DNA of 64,000 bases, from NCBI GenBank assembly GCA_020746875.1, contig JAGTJL010000027.1, positions 248,001 through 312,000 on the forward strand, read 5' to 3'. The notes beneath the pieces are model-generated. The model saw nothing but the letters and a program-made list of their open reading frames with translations, did no database searches and was not told the origin of the DNA. Each line of letters begins with the position of its first letter. The stretch's first letter is position 1. A program made the translations under genes and the position numbers. This document shows positions 1 to 64,000 of this stretch, piece by piece. This DNA comes from Rhexocercosporidium sp. MPI-PUGE-AT-0058 (Eukaryota > Ascomycota > Leotiomycetes > Helotiales).

Positions 1-1506
1 GCGGAAGGTTCGTCAAACCAACTTATTTACACCCCTCGAACCACCCAACTAACTCTCCCTCCAGATGAACCCCAACCCAACCACATAAACAGCCAATCAA
101 CAATGAGTGTGGGATAGGGCAGGGCGTTGCTTTGGTTTTACTTGCTTATCTTTGGAATGGCGGAAACGACGAAGATGGGTGATGCGGGCTGGAGAGTGAG
201 GGCTTGGCTTGATCCATCAGCAGTCATGAATCAGGCAGATGGAATGAATGGCTCTTGATTGATAAATGAAGGCATTCTTTTTCTTTCCGGTTTGAGGATG
301 ATGGATGAATGGGCTGGGTGTGTTCCTCTGTGCCTTGCTCGCTCGCTCATGCGGAACGGAGGAATGGGATGGATGGGATGATGCATCGAGATGGCGTCTT
401 TGTTTGTACATTTGACGAATGCTTCGGGCTTTTTCTTGCCTACCTACCTGCTCTGGTCTCGCCTGCCTTCTGGGAGGTCAACATGAATTGAGACTCCGAT
501 CCCCTCCAGGGTGTGTGCTCTGCTACTGTCATGTGCGTGATACGAGTTCGGGTGTATGTTTTTAAGAAAGTTGTACGCCATGGAGGATTTCAAGTGTGAG
601 GAGGCGTGGTGCAAAAGAGGGATCGACATTGGGTGTAAGTGAGCGTCTCTAGCAGCAGGCATACCCACCTCTACCATGATTCATAAACGCTTCAAGCCAA
701 GATGCAAATGCATTCAACTCTCGAAGCGCGATACCTGCTACTATATATTTCCTAACCCTCAGTTCTCTCATCCTTTCTCCTCTCATTTTGCCTATCTTCA
801 GGAATCCAAATTCTCATTCGTGGACTGAATTGCATTGTGTATCTACATTTCTTTTACTCAGTCTTCCCAATCTATAACTTCTACACACCGCCCCCCCCCC
901 CCCCCCCCCAAATCTGTCTCTCGTACAAACCCACCCAAAATACGACTTCGTTTCAATTCCTCCGTCCCCCTCCCAGAAGCCTGAAGTGGATCCTTCCCTC
1001 CTCTCCATCCACTTACCATCACCCCTCACCCAAGCGGCTCCGGACCCTCTTCGGACGGACGATTTCCACAACAGGCAAGCCGGCAGAGATGAAGTTTTGT
1101 TCGCTCGCCCAAAGTCTGTTTCAACGTTCAAGAGTGGGTTTTTATGGAGATTTTTCTTTCTCCTTTGTCGTCTGTGGGCTTGAAGATTAAGTTTCCTGCA
1201 GGTTGAGGTCATCATAGACCCTTGAATGTGGGAGATCACTTTGGATAATTTCGGGGGGAGGGACGGGGAGTACTTAGGTTGGGGAGGCTGCTGCTTTGGG
1301 TTGTTTACTTCAAATTCTTTCTTCAGTACTCGCTTCAATTTGCGTCTTGACTACCAGCATCATTCTCTCGCACCCCTCAAGTCTAGTCGATGTATAACGT
1401 ACGTCTCATCTTAACACCTTCCACGCTCAACCATCCCTTTCAAGATCCATAATCCAACTTTCCGGAACATAAAACCCGATCTTCTTACCACCTGCCTACT
1501 GCTAAA
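1..1506. other. intergenic / 5' flank with pyrimidine-rich tract
   Basis: No convincing gene is seen. Open frames exist on both strands but have no recognisable domain, and several depend on a C homopolymer at 891-909. Pyrimidine-rich sequence from about 750 to 1500 is typical of a fungal promoter or 5' leader, here ahead of the small ORF starting at 1507. Confidence 0.5.
891..909. repeat. 19-nt poly-C run
   Basis: Nineteen consecutive C residues, preceded by a G and followed by AAA. The other strand is a poly-G run that could form a quadruplex. Homopolymers of this length are unstable, so the exact length may be a sequencing or assembly approximation. Confidence 0.95.
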
Positions 1507-1809
1507 ATGTCGAAATCCTCCTCCACCCCGACATCTACCACATCCACCACCACCTTACCCAAAATCGTAACCACCACAACAAAAACCAAATCCCCCGCCC
1601 CCTCCCTCCACGAAGACGAATACACCACAAGTCATTTCTCCGAGCACCAGATCAAAGTAATCGACTTCGCTCCGGGATCACTCGTCACTCAGACTCGGGA
1701 CGCGGAGATAGCGAGGAAGAGGTCGTTGAGGAAGAGGATTCAGGTCCTGGTGTGGAATCCGAGAGCAAGGTACTCCAGAAGGGGGAGGTTGATGGAGATT
1801 TTGGGGTGA
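1507..1809 (+). CDS. hypothetical Ser/Thr-rich small protein
   Basis: Single-exon ORF of 100 residues. The first ~35 residues are Ser/Thr/Pro-rich low complexity. A denser stretch follows (HFSEHQIKVIDFAPGSLV, then TRDAEIARKRSLRKRIQ) and the C-terminus is Arg-rich. I recognise no family. Reasons to keep it are C-ending codon use in the first half, a clean ATG after a pyrimidine-rich leader, and a mid-section that reads like real protein. The C-terminal ~20 residues may be read-through past an unrecognised splice site. No signal peptide or membrane segment is evident. Confidence 0.4.
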   Translation: MSKSSSTPTSTTSTTTLPKIVTTTTKTKSPAPSLHEDEYTTSHFSEHQIKVIDFAPGSLVTQTRDAEIARKRSLRKRIQVLVWNPRARYSRRGRLMEILG

Positions 1810-2614
1810 ATTTAGGGCTTGAACGGTTTCAGGGGATCTATATAGATTCTTCTGAGAAACGATTGAAGAGAGGGGAATGATATGGACTTGAGTCTATAAA
1901 GATGATGACTCCTTGAAGAATGTTCCGGATTGTCTGAGTTTCTTGGAGCAAGTGTACCCTGCAGTGCTTGTTCGCAATATCTACTTCAGCCGTCCTCTTG
2001 GAAGATGGGTGGTCTCTCTCATCATTCATGAATGATGCATGGCTTCATGCTGGGAATTCTATGTAGCCGTCATCAATGGGGCCATCTTACCAAGGCAACA
2101 TGAATAGATTCATCTCAGGACAGAGAAGAGGAGTCTTGATAGGAGTTGAGGAACGGAATCGGATTTAGGTCTAGAGAATTCAAAATGGCTCTGCCGACAC
2201 TGTTGATCTCCAGGGATGAAGGAGGAAGCAGATGCGGCATTTAGAAGAATTGAACGGGAACAAAATCAAACATTGATCGATTACCTTCCAATCATCTTCA
2301 TCTAGTTTAGCTAGCTTTTCTGTTAGTTGTGCTATCAAACTCATATCATGCTTTGGAATTTGGATAGCCGTGATACACACTTAGTGTTAGAGGTGCTTTC
2401 TTTCACTTTAATTACCTATTCACTTCACTTGTGAACTATTTTCGAGAGTCTCATGCGATCATTATTTTACTCTTGGCTTCGCTATTTTCTTAACCCCGCC
2501 CGAATTATCTCCCAAAGAATGGAAGGGAAGGAAAAGCCTAGTAGACTTAAAAACAATGCCCTCTCATGTCTACATGGTTGGCGCACTCTTCTTGCGGTAG
2601 ACTGTCTCACTCGC
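1810..2614. other. intergenic, nothing recognised
   Basis: About 0.8 kb of mixed-composition DNA. The few short open frames lack domains and coding-like composition. It lies between the 3' end of the small ORF and the 3' end of the minus-strand remnant. Confidence 0.5.
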
Positions 2615-3336
2615 TTAAGACCCAGCAAGATTCCATTGCTCGGCAAATTCATCATCCATGTATCCTGCCTGTGCAACAGAGACAATAGAGTAAGTTCGCC
2701 CGAGTAGAAGAGAAACCGAAGAAATGTCATACTCTTCACGAGGGTGTTTTCGGCCGCGGGTTGGAGGAAGGCGGTAGGCAGCAAGGCCAGCAGCGCCACG
2801 ACCCATCACTTCGTCGTCCATGGCCTCTTCGGTGGTTGCGTGGGCGAGGAGTTGGTCGGTGGTGCCTCTGAGAGATGGGTTGGAGGGTTGTTGACGTCTA
2901 AGAGTCCCGGGCCAGGTCCAGCTTCAAGTCTAGCTTGATTTCTTTCTTCGTCTCCTTGTTCGTCTCCAGCTCCAGGTCCTTTAACAACAGCAACATAGGT
3001 TTTGCCACCAGCCCCAAAGGTCCGGAAGCCGAATCTACTTCCTATTTCTCTTCCACATCCAGGTCCAGGTTTCTCTTCGGCACCAAACACAATAAAAGGA
3101 CCAATAACAACACCGCCAATACCAATCGCAACACTAGTGCCGATAGCAACGCCTCTACCCATATACTCCAGCAAGAGCACATGCTTCCATCATCAATATC
3201 TGTCTTTCCAGCCACAATTTCAGAAATATGGATGGCTTCGTGAAGAGCTATAGCAACCTCCGCTGCTTGTTGGACAAGACTGCTTTTTCTCTTCCCCGGA
3301 GGATCCCGAGAAGTTGAGTAGGGATCCTTGCTATTG
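2615..3336 (-). pseudogene. frameshifted coding remnant of unknown family
   Basis: Read on the minus strand, three consecutive segments look like protein but lie in different frames. From about 3330 to 3185 there is a hydrophilic, helical-looking segment containing VQQAAEVAIALHEAIHISEI. From 3180 to about 2890 there is a Gly/Val-rich segment (VAIGTSVAIGIGGVVIGPF) that could be a membrane segment or hydrophobic loop, followed by a Gly/Pro/Glu-rich stretch. From about 2890 to 2615 the frame contains TTDQLLAHATTEEAMDDEVM and ends at TAA 2615-2617. The spacers between frames are too short for ordinary introns here, so I read it as a decaying gene, or one with frameshift errors. I do not recognise the family. 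It could still be an intact gene with unusual introns. Confidence 0.35.
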
Positions 3337-4787
3337 AGGAACAGTCAGTTCGTACTGCACCATGAGTCCATGCCATGAGAGGGTCCAATTGTTTCGGAGG
3401 AGGGTGAAGATTGAGTTGACTTGAGGGTGAGGGTGTAAGGCGGGGTTTCTTTATCTTAATCTTTCTTATATTACTCGAGTTTTCAAGACAGGAAGTATTC
3501 GAGAGGTGGAGATCTCAAGTGGCGTTTTTGTCTTGATGGGTTCTGGAGAAGGAGGGTAGGGGTTCTATGAGTGTAGGGTGCTGGGGGAAACGTGCAGGCA
3601 CGGAAGCGAGGCGGGATACGAAGGAGTTGGACATGCTCTGGATGGACTTAGTCACTGAGAGCTCTCTTTCATTACCTTTTTCGTTTTTTTTAAGTCGATA
3701 TTTTGTCCGCATGAAGTGGCTAGCTCGCGGAACGAGTTTTCCCCCGGAATTTCGAAGTCGGGGGTGTAATCAGCTCGTATGCTCGGTAAATGGAGTCAGA
3801 ATCTACATACAAAAGACAAATACATGGTAACGGATCAGAAATCTTTATACTACGAAGTATTAGAAATAATGTACTTAGTGATGATAATTTAATTAGAACT
3901 GAACTTGCGGCTATGTTGACTTGGGTGGAAAGGTTTACTGGAAGCTAGATTCGACAATTTAAGTCATCAACATCAACAGTAATGTTATTTGTGGATCTGC
4001 TTTCATACTAAGTTCAAAGTTCCCAATTTTGTAGAGAGTGGAGTCTTCTCTCAGGTCAGTGTGTTTACATCCTCGACACAGGATTCGGCCGCCGGTTCGC
4101 TTAGCTCTAATAAGACTGTAACTCCACAAGGAATGCTAGATCAGTGTTTCTGAACCCAGTACTTCCTGTGTATCGTAATAAATGAGCCGTTGTAGAAAGT
4201 CGGAGGCTTTGCAAACAGATGTGTGCCCATGGATCCAGGTCATCTTTACCCAGCTAGCACGTGTAAAGTCATGTGACAATGGGGGAAATGGAAACAATTT
4301 TCCATCCGAGTTCAAAGCTGAAATTTTGAAAGATTTGGAGCAGCCTGTGGATTCAAAATGTGAAAAGATACTGGCAATGTGACTCTCGGCGAAGTTGAGA
4401 ACGCAGGTCAGATCCTCGCTTGCTGCTTTGGGATTAGCCTTTTCATTTAGTATCACCGTCTCCTTGACCTCTATTTACTTGTATTACTTTATTAACTTTA
4501 ACAACGCCCGATTTGAGACATCAACCTCAGTCTCACCTGCATCTTCCACACACTTTCCTCTACTTGTATGCATTTCATACCGCACAAACTCCTTCACTAT
4601 CACTAGTTTCATGCACGCTACGAACCAACAGAATTTCATCTGTTATGTTTTAGCCAGTGTTCAGTCGCCGGAAGCTGCCGACTTTTGGAGGTCCTCTACC
4701 TGGGATTTTCGGGCAGTGGCTATGGCCTTCAGCCCTGCCCGTGGATGCTGACTTCTCCTGTCAACATCGACGACTTCTCTAGAAAGC
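3337..4787. other. intergenic, promoter side of NLR-like gene
   Basis: No gene recognised over about 1.45 kb. The middle (3840-4040) is AT-rich. A 106-residue minus-strand open frame at 4136-4456 has no known domain and is not called. The last few hundred bases are the presumed upstream region of the NLR-like gene. Confidence 0.45.
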
Positions 4788-7700
4788 ATGGCATCCCAAG
4801 TACCGATGAACGCCCCCTTCCAGGGTACAAATGCTGGGTATGATTTTCAGAGCTTCCTTCTTCCGAAAGCCTTCACCCACGCGGTCCCCTATCCAATCAC
4901 TTGTGCCTGTACTAATCATTCAGACCACCCAATGACTTGTGGAGCAAAGCTCTAGAGAGTCTTGAGCCTGCAGACCAACAGGCGATTCGCGCAACAAGCA
5001 CATCTACAGATCGTCTTCAGGTTCTACAAGAGGTGCTCACCTGGTCGCGGACCTGCCAGCAGGCGTCACTTCAGAAACGATGGGTGTGGAAAAATCGAAA
5101 AGTGGAAGTTATCATCGTTCGTGATCTTTTCGCCAAGATGATCACTTGGATCGAGAAGGTGAAAAGCATTGGTGATACTATAGTGCAGTACGATCCCGGA
5201 CATGCTGCTCTACCATGGGCAGCCGCTCGTCTGATACTCCAAGTAAACCTGCGAACTAAGGCTCTCATTTGAGCGGCGTACTAACTTTCTGTCAGGCATC
5301 GATCAACGACGTTCAAACCAATGGGGCAATGCTCGAAGGAATGGAGCTGACTTTTAATCTCATTCCCAAGTCTGAAGTCATCGAACGGCTCTATCTACAC
5401 AGAGCATCGACACTCTAAGTGCTGTTAGACAAATCTCTAGTTGCCCTTTATACTTCTATCCTGAAATTCTTACTCGAGTCCCATCGGTACTTTGGCCAAA
5501 AGACCATCAAGCGAATTACAAAGAGTGTTTTCTATGTTGAAGAGTTCACATCAAGCTTCATATCCAAAATCGAGGCCAATATGAATGAAGTGGAAAGTTG
5601 TGTTCGACTGATGTCTGGAGAGATTATATTTCAAACAGAGACTTCACTGACTGATGTCTCGAAGCGAATGATGAACTTGGACTTACAATATAGAAAGCTC
5701 GACAGTGTCGATGCGCAACTTGCCAGCGTCCGAGACGAGATAAAAGGGAATACGAGGCTTCTGATAGAGACTCTGGAGGACCTGAATCAACCAATCAATC
5801 GGCTTTCTGCCCAGATTCGTACTTTGGACAACCTGAAGGAAGACGAACGATTGAAGATTTTCAATTGGCTTTCGACGGTTGAATATCGAAGTCACCATCG
5901 CAGTAAAGCCAAAACTCTACTCCCTGGCTCGGGTCAGTGGCTTTTGAGGAAACAAGAGTTTATGGAACGGATGAGCAGGAGCACTTCGTCGATCTTGTGG
6001 TTGCACGGCATACCTGGCTCAGGGAAGAGTATGCTGGTAGTACACGTTATCGAGTATCTTCAAGCCCGAGCACAAGGAGATGGTGGCGTTGCGTACTTTT
6101 ACTGTGCCCGTACTGCAAATGAGCCAGAAAGAGCTGATCCAGCTGAGCTTCTCCGGTGCCTTTTAGAGCAAATGGCCTGCTTGGATGAGAGCGAGCCAAT
6201 CCAGCTGCCAATAGTGGCTGTTTATCATTCGAGGAAAAATGAAGCAAGAGGACGGAAACCGGAGAAACTAGGCATGGAAGAATGTGTCGAGGTCGTGATA
6301 GAGTTGCTACGCCTAAACACAGTCACAATTGTCGTTGATGGCTTGGATGAGTGCGATCCAACGCGACGACAAGAACTTCTTGATGCGTTTCAGAAAATTG
6401 TCACAGAATCTGACAACATTGTCAAGATTTTCGTTAGTAGTCGAGACGACCACGATCTTATTCATCGGCTATCAAGAACACCAAACCTCTACATCAAGGC
6501 AGCTGACAACAAGAGCGATATTGAAAGGTTCGTGACTTCCCGTGTCGAAGAGGCGATCTCTAAGGAAAGAATCCTTTGCGGGAAAGTACCTCGAGAATTG
6601 AAAAACATCATTGTTGAAACTTTGACACGGAAAGCTGAGGGGATGTTTCGACTGATCAGCCTTCATATTCAAAGCCTCTGTGATCCAGTCAGGTCAAAAC
6701 ACAGGCGAATGTACTCAACACACTCGAACATCTCCCGTTAGACCTCAAGCATTCATACGATACTATTTTGGCCCAGATATCCTCATCTCAGTATCCCAAT
6801 CCAGAGGTAGCCGACCGCGTCATTAAATGGCTTCCCTGCGCCCAAGAATCTCTGCCTGCAGAAGTCTTTATTGTAGCGATTCGCTCCGACCTAGCTGATC
6901 AAAGTTACCTTCAAAATTCAGACATTCTGAGCATTTGTTGCAACCTGGTCGTTTATGATAACGAGTCTAATAGGTTTCGATTTGCACACTTATCAGTCCT
7001 TGAATATCTGGAACGGCTCAATGTGTACTCGAAAATCAGTGCTAATGCATTGCTGGCCGAACAATGCCTAAACTGGACATTGACCAAGGGAGAACTTTTC
7101 GAAAAGAAGTACATTGTGTACCTGGGAATTTTTGGTGGGATATCATCACAGCCCGAGAAGCCCAAACCGGAGACCAATACAGCTGAATTTGCCACACACT
7201 CGTTCTTCCGCCATGCGAATATCTGCTGGCCGGAATATTCGCGACTTGCTGGCCCATTGAGAACGCAAGGACGTCTGAAATCGGTCCTGGAGTAGTTTCT
7301 CCTTGTTACCACTAACTCCCTGGACGATAACAAGGAGAATTTCTGTCGTTGGATGCATCGTCTCGACATAAAACCGAACGATATCTCACAAGATCTGATC
7401 ACTTCCCAGCCTCCGAACCCATTGTTCGTGGCTTCTATGTTCAATTTGACGGAGATAGTAGCGGCACTTGTTTACAATAACCCGGAAGCACTTCGAGCTC
7501 TGAATTCGTCCAATTTCAACTGCGCTCAAATCGCAGCTCACTATGATCAGCCAGTGACCATCAGCATAATTCTTGAAGAGAGTAACAGACTTCTGTTCCC
7601 ACCAGATTATATCAGGTGCGCGATGTTTGAGGCAGCCCGGATGGGAAATGTATCTGCGTTAGCAGCAGTACTTGACCTCGCGGGGTCTGGCTTCATGTCT

Positions 7701-8480
7701 CAGGATGACGTTGTAGCGTATCTTCTTGCGGATAGGACTGACATTTTTCTAAATGACTATATGGACATCTTGTCCCTATTTTTCGACAATAACCTATCAA
7801 TTTAGGTTGATGAACACCTATTAGCTGCAGCTTGCCGGAGCTGCCATGGACCATCCATAATGCGATCGCTGCTCAAGTTCGCAGGAACCATCGACCTCAC
7901 GCTCCCCATTGTCGAATCAGCCATGACAAGTATGTTGAGCGGCTCTTCCGAGATGCTAATGATACTTCTTGGCTCGAAGAACACCATCAACCTCAAACTT
8001 GATGTGATTGGAACTATGAAGCGATACAGATACGAGCAATGGATAGGTCTACTCTGGGATCGATGGGAGAAGCCTGGCAAGGGTCCTCGTCTAATCTGGA
8101 AAAATCCCAGAGAAATTATTTGGGCAAAAGCTTCTGCAGCAAACCTTGTCATGCAGAAGCCACTACTGGATATTATCCATGACCTTGACTCGTCTGCTTT
8201 CCGCCTCTCTTGGGAGCAATTGCTAAGTCTGAGCAAATGGAAGGATGGCTCGCGATTGCTCTTGTTGATCTTGGAGGAAGGGCCGGACATGGATGAAGCT
8301 GCGATCAATTTGCTCTTTTCGCGGTGGGACGAGATGGCCGTCGAAGCGTTGCTTGCATTCCGTGATGTTGAAATTACGGATAAAGTTATCAAGATCGTGG
8401 CTGAGAATCTCAAATATGGCGCGAGGATTATGGAGCTCCTGCTAGAGAAAGAAGCGCAGGTGATGGACTTGATGGACTGA
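4788..8480 (+). pseudogene. NACHT-domain NLR-like protein, disrupted
   Basis: Fungal STAND/NLR-type protein, a family of intracellular sensors linked to heterokaryon incompatibility and non-self recognition. Exons read 4788-4837, 4924-5242 and 5296 onward with clean GT-AG introns. The N-terminal ~150 residues resemble the helical domain common before fungal NACHT modules (LPWAAARLIL near its end). The NACHT core has Walker A GIPGSGKS (6007-6030) and Walker B VVDGLDECD (6331-6357), then a sensor-like KIFVSSRDD. The C-terminal part, from about 7350 to 8480, is helical and repeat-like, ankyrin-like at best. The frame is broken by TAA 5416-5418, a shift near 6700 that one missing base explains, TAG 7293-7295 and TAG 7803-7805. 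Coding similarity continues through each break, so this is a recent pseudogene. All three stops are one transition away from a Gln or Trp codon. Confidence 0.8.
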
Positions 8481-8833
8481 ATGCACTGCTAGACCGTTTT
8501 GCTGATATCTAATAGCCGGCTAGTATGGATAGAAATCACTTCCCCTCCTTGAGATTTTCCTGATCAGTCCCTAGGACCTAGGACTCAAGTTGTAGCTGCA
8601 GCTTAAGGGTCACGGTTTGGAGAGAAGTCTACTAGGACACTACCTCGCCAAGGACTTTTGGAAATCGACCACATGAAAAGGGGGAAATTTTGGTCACGGG
8701 GAAGATCGGGACTGAATTTGAGAGGATAATTACAGTTTTGAACATCGGTATCTTGACGTTGAGAATAAATGATACATGGATATGCACCTTTCGTCCTACA
8801 AGATCAGCACCCATAGCAACCAGCCCAACGATG
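8481..8833. other. 3'-3' intergenic gap
   Basis: About 350 bp between the tail ends of the NLR-like pseudogene (plus) and the MFS gene (minus). Presumed 3' UTR and terminators; no specific signal identified. Confidence 0.5.
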
Positions 8834-10598
8834 TCAAATGGAGTCCCGAATCTTGACAAAATCGCGATATCGTGTCAATGTCCACCGCCGACACGCCTTT
8901 CCATAGATCATCATCGGGATAGTCAACATGATGAAGAAGAAATCAAGAATAGAGATCGCAATAAAGCAGTCCCGAACCCCACTGTTCTCCAACCAGGTGC
9001 TTGCAGTGAAGGTAAAGATGCATCCGATAGTGTTGTTAATCACGGCAACTCCGACCATACCTTCCAAGACCATCTCGGGGTATGCGTCCATGAGATAGGC
9101 CATGCTGAGATCACCAGCACAACCCCATCCGAATCCAATCAGCCCAAGTCCAACATATGGTGCTGGCCAGTTCCATCCATAAGCCGTTCCAATGCCAAAC
9201 ACCAGCATGCCAGCAGGTGAACAGATGGCGCATGGGAACATCATCCAGAGGCGGTCTTCTGCTTCTCGAATGCCATTTCGGCGCTTTGCCATCCAGAAGA
9301 CGAATCGATCGGATAGATAACCACCCCAGAAACAGCCAATGACTGCACCGATGAGACAAGGAACGTTCATAATTCCAACTTGGGCGTCGTTGTAGTTCCA
9401 TGGAGGGCCATACCAGTTATCTTCTTCGAGTGTGAGGTAGAATGTCAACCAGGCGTCCTGTGCACCCCATTGAATGCCCGAGTAGATCACTGCTGGGAAA
9501 CCAAATATACGCAGGGTGTGAAAGAGTCGACTAATGTATTGCTTAAAACCCGTACCCTTCAAATTCGGAGCGAGTGTAATGAGTTGTATCCGTTGGCGAT
9601 ATGTCTTCGGCTTTTCGTCTTTGCCATGTGGTGTATTAGAGGTCGGGTTAGATGTTGATTTCTTGAGATCTCCCGAGGTACCAATCTTTTCGTTGTCGGA
9701 GGAAGGGTCATTAGCACCTGATGCCGACTCGTGTACACCGTCGATCATGGGACCGCTGTGAGCTGCCCGGTCGAACATAGTCTCCTCAAGACAAAAATAC
9801 AGAACCAAGATGGTGCAAGATGAGATGATGACCGAAAGCCAGGCAATCCATCTCCACCCAAGACGATCCGAGACGAATCCACCGATCAAAGGACCAAGAT
9901 AGGTTCCAACACTCGTTGCCAAGACGTAAATACCGATAACGCTTCCTCTCTGATGTTCAAAAGAGATCTCGGAAAGCGATAATTGAACATTTGCTTCTGC
10001 GGCACTTTCCGATGCACCAACGAAGAGCTGATTCCAGATCGAATCATTCTTTCCCCGGACATGCGCAAACCATAATGCACCTATGAGCCCCCAGGTTATG
10101 CCGATAAGATATGGGATTCGCCGACCATAGAGCGCCGCAGCTGGTGATATAAGGAAAGTCCAGTATCCGATTCCAACGAACAATACCCCTGCGCCGGTGT
10201 TCATGGCTCCGTATGATATGCCATACTCCTCGTTCATTCCATCTTGAGCCGACCCCGCATCGTTCGCTGTGGCAGCCGTGAAGCCTGTGATAAAGAATAG
10301 GAGCATGGCGTGCAAGTACTTTCTCGGGAGGCCCCCTGTGAGATCGGAAAGTCAACAATTACTCGTTTGCATTTGTCTCAGATCACTTTTTTTTTTGAGT
10401 GAAATGCTCCCAAGACGCTCAAAAGGTAGGACATGACAACTGCCTAGAAAACATACAATTGAGAGGGTCATTGGGAGAGTCAGTCGGTTGTGGCGAGAGG
10501 ACGATATTGCCATGTCGCTTGAGATGAGAACTCGCAGCTTGAGCATCGCTTTCGAAGAGGCGCGAAGTCCCGGGCAAGATCTCGACTTCATCGTCCAT
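8834..10598 (-). CDS. MFS transporter, DHA1 / Hol1-like
   Basis: Twelve-TM major facilitator carrier, predicted in the plasma membrane, about 547 residues. Two exons: 10598-10457 (cytosolic N-terminus ending NDPLN) and 10335-8834. The 121-bp intron splits a Trp codon, giving the fungal DHA1 hallmark DPLNW before TM1. Family signs are LSEISFEHQRGSVIGIYVLA, GGFVSDRLGWRWIAW in TM4-5, and CLEETMFDR at the start of the long central loop, which is typical of the Hol1-type branch. In yeast Hol1 imports polyamines and other cations; the substrate here is not known. The gene is divergent from a flavin amine oxidase, which fits amine handling. The central loop is Ser/Lys-rich and variable. ATG 10598 is chosen because the next upstream in-frame ATG (10625) adds only nine residues. 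Confidence 0.85.
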
Positions 10599-12445
10599 CC
10601 TGATCAAGGATCCGAGAAGCCACACTCAGCGACGAACTGCGACTTGCGCAATAATTGCCCTTTGGGTCGATCTCAGCCTCGCGATCGCAAACCCGTCAAC
10701 ACAGAAAATGTCTGCGCAAGAAATTATTTAGATGCGACAGTGCGGGACGGTGCGACCTCCGGTGGTGCTACTAACAAAATGCAGCGGCGAAGGAAGAGAA
10801 GCCTTTCAACTCCAGCTTGCTGTCATGATGAGGGGGAGCGTTCCTTTTTCAATGTCTTCACTTGAATTGCCTTGTACAAGGCACAAGAGAGATGGACATG
10901 GGAGACCTGCTGATAAGAGATCAGCTCCCAGCTCGCAGGCACGCACGACACGGCTGCACAAGGTGCAAACGCTTGCTCTCATTCCCTGCTGTTGGTGACG
11001 ATAAGCTCTGGTTCCACCTTTTATTTTCTCAGTGGGTGTGCTCCGTCTTTCAGGGATCGTATTTTAGTGCCCAATCACTATTCGGACAGGCTCTTTCTGC
11101 CGTGAGAGCCTATCAGCCGCCGTGATATATATCTTCCTGCAGGGTGCCACTAAACTACCAGCCCAAATCCGCGTTTCGACACGGCACAGATACTCTAGAT
11201 GGAAATACAAATGTCGGATTAAGGGGAAAGCTGACGAGTGAATGCACGGAAGAACAGCTGTGCCTTCTCCTCTTGAGGTTATTCCCCGTTATTTTCATTC
11301 TCATAGTTTCCTCGTCTATCGTTCACATACGGTGCATGTTCTCTGGATTTAATGTTGAAGACAAAGCTTATCTTCCTAGGAATGACGGCAGAGGAGGCTT
11401 GGTGAGAATTAGAAACCCCATGGTCCCTCCCATGTACAAAGACGTCGGCAAGCCCGAATTCTTGGCTACCCCTCCTCCACCTCGGCCCGTCTAGTCATGT
11501 TTATCTATCCAGTTTCCTCAACACCATTGCACTTTGCTCGATGACATAGCAGTATTACACAGTATACCACATATCTAGAGGTCAGAGAGAGGGAGAGGGC
11601 ATGATATATATCACAGCCTTCCCGACTCTCGAATATCTTGCCCCTTCATCCCTGAGTTTTGGTCTTTCCTTGTGGATTCCCAGAACCCTAGCTCTAGAGC
11701 AGAGCAAACAGTGGAACACTCTATCCGACGGGCAGCATATACTAATCCATTTTCGGGAGCTGTATGTACCACCAGCAACGAACGAATAGCATCACACTGT
11801 CTGCAGCAAAGCCTTGTTTCCAGAAGGACTGGAAGACCTCTGGAGCTTTGGACCTCTGCCCTTCTTACGAAGTCACCCCGAGCCCCCTCCTACCATCCCA
11901 CCAACGTCCTCCCACGCAGAGATACGCCACGCATACACCTCCCTAAAGGCGACTGGTCACTGGTCGCTGATAAGACGGCGATAGGAGAGCTGTTGGCTTC
12001 CATTCCGTCACGATTTCCCACAGCCACTTTCTATTCGCCGCTGGGAAGATCCATGTGAGACCCTGCACCGTCCAGATTCCTCTGAATCCATTCACATCCA
12101 GCAGCGCCGAAATTGGCGAATCTATTGCTTCGTGTCAGGAACCAAGTGGAGCGATCAAGTGATCCACTGGCTTGGCCCCCGTTGCATCGAACTATATCAT
12201 CGTGAACCGAACCTCGACTTCATTTTCCTCGCCTCTTCTCTTCTTCTTTCCCCCACCAACACAATCAAGTATTGGATTCACCAACCTACTGAACCCAACC
12301 ATTGTACTAGTTGCGATACTTCATCTTCAAACCTCTCTCACTTTTCAAGTCGAGATATCTCTCTCTCGAAATCAACCTCAGTCCATTTGTCATACCCCGC
12401 CATCTAGACTTACCCTTTCACTACATACGCAGATGTTGAGTCAGT
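10599..12445. promoter_or_regulatory. shared divergent promoter, MFS and amine oxidase
   Basis: About 1.85 kb between two divergent gene starts. No convincing coding region is seen. The last ~250 bp before 12446 are CT-rich with several CAATC/CAAC stretches, as expected for a transcript leader. No specific operator could be assigned. Confidence 0.5.
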
Positions 12446-14145
12446 ATGTCAACTCTATTCATATCAGCTCCTGGCGCTTTAAATCAAAACGAAGTAAACC
12501 GTCATCGAAATCAAAACGGAGTAATCGCGGACACCCAGATGTCCAGCACCCACTCTGCAATAATCTCCGCCATGAATGTTGCCAAACTTGAGAATCCATC
12601 CACCATCGTGTCTCCCAAGAAACAGCAACATGTCATCATCGTGGGTGCTGGAATATCTGGTTTACGTGCAGGCTCTGTATTGCAACGACACGGAGTTGAT
12701 GTGATGATCCTCGAAGGACGGCCAGATCGCATCGGAGGACGCATCTGCACCAGCCGGAAGCACGGAAAGGCAGCGAGAGACATTGGTAAATATACCTAGA
12801 CTAGGCAATATCTTCAATTGTGGGTGGTTGAGCATTTCTCATGCTCGACTACACAATGTGGGTTGTTTATCCTTCTCCCCGGCAAGATTATGCTCATACC
12901 CATACTCTAGGAGCTGCATGGATGCACGAGACTTCTCAGAACAAATTGGTCCAATTGATCCCAAAGCTAGGCATCGAGTACTACTATGACGATGGAACTC
13001 CGCTCTACTATACTCGCGATGGAAGAGCTGGCTCTCAGTTCAAGGCCAAGAAAGTCGCTGATGAGTTCGCGGACTATGTTGAGTGGTACTACACAGCTAA
13101 CCCGGATGCTCCGGACCGCACTGTAAAGGAATTCGTCGATGAGTTCGTTGAAAAACATCCTCTCATCACTGCCTCCGAGCGCAAATGGGCTCCTCAAGCC
13201 ACCCGCGAAGTCGAACTGTGGATCGGAACATCCATAGAAGAGGCTTCCTCCAAGCATTTGTCCTACTTTCTCACAGAGCGAAATCTCTACATGAAAGGAG
13301 GCTACGACAAGATCGTCAATTGGACCGCTGAACCTCTCCTTAAGGACCCGAACATGATCAAGATGGGCGAAGTAGTCACTGATATCACCTGGGGCACACT
13401 CGATAACTCCATCGTCGTTCACTCCCAGAAGGGTACCTACGCCGCAGATGCCGTGATCGTGACCGTTCCTCTCGGCTGCCTCCGTCGCAACATGATCAAG
13501 TTCTCACCTCCAATGCCGGCCTCGATTCAAGAAGGAATAACATCCTTCTCCTACGGCGCCCTCGGCAAAGTCTTTGTCGAATTCTCAGAAGTCTTCTGGC
13601 CCAAAGACAACGACCAATTCATCTACTATCCATCACCCCTCTCCCCGGGCACCCCTATCGACGAATCCTCCATCCTCTCCTACGCAACCGTGACGTCCAA
13701 CCTGTGGATCATGTCCGGCACCAAGGAACTCTGCATCCAGATTGCTGAGCCGCTCACCCAGCGCATCGAAACCATCTCCCCAGACGACAAGGCAACCCTC
13801 TTCGCTTTCTTCGAACCGCTTTTCAAACTCATGCGTACGGAGCCGTACAAAGATCTCCCCGACTTGCTCAACATCGAGACAACGCACTGGACGCAAGACC
13901 CGCTCGCGGGCTTCGGCTCCTACAGCGTCGAGAAGAAGGACGATGATGCCACGGTTCTTGTCCGCGCTCTGGACGAGCACAGCGCGCTCAGACTCCAGTT
14001 TGCGGGCGAGCATTGTATTGAGACGGGCAATGGGTGTGTACATGGTGCGTTCGAGACGGGCGAGGTAGCGGCGAGGAATCTGTTGGGTGTTTTTGGGAGG
14101 GAGTGGGATGGTTTGGACACCACTGCGAGGAGTGTCTCTCCGTAG
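12446..14145 (+). CDS. FAD-dependent amine (polyamine-type) oxidase
   Basis: Flavin monoamine oxidase family protein of about 524 residues, oxidising amines to an aldehyde or aminoaldehyde plus H2O2. Exons 12446-12785 and 12911-14145; the intron splits a Gly codon and restores DIGAAWMH, which is strongly conserved in this family. The FAD dinucleotide motif is VIIVGAGISGLRAG (residues ~62-75), followed by LEGRPDRIGGRI. The C-terminal FAD-contact block is LQFAGEHCIETGNGCVHGA, followed by ETGEVAARNL. Length and motifs fit fungal polyamine oxidases of the Fms1 group and related amine oxidases; exact substrate is unknown. No clear signal peptide is seen, and there is no C-terminal SKL peroxisomal signal. 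ATGs at residues 32 and 43 are alternative starts. It shares a promoter region with a Hol1-like carrier. Confidence 0.88.
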
Positions 14146-14664
14146 GTCTCCTTTTCTCTCTTCTTGAGCAGAAGAAGTCAGCCTTTGAGGTGAGTCTACC
14201 GTGAATGCTGAATGGTTTCTGATGGAGGATAGACGAGAATGGGATTGTGAGTCTTTCGCTTCTGATACTCGAATCTGAATTTGAGTCTGCGTTTTGGGTG
14301 CGTTGCATTTGCATTGCGCTGCTTCCTTTTTTTTTCTCGTCCCGTTCTGCTGCTGCTGCTGCTGCATTCGCTCTTTATTTTACCATGACCCCAGTTTACT
14401 GTTGTTGTTGCTTTGCCATTATTTCGTTAGTGGTTGCTTTTATCTTTCGCCGTTTCCGTAACTTGGGAACCTTAATTCAACACATACCTACGACTCCAAA
14501 GGATCTGTGCAAGTGATAAATGCAAGTAATGATACATCAAAAAGCTAAAAAGAAATGTCGGTGATGTTGCTTTCTGGCTCATAGGAGACATGTTTTACTT
14601 CTCTCTTACTACATCCAGTCTCCAATCTACCTAAGAATCACATATCCTTATACGCCCAGGTGGG
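14146..14664. other. 3' intergenic gap with CTG repeat
   Basis: About 520 bp between the amine oxidase and the C-terminal end of the caspase-like pseudogene. It contains (CTG)6 at 14347-14364, a T-run just before it, and GTT-rich sequence after. No gene seen. Confidence 0.55.
14347..14364. repeat. (CTG)6 microsatellite
   Basis: Six uninterrupted CTG units in the 3' flank of the amine oxidase gene. Confidence 0.9.
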
Positions 14665-17600
14665 TCAACTCTGAGCGGCCTCCATAATCTCAGCCTCGGT
14701 ATTTAATACATCATGCCAGCATTCATTTCCATCCTCATAGTCAGCCTCCACGTCGTCTTCTTTCATCCTATCTTCTTGTGTATCGTTGTCCTTCATATCT
14801 CGCCCCCAACTCTCATCCAAGTACTCGCTCCAATCAATACGATCCCGTCAATGCTCCAACCTGGCAACTCGTAGTCAACACCTGGTACCGGTTCACGCAG
14901 GATATTTCTAGTCACTCCATCCTCCAACCAGCCCCCAGGTATCGTCTTCGTCAACTTGACGAAGTACTCTATGGTAGGACTTCGAGTCGTCTCTACAATA
15001 CTCTAATAGTTCCAAATCCCAGGATGGAATTGGTGTGTTTTGCACTCATCTTCCAGTAGCTCGTCAGGCATCCATAGGTCTACATACCCTAGATCTTGCG
15101 CATATCTAGTCGGCGACACCGTGAGCTGTCTGTTGCCACGCTCGTCGAAAAGCCAGCAGGGCGTTCGAGCATGGCTCAGAAGGACGGATATCCTGAGCCG
15201 ACAGCACTCGTCCACTTCACATAGCTTGGACCGAGATTTGGAGAATGAGCGAGTGGAAAGGTCCAATCAGATACAGCGTCTTTTCGATGATGAATTCTGG
15301 ATGGAAGGCTACATACTCCTTTGCGGTCGAGAGTGCGACTTTCATCATCTCGCCTTTGGGGTCCAGTAGTATGGTACGATCTGTTTCTCCGAATATGCTC
15401 TCACTGTTGCAATATGGTATCTGCTGCCAATTAATGCACCAGTCTTCAGCGGAGCCCAAGTATTAGAAGACAGGGACTTGCTCGTTCTCAACAGTGAGAA
15501 ACCCCGCGGCGCCCGTGCCCTCCAAGATTGTATCTTCATCATATTTTAGCAGCCCCTGGAGTAATTCTAGGTGATCTATGGCTTTTTCTTGGTACATCTG
15601 CGCACGGCTTCACGACCATCCATAAGGATCTCAGTCAACCCCTCAGGACGCACGGCTGGATCAGCTCCAAACGCAAGGAGCCTGAGGAGTCTCAGACAGT
15701 CAACAGACTCCGTCTGCGTCGTAGTTCTAGCCAGCACGCAAACAACCTCGTCAATAGGAGAGATATATACATTATTGCGGAAGGTTTGGTCATGCGGAGA
15801 TGTAAGCCCATCTACAAAGAGTCAATGGACTTCATCAATATCGAGAGCCCGACATGCCTGGAATAGCGGACCGGTAATGGAACACAGCTTTGAAAATATA
15901 CGTCATATTGAAACGTCGGAAGTTATGTGGATTCTTGGCCCCAGGCTACCGTCATGCGGAATGCGTTGTTGAACGTTTTGATATCGATTGAATATTTATT
16001 CCTGGATGTGACTATCTCCAAGAAGCCCCATAGCACCTGGCATCTGATTTGCTAACACGATGTCCAAGCAGATATCCCCTCTGCCGATTCCTTAGATTTG
16101 CAAGTGATGGTCGGGCAGTATCCCCATAGCAGGTGCTGCAGGAGGAAAATTGTTGACCAAAATCGTTGATGCAGCATGTCTTTGCATCCTACAGTCACAG
16201 CACTTTCCAGCATTGCCTCCAAGGCAGACAGCTCCAAGGGTACGTGGATGTGATTACGCGCAGAATAACCGTCATCCCATTTTGTTAAGATAATTTGCAG
16301 ACTCTGTTCCGTCCCTTCCAGACCTATCTTGATAGTCCTTTCAATCATATATGAGCTTGCGATGATATTTTCTCCTTGCTTGCAGGGCTCTCCACATAGT
16401 GACTTGAAGCCAGAATCAAGACTAACTAATTACTAATTGCTGTTACAGATTCGGCGGCTTTATCACCTTGCACCTGAAGCTCTACCGAAACATCAGCAAA
16501 GCCTTGAGAGACTACGTTTTGCAATCTTTCTGCCGCTGCACTGGCTTCTCGATTCTGGGTCATCATCTCATCGAGGGCTACGCTAGCTGCTTGAAGGGTT
16601 GCCTGCGTGCGTGAGACCTAAATTTTCATCGCGGGAATCGATTTCTCTGTGTTCTAGTGAAGTGCGCTAATAAGAGCATCGGCAAGGAAAGGAGACCTGT
16701 TTGTTTTGTGAACATACACGGAAAAGGTTTTGGATAAACAGAAACAGATGGTAGTAGTCTACACCTCCCGACCCTATCTGTACATCTTTGGCGAGAATTG
16801 GCATCATGCGTATCCAGTCTGCAAAAGTCTTGACTTGTACATCAGCCCAAGGCATGCGTTTCTTCGGCCAGATATTAACCGTGAAGCGTGGCAATCCATT
16901 GAATTCTGGACAGCATGACACATCATGAATCGTGGCCAAACACGCTTCCAAAGATAAGTCGCCTTTTTCTTCTTGATGAGAACCCAGTGCACTATCATAC
17001 AAGTCACCGGACGCCCCAGCGGAGACCGCTGAGCTGGAACTGGAAATTGAGGAGGGGCTTATAAGGTGAGGAGAAAGTTGAATAGGTTGAGGTAATTGCG
17101 AGTTCTGAATCAATGTGACATGTACCGGAGACTTCCTCTTCACCTTATAAGCCCCTCCTCAATTTCCAGTTCCAGCTCAGTATGTTGTTGTACAACAAGT
17201 TGACAGTAAATGGTGCCTCGCCACTGAGATCTATTAGCTTTTCAATTAGATTGTGAGTGAATGAGTCCGAGCCAACGGGGTTCGCTACAAAATCGAAGCC
17301 ACAAGTCGCAATCAGCTCCATTGTACCGCAACCGAAATCCGTATTTGCAGTGCCGGACTCGCAGCAGTCAAGAAGGATGCACACGTCGGACTGTGCCTGC
17401 TCCAAATTCGTCTGAATGCCACACCACACCACATATTGAAAGGCTTGGTCCTTTGGATTCGGGAGACTAAGTGGAAATCAGCACTTGTGCCCAACAAAAT
17501 CGAGTTGTAGTCCAAGGACTCTTACTTCGTCCACATGGGCTGCCTTCCTTTATTCAACATCCCATGGGCTCTATCGTATATGATCTTCAAATCTCTTCTG

Positions 17601-18000
17601 CTGTCACCGCCGAGGTCGATGAATTCCATGACCATTGCCGCGAGCTTATTGTGGCTGCTCTCGTGCGGAATCTCCTATTTCTCAGCCGAGAACCCGTAGA
17701 GTTCTTGAAAAACTTCATCCAGCATATTCAGCTCCCAAGGGACAGGAAGTTTGGGCTCTTCATCGACGTAGCAGCGGAGCAGCACGTACACGTTCGAGTA
17801 TATCGTCTTGCCGTCATTCGGAAAGGAATGCTCGATGTCGAATTGGATCTTTGGACGATGTCTCGATGGAGCGCCAGTTCGTTTTTGCGGTCGATTTCTG
17901 CAGCCGTTGGAGGTGGAGACTATGCCAACGGAGCAAGGCTTTCCTAGCCTGGTCCATTCGGCCAGACGCCAGATGCACCTGAATGCCTTCTTCCATCTCG
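14665..18000 (-). pseudogene. caspase-like (peptidase C14) and ankyrin-like protein, decayed
   Basis: On the minus strand a long protein can be followed through many frames. The N-terminal half is a C14 caspase-like domain: VYVLLRCYVDEEPKLPVPWE near 17760, a degenerate YDRAHG at about 17560-17577 where the family has YYGGHG (catalytic His), and LLDCCESG at about 17350-17375 (catalytic Cys in DCC). A segment PVHVTLIQNSQLPQPIQL follows near 17100. Then comes a coiled region (ASAAAERLQNVVSQGFADVS, ~16500) and an ankyrin-like part (TESVDCLRLLRLLAFGADP near 15670-15720). The acidic C-terminus ends at TGA 14665-14667. There are at least six stops or frameshifts, for example TAA/TAG near 17500 and 17690 and TGA near 15823. 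The reading is patchwork, so boundaries are approximate. Fungal C14-like proteins are often tied to regulated cell death. Confidence 0.7.
17029..17180. repeat. perfect 41-bp inverted repeat, 70-bp spacer
   Basis: Arms at 17029-17069 and 17140-17180 are exact reverse complements over 41 bp, separated by 70 bp. Both arms lie inside the caspase-like pseudogene. On the minus strand the right arm reads WNWKLRRG in the caspase frame, while the left arm reads as a Ser-rich run. Perfect identity implies a recent event, such as fork template switching. Confidence 0.93.
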
Positions 18001-18424
18001 TGATTTGCTTCGTTCGCTGTCCTATATGGGTTTTGTCATGTCAATACTGCTGTAGAAACTAGCGGACGGGATTACATTTTCAGTTTGCATGCATTTGTGC
18101 TCTAGGTTGAATGTTTTCGCAACGGAGCCTTTCGAGACTCGGCCGGTGACCGATCTGGACATGATTCGTTGTGGCGTCAATCAAACCTATTGCATGGATT
18201 CAGCTCGCAGCCTTACATTTCCTTCATTTCGTACTTATTGGTTTATAAATTTTGACGGCGGCTCGTACAAATTGTACAATTGGGTCCTGGTAATGGGCAG
18301 ACGGTGTCACGATTTCCGGCACCCTTCAAGAAAAATCAAGAGTCCAAGACCTAAGTATACATTTATTATCTTACATGCTGGCTACCTTTTGACATGGCGC
18401 AATCGGGATTCTGGACAGTAGGGC
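18001..18424. other. intergenic, nothing recognised
   Basis: About 420 bp between the likely 5' end of the caspase-like pseudogene and the 3' end of the Cys-rich gene, both on the minus strand. It may still hold the unrecognised N-terminus of the pseudogene. Confidence 0.45.
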
Positions 18425-20189
18425 TCAAGAAATGATCTGCATATCCTCCGCAGGCCGGAAATACTCCAGCTCCGCGTAGTGATTGTGATTTCCGCGTCGA
18501 TGGAAGGCTTCTTCCTGGTGTTCAGGCTACGAATTATCAGTTGTGAGCTCTGGGTGTTGTCTTTTTGGATCGATTCAAGACAGAGATGGAAGAGAGAAAT
18601 ACGACTCGGAGTGGAGGAGGGAAACGGGGAAAGAGACTTACAAAATTCTCCTCGTAGCACTCTCGCGAGCAGAACACCGAGACGACATCTTCTTCTAGAC
18701 AACACTGGCAGACGCAGAGAGACGTGGTGGAGTTGCCCGACGGGCCAAGTTTGGGATAGTATATGCATTTATCTGCCATGCATCTGTGAACGTGGCGGTC
18801 GTGCTCCTCCTGAAAACGCATCATTAGTCTGAGTACAAAAAAATGATAGACAACCAAGCAAAGCGCAACTTACGAAATCCTCATTGGCATGCTCAAGGGA
18901 GCAGTAAACTGCCCGTCCCCTCTCTCCACCCTTTCGATCCATCCACTCACAGATCGCACATTCAATAACCTCCTCCGTCACCAGATTGATCTTAATCGGG
19001 CATTCACGCAACGCACACAGCTCGATTCTGGGAATTGGTTCTCTATCCACCATCCGCTGATCCTTTTCCGCCTTCCGCTTCTTGTTCTTCAGATACGCAC
19101 TCTGCGCCATTTTAATATCACTCAACTTGCCCTGCAACTCCGCAACCTTCGACGTCTGAGATTCCTGCGCATCTTTCCGCCACGAAGCTAGGACCTGGTC
19201 GTGTGGAACCAATGCCTCGAACATGCGCGCGTGCTTCGCCTTGATGGCTTTTACGGCAGGTGGATCGCTCCAGGAACTTGCACAATAGTAGTCGATGTAT
19301 GACTGAGCTCTCTCCTCTTTGGTCGTACTGTCTTGCAAGGCAGCGTTGAAAGCTGCAGCTTGTGGGGTCGGGGCGATACTGGACGCGTATCCGAGGTAGG
19401 CGTCTAGGATTTCCTCGGTACTACGACCTTCATTGAAGAAATCAGAGGTCTTGTACTTGAAAGCTGTGATGTTTGCACTGTCGGTCGGTAGTACCGTACA
19501 CAGATCCTGCTTCAGATGTTCCCGCAAGACACTCTGGAAGAACGAGTGGGTGTCATCGAGGGAGAAATCATCTGGATTCTCAAATCGCCGTTGCATTTCC
19601 TGCTTGTACTGAACGTGATCGGCGTACCAGGCTCGTGGGTCGTCTGAGACGTAGTAGTCGTAGAATGCTCGGGCAACGTCATGTCTCTTCTTGCTGCAGC
19701 GTTGACAATTGGGCGGGCCATCGTGAGGACCTGCTTCTGGGGAGGCATAGAACCGATCGATGGCTGCGAGGGTAGCTTCTAGTTGTTCTTTGGACTCTCG
19801 GAACTGGTCTCCTGATTGGAGTCTCCGGTCGTGAGAAAGTGGGTATGTACTAGAGGTGTTGAGGAGTGGTTGCTGGGCCCGGATTTGAAGTTCGACGCCT
19901 CTATAACTGATCAGTAAGGAGCAATGCACGAATTTGGAAGCGTGAAGAGGAAGCAATGGGCTGAACAGGCTTCATCAGCTCATCAAGAGCTAAATAACAC
20001 ATGTATAATATCACGTGTACTATCACGTGTGCATGAGAAACCACTTACTCCATCATCGTTGGCTAAAGATGAGGTCAAAATATGAGCTAGGTTTGTAAAA
20101 TAAGCCTCGCGTGATTTAATGTTGTGAGTCTCGATTGAAATAATGAGCGTGTGGTGAAGGGTACCAGGAGGTGTGACAAGGAACTTCAT
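18425..20189 (-). CDS. conserved fungal protein with tandem Cys-rich motifs
   Basis: Minus-strand gene of about 530 residues with four exons: first exon from ATG 20189 to about 20050, then about 19908-18874, 18809-18642 and 18526-18425. The last two introns are consensus and the reading ends at TGA 18425. The N-terminus begins MKFLVTPPGTLHHTLIIS. The body is helical (SKKRHDVARAFYDYYVSDDP). The C-terminal third carries Cys/His pairs in two blocks, one with CALREC, CAICEW and YCSLEHANEDF, another with HRCMADKC, CVCQCC and VFCSRECYEENF. They look like degenerate MYND or treble-clef zinc sites, so a metal-binding scaffold role is likely, but I know no defined function. The first intron does not join in frame with a consensus GTAAGT donor at 20052; a GTGGTT donor four bases downstream would. 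That junction needs transcript data. Confidence 0.7.
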
Positions 20190-20341
20190 TCGAGAGGTTG
20201 ATGGAACCTCAAATTGCCAAGCCCATAGAAAAGCTAGCGTGGGTCTACGGAATAAGGTTATTCCAGCACCCGTAGTACAACAACTCCATCTCCAGCCTTT
20301 TCTCCATCTTCAGCCTCACGCAGGTCAATCTACACCACATC
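20190..20341. promoter_or_regulatory. 152-bp bidirectional promoter
   Basis: Only 152 bp separate the divergent start codons of the Cys-rich gene (minus) and SF3b5 (plus), so the two must share promoter elements. No TATA element is evident. Confidence 0.6.
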
Positions 20342-20715
20342 ATGGTACGTCTCGCCCTTTCTCCCCTCCAATACATATGTGCTAATACAAAAATCGCAGG
20401 CAGATAAACTCCGCGCCCAGCAACAACTCGAGGCGCTGCAAGCCCGCTACGTAGGAACTGGCCACGCAGACACGACCAAGTTCGAGTGGACTTCCAACAT
20501 CCAGCGCGACAGCTATGCGAGTTATGTTGGACACCCGCCGCTGCTGAGTTATATGGCTATCGGGATGGGAGAGTGCAGGGAGAAGGTTAGGGCGCAGATG
20601 ATTGAGGTGAGTAGTTTTCTTGGGGCGAAGTGCAGGTATGGTTTGGAATGAAGGTTAATGATGGGTGTAGAAGATGATACAACCTGTTGGGAAGCCACCT
20701 GAGGTGCAGGATTGA
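20342..20715 (+). CDS. splicing factor 3b subunit 5 (SF3b10 / Ysf3)
   Basis: Small conserved U2 snRNP component of the SF3b complex, which binds the branch-site region in the spliceosome. Three exons join in frame: 20342-20344, 20400-20606 and 20671-20715, giving 84 residues (human SF3B5 has 86). After Met the protein reads ADKLRAQQQLEALQARYVGT, then GHADTT and RDSYASYVGHPPLLSY, and ends KMIQPVGKPPE-VQD, all matching the family. The first coding exon is just the ATG, followed by a 55-bp intron (GTACGT...CGCAG). It is divergent from the Cys-rich gene and convergent with nse3. Confidence 0.93.
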
Positions 20716-21090
20716 GCGGGTTGGAGGAGTATTGGGTTTGGAGATCAGCATGTCATCTGCTACAATGACTGACAAAGGAGAACGAGTCTCTTAAAGAATT
20801 TTGGCCAAAAGCATTTTTTTTTTACGACGGTCGCATCTGAATCGGAGAACGTACTTCACCAACCTCGAATACAAAGATCACGGCAAAACCCGGCGCTCGG
20901 AGTTGTGGGCAGGGGCAACAGCAAACATTGGGGGTCCCACAAACTGGGTTCTATCATGTCTGGTGTTTTATACAAGCATAATCATTGGTACAGCTATGAA
21001 GCAGACTCCTCTAACTATGCAATAGTGAAACGTCGATAGCGAAGGTGACGCTCAGTGGGATAGTTGCGCACCATGCCCATAGCGCGTTCC
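20716..21090. other. 3'-3' intergenic gap
   Basis: 375 bp between the convergent tails of SF3b5 and nse3. It contains a T-run at about 20816-20823. No gene seen. Confidence 0.55.
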
Positions 21091-22234
21091 TCATCTCCTG
21101 CTCTGCCTCCTATTTGACGTCCTGCTCGGTCCAGGATCGCCATTCATTGTTTCTTCTGCCTCTTCTTCCTCTTCCTCGTCAACCTCTCCATTCCCACTCA
21201 TCCTCACAGCCTCTATTCCTAAACTGCGGTGTAACCTCTTCTCGAGATCCTCTGGAGCATCCTCACCGTAAACAACATTCACCAGTCCTTGAATGCCCCT
21301 ATTTCCAATTTCTACTTTTCCTCGGGGACCAACTCGCCAATCGATTGTCTCATCATCCGCTGTCTTCTCTGTGGTCTTGTAGATATACTGGTCTTTGATC
21401 ATTCTGGCGAGTAGAGCTTCACTCGTGCCCAAACCTGTATGCTTCTCCAAACTTAACCTTTCTAGGTAGCTATACAGTTTGTGATCTGGGACTGTATCAT
21501 TCGGGCTCAGCGCTATAATGGACACGATCGCGGTACAAATGCCCATATATGAAGCTTCGTTATGCTCGCTACCAATTGTGGATGGGGGCATGATCTCAGG
21601 ACTTCTGTACTCGGGAGGTAGGATCGTCGTGAGGATGTAATTCGCTATGGGTTTCGAGTTTCCCTTCGTCTTCAGGGCAGCTATACGAATTAAGAGACGA
21701 ATGAGAATGGAATGTAGATTTCTGACCTCTCTTCTCCTTCATTGTGTTCTTCGTCTTGACAGGTAATTCTACCATCTCCATTCCGAACTTTGTTCTTAAT
21801 TGGTTCTGGGCGGATTCGAATACCCTTTTAAAAGCGCCACGATGCTGCTTCCCGATCACTGTAGAAAGTCAATATCTCTCGACTCGATTCACAACCTGGA
21901 TTTCCACCTTTGTCTGATATATCTTGCCTCTTGATGCTCTTCCGCTGGAATTCGCACGCTAGAGCGTACCGCACCATCTTCTTCACGACTTGGTCTTGGC
22001 TCTCATCCAAACCACCATCAACATCCATTGCATCATCCTCGGGTTGCGCATCTTCTTCTTCTTCTGACTCGTCGTCTGACTCTACTGCTTGATGTCTTCT
22101 TTCTCTTTGTGTTTGTCTGGGAGCCTCCTCTTCGGAGGTTTCTTCCTGCTGGACCTACATTGTGTCAGAGAAGAACGGGCTAGGGATGATGCAAACAAAC
22201 TTACAATGCGACGTCGTCGCGCGGCCGAGGGCAT
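21091..22234 (-). CDS. nse3: Nse3 / MAGE-domain subunit of Smc5-Smc6 complex
   Basis: MAGE-homology protein of the Nse1-Nse3-Nse4 subcomplex of Smc5/6, acting in the nucleus in DNA repair and chromosome maintenance. Exons 22234-22205, 22154-21908, 21858-21727 and 21680-21091 join in frame to about 332 residues. It starts MPSAARRRRI, then a Glu/Asp-rich linker (ESDDESEEEEDAQPEDDAMD). The MAGE winged-helix region follows: VVKKMVRYALACEFQRKSIK, then FESAQNQLRTKFGMEMVELP and IANYILTTILPPEYRSPEI. Then come YMGICTAIVSIIALS, LSLEKHTGLGT and WRVGPRGKVEIG. The C-terminus is an acidic run and a basic tail. Length and motif order match fungal Nse3. It shares a 279-bp divergent promoter with the Sls1-like gene. 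Confidence 0.85.
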
Positions 22235-22513
22235 TGTGGTAGATTGAAATCTTATAAAACAGAAAAGGACTATGGTTTCCGATTGAATCTGCGTAGGTTT
22301 CCAATTATTCTGTGTATGCTGTGGTTGCCGAGGGGTGATAGTGGGGAGTAGAGTGGTGTCTCTGGAAGACGCGATCTGGGTAAACTTCACGCGACGAAGT
22401 GGATTGAGCGTCGGCAGAAAAATGCCCGAGCGCCGATGGACTCTAGAAAATATACAGACAGTATCGAAGCCTCAACACCAAGAAATGCACCCACTATCTA
22501 TATTGTCGCATAC
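22235..22513. promoter_or_regulatory. 279-bp bidirectional promoter
   Basis: Divergent start region for nse3 (minus) and the Sls1-like gene (plus). An in-frame upstream ATG for the latter lies inside it at 22436. Confidence 0.55.
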
Positions 22514-25403
22514 ATGATTGTCCGACCAGCCAGAGGCTCGCATATATGCCTGAGATGCCAACGAGGATTGGCAAGGCGCGCCAATGCATCTGCATCTCGA
22601 AGAGTCTCCCAATCCACTGACCCGAAGCCCCGAGAGCCACCAGAACGACGAGTTGTGAGGAGAGTTGCAGACGCGGACGTGGAACATAACAGCCATCAAA
22701 ACTTCCCCCGGGGTCTTGGGAATGCGCTGAACTACAAGACTTTTCGAAATGGCGTCGGCGGAGGATTGCATGGCCATCGTGGTCTCCAAGTGCAGGAGAA
22801 TCGAGAGCCCTTGAACACAACTACTCTCGGAGACCCTGCAGATGTTCTTGTTCTTCGAGACTCCATCCTAACTCTCTATGCTGCTGGAGGACCCCGTAGT
22901 ATGGAAGTAATGGAGCCGGAACATATCGATATCTTAAGCCAGTTGGAGGAGGAAAGGGGCTTGGTTGGACAGGAAGAGGTTGAAAGCAACATCGAGGCAT
23001 TCAGGCCAGCAAACGAACGCCAGAGTTGGGAAGATATCAACGAGCTCGTGAAAGAATTGCAGGACGGTTTTACAATGTCGCAATTGCAGAGGTACATTCG
23101 CAATTTTGAGGGGCGACGGGATCCTGAAAGTCCGCTGGAAGAATGGGTTACTTCCAAGAAAGATGCCAAAATACTCCGTATCACGCCTTGGTTACCAGGA
23201 GTCTCGGAGATAAAAGACCATTTCGACAACGATCCTTTGCGAGGATATTTTTTGCCCTCACATACTGTGAAGCAAAGAGTAGTACTCCAGTTGCTACGGG
23301 AGTGTTGGATGTTGGAGCTTCCAGAACTCGTAGATGGTATTGGACAATTCGAAATCGAGGTCCACAAAGAAGATCTGGAACTTCTACTAAGTAAGACTGC
23401 TGTCAGATATCCATGAATTGGCTAACACACTCTAGTGGGTCGAACGTCGGTTCTTGACCACATCCATACCGAACATTTACACCAAGAGAATGAAAAACTT
23501 GAAGCATTTCGGAAAAGAAGTGTCATTCGAGTCACATGCCCGCATGTCAAGAAGCCCTTCATTGTACTCGAAATCGAGGAAGCATTGAAACGTGTGCTGA
23601 GAGAAGATTTATTTCTAGCGAATTTAGTGTCATCGGGTTCTGATAAACTCCAGCAAAGAAGGGTCGAGAGATGGGTTGACAGGAATTTCGACTCCGCAAC
23701 TCTCCAAGTATTAGGACGTCTGACGAATACCAATATTGTCCAACAGCAACAGAAAACCAAGGTTAGTAGTTTGAGATCAAGACCTACCATCCATCTAACA
23801 AGATTAGTTGACAATTTCTTGCATCGATACCAAGCAGAGTGCACTAGCCTCTCCGGTAGATGTAGCTCGACGACTACTACTCACTTCGATCAATATCCCA
23901 GACCGAGTTGAACATCAATTGGTAAGTGACACAACAAACGTGAATGGTGCCTTCATCAAACATGAAGTTGGTAACACACTTCATTGGAGGGATCGACTAC
24001 GGGACTGGTCTCGATGGACAGCGCCAACAGCAAAAGGGGCTGCCAAAGTGTCGAAACCTGTTACAACGGAACCAGTTCTGGTTTCTCAACCTAGTTCCCC
24101 GCGCCAACAAGGGGAGGCGAGAAGTGAGACTGATGTTGCTCCAACTGTTTGGAACGACAAGTACTTTACCGAAACATCGGCTGTCATCGGGAAAGTCCTA
24201 CATTCAAATCTAACTTTTCCAAACTCATCTCTCAATCCACTTACGCTTGGAGGCCCCAATCAAACCTACACATTTTGCACCCAAGTTCAGAACCTCTCGC
24301 GGCTTCTAAGCAAGTCACAGGTACTTCTTGGTGGAGAGAGGACCGATTCGCTTGTTCTTCGGTTCTTACCAAACCCCTTTGTTGCAACGTCTCAATTAAC
24401 AAAAGGCAAGTACATGAACAAGAAGCCAGTCAAGACGCACGCCATTGGCAGTCAAGCCTTGATGGCATTCCCGACCATTGAGATGCGGTTCAAGATCGAC
24501 CGCGAGACCAAGCATGCCAAATTAGCAGAGGTACGAGCTGTAGTTCAAGAAAGTAAGACGGATGTAATGTTACCACACAACAACACCGATGTTCGGTTCC
24601 AGCAACGGACGACGAGTCGACTTTTGGCACGGGCATCCCAGCCGGTTCGCGACTATCTACGACGGAGTAACTTGTCTTTGAAAGGATCCGAGATCTTGCA
24701 AACACCGCCTTCAATTTGTCTACCCATTGAGAAACATCTCTGCCGTGGACAAGGCTTTAAGCTTCTCGATGACGTTGATATCAAGGGCAACAAACACGCC
24801 AACCCTAACGTTCGAGATGTTGAATATCTCTTCGCCGGCCTCGAAATCCGCAGCGCACTCTCTTTTGAATATAACTCCTGGAGACTATTCTACACCAGTA
24901 TCGAAGCTGGCAAAGCTGGTGGCCGTCGTGCTGAGCTGAAACTCCGACCTATCCTCGGTGGCAAGATTACCGAGGAGAACAATTTCGTTAGCATGGCCTA
25001 CAAATTGGCTAGCGAAATTGGTGATCAGGATCCTCAGAACCTCGTACCTAATATATTGGCGAAACCGAGAAGGGTGTCTGTTGATGTAGAGCCTAAGATT
25101 GCGAGAAGAGTGCAGAGCAATGGGCCAAGCGTTGAGAATCAAGAATTCAGGTATTTTGCTAGGAGGGTGACGTTAGGCCCCACTGCGCCTGGTGACTCGG
25201 AGGAGCACGAAGAAGTCGAGAACGAGAGAATGGAGCTAGAGGAGGAGAGCGATGACTTTGATGGGGAAGATGTGGCAGAGCAGAAGGAAGAAATGAGCGA
25301 AGTCAACAAACAGGCGAATGAATCCGAGCAAGAGACGGTGAATGAAGAAGGGGCTGCTGAAGATATGGAAGACGACAAGAAGATCGAAGATACTAGGATA
25401 TAA
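22514..25403 (+). CDS. Sls1-like mitochondrial inner-membrane regulator
   Basis: Probable homologue of fungal Sls1, a mitochondrial inner-membrane, matrix-facing protein that coordinates mitochondrial transcription and translation. Exons 22514-23390, 23436-23761 and 23838-25403 (the last acceptor could be three bases earlier) give about 922 residues. ATG 22514 is preferred to 22436 because it gives a mitochondrial presequence (MIVRPARGSHICLRCQRGLA). The N-terminal part has ADVLVLRDS; the middle, across the second exon, has RTSVLDHIHTEHLHQENEK and VIRVTCPHVKKPFIVLEIEE (KH-like). The C-terminal third includes FAGLEIRSALSFEYNSWRLF and ends in a very acidic tail. The Sls1 name rests on overall layout and the conserved LRDS/KH-like pattern; presequence and large size agree. 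Divergent from nse3. Confidence 0.62.
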
Positions 25404-25566
25404 GATTCTTGTACTGTATGAATATGGTCTGTATCAAAGACTGGGTAGCATAGGTCGGAGCGTGGCATTTGCATAGGATAGAGGGTTGGTAAATGTGTGA
25501 GAACATAGGCATGTCCATTACTGTACTGTACACATTCTTGTACATTAGAAGGAAATCCCAAACTTT

Positions 25567-26058
25567 ATGACCCGGGCCCCTCCCAACCACCTGGCATGTC
25601 CTCTGCAACCCCTCTCAGCCACCAACGCAGCCTGCCTCAGAAAACAATACCCCAACGCCAGACCCCTCTCCAACAATACCCGACAGACCATCGTCGAGCA
25701 ACTCATCCAGGGAGTGGTCGAACAAAGCCTCACAACCGTATTCTCGAATTTGACAACCGATCCCAGCGCAGGTGGGAATTTTGCTGATCCTAGGAGCGCG
25801 GCTTCTTCCACGCCTAATGTTACTTTTCAGTCAAATGTTATGGAGACTGGAGGTTTGGATTTCGGAGCTGGTGGGAGTGTGGTCGATGGGCATGGGCTTG
25901 CGGGAATTACAATACCAGAGACTGGGATTCAATCGCCTGATGTTGGGACGGGTTCGGGTCAGTCTTATGGCGGTGATGGAGGTGGAGGGGGAGGATCTAG
26001 AGTAGGGTATAGGGGAGGTGATGGTGGAGGGGGAGGGGCAGGTTTCTTGGGGTTTTGA
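25567..26058 (+). CDS. hypothetical Gly-rich protein
   Basis: Open frame of 163 residues starting 164 bp after the Sls1-like stop. The N-terminus (CPLQPLSATNAACLRKQYPN) is followed by TRQTIVEQLIQGVVEQSLTT, and the last ~70 residues are Gly-rich with runs of five to six Gly. No known domain. An overlapping minus-strand frame (25545-25811) is also open, so this could be non-coding. It is listed because the first 90 residues have ordinary composition and the ATG is clean. Confidence is low. Confidence 0.38.
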   Translation: MTRAPPNHLACPLQPLSATNAACLRKQYPNARPLSNNTRQTIVEQLIQGVVEQSLTTVFSNLTTDPSAGGNFADPRSAASSTPNVTFQSNVMETGGLDFGAGGSVVDGHGLAGITIPETGIQSPDVGTGSGQSYGGDGGGGGGSRVGYRGGDGGGGGAGFLGF

Positions 26059-27918
26059 GGTGAGTTTCGAGATGACATCTGGGCTATAAATATGTTACGA
26101 TGTTATTGAGCTTGACGGAACCCCGATTGCAATACGGTTGACTTCCTTTTATGGAAAGACTCCCAATGACACGACACTACTCGCCGGCCAAAACCCCAAA
26201 TAATGAAGTTCGAGGGCTGACCTGTACCAAGTCGGTCCTAAAATGGGATTATTTTGAATTTTCAGCGACGAGTGTCCTAAATACCTGCTGCCCTCAAAGG
26301 TTTTCATCTGTTCCCTCGGTACAGCACCGTCCTCATTGATGTCCTTTTAGTGGCGAGTTCTTTCTTTGATTGATATGTATTGTCGGTTTATGCTTTTATA
26401 TCAAACATTGTTTTGTTCGATTAGGCAGGCTTCGGTGTCGCTTAAAAAGGAGTGGATGCGGGGCGCTCAGCCAAAATCCAAGGCGAGGATGGTGGGGGCC
26501 GGCCATTCACAGCCTGCCGAAAAAGTGCTTCGAAGTTCACCCAAGATACCGTTTTCTCTTCGATGTATGCTACACGGGTCAGGGTCTCACTACCGCGCTG
26601 CCAATGGGCACTATCAAATGTGAGGTCATGCGAGCCACCACGCTTCGTGAGCGTGAACAGGGGTCAAAGTGCCAGATGGCACTTTGACCCCTAACTGCGC
26701 TCTAATTATCTTCCACTTGCCTTTCCATTACCTTTCTTACACTCCATGATCATCGTGCAACCAACATTGCCACAAATGGGCCAGTCCATTAGCAGTAAAG
26801 AAGTCTGATTAAATCTCAATGCTTCCTGGCCGTCGCTGATAATTAACATCAGGTATACACGGTTCCCAAGGCTGTGACTCTAAAGCTCAATGAACTTAGG
26901 GTGCTTCTCTACACTGTTGGTGATGAGGTTTGTTACCTCACATCTAACAGTATGTCGCTCTAACCTTTTTGCATAAATCAGGAGGCGGGTGCCCTTCTCA
27001 AAGACGTTTATAGTAGCCCGGATTTACTCTCCCTACGCACAGCTTTTCTTCAAGTCAGGCGTTCAAATCAGTTATCAAATACTACTGAGACGCCTTTGTA
27101 GACCGACATATCGCCAAAGGAATTATGGCTCCACGAATTCGTCTCAGTAGAGGGTCATAATCTATCGGATAACGAGCGAGGCCATGTTGGGTATTGGAGT
27201 AGTCCCATTTTTCCTACGTGTCTAATCGATTCAGATGGAGGGGGTTATAGGGTTTCTAAGACAGCCTCAATTGTAACTGCATCGCCTCCATGATGGATGG
27301 ATCGCACGCTGCCTTACTGAAGCTTATGGTTCGCTACGTCTTGGAGGGCTGATGAGTATGATGGCGGCCCTGTTCAGTACATTTCAAGGAAGCAGGCAGC
27401 CAAGTGGAGTCTCTATGATTGGCTGGGCTCAACCACAAGACAGCTCCCAGTCGCACTTCTAAATTCCGTAATACGGAGCGGCGAGGCTTTTTGTTGTGTT
27501 GCTGTGTTTAAAACGACGCCCATCGCAATGATCCAACTTTCGCAGTGCCAGAGGTAAGGAGATGAGGGAAGTTGGCGCAAAGTCACGGAGCATTTTGTAG
27601 AGACCTGAACCTAGATTCAACTGCACTAGATTAAGAATACTAGCATCAACAACCCTCTCCCAGATTCTTCAATCTTGTTGGCTGCAAGACGACGGGACGA
27701 AGCGTTTCTTACCAGCCGATGCACGCGAGTATGCCAATCATTTCCCAGGGTTTCGGTGAGTAAAGGGAGGAAAAGCTGGGGGGACACTGGAAATGATGTT
27801 AGGCAGAGGACGAACCATGACTGCCACGGTGCGAACCAGACGCAGAGCGGCTTCTCGGGGAGGTGTATCCCCGCAGCGAGCCTTGTAAGGAGCTCCGGCT
27901 TCACTCTTCTTCACATAT
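26059..27918. other. gene-poor intergenic region with hairpin
   Basis: About 1.86 kb with no supported gene. It contains the 34-nt hairpin at 26659-26692. At 26366-26694 all three plus-strand frames are largely open with no recognisable protein. From 26700 on, stops are frequent in all frames. Confidence 0.5.
26659..26692. repeat. perfect 16-bp inverted repeat with 2-nt loop
   Basis: Arms 26659-26674 and 26677-26692 are exact reverse complements, separated only by GA. As RNA or single-stranded DNA this gives a 16-bp stem with a minimal loop. It could be a terminator, a replication-generated palindrome or an element end. No poly-T tract follows. Confidence 0.9.
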
Positions 27919-28494
27919 ATGCTCTTTATGCCCACGACGAACAATTTCGAGATGTATCTTCAACAGTTTCGATTTGTCAATGCCACTGGCACCTCTCTAC
28001 TCAGGGCATCATGTGTATGTCTCCAACATCCCCAATTTTTCCCGATTTCAATCGGCCAAAATCCACATGCTTACCCATCTGCTCATACAGTGCACGTCAG
28101 TGAGACTGTTGCCGTGAGCTTCGGACTTTCAACAACTCTCATCTCTCTTGTCGCTATCTTTGTTGCTATTCGACTTGGTAGACGGCCAGTCAGACTGAGA
28201 GGTAAGCCATCCGAGAATAAACAAGGATCCTGGTGTAATCATAGCCCACTGGAGGTAGTTGTCTGATCCAAATGCTAATTCATCTTGTTCTGGACAGATA
28301 TCGAGCTAGGTCGGATAGATTCTCATGCTCGCGGGAATGCCGGTCTAAATTCTCTGTCCACCAATTTATCACCAGGACCACACATTTTCCACTCACATGT
28401 GGCAGAGCGACACGAGTTCCAACAGGCCGTTGGGGACACATTCAATGCGATGTCCAGAATGCTTCACCATCAGACTTGGGGGCCTGCAGGCTGA
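27919..28494 (+). CDS. small single-TM protein, hypothetical
   Basis: Two exons, 27919-28201 and 28298-28494, joined by a consensus intron (GTAAGC...GGACAG) that restores VRLRDIELGRIDSHARGN. The product has about 159 residues: a short N-terminal part, one hydrophobic segment (VAVSFGLSTTLISLVAIFVA), a basic stop-transfer (IRLGRRPVRLR) and a His/Ser-rich C-terminal tail ending HHQTWGPAG. Probably an N-out single-pass membrane protein. A further intron may exist at about 28013-28090: removing it with a GTGTAT donor keeps the frame, but the canonical GTATGT two bases later does not. No family recognised. Confidence 0.5.
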
Positions 28495-28859
28495 AGATAA
28501 AGAGCAAAATCCTGTTTGTTTCTACCTCCTGATTATATTTTTAAGATGTCTAATACTAATTTATGGTGTAAATAGGACAAGGAATGATGCAGCAGCAGGA
28601 ACCGGATGTCAAGATATAGGACACAAGATACAGGACGCAACACGCGAAACAGAATGATGGAAACGGCGAGGTTACCACGAAGCGGCCATGAAAGTCAGAC
28701 GCATCTGGAGATGGTATTTCGGAGGGGCCTGTATGGCAAAGGCTCTTTCAGCCTCGTCCTGCAGCTTAGTCCACAGCTCGCGACCCACCCCCGCCTCACT
28801 CCACAAAAGGTAAACGCAGTATGGGCTGGTTTGAATCTTGAATCTCAGCCAGATCTACA
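28495..28859. other. intergenic, possible EST1-like 5' remnant
   Basis: About 365 bp. From 28640 on, fragments might belong to the upstream EST1-like pseudogene, but the frame breaks too often to assign. Confidence 0.4.
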
Positions 28860-30150
28860 TGGCAAATCACCCTTCCGGCCCCGTGCCGTGATGTCATTAT
28901 GCAACCCCAGACACGGCCTATCGCCCAAGAAATACTGCTAATAGTTGCCACCAAGCCATACGACAGCAGGGCTTTCCCAAGATAACTGGTTGCGGAAGTC
29001 AAAGAGGTCTATGCAGTCGAAGGAATTTCAGCTTGGACTTCAACAGCACCGAAGGGGTCGGCAGCTGCGAATATCAAATCCTCGTTTGGGCGGCTGGCCA
29101 TCCATCTTCTGGTTCATGATCCTCATGACTTCTTTTGCGCAAGTCAGCATCCGTTCGCATTTCCAGGCTCAACACACCGTCAAAATATGCAATGCCAGCT
29201 GAAATGTGGATGCCCAACATCCCCTCTTTTCTCGAGCCTTGTGATACAGAATACTTCGCTTCTCTTGACCATATGCTTGCATTCATCTAACTCGCATACT
29301 GTATGATGGCATTATTGTACGAGACTGTACCCGCCTTCGAGGGATACGTGGATTGAATGCCTGGGAGATCTTCACCGATACCGAATGGCTACCGAAGATG
29401 ATCACTTTCGCTCCGGAGATAATTCGATAGAGCCTCAGAACTCTGGCGTTGTACATCTTTCTACCTTGGGCGACACTACAAGTCTATCGACGATGAGAAA
29501 ATGTGCGACCGAGAGGTCTGGACTGGATTTGGAAGTCAACAGTATACCAAGGCGTCTGACAAAGCTCCCACAACTGGTCGCTTGTACCATCATCTCGCCA
29601 TTCTCGGAGGACCAAAATTTCTCCAGAAAGGTCGTTTTGGACTTCCAGATGATGGTACTCCAAAGCCTCCGATAAGCTCCAACGAGCCATCGCTTGTATA
29701 ACCATCTGTGCCATTACTTCGAGGCACCCGACACTTTGCAACCATTCTTCTGCTACACAATTTTGCTTTGCATATCAGCTATGGTGCCGGTCTTTCGGTT
29801 CTTCGATGGAGCACCGCCATCATCGATTTGCGACTCTTAGTACACCGAACGTCCTACGACAGCTATTCTACTACGCAAAGTCACTCTGCATTGCCATGCA
29901 CTCTGAAGTTATGATCCATCATTTCAAGTCTGACCCTTTCTTCAACCTTGTTCTCAGTGGAAGCAGTTCACACAGCCATCACAACTTTCTGTTCCTCAGC
30001 GGAATTCTTACCTCATCCCCTGAGAATATTCCAAATTTGACAAGCACGTCGACAGGATGACTCAAAAGTTTACGAAACAAGGCTATCACATTGCTATCAC
30101 ATCGCTTTGCAGAACGCCCTTCCCATGGACCAAGCTCGCTGCCACTTTTG
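28860..30150 (+). pseudogene. EST1-like (telomerase-activating-protein family) DNA/RNA-binding domain remnant
   Basis: Fragments in several frames match a fungal family carrying the EST1 DNA/RNA-binding domain (TPR-like helices). In order: QTRPIAQE near 28907, LVAEVKEVYA near 28988, HDPHDFFCASQHPFAFPGS near 29117-29172, YAMPAEMW and SLDHMLAFI then LAYCMMALLYETVPAFEG at 29185-29342, DTWIECLGDLHRYRMATED near 29346-29402, DREVWTGFGSQQYTKASDKA then APTTGRLYHHLAIL near 29507-29605, and LRQLFYYAKSLCIA at about 29857-29898. In-frame stops (for example TAA 29288) and several frameshifts separate them. About 230 bp of extra sequence lies between HHLAIL and LRQLFYYAK. Long decayed; edges approximate. 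Confidence 0.6.
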
Positions 30151-31320
30151 CCGGTACTATACAACAACTCCGCCCACCGTCGCTGAAAGATACACCTTGC
30201 TCATGCCTCTAGCTTGGAGGACTCTTTCCAATGGCCCTAGACTCGTCGCAGTGGTCTTCGAGCTTCTGCATCATGTTTAGACTACCCATGAAACCCACCT
30301 GCTTCACCCTCTGCATGACCAAGCTCACTTCCATGAAATTGAAGTTTGCCATTGGAAGCTGGACTTGGGCTTGGCTGGCAGCTCCGGTTATTGGGGGCTG
30401 GGATTGATATAGCTCTCGGAGAGAAGTTCTTAAGCTGCGACGGGAAAATCACAAGCAATCTACGATCAAGCCTGGGGCTTTGCATCAAAGTGTTTATATT
30501 ATTTTCAAGACGAACGAGTAAGGAGGTCTTCCTCGCGCTTGGCATTTTCTACGAGGCCGCCATTTCCACACGCAGCACGATCACTGCGATAATGGTCGGT
30601 AAGAATCATGCTGACCTGTGTTGAAGCGATCCGAGCTTGGAGTGTCCAGGCAAACACTTTGAGCCCACAACTCAACATGACGAGGGTCAAATCATAAGCT
30701 CTCGTGTTGATATCTCACTTCTCGCAAACCCAAACACCTGTACCAGTGACTCCATCTCGAGGGTTCGAAGGCAAGATGAAGCTCAATGCCATTCGTTGTA
30801 CAAACGGAAGCATAATGATTCTATCCAGAACTTGCGGGAGGTAAAATGTTAGGGAAGGGAATGGCCTGTTTCGGGCTTTCTAAGCGCGGGTTGTGTCTCC
30901 GCTTTGATCTACAGTGTCCCAGTAAGAAGAAACACATAATTAGATCCGTTCCTCCGTGAGCAAAACTTCTCAAGAGATGTGTTCCAAGAACCTTCTTGCA
31001 TCTTTCTCAAGCTTAAAGTACGGGCAGTGCGTGAGATAGATCTGACCATCGATACCAATCATTGACTTGGACTTACCTTGCCGCTGAAGAACACATGATC
31101 CGTTTAATCTTAAAGGAAAAAATATTCTCAACTTCCTAAATGAAACAGCATCTCACTTGATTATTTCACAAAGCAGAGGGAAATGGAATAATTGCTGAAG
31201 GCTCTCGGAGATGCAGGTTTGCACTAGAGGACTGAATTGCCTGCCACTATTTGCCAGTATGAAGGTCTCGGACTTTGCTTCAACGGCCTTTCCATTTTTA
31301 CGAGGACGGTTTCTCTACAA
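30151..31320. other. gene-poor region, nothing recognised
   Basis: About 1.17 kb with short frames only. The first ~100 bp may continue the EST1-like remnant. The rest shows no coding-like composition, up to the MITE target site. Confidence 0.45.
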
Positions 31321-31328
31321 TTTAACTT

Positions 31329-31852
31329 GGCCACAGCTAAATCGACACACGGAAATAGCTAAATCGACATACGCTAAAATTCTAGTAACTTGGCGAGTGT
31401 CATTTATCAACCTTGCCCCGCCATACAATTTTGTACTGTAGGGCAAGGTTAATTTATGTAAAGGATAAATATGCATGCTTTGATAATTACCCCTGAGAAT
31501 GAAAATTGAAGTTATTCAGACTGTCAAAGGTAATACTTCTGAGCCTGGTACACGTGGAGAAAGAGCTTATATGCAAGGCATTTCATCTGTTTATCGGACA
31601 GATAGTATTGAAGATGCTACTACAGTCGCTGTTACAAAAATGCAAAAGAAGGTAATTAGTGGAATGGAAGTATATAGTCAAGATGCGGAGTTTGAGTTGG
31701 ATGACTTTGATGAATTGGCATAAGGGCCAATTATGCACTGTACATAACTTTCCATACAACTTTTGGTGGTGATAAATACACTCTTCATTTTCGGCTCGCT
31801 TGATTAGCGTATGTCGATTTAGCTATTTCCGTGTGTCGATTTAGCTGTGGCC
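31329..31852. mobile_element. hAT-like MITE, 524 bp, with 8-bp TSD
   Basis: Terminal inverted repeats at 31329-31377 and 31804-31852 match perfectly over 49 bp. They are flanked by an exact 8-bp direct duplication, TTTAACTT, at 31321-31328 and 31853-31860. Each TIR carries two direct copies of AGCTAAATCGACA spaced 22 bp apart (31335-31347 and 31357-31369 on the left). No transposase is encoded. The 8-bp TSD points to hAT (also seen in P and Merlin elements), but the ends GGCC...GGCC are not the usual CAGGG of hAT. Intact TIRs and TSD mean a recent insertion. Inside are a 75-codon ORF and a small hairpin (10-bp arms at 31409-31418 and 31441-31450). Confidence 0.9.
31499..31723 (+). CDS. short ORF inside the MITE
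   Basis: Open frame of 74 residues lying wholly inside the element: MKIEVIQTVKG at the start, a charged middle (TKMQKKVISGMEVY) and an acidic end (EFELDDFDELA). It looks more like real protein than random AT-rich sequence and may be a captured exon fragment or a remnant of the parent element. No transposase motif is visible. Expression is unproven. Confidence 0.3.
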   Translation: MKIEVIQTVKGNTSEPGTRGERAYMQGISSVYRTDSIEDATTVAVTKMQKKVISGMEVYSQDAEFELDDFDELA

Positions 31853-31860
31853 TTTAACTT

Positions 31861-32351
31861 GGATCCCCCTGGCCGAACTGAAGAAGGTTGACTAAGCTTT
31901 ATCACATCTTTGTAGCCTCCTCAGACGTCTCTTCCCTTGAAATAGAGGAGATTGACTGGACTTTGTTTTACCACTGCATTTAAATTCCTTCGACCTGTTC
32001 CTTTGGAACGGAACGGATTGACCAAACCTCGTTTTATCACAGTGTCTAACTCAGTGAGGGGTTGGCGTCAGACATTTTCCAGTTGATCATTGAATGAGTC
32101 TCGCCGAGAAACGCCTATCACGATCATTTCCACATGCCAAATTCCAAGCCATTTGACTTTCTTGGTGTATATTTCCACTGAGGGTATTCGCCGATAGAGG
32201 GGCTCGCTTAGCAACCAGCACGCGAATGTCTCTGATTTTCCCCGTCTTCAGTCTTCCAAATAATTCTACAGAAAAGTATGCTGACTCTGCCTCAGTGAAG
32301 CATTATATTACCATCAGAATTGAGAGGTTCAATATTCCATACCAATCTACT
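31861..32351. other. intergenic, 3' flank of amidase-like gene
   Basis: About 490 bp between the MITE and the stop of the AmiE-like gene. Two similar stretches around 31860-31965 and 31980-32045 (both with GAxxGGxTTGAC and TTTATCAC) suggest an old tandem duplication. No gene seen. Confidence 0.45.
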
Positions 32352-33665
32352 CTAGGCTGGGAAGGTGACTGTTTCCCCCAGACTCTTCCCAACCCAGTAT
32401 CCCACAGCCTCTCTCACAATATTATTACTGCTCCATCTTCTATCCGGATGAACCCTATTCGCAAAATGCAACCAGAAGCTATTCGACCCTCTATCGATGA
32501 CCAAACTCGTTCCAGTAAATCCCGTATGGCTAGCTGTGAGGAGACTCGCCATCGGCCCGGCCGTGTAGTACTGATTCAACTCAAAGCCCAATCCATGCTC
32601 TTCACCAGGAAACTTGGTATTGAAGTTCGTGAAGATCAATCCAACCACCTCAGGCGATAGAATGCGATGACTGCCATAAGTACCATTGTTGAGGATCATC
32701 TGGCAAAATATGGCCGTGTCACCCACGGTGGAAAAAAGACCAGCGTGTCCAGCGACGCCGCTCAGTGCCCATGCGTTCTCATCATGGACAGTGCCGCGAA
32801 CTGGCTGAGGTCTGTGAGGTTCTTCTGGACCTAGAACATCGATTTGGAACTCTTGGGTTGCCATGTCGTGATAAAATGGGAATCTTGGCCCCTCAATGTT
32901 TCCACGATTGAAAAATGTCTTTGTCATCCCAAGTGGAATTGTGTATTGGTAGATCTGAGCGTCGAGGGGAAGTCTTGTGATCCTCTCGAGGACGATGGCC
33001 ATAGTCATGAAATTGAGATCAGAGTATAGGAAAGTGCTTCCAGGCGGATTGATGATTTTCTGAGTGATGATGGCATTGGTCCTCTCAGAGTAGTTGGTGT
33101 AGTTCGACGAGAAGAGAGATGGAACAGGGTCGGCATCAAACCCACTCGTATGAGTGAGAAGCTGCAAAATCGTGATTTCTTCTTTGCCGTTGACTGCGAA
33201 TGCTGGGATGTATGAGGCCACTGTCGCATTCAGACTCAGCCTTTCAGTGTCAAGTTGTCTCAAAGCCGCAATGGTAGTGAAAAGTTTCGTGAGACTCGCC
33301 ATATCGTAGATGGTGTCCACAGTTGCATCTTCTTGTTCGCTCTCAGGTAGATACGTCCCATTCACATCAACGTATAGGTTCCTCTTCCCAACAGCGAATT
33401 CAGACACGATAGTTGACTTATGAGCTATGAGCGTGACAGATCCTGGCTCAACTGGGTGAATCTGGTTGTGAGTCGGTGCTCCATAGTTCGCAGGATGTGT
33501 ATATGCTGTCAAGTTCGCAACCATCTCCCTCAGTGGTACTGATTGCATCCCGACAGATTCAGCAGACCCATATCTGAGGTAATTCAAATGAGCATGATGA
33601 TTGGATTGGACTATCGGTGAGCCGAGAGCCCCAGCCAGGGTAAACAGGAGGGGAAGAATTTGCAT
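32352..33665 (-). CDS. secreted AmiE/YbbE-like serine hydrolase (beta-lactamase fold)
   Basis: Single-exon, 437 residues, class C beta-lactamase/PF00144 family. N-terminal signal peptide (MQILPLLFTLAGALGSPI), so secreted. Catalytic motif 1 is S-x-x-K in DMASLTKLF (S124, K127). Motif 2 is Y-S-D-L-N (Y214-N218). Motif 3 region is HTGFTG (380-385). HTSGF (172-176), VHDENA (293-298) and AGHAGLFST (305-313) resemble the Bacillus AmiE/YbbE branch, whose member is an N-acetylmuramyl-L-alanine amidase acting in muropeptide rescue. That resemblance is from memory of the family; other PF00144 esterases are alternatives. Several NxT/NxS sites (NLT, NGT, NAT, NYT, NYS) fit a secreted glycoprotein. It is near a MurQ-kinase fusion gene, which supports a peptidoglycan role. 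Probably bacterial in ultimate origin, but no introns or composition shift alone prove it. Confidence 0.85.
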   Translation of the reverse strand: MQILPLLFTLAGALGSPIVQSNHHAHLNYLRYGSAESVGMQSVPLREMVANLTAYTHPANYGAPTHNQIHPVEPGSVTLIAHKSTIVSEFAVGKRNLYVDVNGTYLPESEQEDATVDTIYDMASLTKLFTTIAALRQLDTERLSLNATVASYIPAFAVNGKEEITILQLLTHTSGFDADPVPSLFSSNYTNYSERTNAIITQKIINPPGSTFLYSDLNFMTMAIVLERITRLPLDAQIYQYTIPLGMTKTFFNRGNIEGPRFPFYHDMATQEFQIDVLGPEEPHRPQPVRGTVHDENAWALSGVAGHAGLFSTVGDTAIFCQMILNNGTYGSHRILSPEVVGLIFTNFNTKFPGEEHGLGFELNQYYTAGPMASLLTASHTGFTGTSLVIDRGSNSFWLHFANRVHPDRRWSSNNIVREAVGYWVGKSLGETVTFPA

Positions 33666-34199
33666 TTTGGCTTCAGGTTCTCATCTCCATTACCATACCT
33701 GGCCCAAGCAACAGTCATTTGACTGACTTTAAATCCATTCCTGCAGGTACAGTATGGCTTTGTGACGTAGAAAGTCTTCTCAATTTTGTATGACCACCAA
33801 TCACGTCTTAGTAACACAGCCTAATTCACCTTCCCATCCGGGACATATCCAGGTATACTTTACGACGGATGTGAACAGCCGTAGCTACGTTCCACTGCAG
33901 TGTGTAGATCGCTAACGATCACTATCTTGAGAGTTAGCTACTTAGTGCCCTCAAAAATGGGGTACATAAGTCTTACAGGCGACCCGCACAATCGGGATGA
34001 GGGTGTCTAGTAGTGCGCCATGAGTATCACAACGGGTAATAGAACACGGGATGGGATTTTCGATCACTCAGAAAATGGGGTTGAAGATATTTTTTTTCAG
34101 ACTGCCGAGAGTTCTCCTCGACCAGAAACAAGCTACCCCACAAGTCCATGCCTGCCATCCGAATGCTCCTTAACGAGGGCCTCACATTTCAAGTTGGGC
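33666..34199. other. intergenic, promoter of amidase-like gene
   Basis: About 530 bp between the amidase-like start and the stop of the UNC93-like gene. No coding region or clear operator. Confidence 0.5.
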
Positions 34200-35765
34200 T
34201 TAATCTTTGAAGTCTTTTTCGGCCACCTCCTCAACTTCAGCTTCCGCTACAACGGTCGTCATTGTCACGGTCCACACGGTTGGCAGGACTATTGCCAATG
34301 ATCCCATGGACAGACCCCAGTTCATCCCCAGCTGTGTCATTGGTGATGTGTGGAGGGCATTGATTCTCCATGCCATAGCTCCTCCGGTTGCTTGGAAAGT
34401 CTTGTATGCCCCGACAAGAACAGCCGCTCTAGCAGTAGAATTGGACTCGGTTCCAATCAGCCAGTAGCAAAAACCTTGCCACAATGCATCATATGCGCCG
34501 TAAAATATGTAAAGAAACATTGGGCCAGTAGAGAGGGACCCGTCTGTATAGTCCAGGTCTTGCTTATGGCCGTGGGCTACACGACAGTCTTGCCATTTTT
34601 GAAAAGCGTATCCGCCTCCCCAGATGGTCATTCCGGTAGAGAACAGGACCACCCAGCCAAGTTTGGCTCTTGTGGGTCTTGTGAGAAATGGAAGATCGAG
34701 AAGAACTCCGATGAGGAGGCCACCTAGCATTTGGGCGATCCAATACAGAGCCCCATTTAGAGATCGAGTTCGAATATTGAAAGTGAGACCGTTAATATCG
34801 TTTTGTTGGTAGGAGTAAAAGACGTTGGCGCTGTTCAGAGAGTTAGCGAATCCTCAAGACTTCATTGAGGGGGCTCAAGCTCACCAGAAAAAGAGCGGAA
34901 GCATGCAAGCAACTCGCCAAGTAAATAGTGTTTGGATCGTGGTTTTCATGCCATCTTTAAAAGAATGTTTCTCGTGCTCAACAGCTGCATGAAGCTGTGC
35001 GAGCTTAATTCTGGACGGCGAGCAGATGAAGGCCCCGAGGACCCATCCGACGAGCATGATCACCATGAGCGCAATGTATGTTGAGTCGGAGACCGTGCCA
35101 CTTTTGGAGTGGAAGTTCAACCCAAATGAAGCAAGAGAACCAACTCCTCCTCCAAGGTTGAAGATGATCCAAAAGACTGCTATGGCGAGTCCTTTCTGTG
35201 ACTCTTGTACGTAGGTCGTCATGATGGCTCCCTGCACTACCCAGAGCATGGACGCACCAATACCGAGAATTGCACCAGAGGCAATAACAAAAGCCCCATT
35301 GGCATTATCTGATTGATGTGAACACATAAGCTAGAATATTCAAAGAGTGATATTGACTCACGGTTAAAATTCAACAGACTTCCGCTGTAAAGGGCGTATG
35401 TCCATCCACCAAGCAGGAAACACATGCGAGGACCTACCAAAGAGAAAAATGGTCCCGCAACAATCAGAGCAGTTGCAGCCGTAGCAGATAAAAGAGCGAC
35501 TGTCGCATTTGCTGCCACAGTTGGATCAACCTGGCCACTTCCTCCAAGTCCGCCAAGTGCATTGTACATCTACTTTCAAGTCAGCCGATACGTATTTTCT
35601 ATTTAGTAGGAAGAAATAGCTTACCCCTGGACAACAGAAACATATTACGCTTATCAATACTATTTGAGTCCAAGGATTCGCATAGAAGTCTTTCATACGA
35701 CTTCCTCGTTTAGTGCCGAGCTCTACATCTCCTGGCTGAGATGCTGAGTCCTGTTGGTTCGACAT
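34200..35765 (-). CDS. UNC93-like MFS protein
   Basis: Polytopic membrane protein of about 467 residues, fungal UNC93-like branch of MFS. Exons 35765-35625, 35569-35362, 35308-34885 and 34830-34200 all join in frame at GT-AG introns. It begins MSNQQDSASQPGDVELGTKR, then TM1 (IVLISVICFCCPG). Later come MYNALGGLGGSGQ, VFWIIFNLGGGVGSL, then after the last splice FCANVFYSYQQNDING, where family members also have a Q-N-D-I/V-N-like loop. Homologues in other fungi are annotated UNC93-like or DUF895; substrates are mostly unknown. It is divergent from the MurQ-kinase gene across a 695-bp promoter, so sugar uptake in the salvage pathway is a reasonable guess. Confidence 0.85.
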
Positions 35766-36460
35766 GATGGGCAAAGAATGCTTTACGAGTTCAAAATAAC
35801 TTTATGATCTGTAAATGCCTCTGTGAAGAGTGAGTGAACTTGTAGTTGCTCCCTTCTCAAAAAGTTCTGAGTTCATATTGCTTCTTTAATCTGTCAGGTC
35901 AGACCTGGGTACGAACTATCCCACTCTCGTTCGAGCCGTTTGCCACAGATCCGGTAACGTTGAGTGGAATTGTCCCGCTATTGTTAAGAGTGACAGTCGC
36001 GAGTTGAAGTGTAACTTGACTATCGGACCGGCTGTCCGGTAGCGAATCTTGAGGCGGCTTCCTGATGCGGGGAAAAGTCGATATTAGACTTTGATAAAAA
36101 GGAAACGCAGAGCTTCGAACAATCCCACCTTTACAAGTAAAGTAACGTAGCAGAGATAGCCGAGGTTTCCGAGCCGTCCTCGAGCCGTCGCGGGCTCGTG
36201 TTCGTAGACAAACCGGTTCTGTTGTCTGGACTAGTTAGTCAACGGGAACGTGCCAAGGTTGGAGCTGATCTGCAATGTCATGATAGCGGCACGCAACACT
36301 GCGCGAGAGTCGTACTGAGAAATGAAAGGAGAGAGGAGAAAATTCATCAAAGCGATTGATTACTGATTGTAGACTTTTTCCTGGTTTCCTCGTCCTGGTT
36401 TCTTTCCCCTTCGCACTTTTGCTTCGTTGAGGTACAAATAATTGTCGTCAACGAAAGACA
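35766..36460. promoter_or_regulatory. divergent promoter, UNC93-like and MurQ-kinase genes
   Basis: 695-bp intergenic region between divergent starts. It is unusually rich in CGG/CCG elements for this window: ACCGG-N4-CCGGT at 36027-36040, CGAGCC-N6-GGCTCG at 36181-36198, and AACCGGTT at 36211-36218. These suit binding by a Zn2Cys6 regulator such as the one encoded at 38885. Confidence 0.55.
36027..36040. promoter_or_regulatory. candidate Zn2Cys6 site, CGG-N4-CCG
   Basis: Perfect 5-bp inverted repeat ACCGG CTGT CCGGT. Dimeric Zn2Cys6 proteins commonly bind inverted CGG/CCG triplets with fixed spacing. Position is mid-promoter between the divergent carrier and MurQ-kinase genes. Binding is inferred only. 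Confidence 0.4.
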
Positions 36461-36979
36461 ATGACCACTACTATTGTCCTGGATGGACTTCAAACCGAGA
36501 GTCGAAATGCCAACAGCAATGATATCGATAAAGTCAGCACTTTGTTATTGCAGCTAAAAAAGATCTCAAAGCCCTCCATATTGACGGAAATCTGGACTCA
36601 TTAATTGGAATTGCTGCATCCGGAAGGACTCCATATGTTCTGAGTTGCCTCTCATTCGCAAAGTCTCTAGGCTGCGTTACTGTTGGTATTGCGTGCTGCG
36701 AACCTTCGGCTATGAGAAAAGAGGGCAGTACAGACCATATGATCAGCTTGAGTACTGGGCCAGAAGTCGTAACTGGGAGTAAGTACCTCTGTTCTCCAAG
36801 TTATTTCCATCATTTGTGACATCTCATCACTTGAATCCTGTAATAACTGACATGGGAATGAGCCAGGCACGAGAATGAAAGCTGGAACTGGTACTAAGAT
36901 GGTATTGAACATGCTGAGCACTGGCATTATGATCAAGGTTGGCAAAACTTATGGAAACATGGTATGATATAAAGGAATC
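36461..36979 (+). pseudogene. MurQ-like N-acetylmuramate-6-phosphate etherase domain, truncated
   Basis: N-terminal part of a MurQ-kinase fusion. The start reads LQTESRNANSNDIDKVST, the classic MurQ entry. It then jumps, with a frame change near 36550, to DLKALHIDGN and SLIGIAASGRTPYVL, then KSLGCVTVGIACCEPSAM, GPEVVTGS, an intron (36780 to ~36867), [19 protein letters not shown] and VGKTYGNM. About 100 residues expected between DIDKVST and DLKAL, including the phosphosugar-binding GAGTSGRLG block of the SIS domain, are absent. The next intron begins with a good GTATGA after GGAAACATG and has a branch-like TGCTGAC, but where AG should precede ATGATCGATGTC there is GG. MurQ cleaves MurNAc-6-P to GlcNAc-6-P and D-lactate; this copy cannot have that activity as it stands. 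Confidence 0.8.
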
Positions 36980-38293
36980 GTGATGAACTTTGCTGACTCT
37001 GCCTGGATGATCGATGTCAAATCATCGAACCTGAAGTTACAACAAAGGTCCAAGAATATCGTACGTGCGATTTGTGGCGAGAAATCCCCCGCGTCTGACG
37101 AAGAGTTGAAATCGTTACTTGCTGCTTGTGGTGGGAGTGTGAAACTAGTTGTGACAACTATTCTTCTTGACACATCAATTCTAGAAGCCAAGAAGAGGCT
37201 AGAAGATGCTGGTGGTGTTCTCGCAGAAGTTCTTCAAGATTTGAAACCCCGAATCACAAAGTCTCTTGAAACTGAGGATTATGTTCTTTGTGTCGATGGA
37301 GGAGGCAGCAAATGTTGCGCTGTGATTTTGGGGAAGAACGGAGAATCCGGCGAGGGGAAAGCAGGGGAATGCAACGTCTCAAACGTCGGTCTTGATGGGG
37401 CGATATCGTCTATTTCGCTGGCAGTTCAACGAGCTGTTGACTCTTGCTCAGCAACGAAAGGTATACCCTTCAGATCTATCCCTTTTCGGAAGGTTTGGAT
37501 CGGATTAGCGGGGTATGATCGTCCGAACATTGCTAAGCGCATTTACCCTCTTCTCGCGAAAATGTTTCACCCAGTCGTAAGAGACCGATTAGAAATTTCA
37601 AACGACATCGATTTCCTCGCCAAATCTTCCAGCAATTCGAAAAGTGCTGATTCTGTTGTTGTGTTGGTGGCGGGAACTGGGTCTATTGCTATGGCCTTCG
37701 AACGAAACCACGGACAACTTGAGCGGACGGGACGCTCGGGAGGATGGGGTCATTTACTCGGTGATGATGGATCAGCATATGGTATCGGTCGTCAGGCATT
37801 GAGATCAGCTTTGGGATTTGCTGATGAGATCAATTTGCGGAAACGCTCTGGAAATCTTGAGGGAAACCTCAACCCACTCGTGTTGAGGATTTTCGAACAC
37901 TTCGGGCTGAACCAAGCGCTGGAGTCCCCGGTCCGCCTTTTGAATCAGATAGTATCATTTGACTCTCTTGGAGAAATCTCGAGTCACACGAAAAGAATCG
38001 CAGCGGTTGCGAAAGTGGTCGTGGGCTGCAGTTCGTCAAGCCAGCAGGCGAGGGAGATTCTGGAAGAGGGAAGCAAATCTCTAGTTCGTCTACTATGTTC
38101 GTTGGTCATAAATCAGGGAATCGACACTTCGAAAACATCGCTTGTTCTTGCCGGTGGACTGCTACAGAGCAAAGTCTATCGAGATATGTTCCTAGACGAC
38201 TTGGATGCTACTGGTAGTCTGAAGTTTGAAGGCATCCAGGCAATTAACCATCCGGCTTTGAACGCTGCGAGATCTCTGCTCTCAGAGACCTGA
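36980..38293 (+). CDS. BadF/BcrA-type amino-sugar (GlcNAc/MurNAc) kinase domain
   Basis: Uninterrupted 437-codon ORF forming the C-terminal half of the MurQ-kinase fusion. The first ~95 residues are the end of the MurQ part (MIDVKSSNLKLQQRSKNIV) and a linker. The kinase has phosphate-1 motif CVDGGGSKCC (D106-K111), AGTGSIA (231-237), GGWGHLLGDDGSAYGIG (254-270) and an adenosine-side LVLAGGLL near the end. This is the BadF/BcrA/N-acetylglucosamine kinase ASKHA fold, which includes mammalian NAGK and bacterial MurK (phosphorylates MurNAc and GlcNAc). The ATG at 36980 lies in what was intron, so translation from it would release a stand-alone kinase after the upstream damage. Whether it is transcribed is unknown. 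Confidence 0.82.
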   Translation: MMNFADSAWMIDVKSSNLKLQQRSKNIVRAICGEKSPASDEELKSLLAACGGSVKLVVTTILLDTSILEAKKRLEDAGGVLAEVLQDLKPRITKSLETEDYVLCVDGGGSKCCAVILGKNGESGEGKAGECNVSNVGLDGAISSISLAVQRAVDSCSATKGIPFRSIPFRKVWIGLAGYDRPNIAKRIYPLLAKMFHPVVRDRLEISNDIDFLAKSSSNSKSADSVVVLVAGTGSIAMAFERNHGQLERTGRSGGWGHLLGDDGSAYGIGRQALRSALGFADEINLRKRSGNLEGNLNPLVLRIFEHFGLNQALESPVRLLNQIVSFDSLGEISSHTKRIAAVAKVVVGCSSSSQQAREILEEGSKSLVRLLCSLVINQGIDTSKTSLVLAGGLLQSKVYRDMFLDDLDATGSLKFEGIQAINHPALNAARSLLSET

Positions 38294-38884
38294 GACTCAT
38301 AGGAAGCGATCCGTAATGTTGTAGATAGGAGTTGGTCAACAGGCACCGTTGATCTAGACGTCTCACTCTACTCATGTTGCAACGAAGCAAAACAAAACAA
38401 GTGAGCTGAATCCCTTTCCCCCCGGAGGGTCGGAAACCCCCTACATACCACGTGGCTTGGGTTTCGATACTTTTGATTTCGCAGAAGACTAGCACATAGG
38501 TACTGATATACACGGCAACACTGTATGCAGGCAGCGGCACTCTGTCAGAATAAGACTCTCGGTTAATTTTTCCTCGCAAATACAGGGACGAGACGGTGGA
38601 AATCTAGTGGCCGAAAGCCTGGAGCTTTTCCCCGAAGCCCCCGGCAACACGGAAAGGACACAATGTTTCCATCTATCTTTACTGATTGTTCCACTCCGTC
38701 CATTTCTCACTTCAGACACATTCTTAATGTTCAATCAGATGGCATGATTACTAGTGCTCATCTCACGTAAGTGAAGCGAAGTGATGACGTCATCATTCCC
38801 TTTCTCAGTCGATTTCCTCTTCGCATCCACAGCCCATCTCAACCAGTCCTTCTTCCCCCAAGTAAACAAACAAAGGAACAAGCG
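38294..38884. other. intergenic, upstream of Zn2Cys6 regulator
   Basis: About 590 bp: 3' flank of the kinase gene and promoter/leader of the regulator. The last ~70 bp are CT- and CA-rich. No gene seen. Confidence 0.5.
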
Positions 38885-41136
38885 ATGAACCCTTCCCACG
38901 TCCCTGCGGTTCGACTGAGCTGTGAACAGTGCAAGCGACGTAAGACGAAATGTGATAAACAGGTTCCATGCACTGCATGCAAGAATGCCGGTATCAAGTG
39001 CAACACTGTTCAACGGGCACGGAAACCTCGTGGACGCACTGCTCAGCACAAAGGTGGCGAGATAGATACTAGAGTTGCGCGCCTCGAAGATCTTGTCAGG
39101 CAGTTGAAGGTAGGCCCAGCTTATGGAACATTTTCTCGAATTTGTTCGCTGATCACCCCGGCACAGGCCCAGGTACAATCAGGCAAAGGGGATGAACCTA
39201 GGCACCAGGACCCCCACAGTATCTCGTCCGGAAGCCCAGTACCTAAAGATTCCAATGCGCTCCAGAAATACGTTGCTCCAGATTTCTGGGAAGCTCTTTC
39301 GCAGGAGGTTGGTTCTTGAGTCCCGGAAAACCAAGCCACGCTGCTCACTCTCATCACAGGCGAATGGCATTCGTGAGATACTGGAAGAATTTGATAGTGA
39401 AGACTCACCCAGCGACCTCGCAACCGATTCTCCGATGTCTTCGACGGAGCCGAGTTCTAGCCCTGGGGCGCTTCTGTTCAACCACGGTACGCCAAACACG
39501 GCCTGCGACCCAGCACAGCTCATCACCCACGAGATGAAGGGCATTCTATTTTCAATATACAAAGAGCGAGTAGATTGTATCGTCAAAGTCCTTCATTGGC
39601 CCTCAGTACTGGCTGCTATCGACAAGAAAGACACTGGCAACCTTCAAAGTGGACTCGAATCGGCGAGGATACATGCGTTAGAGTTCGCTATTTGTTATAC
39701 AGCCATGTGCACTGTAACAGACGAAGAGTACGAGACCTCACTAGGTTGGAAGAGGGAACCGCTGAGGGGACAACTTCGTCTTTGTGCAGAAATATCCATT
39801 GCAAAAGCCAACCTTCTTGAACAGCCGGATCTGACTGTGCTGCAAGCATTTATCATATACTTGGTAATTTGAATAATCAATTGTATCGACATAGCTGATG
39901 TATGAGCAGCTAGGGCTGCGTTGCTCCACGACGACCGCCTCGGCATGGACGCTTTTGTCTATTGCTGTAAGGCTTGGGAGTGCCCTAGGCCTTGGATCAG
40001 AGGATCCAAGTAAGTTCTCGACCTTTGACCTGGAGATACGTCGAAGAGTATGGTTATCGATTGGAGTGTTAGATTCGCAGTTGGCCCTTGACAGAGGAGC
40101 CCCAGCACTCCTCTCTAGCCAGGACCTACAAGAAATACCACTGAACATCAACGACTCGGATCTGGACCCACAATGCTCAACACCTATAGGATCTGTTGGA
40201 TTTACCGACATGTCCTTCGCATCGATGACACACCAGGCAACACTTTGCGTCAAGGCCTTGGAAGACATTCCACCCGATTTCGACGACTCCTGGAACAAGT
40301 GGAAAGAAACTATCGCCGTGTTCAACGCTTTTGAAGACTACGGAAGCCTTCACTTCTCAGATGTCAATGCATCATCACCGCCGCTTGAACAATACGCCCA
40401 AACTGTCGCAGCAGGATCTCTAGCGAACATCAAATTGATGCTTCGAAGACCACCACAACGGCATCGGCACAGCAGAACTCCTCCATGGGACGATTATGAT
40501 GTTATGAAATCAACCACCTTTATATTAGAGCGATCTTTGTACAAGCAAGCCAACCCCGTCTTCAATCGCTGGGCCTGGTTCAATTGGGTTAAGTGGTATG
40601 CCTTGGCTGTTCTTCTAGCCGAACTTTGTGGGCCTGTAAAGGGCCCTGAAACTGATCACTCATACGTCGTAGCTCAGCAGACTTTTATTGAGTACGCCCA
40701 AGTAGTCGCTGACAGCGAGTCTGGTATGCTTTGGAGACCGATAGTCAAGCTCATGCGACGAGTTCAGCGACTGAGAGGCGGCAGCACGGTGGAAGGGATG
40801 TCAAATTTGCTCTCATCACCTGCCTCTACATCACAAAAGGCTACCCAAGGTGGTGTTGGTAAAGAGAATGGCACTTTTGCAGATCTCACTATCAATCAAT
40901 CGCCAGCACTTGCAGATTCTGGAAATTCTTTTGATCCATACTTTCTCGAAGGAACCTTGGGGAAGCCCGCTGATGATGATGTCTATGGATTGATGGGCCT
41001 TGAAACTAGCCAACCGCTTGGAATGGATCCCATTCCTGGCTATGGGCATTCATGGGCGAACTGGGACAGCTTTCTCGAAGATATGAATAATTCAGCCAGC
41101 ACGGACTGGGGAATGGACTGGCAGAACGTCGCTTGA
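38885..41136 (+). CDS. Zn2Cys6 transcription factor
   Basis: Fungal binuclear-cluster regulator of about 698 residues, nuclear. Exons 38885-39109, 39167-39307, 39360-39863 and 39910-41136; all junctions keep frame. The first intron is a multiple of three with no stop, so its retention would add 19 residues. The cluster is C13-x2-C16-x6-C23-x5-C29-x2-C32-x6-C39 ([20 protein letters not shown]). A basic linker and a coiled-coil-like [11 protein letters not shown] follow. The middle region has [20 protein letters not shown] and [11 protein letters not shown], then [20 protein letters not shown], which is the fungal_trans (PF04082) signature. The C-terminus is acidic and aromatic ([20 protein letters not shown]), like an activation domain. 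Adjacent to the MurQ-kinase gene, so a likely local regulator. Confidence 0.88.
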
Positions 41137-41299
41137 GTTACAAATACAAGTCCTTCGTCAGCATTGTACCCATGCTTGCTATGAAATCTCAGCATATAGC
41201 AACCAGTGTCCCAGGAGATAGCCCGTCAACAATGTCCGAATTTCCGCCTCGGCAGTCCTCCCAATCATACGGAAGATATCACCTACAATCTTCCCCTTC

Positions 41300-42049
41300 C
41301 CTTGACATAATACATTGACAGCTCGGCTGCACGCCAACCAGGATTAACACAGTTTACCACAACCGGACTCACTCCACCCTTCACGCCCGCATCAAGTCTC
41401 TCCGCAATTTCCTTCTCGCACATCTGCGCCGTCAAATTGGTCAAATTCATACCGTCCCATCATATCCGCGGTCTTCTCATCACTCAAGACCTTGAATATT
41501 TCCTTTCCTTCCTCAACATCCAACCGTCCAATAGGGGCAAATACGTGTTGCATTGACCCCACAATCACGAGATTAGTATCCCCTCTACTAGCTTTGGCGG
41601 TCTCCTTCAATTTGGGTAGCACAAGTACTGAGAGCATGACGGTTGAGATGACATCACAGTCAAAGAATTTTTATAGTCCTCCGTCCGCTCAAACGTCACC
41701 GCCTCAAACCCTGCATTTGCGATAAATCCATGCAAGCTCTCCAACGTTGTCAGACGCTCTCCGGACGCGAGCACGGATTTGAAGTTGCTCTGATCGACCT
41801 TCCAAACTTCCATGATAGCGTGAGTGGGTTCTAGATGGTGTTCTTGGCTGCTGAGCCGTTCTCGAGGTTGCGGCATGCAATGATTAATTTGGCGGCTTTG
41901 AGATTGGCTCCGCGATTTGAGTTAGTAGGCATTGGGCTCTTGGTAGAAGAAGTTCACATATGTTTCGCGCATTCAAGACCGAGACCTGTGTTCCCTCCTG
42001 TGATAACATACGTCTTCTCTGAAAGGTCGACATTCGGTATAAATGGCAT
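41300..42049 (-). pseudogene. short-chain dehydrogenase/reductase, disrupted
   Basis: Starts at ATG 42049 with MPFIPNVDLSEKTYVITGGN, then TGLGLECAKHM and a TGA stop (41954-41956). Similarity resumes in other frames: LIIACRNLENGSAAKN, SVLASGERLTTLESLHGFIA then NAGFEAV (41740s-41700s), VIVGSMQHVFAPIGRLDVEE then EEGKEIFKVLSDEKTADMMG (41580-41460), and VVVNCVNPGWRAAELSMY near 41320. The Rossmann TGGNTGLG and NAG motifs remain, but the Tyr-x3-Lys region is scrambled by a frameshift after MMGRYE. At least two stops and three shifts. It looked NAD(P)-dependent; substrate unknown. Confidence 0.75.
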
Positions 42050-42660
42050 GTCGAAGATCTGACCACCGAGATGTTGGCGTTCTTCAACAAGTGAAGGTAT
42101 TTCCCGTTTCCATTGTAAGAGAAAAGATATCTGAACGTGGTGGGATAGGTAGTGAAACAGCTGAGCTTGACCTGTACCCCTGAGAGGACTCTCTGTTCTC
42201 TAATACCGAGCAATGCAGAAAAAGCTTAATTTAAACTGTACGATAAGCGACTTGAGATCTCCGATGCATCCAGAGTCATGACGATAAACTATCTAGGTAC
42301 GAGTAGTGTTGAATGATCCCAAGGCCCCATTTACCTCGCGGAGCGAGACGCTAAGAGTTCTCCAGAAGCCGCAAAACCCGTTCTTGGTATTCCAAGGCGC
42401 TGGACTCCACAGAACGCCTATCGCAGCCCAGCTAGATTTTGTTGCATGATCTGAATCTAGTGCATAGGTTTTGGAGATGGTAGATGGCGTTTTGAGATCG
42501 CCATGTACAAGTTCTGACGTCACCATTCTGGGTCGTGCCTTTTGTGTGTTTATATAACCAAGCAAGTCCACAAATACAAGCACCTTCAAAATTACCAACC
42601 CATACATCTCAGTACATTTTCCATCGACTCCTTATTAGCCAATTGGAAAAGTTTATAGCC
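42050..42660. promoter_or_regulatory. divergent upstream region of SDR remnant and DUF1772 gene
   Basis: About 610 bp. It contains a CCAAT-like TTAGCCAATTGG at about 42636-42647, just before the DUF1772 start. A 104-residue minus-strand frame here has no domain and is not called. Confidence 0.45.
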
Positions 42661-43311
42661 ATGTCTCCCATAATAGCGCTCATCCAAACCTTCAGCATCT
42701 CAACTTCCCTCCTTGCCTCAGGCTCCATCCTCACCCTCTCGCTCTTCTCAATCCCCCTACTCACATCCCAACCCGCATCTCGCTCCCTCCCTCAAATCCG
42801 TTGGCTCTTCTCCCGCGGCTCGCACATTTTCCCACAGGCCGCCATCCTATCTAGCGCAGGCTTCATTGGCCTCGCTTTCTGCTCCCTCGCACCCGGACAA
42901 TCCGCTACGCAAATTCTCAACCTCGCACGCAATAACAGCACGGCTAATGGATATCTCGCTGCCGCGGTGTTGAGTTTTAGTATTGGTCCATTCACGCAAT
43001 TTGTTATGATCCCCACGAATTTCACACTCATCAAGAAGAATGAAGATCTTGGTGGCGCGAGGAGCGAGAAGAGTGCGAATGAGGGGGGCATGAAGGGTGG
43101 GAAGACTGCTGAGGAAAGTGTGGAGGGGAAGGGGGATGTTAATGAGTTTACGGATCTGAGCGGGCCGCTGGGAAAGACGGAACGGGAGGGTACGGAGGAA
43201 GAGGAGAGGCAGGTGAAGGAGTTGCTTGGGAAGTTTGGATGCATGAATGCTTCGAGGGCAGCGTTGATTGGTGCTGGCGGGTTAGTGGGCTTGTTTACTG
43301 CATTGCTGTGA
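42661..43311 (+). CDS. DUF1772 membrane protein, anthrone-oxygenase-like
   Basis: Single exon, 216 residues from ATG 42661. Four hydrophobic segments: residues ~5-38 (LIQTFSISTSLLASGSILTL then FSIPLL), ~60-80 (AAILSSAGFIGLAFCSLA), ~100-120 (GYLAAAVLSFSIGPFTQFV) and the C-terminal AALIGAGGLVGLFTALL. FTQFVMIPTN before a charged loop, and the overall layout, fit DUF1772 (PF08592), which includes anthrone oxygenases of anthraquinone pathways and many proteins of unknown role. No polyketide synthase lies in the window, so a biosynthetic role is unproven. The hydrophilic loop (~125-190) is Gly/Glu/Lys-rich and variable. Confidence 0.72.
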   Translation: MSPIIALIQTFSISTSLLASGSILTLSLFSIPLLTSQPASRSLPQIRWLFSRGSHIFPQAAILSSAGFIGLAFCSLAPGQSATQILNLARNNSTANGYLAAAVLSFSIGPFTQFVMIPTNFTLIKKNEDLGGARSEKSANEGGMKGGKTAEESVEGKGDVNEFTDLSGPLGKTEREGTEEEERQVKELLGKFGCMNASRAALIGAGGLVGLFTALL

Positions 43312-43593
43312 GATCGAATAGCTATGGTGCATGATTAAACTTTTGACGCGAGAAGAGTAGAGAAAAAGAGGTGAGGGAGAACCAAGATAGAAATGCCTAT
43401 TACGAGAAGCGAATCTCAAGTGCTTTTGGCGGGCTGGCTATATTGTGTAATTTGAGAAGCAGAAGCAAATTCTCCAAAGCAGTGAGAACACAGGATGTAA
43501 TACCAAGCAATATAACTGACGTCACATAATGAGACTTGAACAACACTCTTTGGTGAGTAGTATTACCTCAACCGAACCCCACTACACTTCATC

Positions 43594-43911
43594 TCACTGC
43601 TCCCTCCCTTTTCCACGCCCGAAATGATATGTGCTCCTTAAACACTTCCTACAGGTAACACCGATCCTTTTTGATTCATCACACAGAACATATACAATAC
43701 ACCTAACACCCGTCTCCTGTGCCATGCTGCAGAACTGCCAGTGGCTGCCTGACATCTCCACAGTCGAGCTTCCGAGCGGAAGAACGCAGCGGCATTTTGT
43801 GGAGAGTTTTGGGACTCGATTGCACATGTTGTTGTTGGGTGCTGTTCCTGGATTAAATCTCGTGTGCCTTACTGTGTATCCTGGTGTATATTTACTATGA
43901 TATACGAACAA
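43594..43911 (-). CDS. hypothetical small Cys-containing protein
   Basis: Minus-strand frame of 105 residues. The second half has an ordered Cys pattern (KCRCVLPLGS, WQFCSMAQETGVRC, YVLCDESKRIGVTCRKCLRS) and a conserved-looking tail TYHFGRGK. I recall similar short fungal proteins of unknown function with such spacing, but cannot name a family. The opposite strand is also open here (43631-43900), which lowers confidence. Confidence 0.35.
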   Translation of the reverse strand: MFVYHSKYTPGYTVRHTRFNPGTAPNNNMCNRVPKLSTKCRCVLPLGSSTVEMSGSHWQFCSMAQETGVRCIVYVLCDESKRIGVTCRKCLRSTYHFGRGKGREQ

Positions 43912-44368
43912 AGAGGTTGAGTTCGGATTTTGTATTCGTCATACGAGAGTATTTTACGGTGAAGTATGAAGTAGGAAATGGACGGAGAAGAGGAATGAGA
44001 TGAAAATGAAGATCAATGAATTGGAGAGAAACTATGGGTGAGCGAATGAACTGTGCGGGGGAGATAGTACGCTTTGTTTGTGATGACAATGAGCTGTCTC
44101 CCTAGTCACTCTTTATTTCTTTGTTGTATGGGGTCAAAAAGTCTCACGTCCACATGTATGTAGGCGACCATCAGGGAATTGATATCCCTATTGGTTGGCA
44201 TTTGTGAATCAACCTTGCTTCGTGTCCACCTGTACGTTTATCTCGAGCAACGAAATGTTGAGCCACAGGTGCGAGCGTCGGTGATTAGTTTAGTCAGCGG
44301 CAATAAATTTTATTATAATCTAATTTATGATAACAATCTTAAGATACCACAAGGATTGCGCTGTATAA
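43912..44368. other. intergenic, AT-rich near 44290-44350
   Basis: About 460 bp with no gene; AT-rich towards the SDR stop. Presumed terminator/3' UTR region of the minus-strand SDR gene. Confidence 0.5.
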
Positions 44369-45468
44369 TTAGGCACCTAGACCTTTTCCGCCATTGAATG
44401 GCAAAACCGGCATCCAGCCCGTCATCAAGGCTTTCTTCTCAACAATCTCCACCTTATGTTCTTCCAATTCTTCCACATCCCAGTTTACACACACCATACT
44501 TCCTTTCAGGAAATCGGCTCTAGGTTGTACGAGATACAGGGCCAACATGCCGGTGAGATCGACATGGTCTTTGGCGAAGGGAAGGAAAGCTTCTTGTTGC
44601 ATGGCTGTCATGACTATCCCTGGCATGGTTGTGAAAGTCCGGAGATTGGGGAGTTCTTTTCATTCATTAGTTGCATAAAACGAGAAGTAGAGGAGAAATC
44701 TAAGCAGTAGGCAGAGTATTACCTATTTGAACATGCTCGTTGAAGCGCTGCTCAGCTATCTTGCTGATATTGTAAGCGGATCCGTGGGCGCTTGTGAATC
44801 CTGCCCTGCCTGATGAGACGGTGATTACTGTTGCGGTTGACTCCTTGGGATTCGGCTGAGAGTTGATGAAATGGTGCGTCATGCTATACATTCCTTTGAC
44901 ATTGATTTCCTGTTCCCCGCCAAGTCGTCAGTGCCTTTCCCAACTTCCAAACATACAATATAGGGGCGACTCACCATAGTCTTCCACCACACGTCGACGG
45001 GAGTATCAGCAATACTACCATCTTCGAGATACCCAGCATTATTAAGAAGCACATCAGCCGCTTGACCGAAAGTCTTCTGAACTTCAACAAATAGATTTTT
45101 GACATCTGATTCAATGACGATGTCGGTCTTGACGGCTAGTACTTTGGTTGATGGACTAATGACTCGCAGTTCGTCGGCGAGTTTGTTCAGGTTGTCGATA
45201 TTGCGAGCTGTGACTACAATTCCTTTGGCTCTTGCTCGAGCCCAGACTTTGGCTGCGGCCTGATAGCTAGTCAGTACTCTAGACTATCATTATGGGCGGG
45301 TTGGATTACTTCTCCAATACCGACACTTGCTCCAGTGATAATGATGATCCTGTCTTTTTGAGAATTGGTCTGGTTGGAAGGAGAGATAGCAGGGTAAGGA
45401 TCTCGGCGAAGGGTCTTTGTGACGAGAAAGGGGATACTCCATTGATCGGGGTCAGGCTCTCCAGCCAT
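44369..45468 (-). CDS. short-chain dehydrogenase/reductase (SDR)
   Basis: Intact classical SDR of about 305 residues, NAD(P)(H)-dependent oxidoreductase, cytosolic. Exons 45468-45310, 45259-44975, 44909-44723 and 44655-44369 all join in frame. Cofactor motif TGASVGIGE spans the first splice (IIIITGASVGIGEAAAKVWA). NNAG occurs as DVLLNNAGYLED, catalytic Ser in ATVITVSSGRAGF, and the active-site Y-x3-K in AYNISKIAEQ. The last exon has PGIVMTAMQ, then FLKGSMVCVNWDVEELEEHK, common in fungal SDRs of secondary metabolism or detoxification. The ATG at 45468 is the first real ATG in frame. Substrate unknown. Confidence 0.88.
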
Positions 45469-46671
45469 TTCTACGATTTTCGGATTCAGACTCTTCAAAA
45501 GGAAGCTCGCGAAGAAAGAAGGGTAATTTGGTGTTTTTCAAGTGAGAAGTGAGGAAGATGTTAAAAGGTAGAACGTTCGAGGAGGAAACAAGTAATTGAT
45601 GGCGATGACACGAGAGCTGGGACTCTGTGTATATAGACATCTAGTCCAGTCTTGTCAGGAAAAATGTAGAAATCCACGATAATTCATTTTTAGCACACCC
45701 CTACATCGTACACTATACCTCAACCTGTCAGAATCCCCAAAATCTTTGAAATCAAATCGCCAAGAAATGAGCTTTAAAATAAGCAAGGCACGCAATGACG
45801 AAGCCAAGTCTCTGAAAAACATGGGCGCGACCATGCACCTCTCATCCCGAATGTCATGAACAGTTAAGTCGTCGCAGCTTCGGAAGGTATCTTATAAATC
45901 AACAAGAAACCCATCAGCATTTCAGGCCAATACTTCAGGGTATTCAACAGCGATAAAGTTGTTGGAAGATTCTAGAATGTGTGGTCGGAATGATTTTGTA
46001 TCAAGCCGAGCGATGAATTAAATCATTCCGAGCAGTTTGCCTTTGGACTGAGACACTAGACGGCCAGTCTGCCTGAAAAATCCATATGCTTGGCCCTGAT
46101 GTTCCTCTGAGCAGTAAGGTGGGATATCTTGTTCGTGGAAGGGTTAGTGAGGAGGTGGGTTTTGATTTTCTTGTCGAAAAGGCACCCTCTTAAGCGAGTA
46201 CTGTAAACAAGATTCCTATGTCAGGAATTAGAACATCATGGATGAATTCACAACCCATAAACATGTTTATTTTCAAACAATGTTTGATAGAAGGATACAG
46301 TACGGTACAGATTGAGTCTCATAATGACACAGTGGTGGATTTCCCTAAATTCTACGTAGGACGTTGAGTTTGAGAAGATAAGCTGGAGTTTGAGATGAGA
46401 TTATAAATTTCAATTATGAGGAACTCGAAAACTGCGATGTGCAACAAAATATCTGGAAACGAGGTAGCGATCATCTCCCCCGAATAGGAAATACTGAGCC
46501 GGTTAGTAAAAGATGAATCGCATGACAGCTGCAACATAGTGGGCGAAATGGCAGAGGAAGGAAACACCACCATTGCACTTGAAGTAATGATGGCATGAGT
46601 ACTTCGGGACCAGGGGTGGGATGTGGCCAAGAATATTAGGACTTTATTGTTACACTGTAGCTAGAAGCACA
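45469..46671. other. intergenic, AT-rich, nothing recognised
   Basis: About 1.2 kb: SDR promoter on the left and 3' flank of the UBX gene on the right. Short frames only, no repeats of note. Confidence 0.5.
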
Positions 46672-48267
46672 TCACTCATCGTCCTCATCGTCATCATCCT
46701 TGATAGGCTCTACGATGAGGTTGCCACTACGTCCAACCCGCTCTCCAATGGTACCGCCATCTTCCACTCCATACACCACTCTAGGGAGCGTCTGCACCAG
46801 CTGAAAGTCAAATTCGTGCTTGTACCCCTGTGGCTCGTCTGCGTTCTCAGTAGCTGAGCCGTCTTGGAGGAATTCGTAACAGTCAACAAAAGCGTACAGC
46901 TCTTCGATCCCATCGCCTCCCTTAAATCGGCGCATAACTCGAGCAGCTTCTGGCATCTTGAGTGCAATCCGCACGATATCCTTGGAATCCGTACCCGGCT
47001 CTGGATCGATATGAGCTGCTCGCCATTTGCGCCATTGCAGTTTATTCGCCGCTAACTTCTCTGCCGCCTCCTCGGCTTCCTTCTTCCTACGCTCTTCCTC
47101 CACCGCAGCGGCTTCTGCTTCCTTCTTCAATCTTGCTCGCTCTCTATCTTGGGCCAAACTTCGCTCGTAGGCAGAATCTTGCTCTTCGCGCAAGCTTCTC
47201 TCGAAATTCTGAGCAGAGCGAGACGCTCTAACCGTAGCTAGCTGTTCTTCATGTGACGATATGGCACCTCGAAGCTTTGCGAGATATGTAGAGGCATCCA
47301 TTGGTCCAACGACACGAGTAATGACCGACATTGCTGTGCTGCTGGTCTTGGGAGTGTGTGCCACAAGGGCTGTGAAGGGGAATTTGTTGCAGTTCAAGGC
47401 TGTAGAAACCTGATATGCCTCTGAATCCCTCACGTCCCCAGTCCAGAGTATTACATTATTTGCGGGATCGTTGAGGAAGGTCTGAACTTCGGGAGTCAGA
47501 AGTGTCTCGCGGATGAAAGAGGATGTGTCGTCGTGCTCGGTTGAAATAAGGATGATGACCAGAAACTTGAGGTCTTTCTTTGCCAGGTCCAGAGCTTGTG
47601 CATATCCACCCTCGTAAAATGGTAGTGTATTAGTCCCGTATTCTTCCTCGAACTCCCTCTTTAATCTCGCTACTGAGTCTCGCGGCTTCAACGACCGTCT
47701 CCCACCAGTATTTGACCTCCTCGCCGTTCCATTCGTGGGATTCGCTCGTAACGCTCGTGGGAGGAAGGGGAACAGGAAGGAGAAAAGACCGAAGGATGGC
47801 GAGAAAAATAGCCTGTAGAGGAGACTAAAGGGTGTGAAGAGGATGGAGAGGATGATGTTTGGTCTTTGAATAGCATCATCGTCTGGTTGGGGTACGATTC
47901 TAGGCGCAGCATCTGTATGGGGCTCTGCTCTTAGAGCTCGAGACGAGCCTTGGAGAAGACTATGCTGTAAATTCTCCTGTCTTGGTGCACGAGGTGGAGG
48001 AACATTCTGCGCTGCTCGAGCTTCTGCAACTGGATCTGGACCTTCGCCATCAAAGAACTTGGCAATTGCTATCTGTAGTGGAATTAGTACAGTAAGAATT
48101 CAGCAGAATATGGCACAAAGTGAATGGCATACCTGTACATTCCACTGCGATCGTTGCAGAAGTGGGATTGCAGCCGCGACATCCTGGTCTGTAACTGCTG
48201 TGTACTGCTGTAAGGCCAGCTGTTGCGACTCGGAGAGCTCGCTGAGATCTGTTGCTGACGTTGCCAT
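46672..48267 (-). CDS. UBX-domain protein, FAF2/Ubx2-type (ERAD Cdc48 adaptor)
   Basis: About 511 residues, ER membrane adaptor that recruits Cdc48/p97 for ER-associated degradation. Exons 48267-48133 and 48072-46672. N-terminal UBA-like domain (SESQQLALQQYTAVTDQDVA, then PLLQRSQWNVQ), a hydrophobic hairpin (IILSILFTPFSLLYRLFFSP), a UAS thioredoxin-like domain (FYEGGYAQALDLAKKDLKFL, then PANNVILWTGDVRDSEAYQV), a long Glu/Arg/Lys coiled coil, and a C-terminal UBX domain (IALKMPEAARVMRRFKG, then FDFQLVQTLPRVVY). The order UBA, hairpin, UAS, coiled coil, UBX is diagnostic. It matches fission yeast ucp10 and human FAF2/UBXD8. Very acidic C-terminus (DDDDEDDE). Confidence 0.92.
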
Positions 48268-48953
48268 TATATTCTTGGGTCTCTTGGTGGCTATTTCTTA
48301 GGTAGGCATTGCGTGGAAAGAGTGTCGTAGTACAGGAACAAGGCAGAAGAACAAAAGAGGTGGTTTGATGAGCGAGCGAGAGGGAATGCAGATGAAGATG
48401 ATGGCACGGCAATGTGCAATATCAGGTGGGATAATGATGCTGGTGGCTCGGCCGCCGCTATCAAGCCCCATCGGCGCTCCAGCCACACTTTGCTTCCGGC
48501 GCTAAGAACGCGTTGGGGCTGAGGCTGAGGCTGAGGCGGGCGCTCCACCTTTCGAACTCCCCGCGTAACATTCAGACCTCATCAAGCTCACCACCCATCT
48601 ACCGCAACAACACCACATCTTTCAGCGGCAATGGATCTGTGAATAGTTGCATTTGTTCGGCGGCACTTGGCAAGGCGTCCAGCAACCCCTTGGCGGGCAT
48701 CATCAATCGTATCAAGAGCTGCAGCAAAGCAATGTTTGTCAGATTGAAGTGAGTTATTGTCCTCCCGGTCCTTGTTTGTCTATTGCTGGCGCCGCACACC
48801 ATATACTTCAACATGTATTGTCGTAAGGACCACGCTGCTGCTCGCGTGCTCCTGTCGTATCCCCACTCTGCTAACCATGTAGGCAGACTTCGCATTGTGT
48901 CAACGGGCGGCGGCAGATAGGAAGCTGGACGATCGAATAGACCGGGGCACAAC
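48268..48953. promoter_or_regulatory. divergent promoter, UBX gene and PAN3
   Basis: 686 bp between two divergent starts. Contains (GGCTGA)3 at 48517-48534. An open 79-codon plus frame at 48513-48752 is probably PAN3 5' leader rather than a gene. Confidence 0.55.
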
Positions 48954-51900
48954 ATGTCTTCAGCCCGATTCAATCCACCAGAGCTGCGCAAGCCAGCAGG
49001 ATCGCCGAGACCCAAAGGACGAGGTATGAGCTAGCAGTGGCGGATAGCAGGGAGAATATACTGAGAATCGGGGCTGATTGGGCGCGATACAGAAAACTCG
49101 AAGGATACGCTCTGCAGAAATGTCACGATATATGGCCACTGCCGATGGGAAGACTCGGGATGTGTCTTCAGCCATGATCCTAATAAAACCATGATGTCCC
49201 AGGTAGACTCGTAAGTACACTTCTCTTTGTTTCTGGCTGGAAACTGGACACTGGAACCTCTGGATCTATGGAACTCGTGCAATGGATTTGGAACGGTGCG
49301 TCTTCGATGGACATCCTGGGCATAACAACTGGAGATTGGGCATATCCATCTGGGGTGTACACGATTAAGAGACCGAATTTCTATCAACTAGAATCAAGAC
49401 CGACCTGCAATCGATTAAAACCCGCGGAGCATACATTGGAGCTTGGGAGGTCGAAGCAACCTCTGGAGCGAACTCCGGCTACTTCAAGAAAACGAGTACT
49501 ATTTATGGAAACCTGCATTGAACTGCTCAACAGTTATCGGACGGGACTTTCGAGGTCGTGCACCTGTAATACACGGAGGATCCACTTTGGGCGGGGTCCC
49601 TAGGGAATGCCATTGAAGCCTACAATGGACCTATTTACTCCCGATTTGCTTGGACTGTGGCTCCTAAAGGGTCCGGCGGAACTTGTGGTCCAACCAATTG
49701 AACAAAGCGCTGAAGAGAAGAGGCAATTTGTGGAATGCAAAGCGATGGGGAGGTTTAAATATGACTTGACCTTGTGTTGGTCAATGATTTCTCCTCGATC
49801 TTAACTCAGGCGCAGTTACAGTACTTTCGGCCAGTTCCAGTTTGTTTTGAGAACTGTATAATTTACCAGCTGGGTCTCCCACATATGCTTGAGGCTCTGT
49901 TGCTTGCCGGATCGCCATCATACTTTGTTGCATCTTGTCCTGGATTACTCACCGACCCTGTAATGAAAATGTCGAGCGGCTGGAGTCAAAGGTGGAATCT
50001 TCCTCACAAGTCTGGATCTTCGCATGCGCATTCCGGATTCAAATTCTTTCACGCCTTATTGACACCTCCGAACCCTTCGCACTCCACCTTGGATGACTTT
50101 ACTCCTATTTCACCACCTGAAAATTTTCTGAGGCTGAGAGGAAATTATGAATCGCTGACGACTGGCTTTTGTCAAACAGAAAGAAATCTCTGAATGTCGA
50201 CTCTCCCGCGTTCACCCCGTCAACTCTCTCAGTAGCTGGAAAAACCTCTACAATATCTTCTCAGGCTGCAAATGCCGCCCCTTTCACTCCAAGGTTCGGA
50301 GGTGAGCTTCCACAGTCCATCTTTGCTACACATGCTGAAATGGCAGGTACCACAACACCAAACCCTCCCGCCGATGCTGAACCAGCAGTGTTCAACCCAG
50401 CAACAATAAAAGAATTCACGCCCCAGAATTATGATCTTTCTCACGGTGTAAGCATACAAGTCTGATCCAATCATGAACCTGTTACTGAATGTCAGAATAG
50501 CTTCTTGCGAATGGAGCCGCACCAGAAGTGCAAACTCCGTACGATCCGTTCTCAATGCAGTCGATGAATCAAGCCATGCCAGCGGCCCCATATAACCCGT
50601 ATCTCGAAGAAAACAACATACCTACCAATGCTGCTAGCTACTTTCAGACCCAGTCAGCTTTCGCTTCTCCTGCACAGCCTGTAAGTTTACCCAAATACGA
50701 TGGCAATGCGAATATTGACATTCTAGCTCCAATACCATCTTTATGCCCCAATTGGTGCGCACAGACAAGATTTGTTGGCTTATCAGCGGCACACTCATGA
50801 TTTCTTCATGCCAAATGACCTTCGAGAAGATTTGCAGAAGAAATCAGAGGCAGCGCGTCAAGTCATGCCAAGTATGTTTTTCAAACTCCCATTAAGCACG
50901 TTCTGACGAGTCAGATTCCCAACTTCCGGTCGTCGAGCATTATCACACCCTAGTGCCGTTAGATACTAGCCATCACAGAAGTGCCACTGTATTTGGCTTT
51001 CCAAGTTGGGTCTACAAGGCTGTTTCGAGCAAGAATGGACTCACTTATGTCCTGCGACGAATTGAAGGTGAGACCCCAAAATCCATAAATCTGTTCACCA
51101 AGCTGACGTATTAGGCTTTCGTCTTAGCAACGCCAATGCAGTACAATCTGCCAAGAATTGGAAGAGAGTTGACAATGCTGGTGTGGTCTCAGTCATCGAT
51201 GCTTTTACCACGAGAGCTTTTGGTGATAGCTCGCTTATCTTTGTTTACAACTATTACCCCCTGTCGAAGACGCTAGTGGAAGCTCATTTTACCAACACCA
51301 ATCGATACGGCAACCGCATTGCAACAGCTGTTGTCTCAGAACAAATACTATGGGGCTACATCGTACAGATAGCGAATGCCATCAAAGCCATTCATGCAGC
51401 TAATCTCGCTGCTCGATGCATGGACCCCAGCAAGGTTCTCCTCACTGACAAGAATCGCATTCGTCTCAATGCTTGTTCGATCCTCGATGTTGTCCAATTC
51501 GAAGCCGACCGACAGATGGTCGAGCTTCAGCAAGAGGACTTCATTCTATTCGGCAAATTGATATTAGCAATTGCCACAAATAATGTCAACCTCGCATCCA
51601 GCAACACGCCATTGAAGGGCTCTCTAGAAAGTCTGAAGCGGAACTACAGTGTAGAGTTCCGCGATACAGTCGAGTGGCTCTTGACACCTGCTATCGCCCC
51701 CGATACCAAAGATCTCAATGAATTCATCCGCGGAATCTCAGGCCAGATCATGACCTCGTACGACAACTCGCTCCACGCAAACGACACCGCAATTGGTACG
51801 CTCAGCCAAGAACTCGAGAACGGGCGGCTCTTCCGCCTCATTGCCAAACTCGGCACGATCAATGAGCGCCCCGAGTACGAAGGAGACGTCAAATGGAGTG

Positions 51901-52154
51901 AGGTCGGCGAGCGCTATATTCTGAAATTGTTCAGAGATTATGTTTTTCATCAGGTCAATGCCGATGGAAAACCAGTCGTTGATCTCGCCCATATTCTGGA
52001 GTGCATGAATAAGCTTGATGCTGGATCTAGCCAGCAGATCAAGCTTGTCAGTCGCGATGATCAAGATTGCATGATTGTCAGCTACAAGGAGTTGAAAAAG
52101 CAAGTAGATCTTGCGTTCGGAGAGTTGTTGAAGCCGAGCGGCAAGAGGTATTAG
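48954..52154 (+). CDS. PAN3: PAN3, regulatory subunit of PAN2-PAN3 deadenylase
   Basis: Cytoplasmic mRNA deadenylation factor that homodimerises, binds poly(A)/Pab1 and recruits PAN2. Seven exons join in frame: 48954-49023, 49093-49210, 50180-50447, 50501-50680, 50727-50871, 50915-51067 and 51115-52154, about 657 residues. N-terminal CCCH zinc finger of form C-x8-C-x6-C-x3-H (starts CRNVTIYGHC). A PAM2-like Pab1-binding region follows the zinc finger (KKSLNVDSPAFTPS). Then the pseudokinase begins (YAPIGAHRQDLLAYQRHTHD, VFGFPSWVYKAVSSKNGLTY, then FRLSNANAVQSAKNWKRVDN), with a coiled coil and the C-terminal knob (DYVFHQVNADGKPVVDLAHI). All match fungal PAN3. Odd: the second intron is 969 bp while the other five are 43-69 bp. 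Divergent from the UBX gene. Confidence 0.95.
49211..50179. other. unusually long PAN3 intron (969 bp)
   Basis: Begins GTAAGT after GTAGACTC and ends CAAACAG. It contains a 111-codon plus-strand frame (49268-49603) with no known domain, and mixed sequence. No TIRs or target duplications were found by eye. Likely an insertion, or a gene arrangement hidden in the intron. Confidence 0.7.
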
Positions 52155-52395
52155 GGAATTGGATGGGGAGGTTGAGCTTGGATTTGTGGGCTCTGCAATG
52201 AATGGACGATGGACAAAGAAAGGACACGTATTAGATTCTTGGTGCTGAGTTGAAAAATGCGTATCGGTAGATCACATGAACTAAGAACAGCAAGCGAAGA
52301 CGCGTTAGGTCAGGGTAGTGCGTACTCGAGTTTCTGAAATAAAAACACTCAAAAATAGCCAGCGTGCATTCAAATGTACTTGAAAGTATTCATAT

Positions 52396-52833
52396 TCAGT
52401 AAAATTCATTGACAATCTTCAAACAACTCAGACTAATCAACGCGCAGTAGCAAAACTCAGCGGAAATTCTCGAACTTGACCTCCTTCCCTTTACCGCTCG
52501 ACTTTCTATGTTTCCTATCAACTCTCGGTCTCGCTTAGGTTGCTTCGGCTTCCGGTCCTCCTTGCTGGGTGGGCGACCCGCTGCGCAGTCTGGGCGGAGC
52601 CCTTTCTTATTCCTGGGCTCGAGTACTCGTTGGTTAGCAGGGCAGGCTGCTATCTCCAGTCTTTTGACTTCTTTAGCTCGACTTTCTTGGCCTGCTGGTC
52701 GGGGATCGACGTCGTCGAGGTGTCTTGCGTCTTGCCAAGCGCGTGCATGAGGTTCATCTCGCGCATGGCAATAGTCTACTTTGGTGACGGAATGACCACA
52801 TCCTTGGTAGGTTGTCATAACGTTGACACACAT
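52396..52833 (-). CDS. small fungal Cys/His-rich protein
   Basis: Single exon, 145 residues. Starts MCVNVMTTYQGCGHSVTKVD, the typical opening of a widespread family of short fungal proteins (C-x-N-x-x-T-x-Y-x-GCGH). The family usually ends with a KKGLC-x-DC-like motif; here KKGLRPDC, so one Cys is replaced by Arg. Function unknown; zinc binding is plausible. The tail is basic. Starts 679 bp downstream of the PAN3 stop, on the opposite strand, so the two are convergent. Confidence 0.6.
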   Translation of the reverse strand: MCVNVMTTYQGCGHSVTKVDYCHARDEPHARAWQDARHLDDVDPRPAGQESRAKEVKRLEIAACPANQRVLEPRNKKGLRPDCAAGRPPSKEDRKPKQPKRDRELIGNIESRAVKGRRSSSRISAEFCYCALISLSCLKIVNEFY

Positions 52834-54433
52834 TTGGCTGCTTATTTTTGGATTTGGTGGGAGCTTGTTGATCTTGAATTTCTGGGGATTTAGGAGAATT
52901 TGGATTGCTAAGTTATTGAGATTTTGGCTTCTTCTTATTCTTGATCAATATTGGAGTTGGCTGGTTGTGGTCTGGCCGTTGTTAGCTCTAAGAGACTGTA
53001 CTCTTAGAAATGCTTGGTTCTCTAAGATCTTGTGTTTGATGTTGAAGAAGAATTCCACAAATCTCGAAACTTGCTATTTATAGTCGCGGTTCGATTTGTT
53101 TGAATGCGTGTGAATGGGTAGTTGGCATTGATTCAATAACTCTATATAGATGCGTTTCTTCATGTTAATGAGAGAAATACTTGGGAGGAACCTGTGAATG
53201 TGCCTCAAGATGTGCACTGTGACGCTTATATCCTATGGTAGATTCTTGTAGAATTTGAAAATTTCCCACGGGAGTCACAAACAGAGAGTCACAAACAGAA
53301 AGGCCAAAAAAGTAGCCCATTCTGGCCTAGAGGGATTTCTTAACCAAATATGTCTTGCGAGATAAACCTGGACTCTTGTACTACGTCGTTGTTTCTCTGA
53401 CTGTTTATTTTAGGCACGCATACCGCTTCTATCATTCTGCTTCAATGCCATATTTATATATACTTGCGGGGAATCCTGTTTCCAAGAGATCTCCATCATC
53501 TTATGACTAGGCAAGACCTTTGTTCAATGACTGTACTTGTTCAGCCATTTCTTTTGTTCTCCAGCAACACACCAAGTGACCAGAATCTTTAAATAAAAGT
53601 ATACGTGTTGAGGGCATTTTGAAGTGAAGCTACACATCTTTGCTTTCAGAACACTCAGCAACCCTTTCTTTCAGACAGATCACCGAAGTGGCCATTTGAC
53701 TCTTTGAGCAAGCAGAATTGGCATGTAAAGAGGTGTTTACGTAGATTCAGACAAATTGAGACACCAGCGTAGCATCAAACCACCTTCTACAATTCCTTCC
53801 AAATTATACTCTCCCACCGAAAAGTCTCCCCCTTCTGCCCTTCTCCTCTTCCTTCTTCGCATTCCTCGGATCACACATCGAAGTTGTACGGGTTTGGGAG
53901 AAATGAGTCCTTAGAAGCACCGAGAATGGGATTATGCATGTTTTGTAATTGTATAATCAATAGCTGATATGAAAATTGCCTATCAACGGAGATTGAATGA
54001 ACTGCTGAAACTGATTGAAATTTTGTGATCCTTGACGATGTGATGCGATCATTCGGTGGCCGATGGAAATAACAGAAAGACAGTAACTTGGTACCCATGG
54101 AATTAAGCAAAAGAGAGATAGATGGCGTGGCGTGCATAGCAGCCGAGGTGAAGGGTCGCGTTTCTCTATGGGACGATGGTTCTTTAGAATTTTGATGTGT
54201 AGGTGCCTGCTTCATATGCACTGCGCGGGCTGTCGCCGTTTTGTATAGCCTCACACATGCCTCCTCGTCTAACAGAAACGACCTGGCTCCCAACATTGAG
54301 ACATCTATTCATTCAGCAGTCATAAATCGGGTATATCCACCCTCTCCAGCCTCCCTCCATGCCTCCACCCAGGAAGCTAAATCAGCTTCGCCTAGTCCAG
54401 CCCAGCCCAGCCCACTCCATGCTCTGCTCAGTA
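52834..54433. other. intergenic, AT-rich, nothing recognised
   Basis: About 1.6 kb. A short tandem duplication around 53272-53303 repeats GAGTCACAAACAGA. Otherwise stops in all frames. A 141-codon minus frame at 53871-54296 is not convincing. Confidence 0.5.
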
Positions 54434-55047
54434 TCATTCTTCAGCCTGTACGAACGGATTCGCAATCTCTTCACTTCCATCCACCGGACTAACAAGCACA
54501 AGTAGCGTTCCCCTCGCCACCACCAGTCCCAAAGCTCTTGTACTCGTGTTCCCTTCGTCATCGCGCAGGACTTCGTCGACGTCGTCGAGGACAAGGTTCA
54601 TCAGTGCATCGTAGCCTTTGAGGGTGCCCGTAACTATTTTCCAATCCTGTCAGCTACACGTTCTGCATGCTTTTCCGTGTACTGATCCACAATTCAGGGA
54701 ATAGCTTCGGGAGGGGAATTGGGATAGAGGAGACAAACCTTCCCGTCCACCGGTAAACTTCACTGTAATCTTCTTGTCCATGTACTTCCCCAAGTCGAGG
54801 ATATTCTCTTTCTTCGGCCTCTCGCGCTCGCCTCCTGCATGGGCGCCTCTTCCTCCGCCGCCTCGTCCGCCTCTATGTTCACCTGGGAGGCGTTAGCTTT
54901 TGGTCTGTCTGGTGATAGCTGGTTCGGGTTTGTTCGGCGAGTTAGAGAGGAGGAAGGGTAGGAGGGGAAGATGAAGGCGAGAGAAATGGAGATGTACGGA
55001 CCTCTACCACCGCCCCGTCCACCGCGTTGATGACCTCGTTCTGACAT
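54434..55047 (-). CDS. lsm7: LSM7, U6 snRNA-associated Sm-like protein
   Basis: Component of the Lsm1-7 and Lsm2-8 rings (mRNA decay and U6 snRNP). Exons 55047-55002, 54882-54739 and 54633-54434 give about 129 residues. An RGG-rich N-terminal extension (MSERGHQRGGRGGGRG) precedes the Sm fold: Sm1 is ILDLGKYMDKKITVKFTGGR, then EVTGTLKGYDALMNLVLDDV, and Sm2 is RALGLVVARGTLLVLVSP. The first donor is GTCCGT rather than GTAWGT; the alternative GTACAT four bases on would give a stop. Length of the Sm core matches Lsm7; the RGG extension is common in fungi. Confidence 0.93.
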
Positions 55048-57010
55048 CTTACATTTGCTGCTCTTGGGTCGACCTGCAGAGCGTATGAGGTTCTGCTGTT
55101 GCACTGGTAGGTAGATTTGGAGTTGTGTTGACTTTGCAGAGCTCGAGGTGGGGTGAGGCTGAAAATTGTGGTGGAGCTTTGGGTGGTTGACAGGGATTGA
55201 GGGGCTAGGCTGTGCCTGGCTTAGCTGATTACACGTGACCAGCTCTAACAGAGGACATTTTGGGTGTCCTTTCTTCTCATCTGCTGCTACTTCATCTCTG
55301 TATTTTCTTTCTTGGTTTCTAGAAGGATTGAACTACAACTGGTATGCTCTATTGCTGGTCATGAGTTCGGTCAATCTTACCCTTTTGAAACCCTATTTTC
55401 ATACTGAGGTAGCCTACTTCAGTCTCCAGATACCGAACCCATCCCCCCTCAGCTGAACAGCATTTCAAATGATATTACTTACCTCATTATTTCGATGCAT
55501 GAAGCCTGACGAGCGCTCGTTGGGACTTGCATGGATCAGAATCTAACAGACTTTTTGTCTCTGTGCTCGCTGGGTGTATTTCGGGAGGTGACAAGTACAG
55601 GAATCAAAGACCAAAAGTACCCCGCGCAGGTGCAGCATCGATAGAAAAACCCTTTTGAAGATTCACGATAGAGGACGGATGCTCGTTACTATGATCAAAT
55701 CTTAGATTTGAGCTTTCGACTCTAAGAAATATTCAATCCTAGGATTGAAGCCAACAATAAGTCTGATCACCGCGACATCCAGATCGTCTCAACTTGATTT
55801 TACTTGAAAGTCCACCATCCACAACTGTCCTGTCCGTATTTCCCCATTACCAGTACCCGGTTCTGTAAGTGATCTCTACCAACCGGACAGATCTACTTGA
55901 TGGATACACTCGTGAGGGTAACTTGAGGTGTGGATCTGGTCCCCGCCTCCAAGGTTCCAAAGTTCTGAAGTTCGTAGTGCGGCACAGTTAGAGTTTCGCC
56001 AAATGAAGTTAAGGCTCAAGCAATCCCACAGACCGGGATATGCGATGCCATCGAGCATAACCATGTTCATATCTCTTGTCTGATCATATCTGATCATATC
56101 TGATTCTACGGAAGACCTCATGGAAGAGTCTGACTCGGGTCAAATATCGATTGCTGCTTCACTGCATGTCACTCCCCGACCATCTCTCATCTCCCGCAAG
56201 ATCCCGAAGGACATCCATCCCTTCATTCGGTGAGCACGCGAGCATTTGCTTGGCAGGGCCGAGTGGCTGAACCTGACTGACATTTCTTAGCACTACCTCC
56301 GTAGACGAGAAGCATAATCGCAACACTTTCCATTTATGAAGGTGGGCATAAGCACTACATAACATATCATTTCGAGCAAGAGGTCCTAGCTGCCACGCAT
56401 CAGTAGAATCTTCGTCTCGTCTCTCTCTTAATTCCCCTCTCACATCATCTCACAAGTCCTGCAGACTCCCTCATCGTGTCACTCCATGACTGGAGCAAAA
56501 GCTGACATCTGTCGCTTCCGACCACTCGCAGTTACGTCTGGGCGTTTCCAAAGTCGCCTGTCCTTGCCCCTGATCTGGTAATTTCCCGTGTTTCACGCCA
56601 ATGGATTGCCGCCAGAACAGCCAGCGGATCGAGGATTCGAGGTGATTGGACGGCGCCAAGAAACGTCCCAGACCCGCCATTTCCACTTCGGGACGAACCT
56701 TATTGCCCCCCCTGTCATTGATTTTCTCGCTTGGCAGCTGAACGTCTGTCTGGGGGTCAGGAATGGAATCGCGTCTCCCCTTGCTTGCTGGCGTTAAGAT
56801 GCTTTGACTTCTTCTACTCATCTTTCCACCCTTCCGCCTTTCCACTCTTTCACCTTGTCACTTTCTGTTCTGCTTCTTGTGTACTTCGGTTGACTCTTTC
56901 GTTTACATATATCTATCTACACTCGACCACTCCGTGTAATTCGATCTCTCTCCTGTTTCATCTCACACTCCTTGTCATACTGACCACAACTCACATCACC
57001 AACCTCCAGC
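55048..57010. promoter_or_regulatory. divergent intergenic region, lsm7 and bestrophin gene
   Basis: About 1.96 kb. It contains a short tandem repeat of TGATCATATC near 56081-56105 and a strongly pyrimidine-rich leader at 56800-57005 just before the bestrophin start. No gene seen. Confidence 0.5.
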
Positions 57011-58678
57011 ATGTCTGACGACGCACCAGCACCAGCTGGGGGAGCCCCCGCTGCAGGAGGAGAAGCATGGGGAGCTGGTGGCTATGGAGCTGGAGGAGGA
57101 TCGCATGCCGCTGACCAAACAAACGGCGCGCACGAGAAGATGGAGTTCAAACCGAAGATCGACGATCTGGCTGGTACACCGGGTCGGATCTCTGGGGACA
57201 GCCTGGATCTTGATGACTACTTTGTACGTGCCATCCTATGCAATTAATATGACGGGCGAATGCTAATGTGGATTCCCATTAGGTCGGCCCTCGTGATCTT
57301 GACAAGCACTCAAAACTTCCCTATTTTATGCGTATGCATGGCAGCGTTCTCCCTCGAATGGTCCTCCCGGTATTGGCCGTTGGGGCTTGGGCGACGGCTA
57401 TTACATGCATCTCCAAATTCGTTTTCGAACGTAAGCATTCCTACATTCCATAGGTACATGACTCGACCTGACATGTTCGCAGTCAAAGTAGCAACACTCC
57501 TCCTCACAGTCCTAGGTTTCGTCGTTGGTCTTTCGCTCTCGTTCAGAAGTTCAACCGCTTATGAACGGTACATACCCCACCCCATATTCTAAACCGAAAT
57601 ACTCACATGTATATAGATACTCTGAAGGTCGCAAAACATGGTGCACACTGTTAATCCAATGCCGCAATCTAGCCCGCTACGTCTGGATCCACGTTGCCGA
57701 GCGCGAAGGCGATCAAGGCACCGACGATCTCCTCCAGAAAGTCACTGCCATAAACCTCATCCTCGCCTACGCCGTCGCACTCAAGCACCGACTTCGATTC
57801 GAGCCATATGCGCATTACCCCGATATTGCGGGCCTGGTCTCCCATCTCGACACCTACGCACAAGCCGCACACAAGGAAGAGCACTTAGCACATAAGCACA
57901 AATCTGCCTGGAAGTCTGTTGGAGAACATCTTGGTCTGTCGTTCGCCATGTCGAATCCTAGGAAGGACATGAAGCGCTCGGATAAGCCACTGGGAAATCT
58001 GCCGATGGAGATTATGGCGTACCTGAGTGCATATGTTGAGACTATCCAGAACAATGGACAGATGAAATCGACAGTTCTGGGAGGACAAGTTAGTAAGTCG
58101 CTCCCATTTTCTTGACAATACCCAGTCGCATGCTTGAAAGTCCCTTTTTCAGGTTGCATATTTGGGATTCGTACTGACCCCTTACCCCAGTGAACGCACT
58201 CGCCGGAATGACAGACACAGCCGGCAACGCCGAACGAGTCCTTACCACTCCCCTTCCAATCGGCTACAACATCCTCATCTCCCAAGTCGTCCTCCTCTAC
58301 GTCTATATGCTCCCATTCCAACTATTCGATTCCCTAGGCTGGGTCACCATCCCTGGCACCATCGCCGCTGCCTACATCATCCTAGGAATCGCGACCATTG
58401 GTGACGAACTCGAAAACCCCTTCGGAAACGATGTTAACGATTTGCCTCTGGATGCTTACTGTGCGGAACTCAGCAGGGAGCTGGACACGTTGATGAGTAC
58501 AACTGCGCCGAAGTTCGATGAACATCTTGTGAAGAGCGCGGGGCTAAATCAACCACTTTGGCCGTTAAGTAACAAGGGACTTGAGGAGTGGAGAGGAAAG
58601 ACCAAGGATGAGATTCGGGGCGCTTTGAGGGCTAAGGTTGTTGTTGGTAAGGGCGGTATGGGCGACATGCCTCTTTGA
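57011..58678 (+). CDS. bestrophin-like (UPF0187/RFP-TM) anion channel protein
   Basis: About 469 residues, PF01062 family, membrane. Exons 57011-57223, 57283-57430, 57483-57567, 57617-58092 and 58191-58678. A Gly/Ala-rich N-terminus (GGEAWGAGGYGAGGGS) is followed by YFMRMHGSVLPRMVLPVLAV in TM1, then GFVVGLSLSFRSSTAYERYS (TM2), the typical bestrophin start: fixed aromatic-Arg motif with E-R-Y and W. Next come GRKTWCTLLIQCRNLAR, a long cytosolic helical region, TPLPIGYNILISQVVLLYVY (TM3), ATIGDELENPFGNDVNDLPL (the conserved E-x-P-F-G-x-D motif) and a C-terminal helix. Fungal members are putative anion channels; ion selectivity untested here. Donor of the fourth intron is taken as GTAAGT at 58093 to give QVMNALAG. 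Confidence 0.9.
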
Positions 58679-61463
58679 AACGGGTCACCTTAATTATGAT
58701 GCCATTTGTTTTATTTGCAAGGCATTTGTGTTGGCGCAAGGGAGATTTTCAGCATGGGAACGCAGGTTGGATAAAGGTGGCATCAAAATAGACTTCAACT
58801 CACGGTCCATTCAATTGTAATAAGTCATCTAGGTTTGTATGGCACAAAAGAATAAAAAGAGAAAAGAAACGACTTTAAAGTCACTTCAGTTTCAAAATCG
58901 AGAACCAGTCGGAGCGCAGTAGTTGATCACTCCACCCAACACCTCCACGCCTTCTCGCCTTCTCGCCTTCTCATCTTCTCCTTCATTCTCCTCAATTTCC
59001 CCCTCATTGACCTCAATTTCCGTCAATATTTCAATCCCAGGTTTTTATTTCCTTTCCGTTTAACATCGCTTTATCATGTTATCTCTCATTCCCATTACTA
59101 TCTTACTCCAATTCGAATCCGAAACCGCGAGAGCCAAAAACTTCTTTCTCGGACTGGGTTTTGGGGCCGTCAACAAACACAGGAGTGTTTCAGATACGGA
59201 AATAATATTAAATTCTTCAGACCGATTTTTTGGTCCTTTTTCTCGACATGACTGAGAAACTTTAGTTTATTTGACGCTGTAAATTGAATCCACTGTAAAT
59301 ACAAATCGCACATGTCTTGTCATAATTAAGTATAATGAGGATCTGAAGGGGGATTTCCTTACTTTAAATGCTGCTTTCTCCATGAGGCTTCATACAATTA
59401 CAACACATTACAAAGCTGTTTATGTCGTGTCCTGCTTCTCACTTCTAATTTTTCAAAGTTCAAGCTTAAAGCTCAGGAGCTTATCTCGCCTCCGCCATAT
59501 TCACAATACTTACTATAAAAGGCAAACAGAAACCAAAAAAAAGTTGAGATTCGAGGGTGGAAAAGTGCTCATATCCTCTACTTCTATAGGCCAAATCCGA
59601 GAATAATAGCTGGCGCTTTGTGCCTCGCTGCTTATGGCAGGGATAATGGGAGTCGAACGACCTCATTACAACATAATCTCTGTAGATAAACTTAAACATT
59701 TTCATCACCGAAGGCTTCAGGAACAACTAGACTTGATAGTTGCTCCAGAGTCGTGACTGTGGATCATCCGCAGATACACCTTCGGTCGAGAGTGAACCAT
59801 ACTGACTATTGTGTCTCTGCTTTACAGGTATTACATGACTCTTAGGGGCACGATAAAGGGGGAAAGAGAGAAATACAAAATCAGTATTTGTCACCACCGA
59901 AAACTGCATTTCAAATGGGGTCTATGACGTGTCAAGAACGTAAGCATACAGGATGGATTAATCCCATCGGATTCCTATTCTTCGAAGCTCGATGCGGCAT
60001 GACATCCAATTCACTACTACCTTGAATGTCTAGAGCTCCATCGTCCCAAGATGCTGACATGCAGCTCCCAAGAACGCATATGAGTGGCTGAGATGATCGA
60101 GAGAGTGTCCATTTAGAGCATCCGACAATAGAGTAGCGATAGTCGACATCAGACCAAAAGAGATTAAGTCACACCCGTAAGGTCACGCCAGTCAGCTGAA
60201 ACATCATGCATAAGATCGTCGAAGATCCCCCGCTTTTTGAATAGCCTGAATGATTCGCTTCACTTCAATACGCGTCATCCAACCTGTCGACGCAGGTAAG
60301 GAGCCTGGCAAACCCTCTGTCATCCCCTATTCCCGCTCTCCTTTCTTTCTTTCTTTCCTTCCTTCTATGCTGGGATCCTCCATGATCTTTGTGCCGATTC
60401 GTGTCACGATTAAAGTCCCTGATATACCTACTGGCACGGGATGAAACGGCCGTCGGGTTGGCAGTCGCCAAGAGAGATGAGTGGTGAACAGATGACTGCT
60501 TGACTTCGTGTTTATATTACTCTCGCCTGGAAAGTTTCTTTTATCCGCTCTCCCGAAGAAAAAAGGAATATATTTGGGTATGATTTGTTTTCTTCGTGGT
60601 TGTTGTTGAGAGTTTCGTTTATGCGTTGTTTTGAATCCTCGCTTATTTTAGGGGTTGCTCTTCACCAGATAATGGGTAGTTTTTGAAAGCACACTCTGTC
60701 GTGAAATTCCAACAATCCATTCGAATTTATTCATGGGTTTTTAAATCGATACTGAGGAGACAACAATGGGCTGATATCCCTCTGATCATGAAATGGCCCT
60801 GCTCTATTTCAGATTGCTGCCTTTCTCCACACTCCACACTCTCCCTTCACTTCCCCGCAAACCACTTGAGGCTGATCTGAGTGCCGAGCCTCCCACCTCT
60901 ACACCCAAATATCTCCTTGAAACAACCCATCCTTATATCCGGGACTGGCGCACCAATTGCATTTCCAACCTCCCATTAGCATAAAAACAATTACCGACCG
61001 AATCTTGAACGTCTCCTTTCGCCTATTCACTCCCTGATTGTCAATATCAATACCAATATCAATCCTCACTCTGAAAACGGCTAGTCGGCTCCATCCGTGC
61101 TTGTGACCGAATGGCGATCAACATGATCGGTTTAATATGCTGTATTGGAGTGCAGGATCTGAGATGTAGAAAGTGTGCGAGGAAGGGGGACATCAGCCTA
61201 TTTTCGTCATTGAGATGCCGCCATGAATGGGTAGTGCAGGATAGATATAATGGATGTATTGACTTGGATAAGTATATCAAGACCGCACATGTTTCTTTCT
61301 TTCCTCATCCGATTCTACTTTTAACTCACATCCACATCCACTTCTTCTTCTTCCTCTTCTTCTCAACCCTCATTTGTGACTTATTTATCCTTAGGTGAGA
61401 TACTAAATTACACAGAATACCAAATACCTTGCAAGTTCTGATCACAGAGATAGTCCAGCAAAA
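58679..61463. other. large intergenic region upstream of xylanase
   Basis: About 2.8 kb with no supported gene, the largest empty stretch here. Notable items: CGCCTTCT tandem units near 58949-58975, TTTC units near 60346-60365, and TCAATA/CCAATATCAATC repeats near 61040-61063. A 95-codon plus frame at 61111-61398 lacks a domain and probably lies in the xylanase promoter. Confidence 0.5.
61079..61084 (+). promoter_or_regulatory. possible XlnR/Xyr1 site (GGCTAR)
   Basis: GGCTAG about 380 bp upstream of the xylanase ATG matches the GGCTAR consensus recognised by the xylanase activator XlnR in Aspergillus. A six-base match is weak evidence. Confidence 0.25.
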
Positions 61464-62829
61464 ATGCGCACTTCAATCCTCTCTGCCCTCCTCTTCTCCC
61501 AAGTCATCCTCGGCTCTCCCCTCCAAGCCATCCGGGATATTGACTGGGAGAAAGAACTCCTCGGCCGCAGCGACGAGAACCTCGAGCCTCGCCAGGCACG
61601 GTCGGAGAAGAGTCTCGATGCCATCTTCAAAAGTCTCGGGAAGCTGTACTTCGGTACTTGTGCCGATTCGAACTTGTTGAATAATGCGCAGAATGCTGCA
61701 ATCTTGAAGGCGGACTTTGGACAGTTGACTCCGGAGAACAGGTTCGTAAACCCTCGACCGTCGACCTCCATTGAACCTTTAGAGAGAAAGAGAGTGCTGA
61801 TACATAGTGATATAGCGGCAAATGGGATTCAGTTGAAGGCTCGAGAGGAAACTTCAACTTTGGCGGTCTCGACACCCTCGTGAACTGGGCCGTGACCAAC
61901 AAGAAGATCATCCGTGGACACACCACTGTCTGGCACTCGCAATTGCCGGGTTGGGTCTCCAATATCAAGGATAAGTCGACTTTGACTTCCGTCATTCAAA
62001 CTCACGTCTCCACGGAGATCGGAAGATATGCTGGGAAAATCTTGCAATGGGTACGTTGAGCTCTGCTTTTTATTGTGCAGTGGTGAAGAAGGAGTGCATC
62101 GACGTAAAATTTTGGCGGAATGACAAGAATAATGTTTGACTGGATGTTAGGATGTTGTCAACGAGATGTTCGACGAGAATGGAGGTCTCCGAAGCTCTGT
62201 CTTCTCCAACGTTCTTGGAGAGGATTTCGTCCGCATTGCATTCGAAGCTGCCCGCAAGGCTGATCCCGCTTGTAAGCTGTACATCAACGACTACAAGTAA
62301 GCCACTGTTCCTCCCTCTCTCGGTCGCGCAAGCAAGGACAAGAACGCTGACAAGTTACAGCACGGTCGAGAAAGGGTCCAACTACGGCAAGACAACCGGC
62401 ATGATAAAGTACGTTAAGAAGTGGATCGCAGCCGGCGTTCCCATCGACGGCATCGGAGCGCAAGCCCATCTCATGGCCGGCGAAGCCAAGAACGTACCTG
62501 CATCATTCGCCGCTCTCTGCGCCGCAGCTCCCGAATGCGCACTCACCGAAATCGATATTGTCAACGCATCTCCCTCCGAGTACGTCCAGACCATCAAAGC
62601 CTGCGTCGATATCAAGAACTGTGTCGGTGCTACAGTCTGGGGTGTCCGTGATTCGGATAGTTGGAGAGCGTCAAGCAACCCATTGCTGTTCAACTCCCAG
62701 TATCAGACTAAGCCGGCGTATAGCGCACTCGTTGCGACCTTGGGTGCGTTGCCTACAGTTGCGGCCAGTCCGGTTAAGCCTAGGGAGGCGGTGCCTGCTG
62801 CTCAGACTCCTGCTGCTGCCCTTCCATGA
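61464..62829 (+). CDS. secreted GH10 endo-1,4-beta-xylanase
   Basis: Plant cell-wall degrading enzyme, about 375 residues. Exons 61464-61741, 61816-62050, 62151-62296 and 62361-62829. Signal peptide [22 protein letters not shown]10 blocks: [47 protein letters not shown], then acid/base Glu176 in WDVVNEMF and nucleophile Glu283 in ALTEIDIV. Also [15 protein letters not shown] and [12 protein letters not shown]. All key catalytic parts are present, with no carbohydrate-binding module. The ~30-residue tail is Pro/Ala-rich ([10 protein letters not shown]) and might be a short linker remnant. The usual Met in the E-N-x-M-K-W block is Gly here. Likely induced by xylan and repressed by glucose, as family members are. 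Confidence 0.95.
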
Positions 62830-63014
62830 TTTGTTGATGGGAATGGAAAGAGTGATGAGGTGCTTTTCAATGATTGGGCTGTGGTTCATGCTGTACATAG
62901 CTATTGGTATCGTTGTTTTGTCTTCGGTGGAGGTTGCTGGTTAGCTGCGTTGTATATAAAAAATTATCCTGCATCATGCACAAGTTACAAAAGACTAAAT
63001 ACAGTAAGTCTCAC

Positions 63015-64000
63015 TTACGACTGCCCTGCTACAAGCCACAAGGTTGATGTAAATCTCTCCCATCGCCTTTTTCCGCAGTTGTACCAACCAGACACACCTG
63101 CATTCACATACTGCCCATAATGGATAAATATCATCTTAGCAGGTGCGAGTTTTCGTGTCGCTAAAGTGTTATAGAATTCATCGGAAGGGTCTTTGTTGCA
63201 GCCGTGATTGTTAACATGAATGTGTTTGAGTGCTGGGAACTGTGAGACTGTGTCGAGAAATGTGCGTTTGAACTATCTGTGTTAGCTTCCGGCCAAGGGT
63301 GGGTTACCTACACAACACTTACATCTCCAGACCAAGTTTCGAAGTCGATATGCAAGTGTTCTAACTGTGGAAGATATTGAAGCAACTCTTCAAGATCTTG
63401 TATGTTCAATCGAGGAGGCGGGCCATCTTCCCACTGAGATGCAACGTTTTCTGTAAATTCAAGAACTCTCAAATTCTCCATTGCCATCAAAATATCCAGG
63501 GGAAAGTTGTCCGTATATGAGTTCATAGAAAGAACCTCCAGTTGGGGCATTTTTCTCAGAAAATGGTGGAGGCGGATCTGATTGCCCCTCCTATTCAAAA
63601 TGCTCGGCCCGCGCCAAACAAATGTTCCAAGGCGTAATTCGCGGAGATTTGGAATCCATCTCGCATCGACAGTCTTGAAGAAATCATCGTGGTTCATACC
63701 TGTGATATCTAGGTGTTCCAACTTCGAGAAGTTCCAACTGGTCTTCACTTCTTCCTTTGTGTGTAACCAGTGATATCCAGTCAGGACCAGACTCTTCAGA
63801 GCAGGCAGTTTCTCTCCAGCGACAAAAGCGGGAAATTTTGGTGCTGCGCCTCCTAGATAGGAAGACACTGTCGCGAGATCGTAATTGAGATTTTCCAAGT
63901 TCTTTGCGCGAAGGATGTAGTCTTTAAATTTGGGATTGTACTCTGAGTCAATTGCATCATGAGCCTCAAATTCATATGGCTGACTTGGGTGCCAGTACCC
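63015..64000 (-). CDS. LRR/F-box-like protein, 5' end outside window
   Basis: Minus-strand gene entering from the right edge. Exons seen: 64000-63323 and 63272-63015, joined at GTAAGT...GATAG. Leucine-rich repeat-like units recur: NLENLNYDLATVSSYL, KLPALKSLVLTGYHWL, KLEHLDITGMNHDDF, NLRELRLGTFVW, QLEVLSMNSY, NLRVLEFTENV, QLEHLHIDFETWSGD. The last exon reads FPALKHIHVNNHGCNKDPSD and ends LWLVAGQS at TAA 63015-63017. Irregular LRRs of this kind are typical of fungal F-box proteins, with an N-terminal F-box beyond the window; that part is inferred. Confidence 0.75.

What the first reader, a model, noticed from the sequence alone, without database searches (positions are those of the whole stretch)
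32352..41136. Putative muropeptide (bacterial peptidoglycan) salvage cluster in a fungus
Four neighbouring genes fit one pathway: a secreted AmiE/YbbE-type serine hydrolase, an UNC93-like carrier, a MurQ domain fused to a BadF-type amino-sugar kinase, and a Zn2Cys6 regulator. In Bacillus, AmiE and MurQ belong to the same MurNAc rescue operon, so finding both families side by side in a fungus is unlikely by chance. Together they would release MurNAc from bacterial wall fragments, import it, phosphorylate it and convert it to GlcNAc-6-P and D-lactate. The enzyme families are read from sequence; the pathway and the carrier's role are inference.
Basis: partly seen in the sequence, partly recalled or inferred. 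Interest (0 to 1): 0.88.

Follow-up and report, generated by a model that had tools for sequence, protein, structure and literature searches.

The report
Fungal muramic-acid salvage cluster, etherase broken
A fungus carries neighbouring genes that look like a kit for eating pieces of bacterial cell wall; some other fungi seem to have the kit complete, but in this isolate the key etherase enzyme has lost its active site.

Summary
The four genes are real: a secreted AmiE/YfeW-type serine hydrolase, an UNC93 carrier, a MurQ–BadF-kinase fusion gene and a Zn2Cys6 regulator. Compared with Leptodontidium and Cadophora proteins, about 93–95 residues are gone and the frame shifts; both glutamates matching E. 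coli MurQ Glu83 and Glu114 lie in the missing part. A second lesion looks like a lost splice acceptor. Apart from one weak partial match, no other MurQ was found in the 62.7 Mb assembly. The kinase half stays open.

The co-location is not chance. Among 25 named fungi in both hit lists, MurQ–kinase and UNC93 genes have neighbouring locus tags (9) or share a contig (15); the 25th cannot be judged. The amidase is linked in 10 of 16. The hydrolase resembles YfeW/AmiE, not seven other beta-lactamase-fold loci of this genome. E. coli has murQ–murP–yfeW; Tannerella has murT–murK–murQ.

Best reading: an ascomycete MurNAc/muropeptide salvage cluster, not found described in fungi in my searches, with its etherase step lost in this isolate. 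The carrier's substrate is inference: close UNC93 relatives occur in genera without a listed MurQ–kinase hit.

The parts
32352..33665 (-). Secreted (by its N-terminus, judged by eye) serine hydrolase of the AmiE/YfeW (N-acetylmuramyl-L-alanine amidase / PBP4B-like) type, single exon, 437 aa; motifs SLTK, YSD, VHDENAW..GHAGLFS, HTGFTGT
   Evidence: PF00144 E 4e-48; best NCBIfam PRK03642/PBP4B E 1e-44, below that model's cut-off, next 7e-14; 33% identity to E. coli YfeW
34200..35765 (-). UNC93-family carrier, 4 exons (34200-34830, 34885-35308, 35362-35569, 35625-35765), 467 aa, intact
   Evidence: PF05978 E 1e-10 on the ORF of one exon; GT-AG introns; 96% identity to Leptodontidium
35766..36460 (.). 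Divergent intergenic region shared by UNC93 and the MurQ-kinase gene; holds one CGG-N9-CCG palindrome (36024-36038), which is not significant on its own
   Evidence: 7 such sites in the window, 7.35 expected
36461..36541 (+). Remnant of MurQ N-terminus (27 residues), followed by a deletion of about 93-95 codons with a frame shift
   Evidence: relatives P0002-P0005 and P0008 full length
36544..36961 (+). Second part of MurQ domain (TIGR00274 from about position 115), split by an intron at 36779-36866
36962..37006 (+). 45-nt stretch left out by the deposited protein model, as an intron with GT...GG ends; likely a mutated acceptor (inferred)
37007..38293 (+). C-terminal end of MurQ plus BadF-type amino-sugar kinase (MurK-like), open to the stop codon
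   Evidence: PF01869 E 3e-17; 0 of 24 otherwise invariant columns broken (a weak test)
38885..41136 (+). Zn2Cys6 / Fungal_trans transcription factor, 4 exons (38885-39109, 39167-39307, 39360-39863, 39910-41136), 698 aa, intact
   Evidence: PF00172, PF04082 on its ORFs; spliced model without inner stops

Best explanation
The locus is a fungal cluster for salvaging N-acetylmuramic acid (MurNAc) from bacterial wall fragments, and in this isolate it has lost its etherase. In intact relatives the inferred steps are: (1) the secreted AmiE/YfeW-type hydrolase cuts the peptide from MurNAc; (2) the UNC93 carrier takes the sugar up; (3) the kinase half of the fusion makes MurNAc-6-P; (4) the MurQ half splits it into GlcNAc-6-P and D-lactate; (5) GlcNAc-6-P enters ordinary amino-sugar catabolism; (6) the Zn2Cys6 protein regulates. 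Shown here: the gene families, the conserved glutamates, the fusion, the co-location across fungi, and the deletion in this assembly. Inferred: every activity, the carrier's substrate and the regulation. In this isolate step 4 is missing, so the pathway stops at MurNAc-6-P, or the kinase half now serves on its own (for example on GlcNAc).
For: Relatives: MurQ-kinase and UNC93 co-located in 24 of 25, MurQ-kinase and amidase in 10 of 16 (built). The profile of 14 fungal fusions hits solved MurQ at E 1e-102 against 4e-25 for GKRP; among solved kinases its best match is 8zo3, named MurNAc/GlcNAc kinase, E 5e-23. Of 88 listed fungal homologues of 550 aa or more, the Glu83 equivalent is present in 85 (3 have a gap there) and the Glu114 equivalent in 88. 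Bacterial loci: E. coli murR-murQ-murP-yfeW; of 80 bacterial murQ loci kept, 21 have a BadF kinase ORF and 13 an amidase ORF of 128 bits or more in the fetched stretch, none fused. This isolate: MurQ active-site segment absent and frame shifted; one further weak partial TIGR00274 match (24.6 bits) and no second PF01869 match in the assembly.
Against: No activity, expression or growth data. With the window's kinase sequence alone the best solved matches are a broad hexokinase (2e2n) and human NAGK, slightly ahead of 8zo3, and the best NCBIfam kinase model is a GlcNAc kinase, below its cut-off. The residue before the catalytic Asp is Asn here and in 38 of 88 (Thr in 35); PMC10465942 holds Asn at what I take to be this place to hinder MurNAc binding, although 8zo3 has Asn there too. 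UNC93 relatives of the same clade occur in Colletotrichum, Aspergillus and Penicillium, which have no row among the 120 listed of 381 MurQ-kinase hits. The amidase is not linked in 6 of 16, one of which has contigs too short to judge, and not linked to UNC93 in 15 of 25. No NamZ and no GH25 match in this genome. The deletion could be an assembly error; no reads were available. Regulator conservation was not tested.
Confidence: 0.68

Rival explanations
1. The cluster here is simply decaying: the MurQ-kinase gene is a pseudogene, the kinase ORF has just not yet gathered stops, and the neighbours remain for other reasons. (This overlaps with the best explanation, which also has the etherase lost.)
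For: Large frame-shifting deletion plus a non-canonical GT-GG intron; the kinase region's branch is somewhat longer than its sisters' (0.198 against 0.137-0.158).
Against: 441 open codons; 0 of 24 invariant columns broken, though most of the 87 sequences score 0 or 1, so the test is weak; the amidase branch shows no acceleration; UNC93 is 96% identical to Leptodontidium.
Confidence: 0.4
2. The fusion is a GlcNAc (chitin) kinase with a sugar-phosphate-sensing MurQ/GKRP-like domain, as the label 'glucokinase regulator family' in the records suggests; bacterial walls are not involved.
For: Record names. Best NCBIfam kinase model is a GlcNAc kinase; human NAGK is among the best solved matches of the single sequence. 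The C. acetobutylicum MurK acts on both sugars with a slight preference for GlcNAc (passage of PMC5790795).
Against: MurQ glutamates kept in nearly all long homologues; far stronger match to MurQ than to GKRP; co-location with an AmiE/YfeW-type hydrolase in 10 of 16.
Confidence: 0.15
3. UNC93 and MurQ-kinase form the functional unit; the amidase-like hydrolase is an unrelated secreted hydrolase that happens to lie nearby in some Helotiales and Xylariales.
For: UNC93 linkage 24 of 25 against amidase linkage 10 of 16; amidase homologues also occur in fungi without a listed MurQ-kinase.
Against: Amidase linkage recurs in Leotiomycetes and Sordariomycetes (classes recalled); the family is the one encoded in bacterial murQ operons.
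Confidence: 0.25
4. The deletion is an assembly artefact and the isolate has an intact MurQ.
For: No reads available; a single assembly only.
Against: The deposited model also lacks the N-terminal part (P0001), though it probably comes from the same assembly; a second lesion lies in the same gene.
Confidence: 0.06

Closest known systems
Bacillus subtilis murQ-murR-murP-amiE-nagZ-ybbC cluster
   Same: MurQ etherase, an amidase of the same family (by a Bacillus sonorensis relative, 30% identity), transporter and regulator together (passages of PMC5061867).
   Different: PTS transporter MurP, which phosphorylates during uptake (passages); no separate kinase named in the cluster; NagZ and YbbC (NamZ, recalled) present. 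The fungal cluster has an UNC93 carrier and a fused kinase; no NamZ match in this genome.
Escherichia coli murR-murQ-murP-yfeW
   Same: MurQ and the YfeW-type hydrolase in one gene group; the YfeW/PBP4B model PRK03642 is the hydrolase's best NCBIfam hit.
   Different: PTS uptake, no kinase gene in the group, bacterial-type regulator.
Tannerella forsythia murT-murK-murQ operon
   Same: PTS-independent transporter, BadF-family MurNAc kinase and MurQ: the same logic (passages of PMC5790795).
   Different: Sodium-symporter-type MurT instead of UNC93; separate genes; no amidase named in the passages read.
MurQ in protists and in ants
   Same: Bacterial-type MurQ in eukaryotes: read as digestion of bacterial walls in free-living protists (passage of PMC7052976), as likely defence in ants (passages of PMC13320244).
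   Different: No fusion and no gene cluster mentioned in the passages read.
Fungal GlcNAc cluster (NagA, GH3, NDT80-type regulator; recalled)
   Same: Amino-sugar catabolism; a candidate copy exists elsewhere in this genome at C6:744-754 kb.
   Different: Other genes and substrate; could take over downstream of MurQ.

Membership tests
MurQ (MurNAc-6-P etherase) | MurQ/SIS sequence family over its full length | tested here: not met
   The window gene's two TIGR00274 matches cover positions 115-191 and 187-290 of 291; close relatives are full length with PF22645
MurQ (MurNAc-6-P etherase) | Two catalytic glutamates (E. coli Glu83, Glu114; roles recalled) | tested here: not met
   Both lie in the missing segment in the window; present in 85 of 88 and 88 of 88 long fungal homologues
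MurK / BadF-type amino-sugar kinase | PF01869 domain with the conserved catalytic Asp | tested here: met
   ISND in the window, Asp in 86 of 88 long homologues
MurK / BadF-type amino-sugar kinase | Nearer to MurNAc kinases than to GlcNAc or broad hexokinases | tested here: inconclusive
   Profile of 14 fungi: 8zo3 best, just ahead of 2e2n; window sequence alone: 2e2n and NAGK ahead of 8zo3; NCBIfam best is a GlcNAc kinase below cut-off
MurK / BadF-type amino-sugar kinase | Phosphorylates MurNAc | not testable with these tools
   No assay; a passage of PMC10465942 says MurNAc binding cannot be identified from sequence analysis
AmiE/YfeW amidase family | Serine hydrolase motifs and family signature, nearer to YfeW/AmiE than to other PF00144 proteins | tested here: met
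   PRK03642 E 1e-44, though 153 bits against a cut-off of 385; motifs shared; the seven other PF00144 loci fetched from this genome (L002-L008, of 26 matches), read as exon ORFs, lack the motifs and score 33 bits or less or give no hit on the fungal profile
AmiE/YfeW amidase family | Cleaves MurNAc-L-Ala | not testable with these tools
   No assay
UNC93 carrier family | PF05978 / MFS sequence family | tested here: met
   One exon ORF hits PF05978 and PF07690; the ORF of the last exon hits neither; the 120 listed homologues carry both
UNC93 carrier family | Transports MurNAc or muropeptides | not testable with these tools
   Inferred from co-location in 24 of 25 only
GKRP (glucokinase regulator) | Closer to GKRP than to MurQ | tested here: not met
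   Profile of fungal fusions: E 4e-25 to GKRP against 1e-102 to MurQ
MurNAc salvage gene cluster | Etherase, kinase, carrier and amidase co-located (in relatives; in the window the etherase is broken) | tested here: met
   MurQ-kinase, UNC93 and amidase on one contig in Leptodontidium, Apodospora, Xylaria nigripes, X. hypoxylon and X. multiplex; successive tags in the last two
MurNAc salvage gene cluster | Conserved, co-acting regulator | not tested

The most novel reading that the evidence does not exclude
UNC93-family carriers are muramyl-sugar transporters: ascomycetes rebuilt the bacterial MurNAc salvage pathway as a eukaryotic gene cluster by fusing murQ to murK and recruiting UNC93 for uptake. 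The animal UNC93 family's link to sensing of microbes (recalled) may then go back to such transport.
Probability: 0.3. Interest if true: 0.85.

Novelty: new variant of a known kind. Interest (0 to 1): 0.62.

Why it matters
It predicts that many ascomycetes can feed on bacterial wall sugar, names a candidate eukaryotic MurNAc carrier, and points to intact relatives in which this can be tested. This isolate would be a natural etherase knock-out.

Tried and rejected
CGG-N9-CCG site in the shared promoter: 7 sites in the window against 7.35 expected, so no evidence. NamZ and GH25: no match in this genome. AnmK-family genes were found, but such fungal proteins may be levoglucosan kinases (recalled), and one lies near a sugar transporter, so I did not count them as pathway parts. 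The amidase tree rooted on AmpC, AmpH and three paralogues was spoiled by very long branches: the outgroup did not form one side, and one paralogue (L005) fell beside the fungal clade on an open fork. I relied on scores, identities and motifs instead. The UNC93 tree did not make the linked genes one clade (4 changes), which tells against a strictly dedicated carrier. No ORF held both murQ and kinase in 80 bacterial loci (these were the best 80 kept of at least 583 relatives). No structure was predicted. The ten paper searches listed no paper that I could recognise as describing MurNAc salvage in fungi; the library holds only openly licensed papers, and most listed papers were not opened. Veiga-da-Cunha et al. 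2009 on MurQ and GKRP was not held.
Full report
What is there. The window lies in a 62.7 Mb, 60-contig fungal assembly. The protein identical over 97% of the kinase ORF is from Rhexocercosporidium sp. MPI-PUGE-AT-0058. Order: PF00144 hydrolase (-), UNC93 carrier (-), a 695-bp divergent intergenic region, MurQ-kinase (+), Zn2Cys6 regulator (+). Hydrolase, carrier and regulator give intact models.

The MurQ half is broken. Five close relatives (P0002-P0005, P0008) encode one protein of 657-661 aa with MurQ and BadF kinase domains. In the window the gene starts with 27 residues like theirs, then continues in another frame at the residue matching about position 121-123 of the Leptodontidium protein. 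E. coli Glu83 and Glu114 map to Glu87 and Glu118 there, inside the missing segment. That these are the catalytic residues is recalled from the literature. The deposited model starts after the gap and leaves out 36962-37006, which has GT...GG ends. Two unnamed relatives (P0006, P0007) begin exactly after this place, which suggests an old intron there (inference). TIGR00274 finds, besides this gene, only one weak match in the assembly (24.6 bits, positions 124-202), and PF01869 finds no second one. The kinase half shows little decay: open frame, 0 of 24 invariant columns broken among 87 sequences (a weak test, since most of them break 0 or 1), and a mildly longer branch.

The cluster is conserved. 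The other named rows were left out because their organisms are not in the other two lists, or (a second Cladophialophora immunda row, Talaromyces marneffei) offered no comparison within one assembly. Strains and assemblies were kept apart. MurQ-kinase and UNC93: 25 organisms in both lists; 9 have neighbouring locus tags and 15 share the contig length only, several of these megabase contigs on which nearness is not shown; 1, Phialemonium thermophilum, has contigs of 2-4 kb and cannot be judged. For Metarhizium humberi the contig lengths listed differ and the link rests on the tags. MurQ-kinase and amidase: 10 of 16 linked, 4 by tags, 6 by contig only; of the 6 unlinked one is again P. thermophilum. 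Amidase and UNC93: 10 of 25. In Xylaria hypoxylon and X. multiplex amidase, MurQ-kinase and UNC93 bear three successive numbers. The organisms belong to Leotiomycetes, Sordariomycetes and Eurotiomycetes (recalled).

The hydrolase. Best NCBIfam model is PBP4B/YfeW, E 1e-44 (below its cut-off), then 7e-14. It is 33% identical to E. coli YfeW and 29-35% to the 14 hydrolases of bacterial murQ loci with 128 bits or more, over 273-374 aligned positions; three paralogues of this genome give 24-26% over 88-248 positions and E. coli AmpH 31% over 147. The YSD, GHAGLFS-like and HTG-TG motifs occur in 119, 116 and 117 of 120 listed homologues, and in none of seven other PF00144 loci fetched from this genome. 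The rooted tree was unreliable.

The kinase. The profile of fungal fusions matches 8zo3, named MurNAc/GlcNAc kinase, best among kinases, but the window's sequence alone matches a broad hexokinase and human NAGK slightly better, and NCBIfam's best is a GlcNAc kinase model, below cut-off. Asn precedes the catalytic Asp here and in 38 of 88 homologues, Thr in 35; passages of PMC10465942 hold Asn at what I take to be this place to hinder MurNAc binding, though 8zo3 also has Asn. Substrate choice between MurNAc and GlcNAc is open.

Origin. Twelve fungal MurQ domains form one side of a branch against 81 bacterial ones (SH-aLRT 99, quick method). The donor is not resolved. Among 80 bacterial loci none is fused; 21 have a BadF kinase ORF, 12 of them directly behind murQ, which is the order of the fungal fusion (counted from its list).

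Mechanism and limits. By comparison with Bacillus, E. coli and Tannerella, the best reading is MurNAc/muropeptide salvage. Candidate downstream genes exist: NagA-like matches below the model's cut-off and a GH3 with a NagZ-like match, also below cut-off, in one 10-kb stretch with an NDT80-type regulator. Against a dedicated carrier: 25 UNC93 rows from Colletotrichum, Aspergillus and Penicillium, genera without a row among the 120 listed of 381 MurQ-kinase hits. Activity, expression and the regulator's role are untested.

Papers were seen as passages only: PMC5061867, PMC5790795, PMC10465942, PMC13320244, PMC7052976, PMC9159588, which lists a murQ gene in Monascus under chitin biosynthesis, and PMC5169069. 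The rest were seen as search listings.

Noticed in passing
G000:C59:1410057-1411202 (L114) and G000:C5:1264093-1265154 (L116): Two AnmK-family (PF03702) genes in this fungus, the first near a sugar transporter and an ORF with weak, below-cut-off Zn2Cys6 matches. They may be anhydroMurNAc kinases or levoglucosan kinases (the latter recalled).
   Followed up: partly
L117 (G000:C6:744000-753900): GH3 gene with a NagZ-like match, a NagA-like match and an NDT80/PhoG-type regulator in one 10-kb stretch, like the known fungal GlcNAc cluster (recalled).
   Followed up: partly
P0150: The basidiomycete Crepidotus variabilis has an amidase 75% identical to the window's, closer than the Aspergillus ones listed (63-69%): possible transfer between fungi, or contamination.
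   Followed up: no
window 36962-37006: The deposited model needs a GT-GG intron with a branch-site-like CTGAC; either a mutated acceptor or a real non-canonical intron.
   Followed up: partly
window 42496-43308: Anthrone oxygenase-like ORF (PF08592) next to the cluster.
   Followed up: no
window 5419-7292: NACHT/NPHP3_N-type NLR-like ORF, followed by a weak GPI inositol-deacylase winged-helix match.
   Followed up: no
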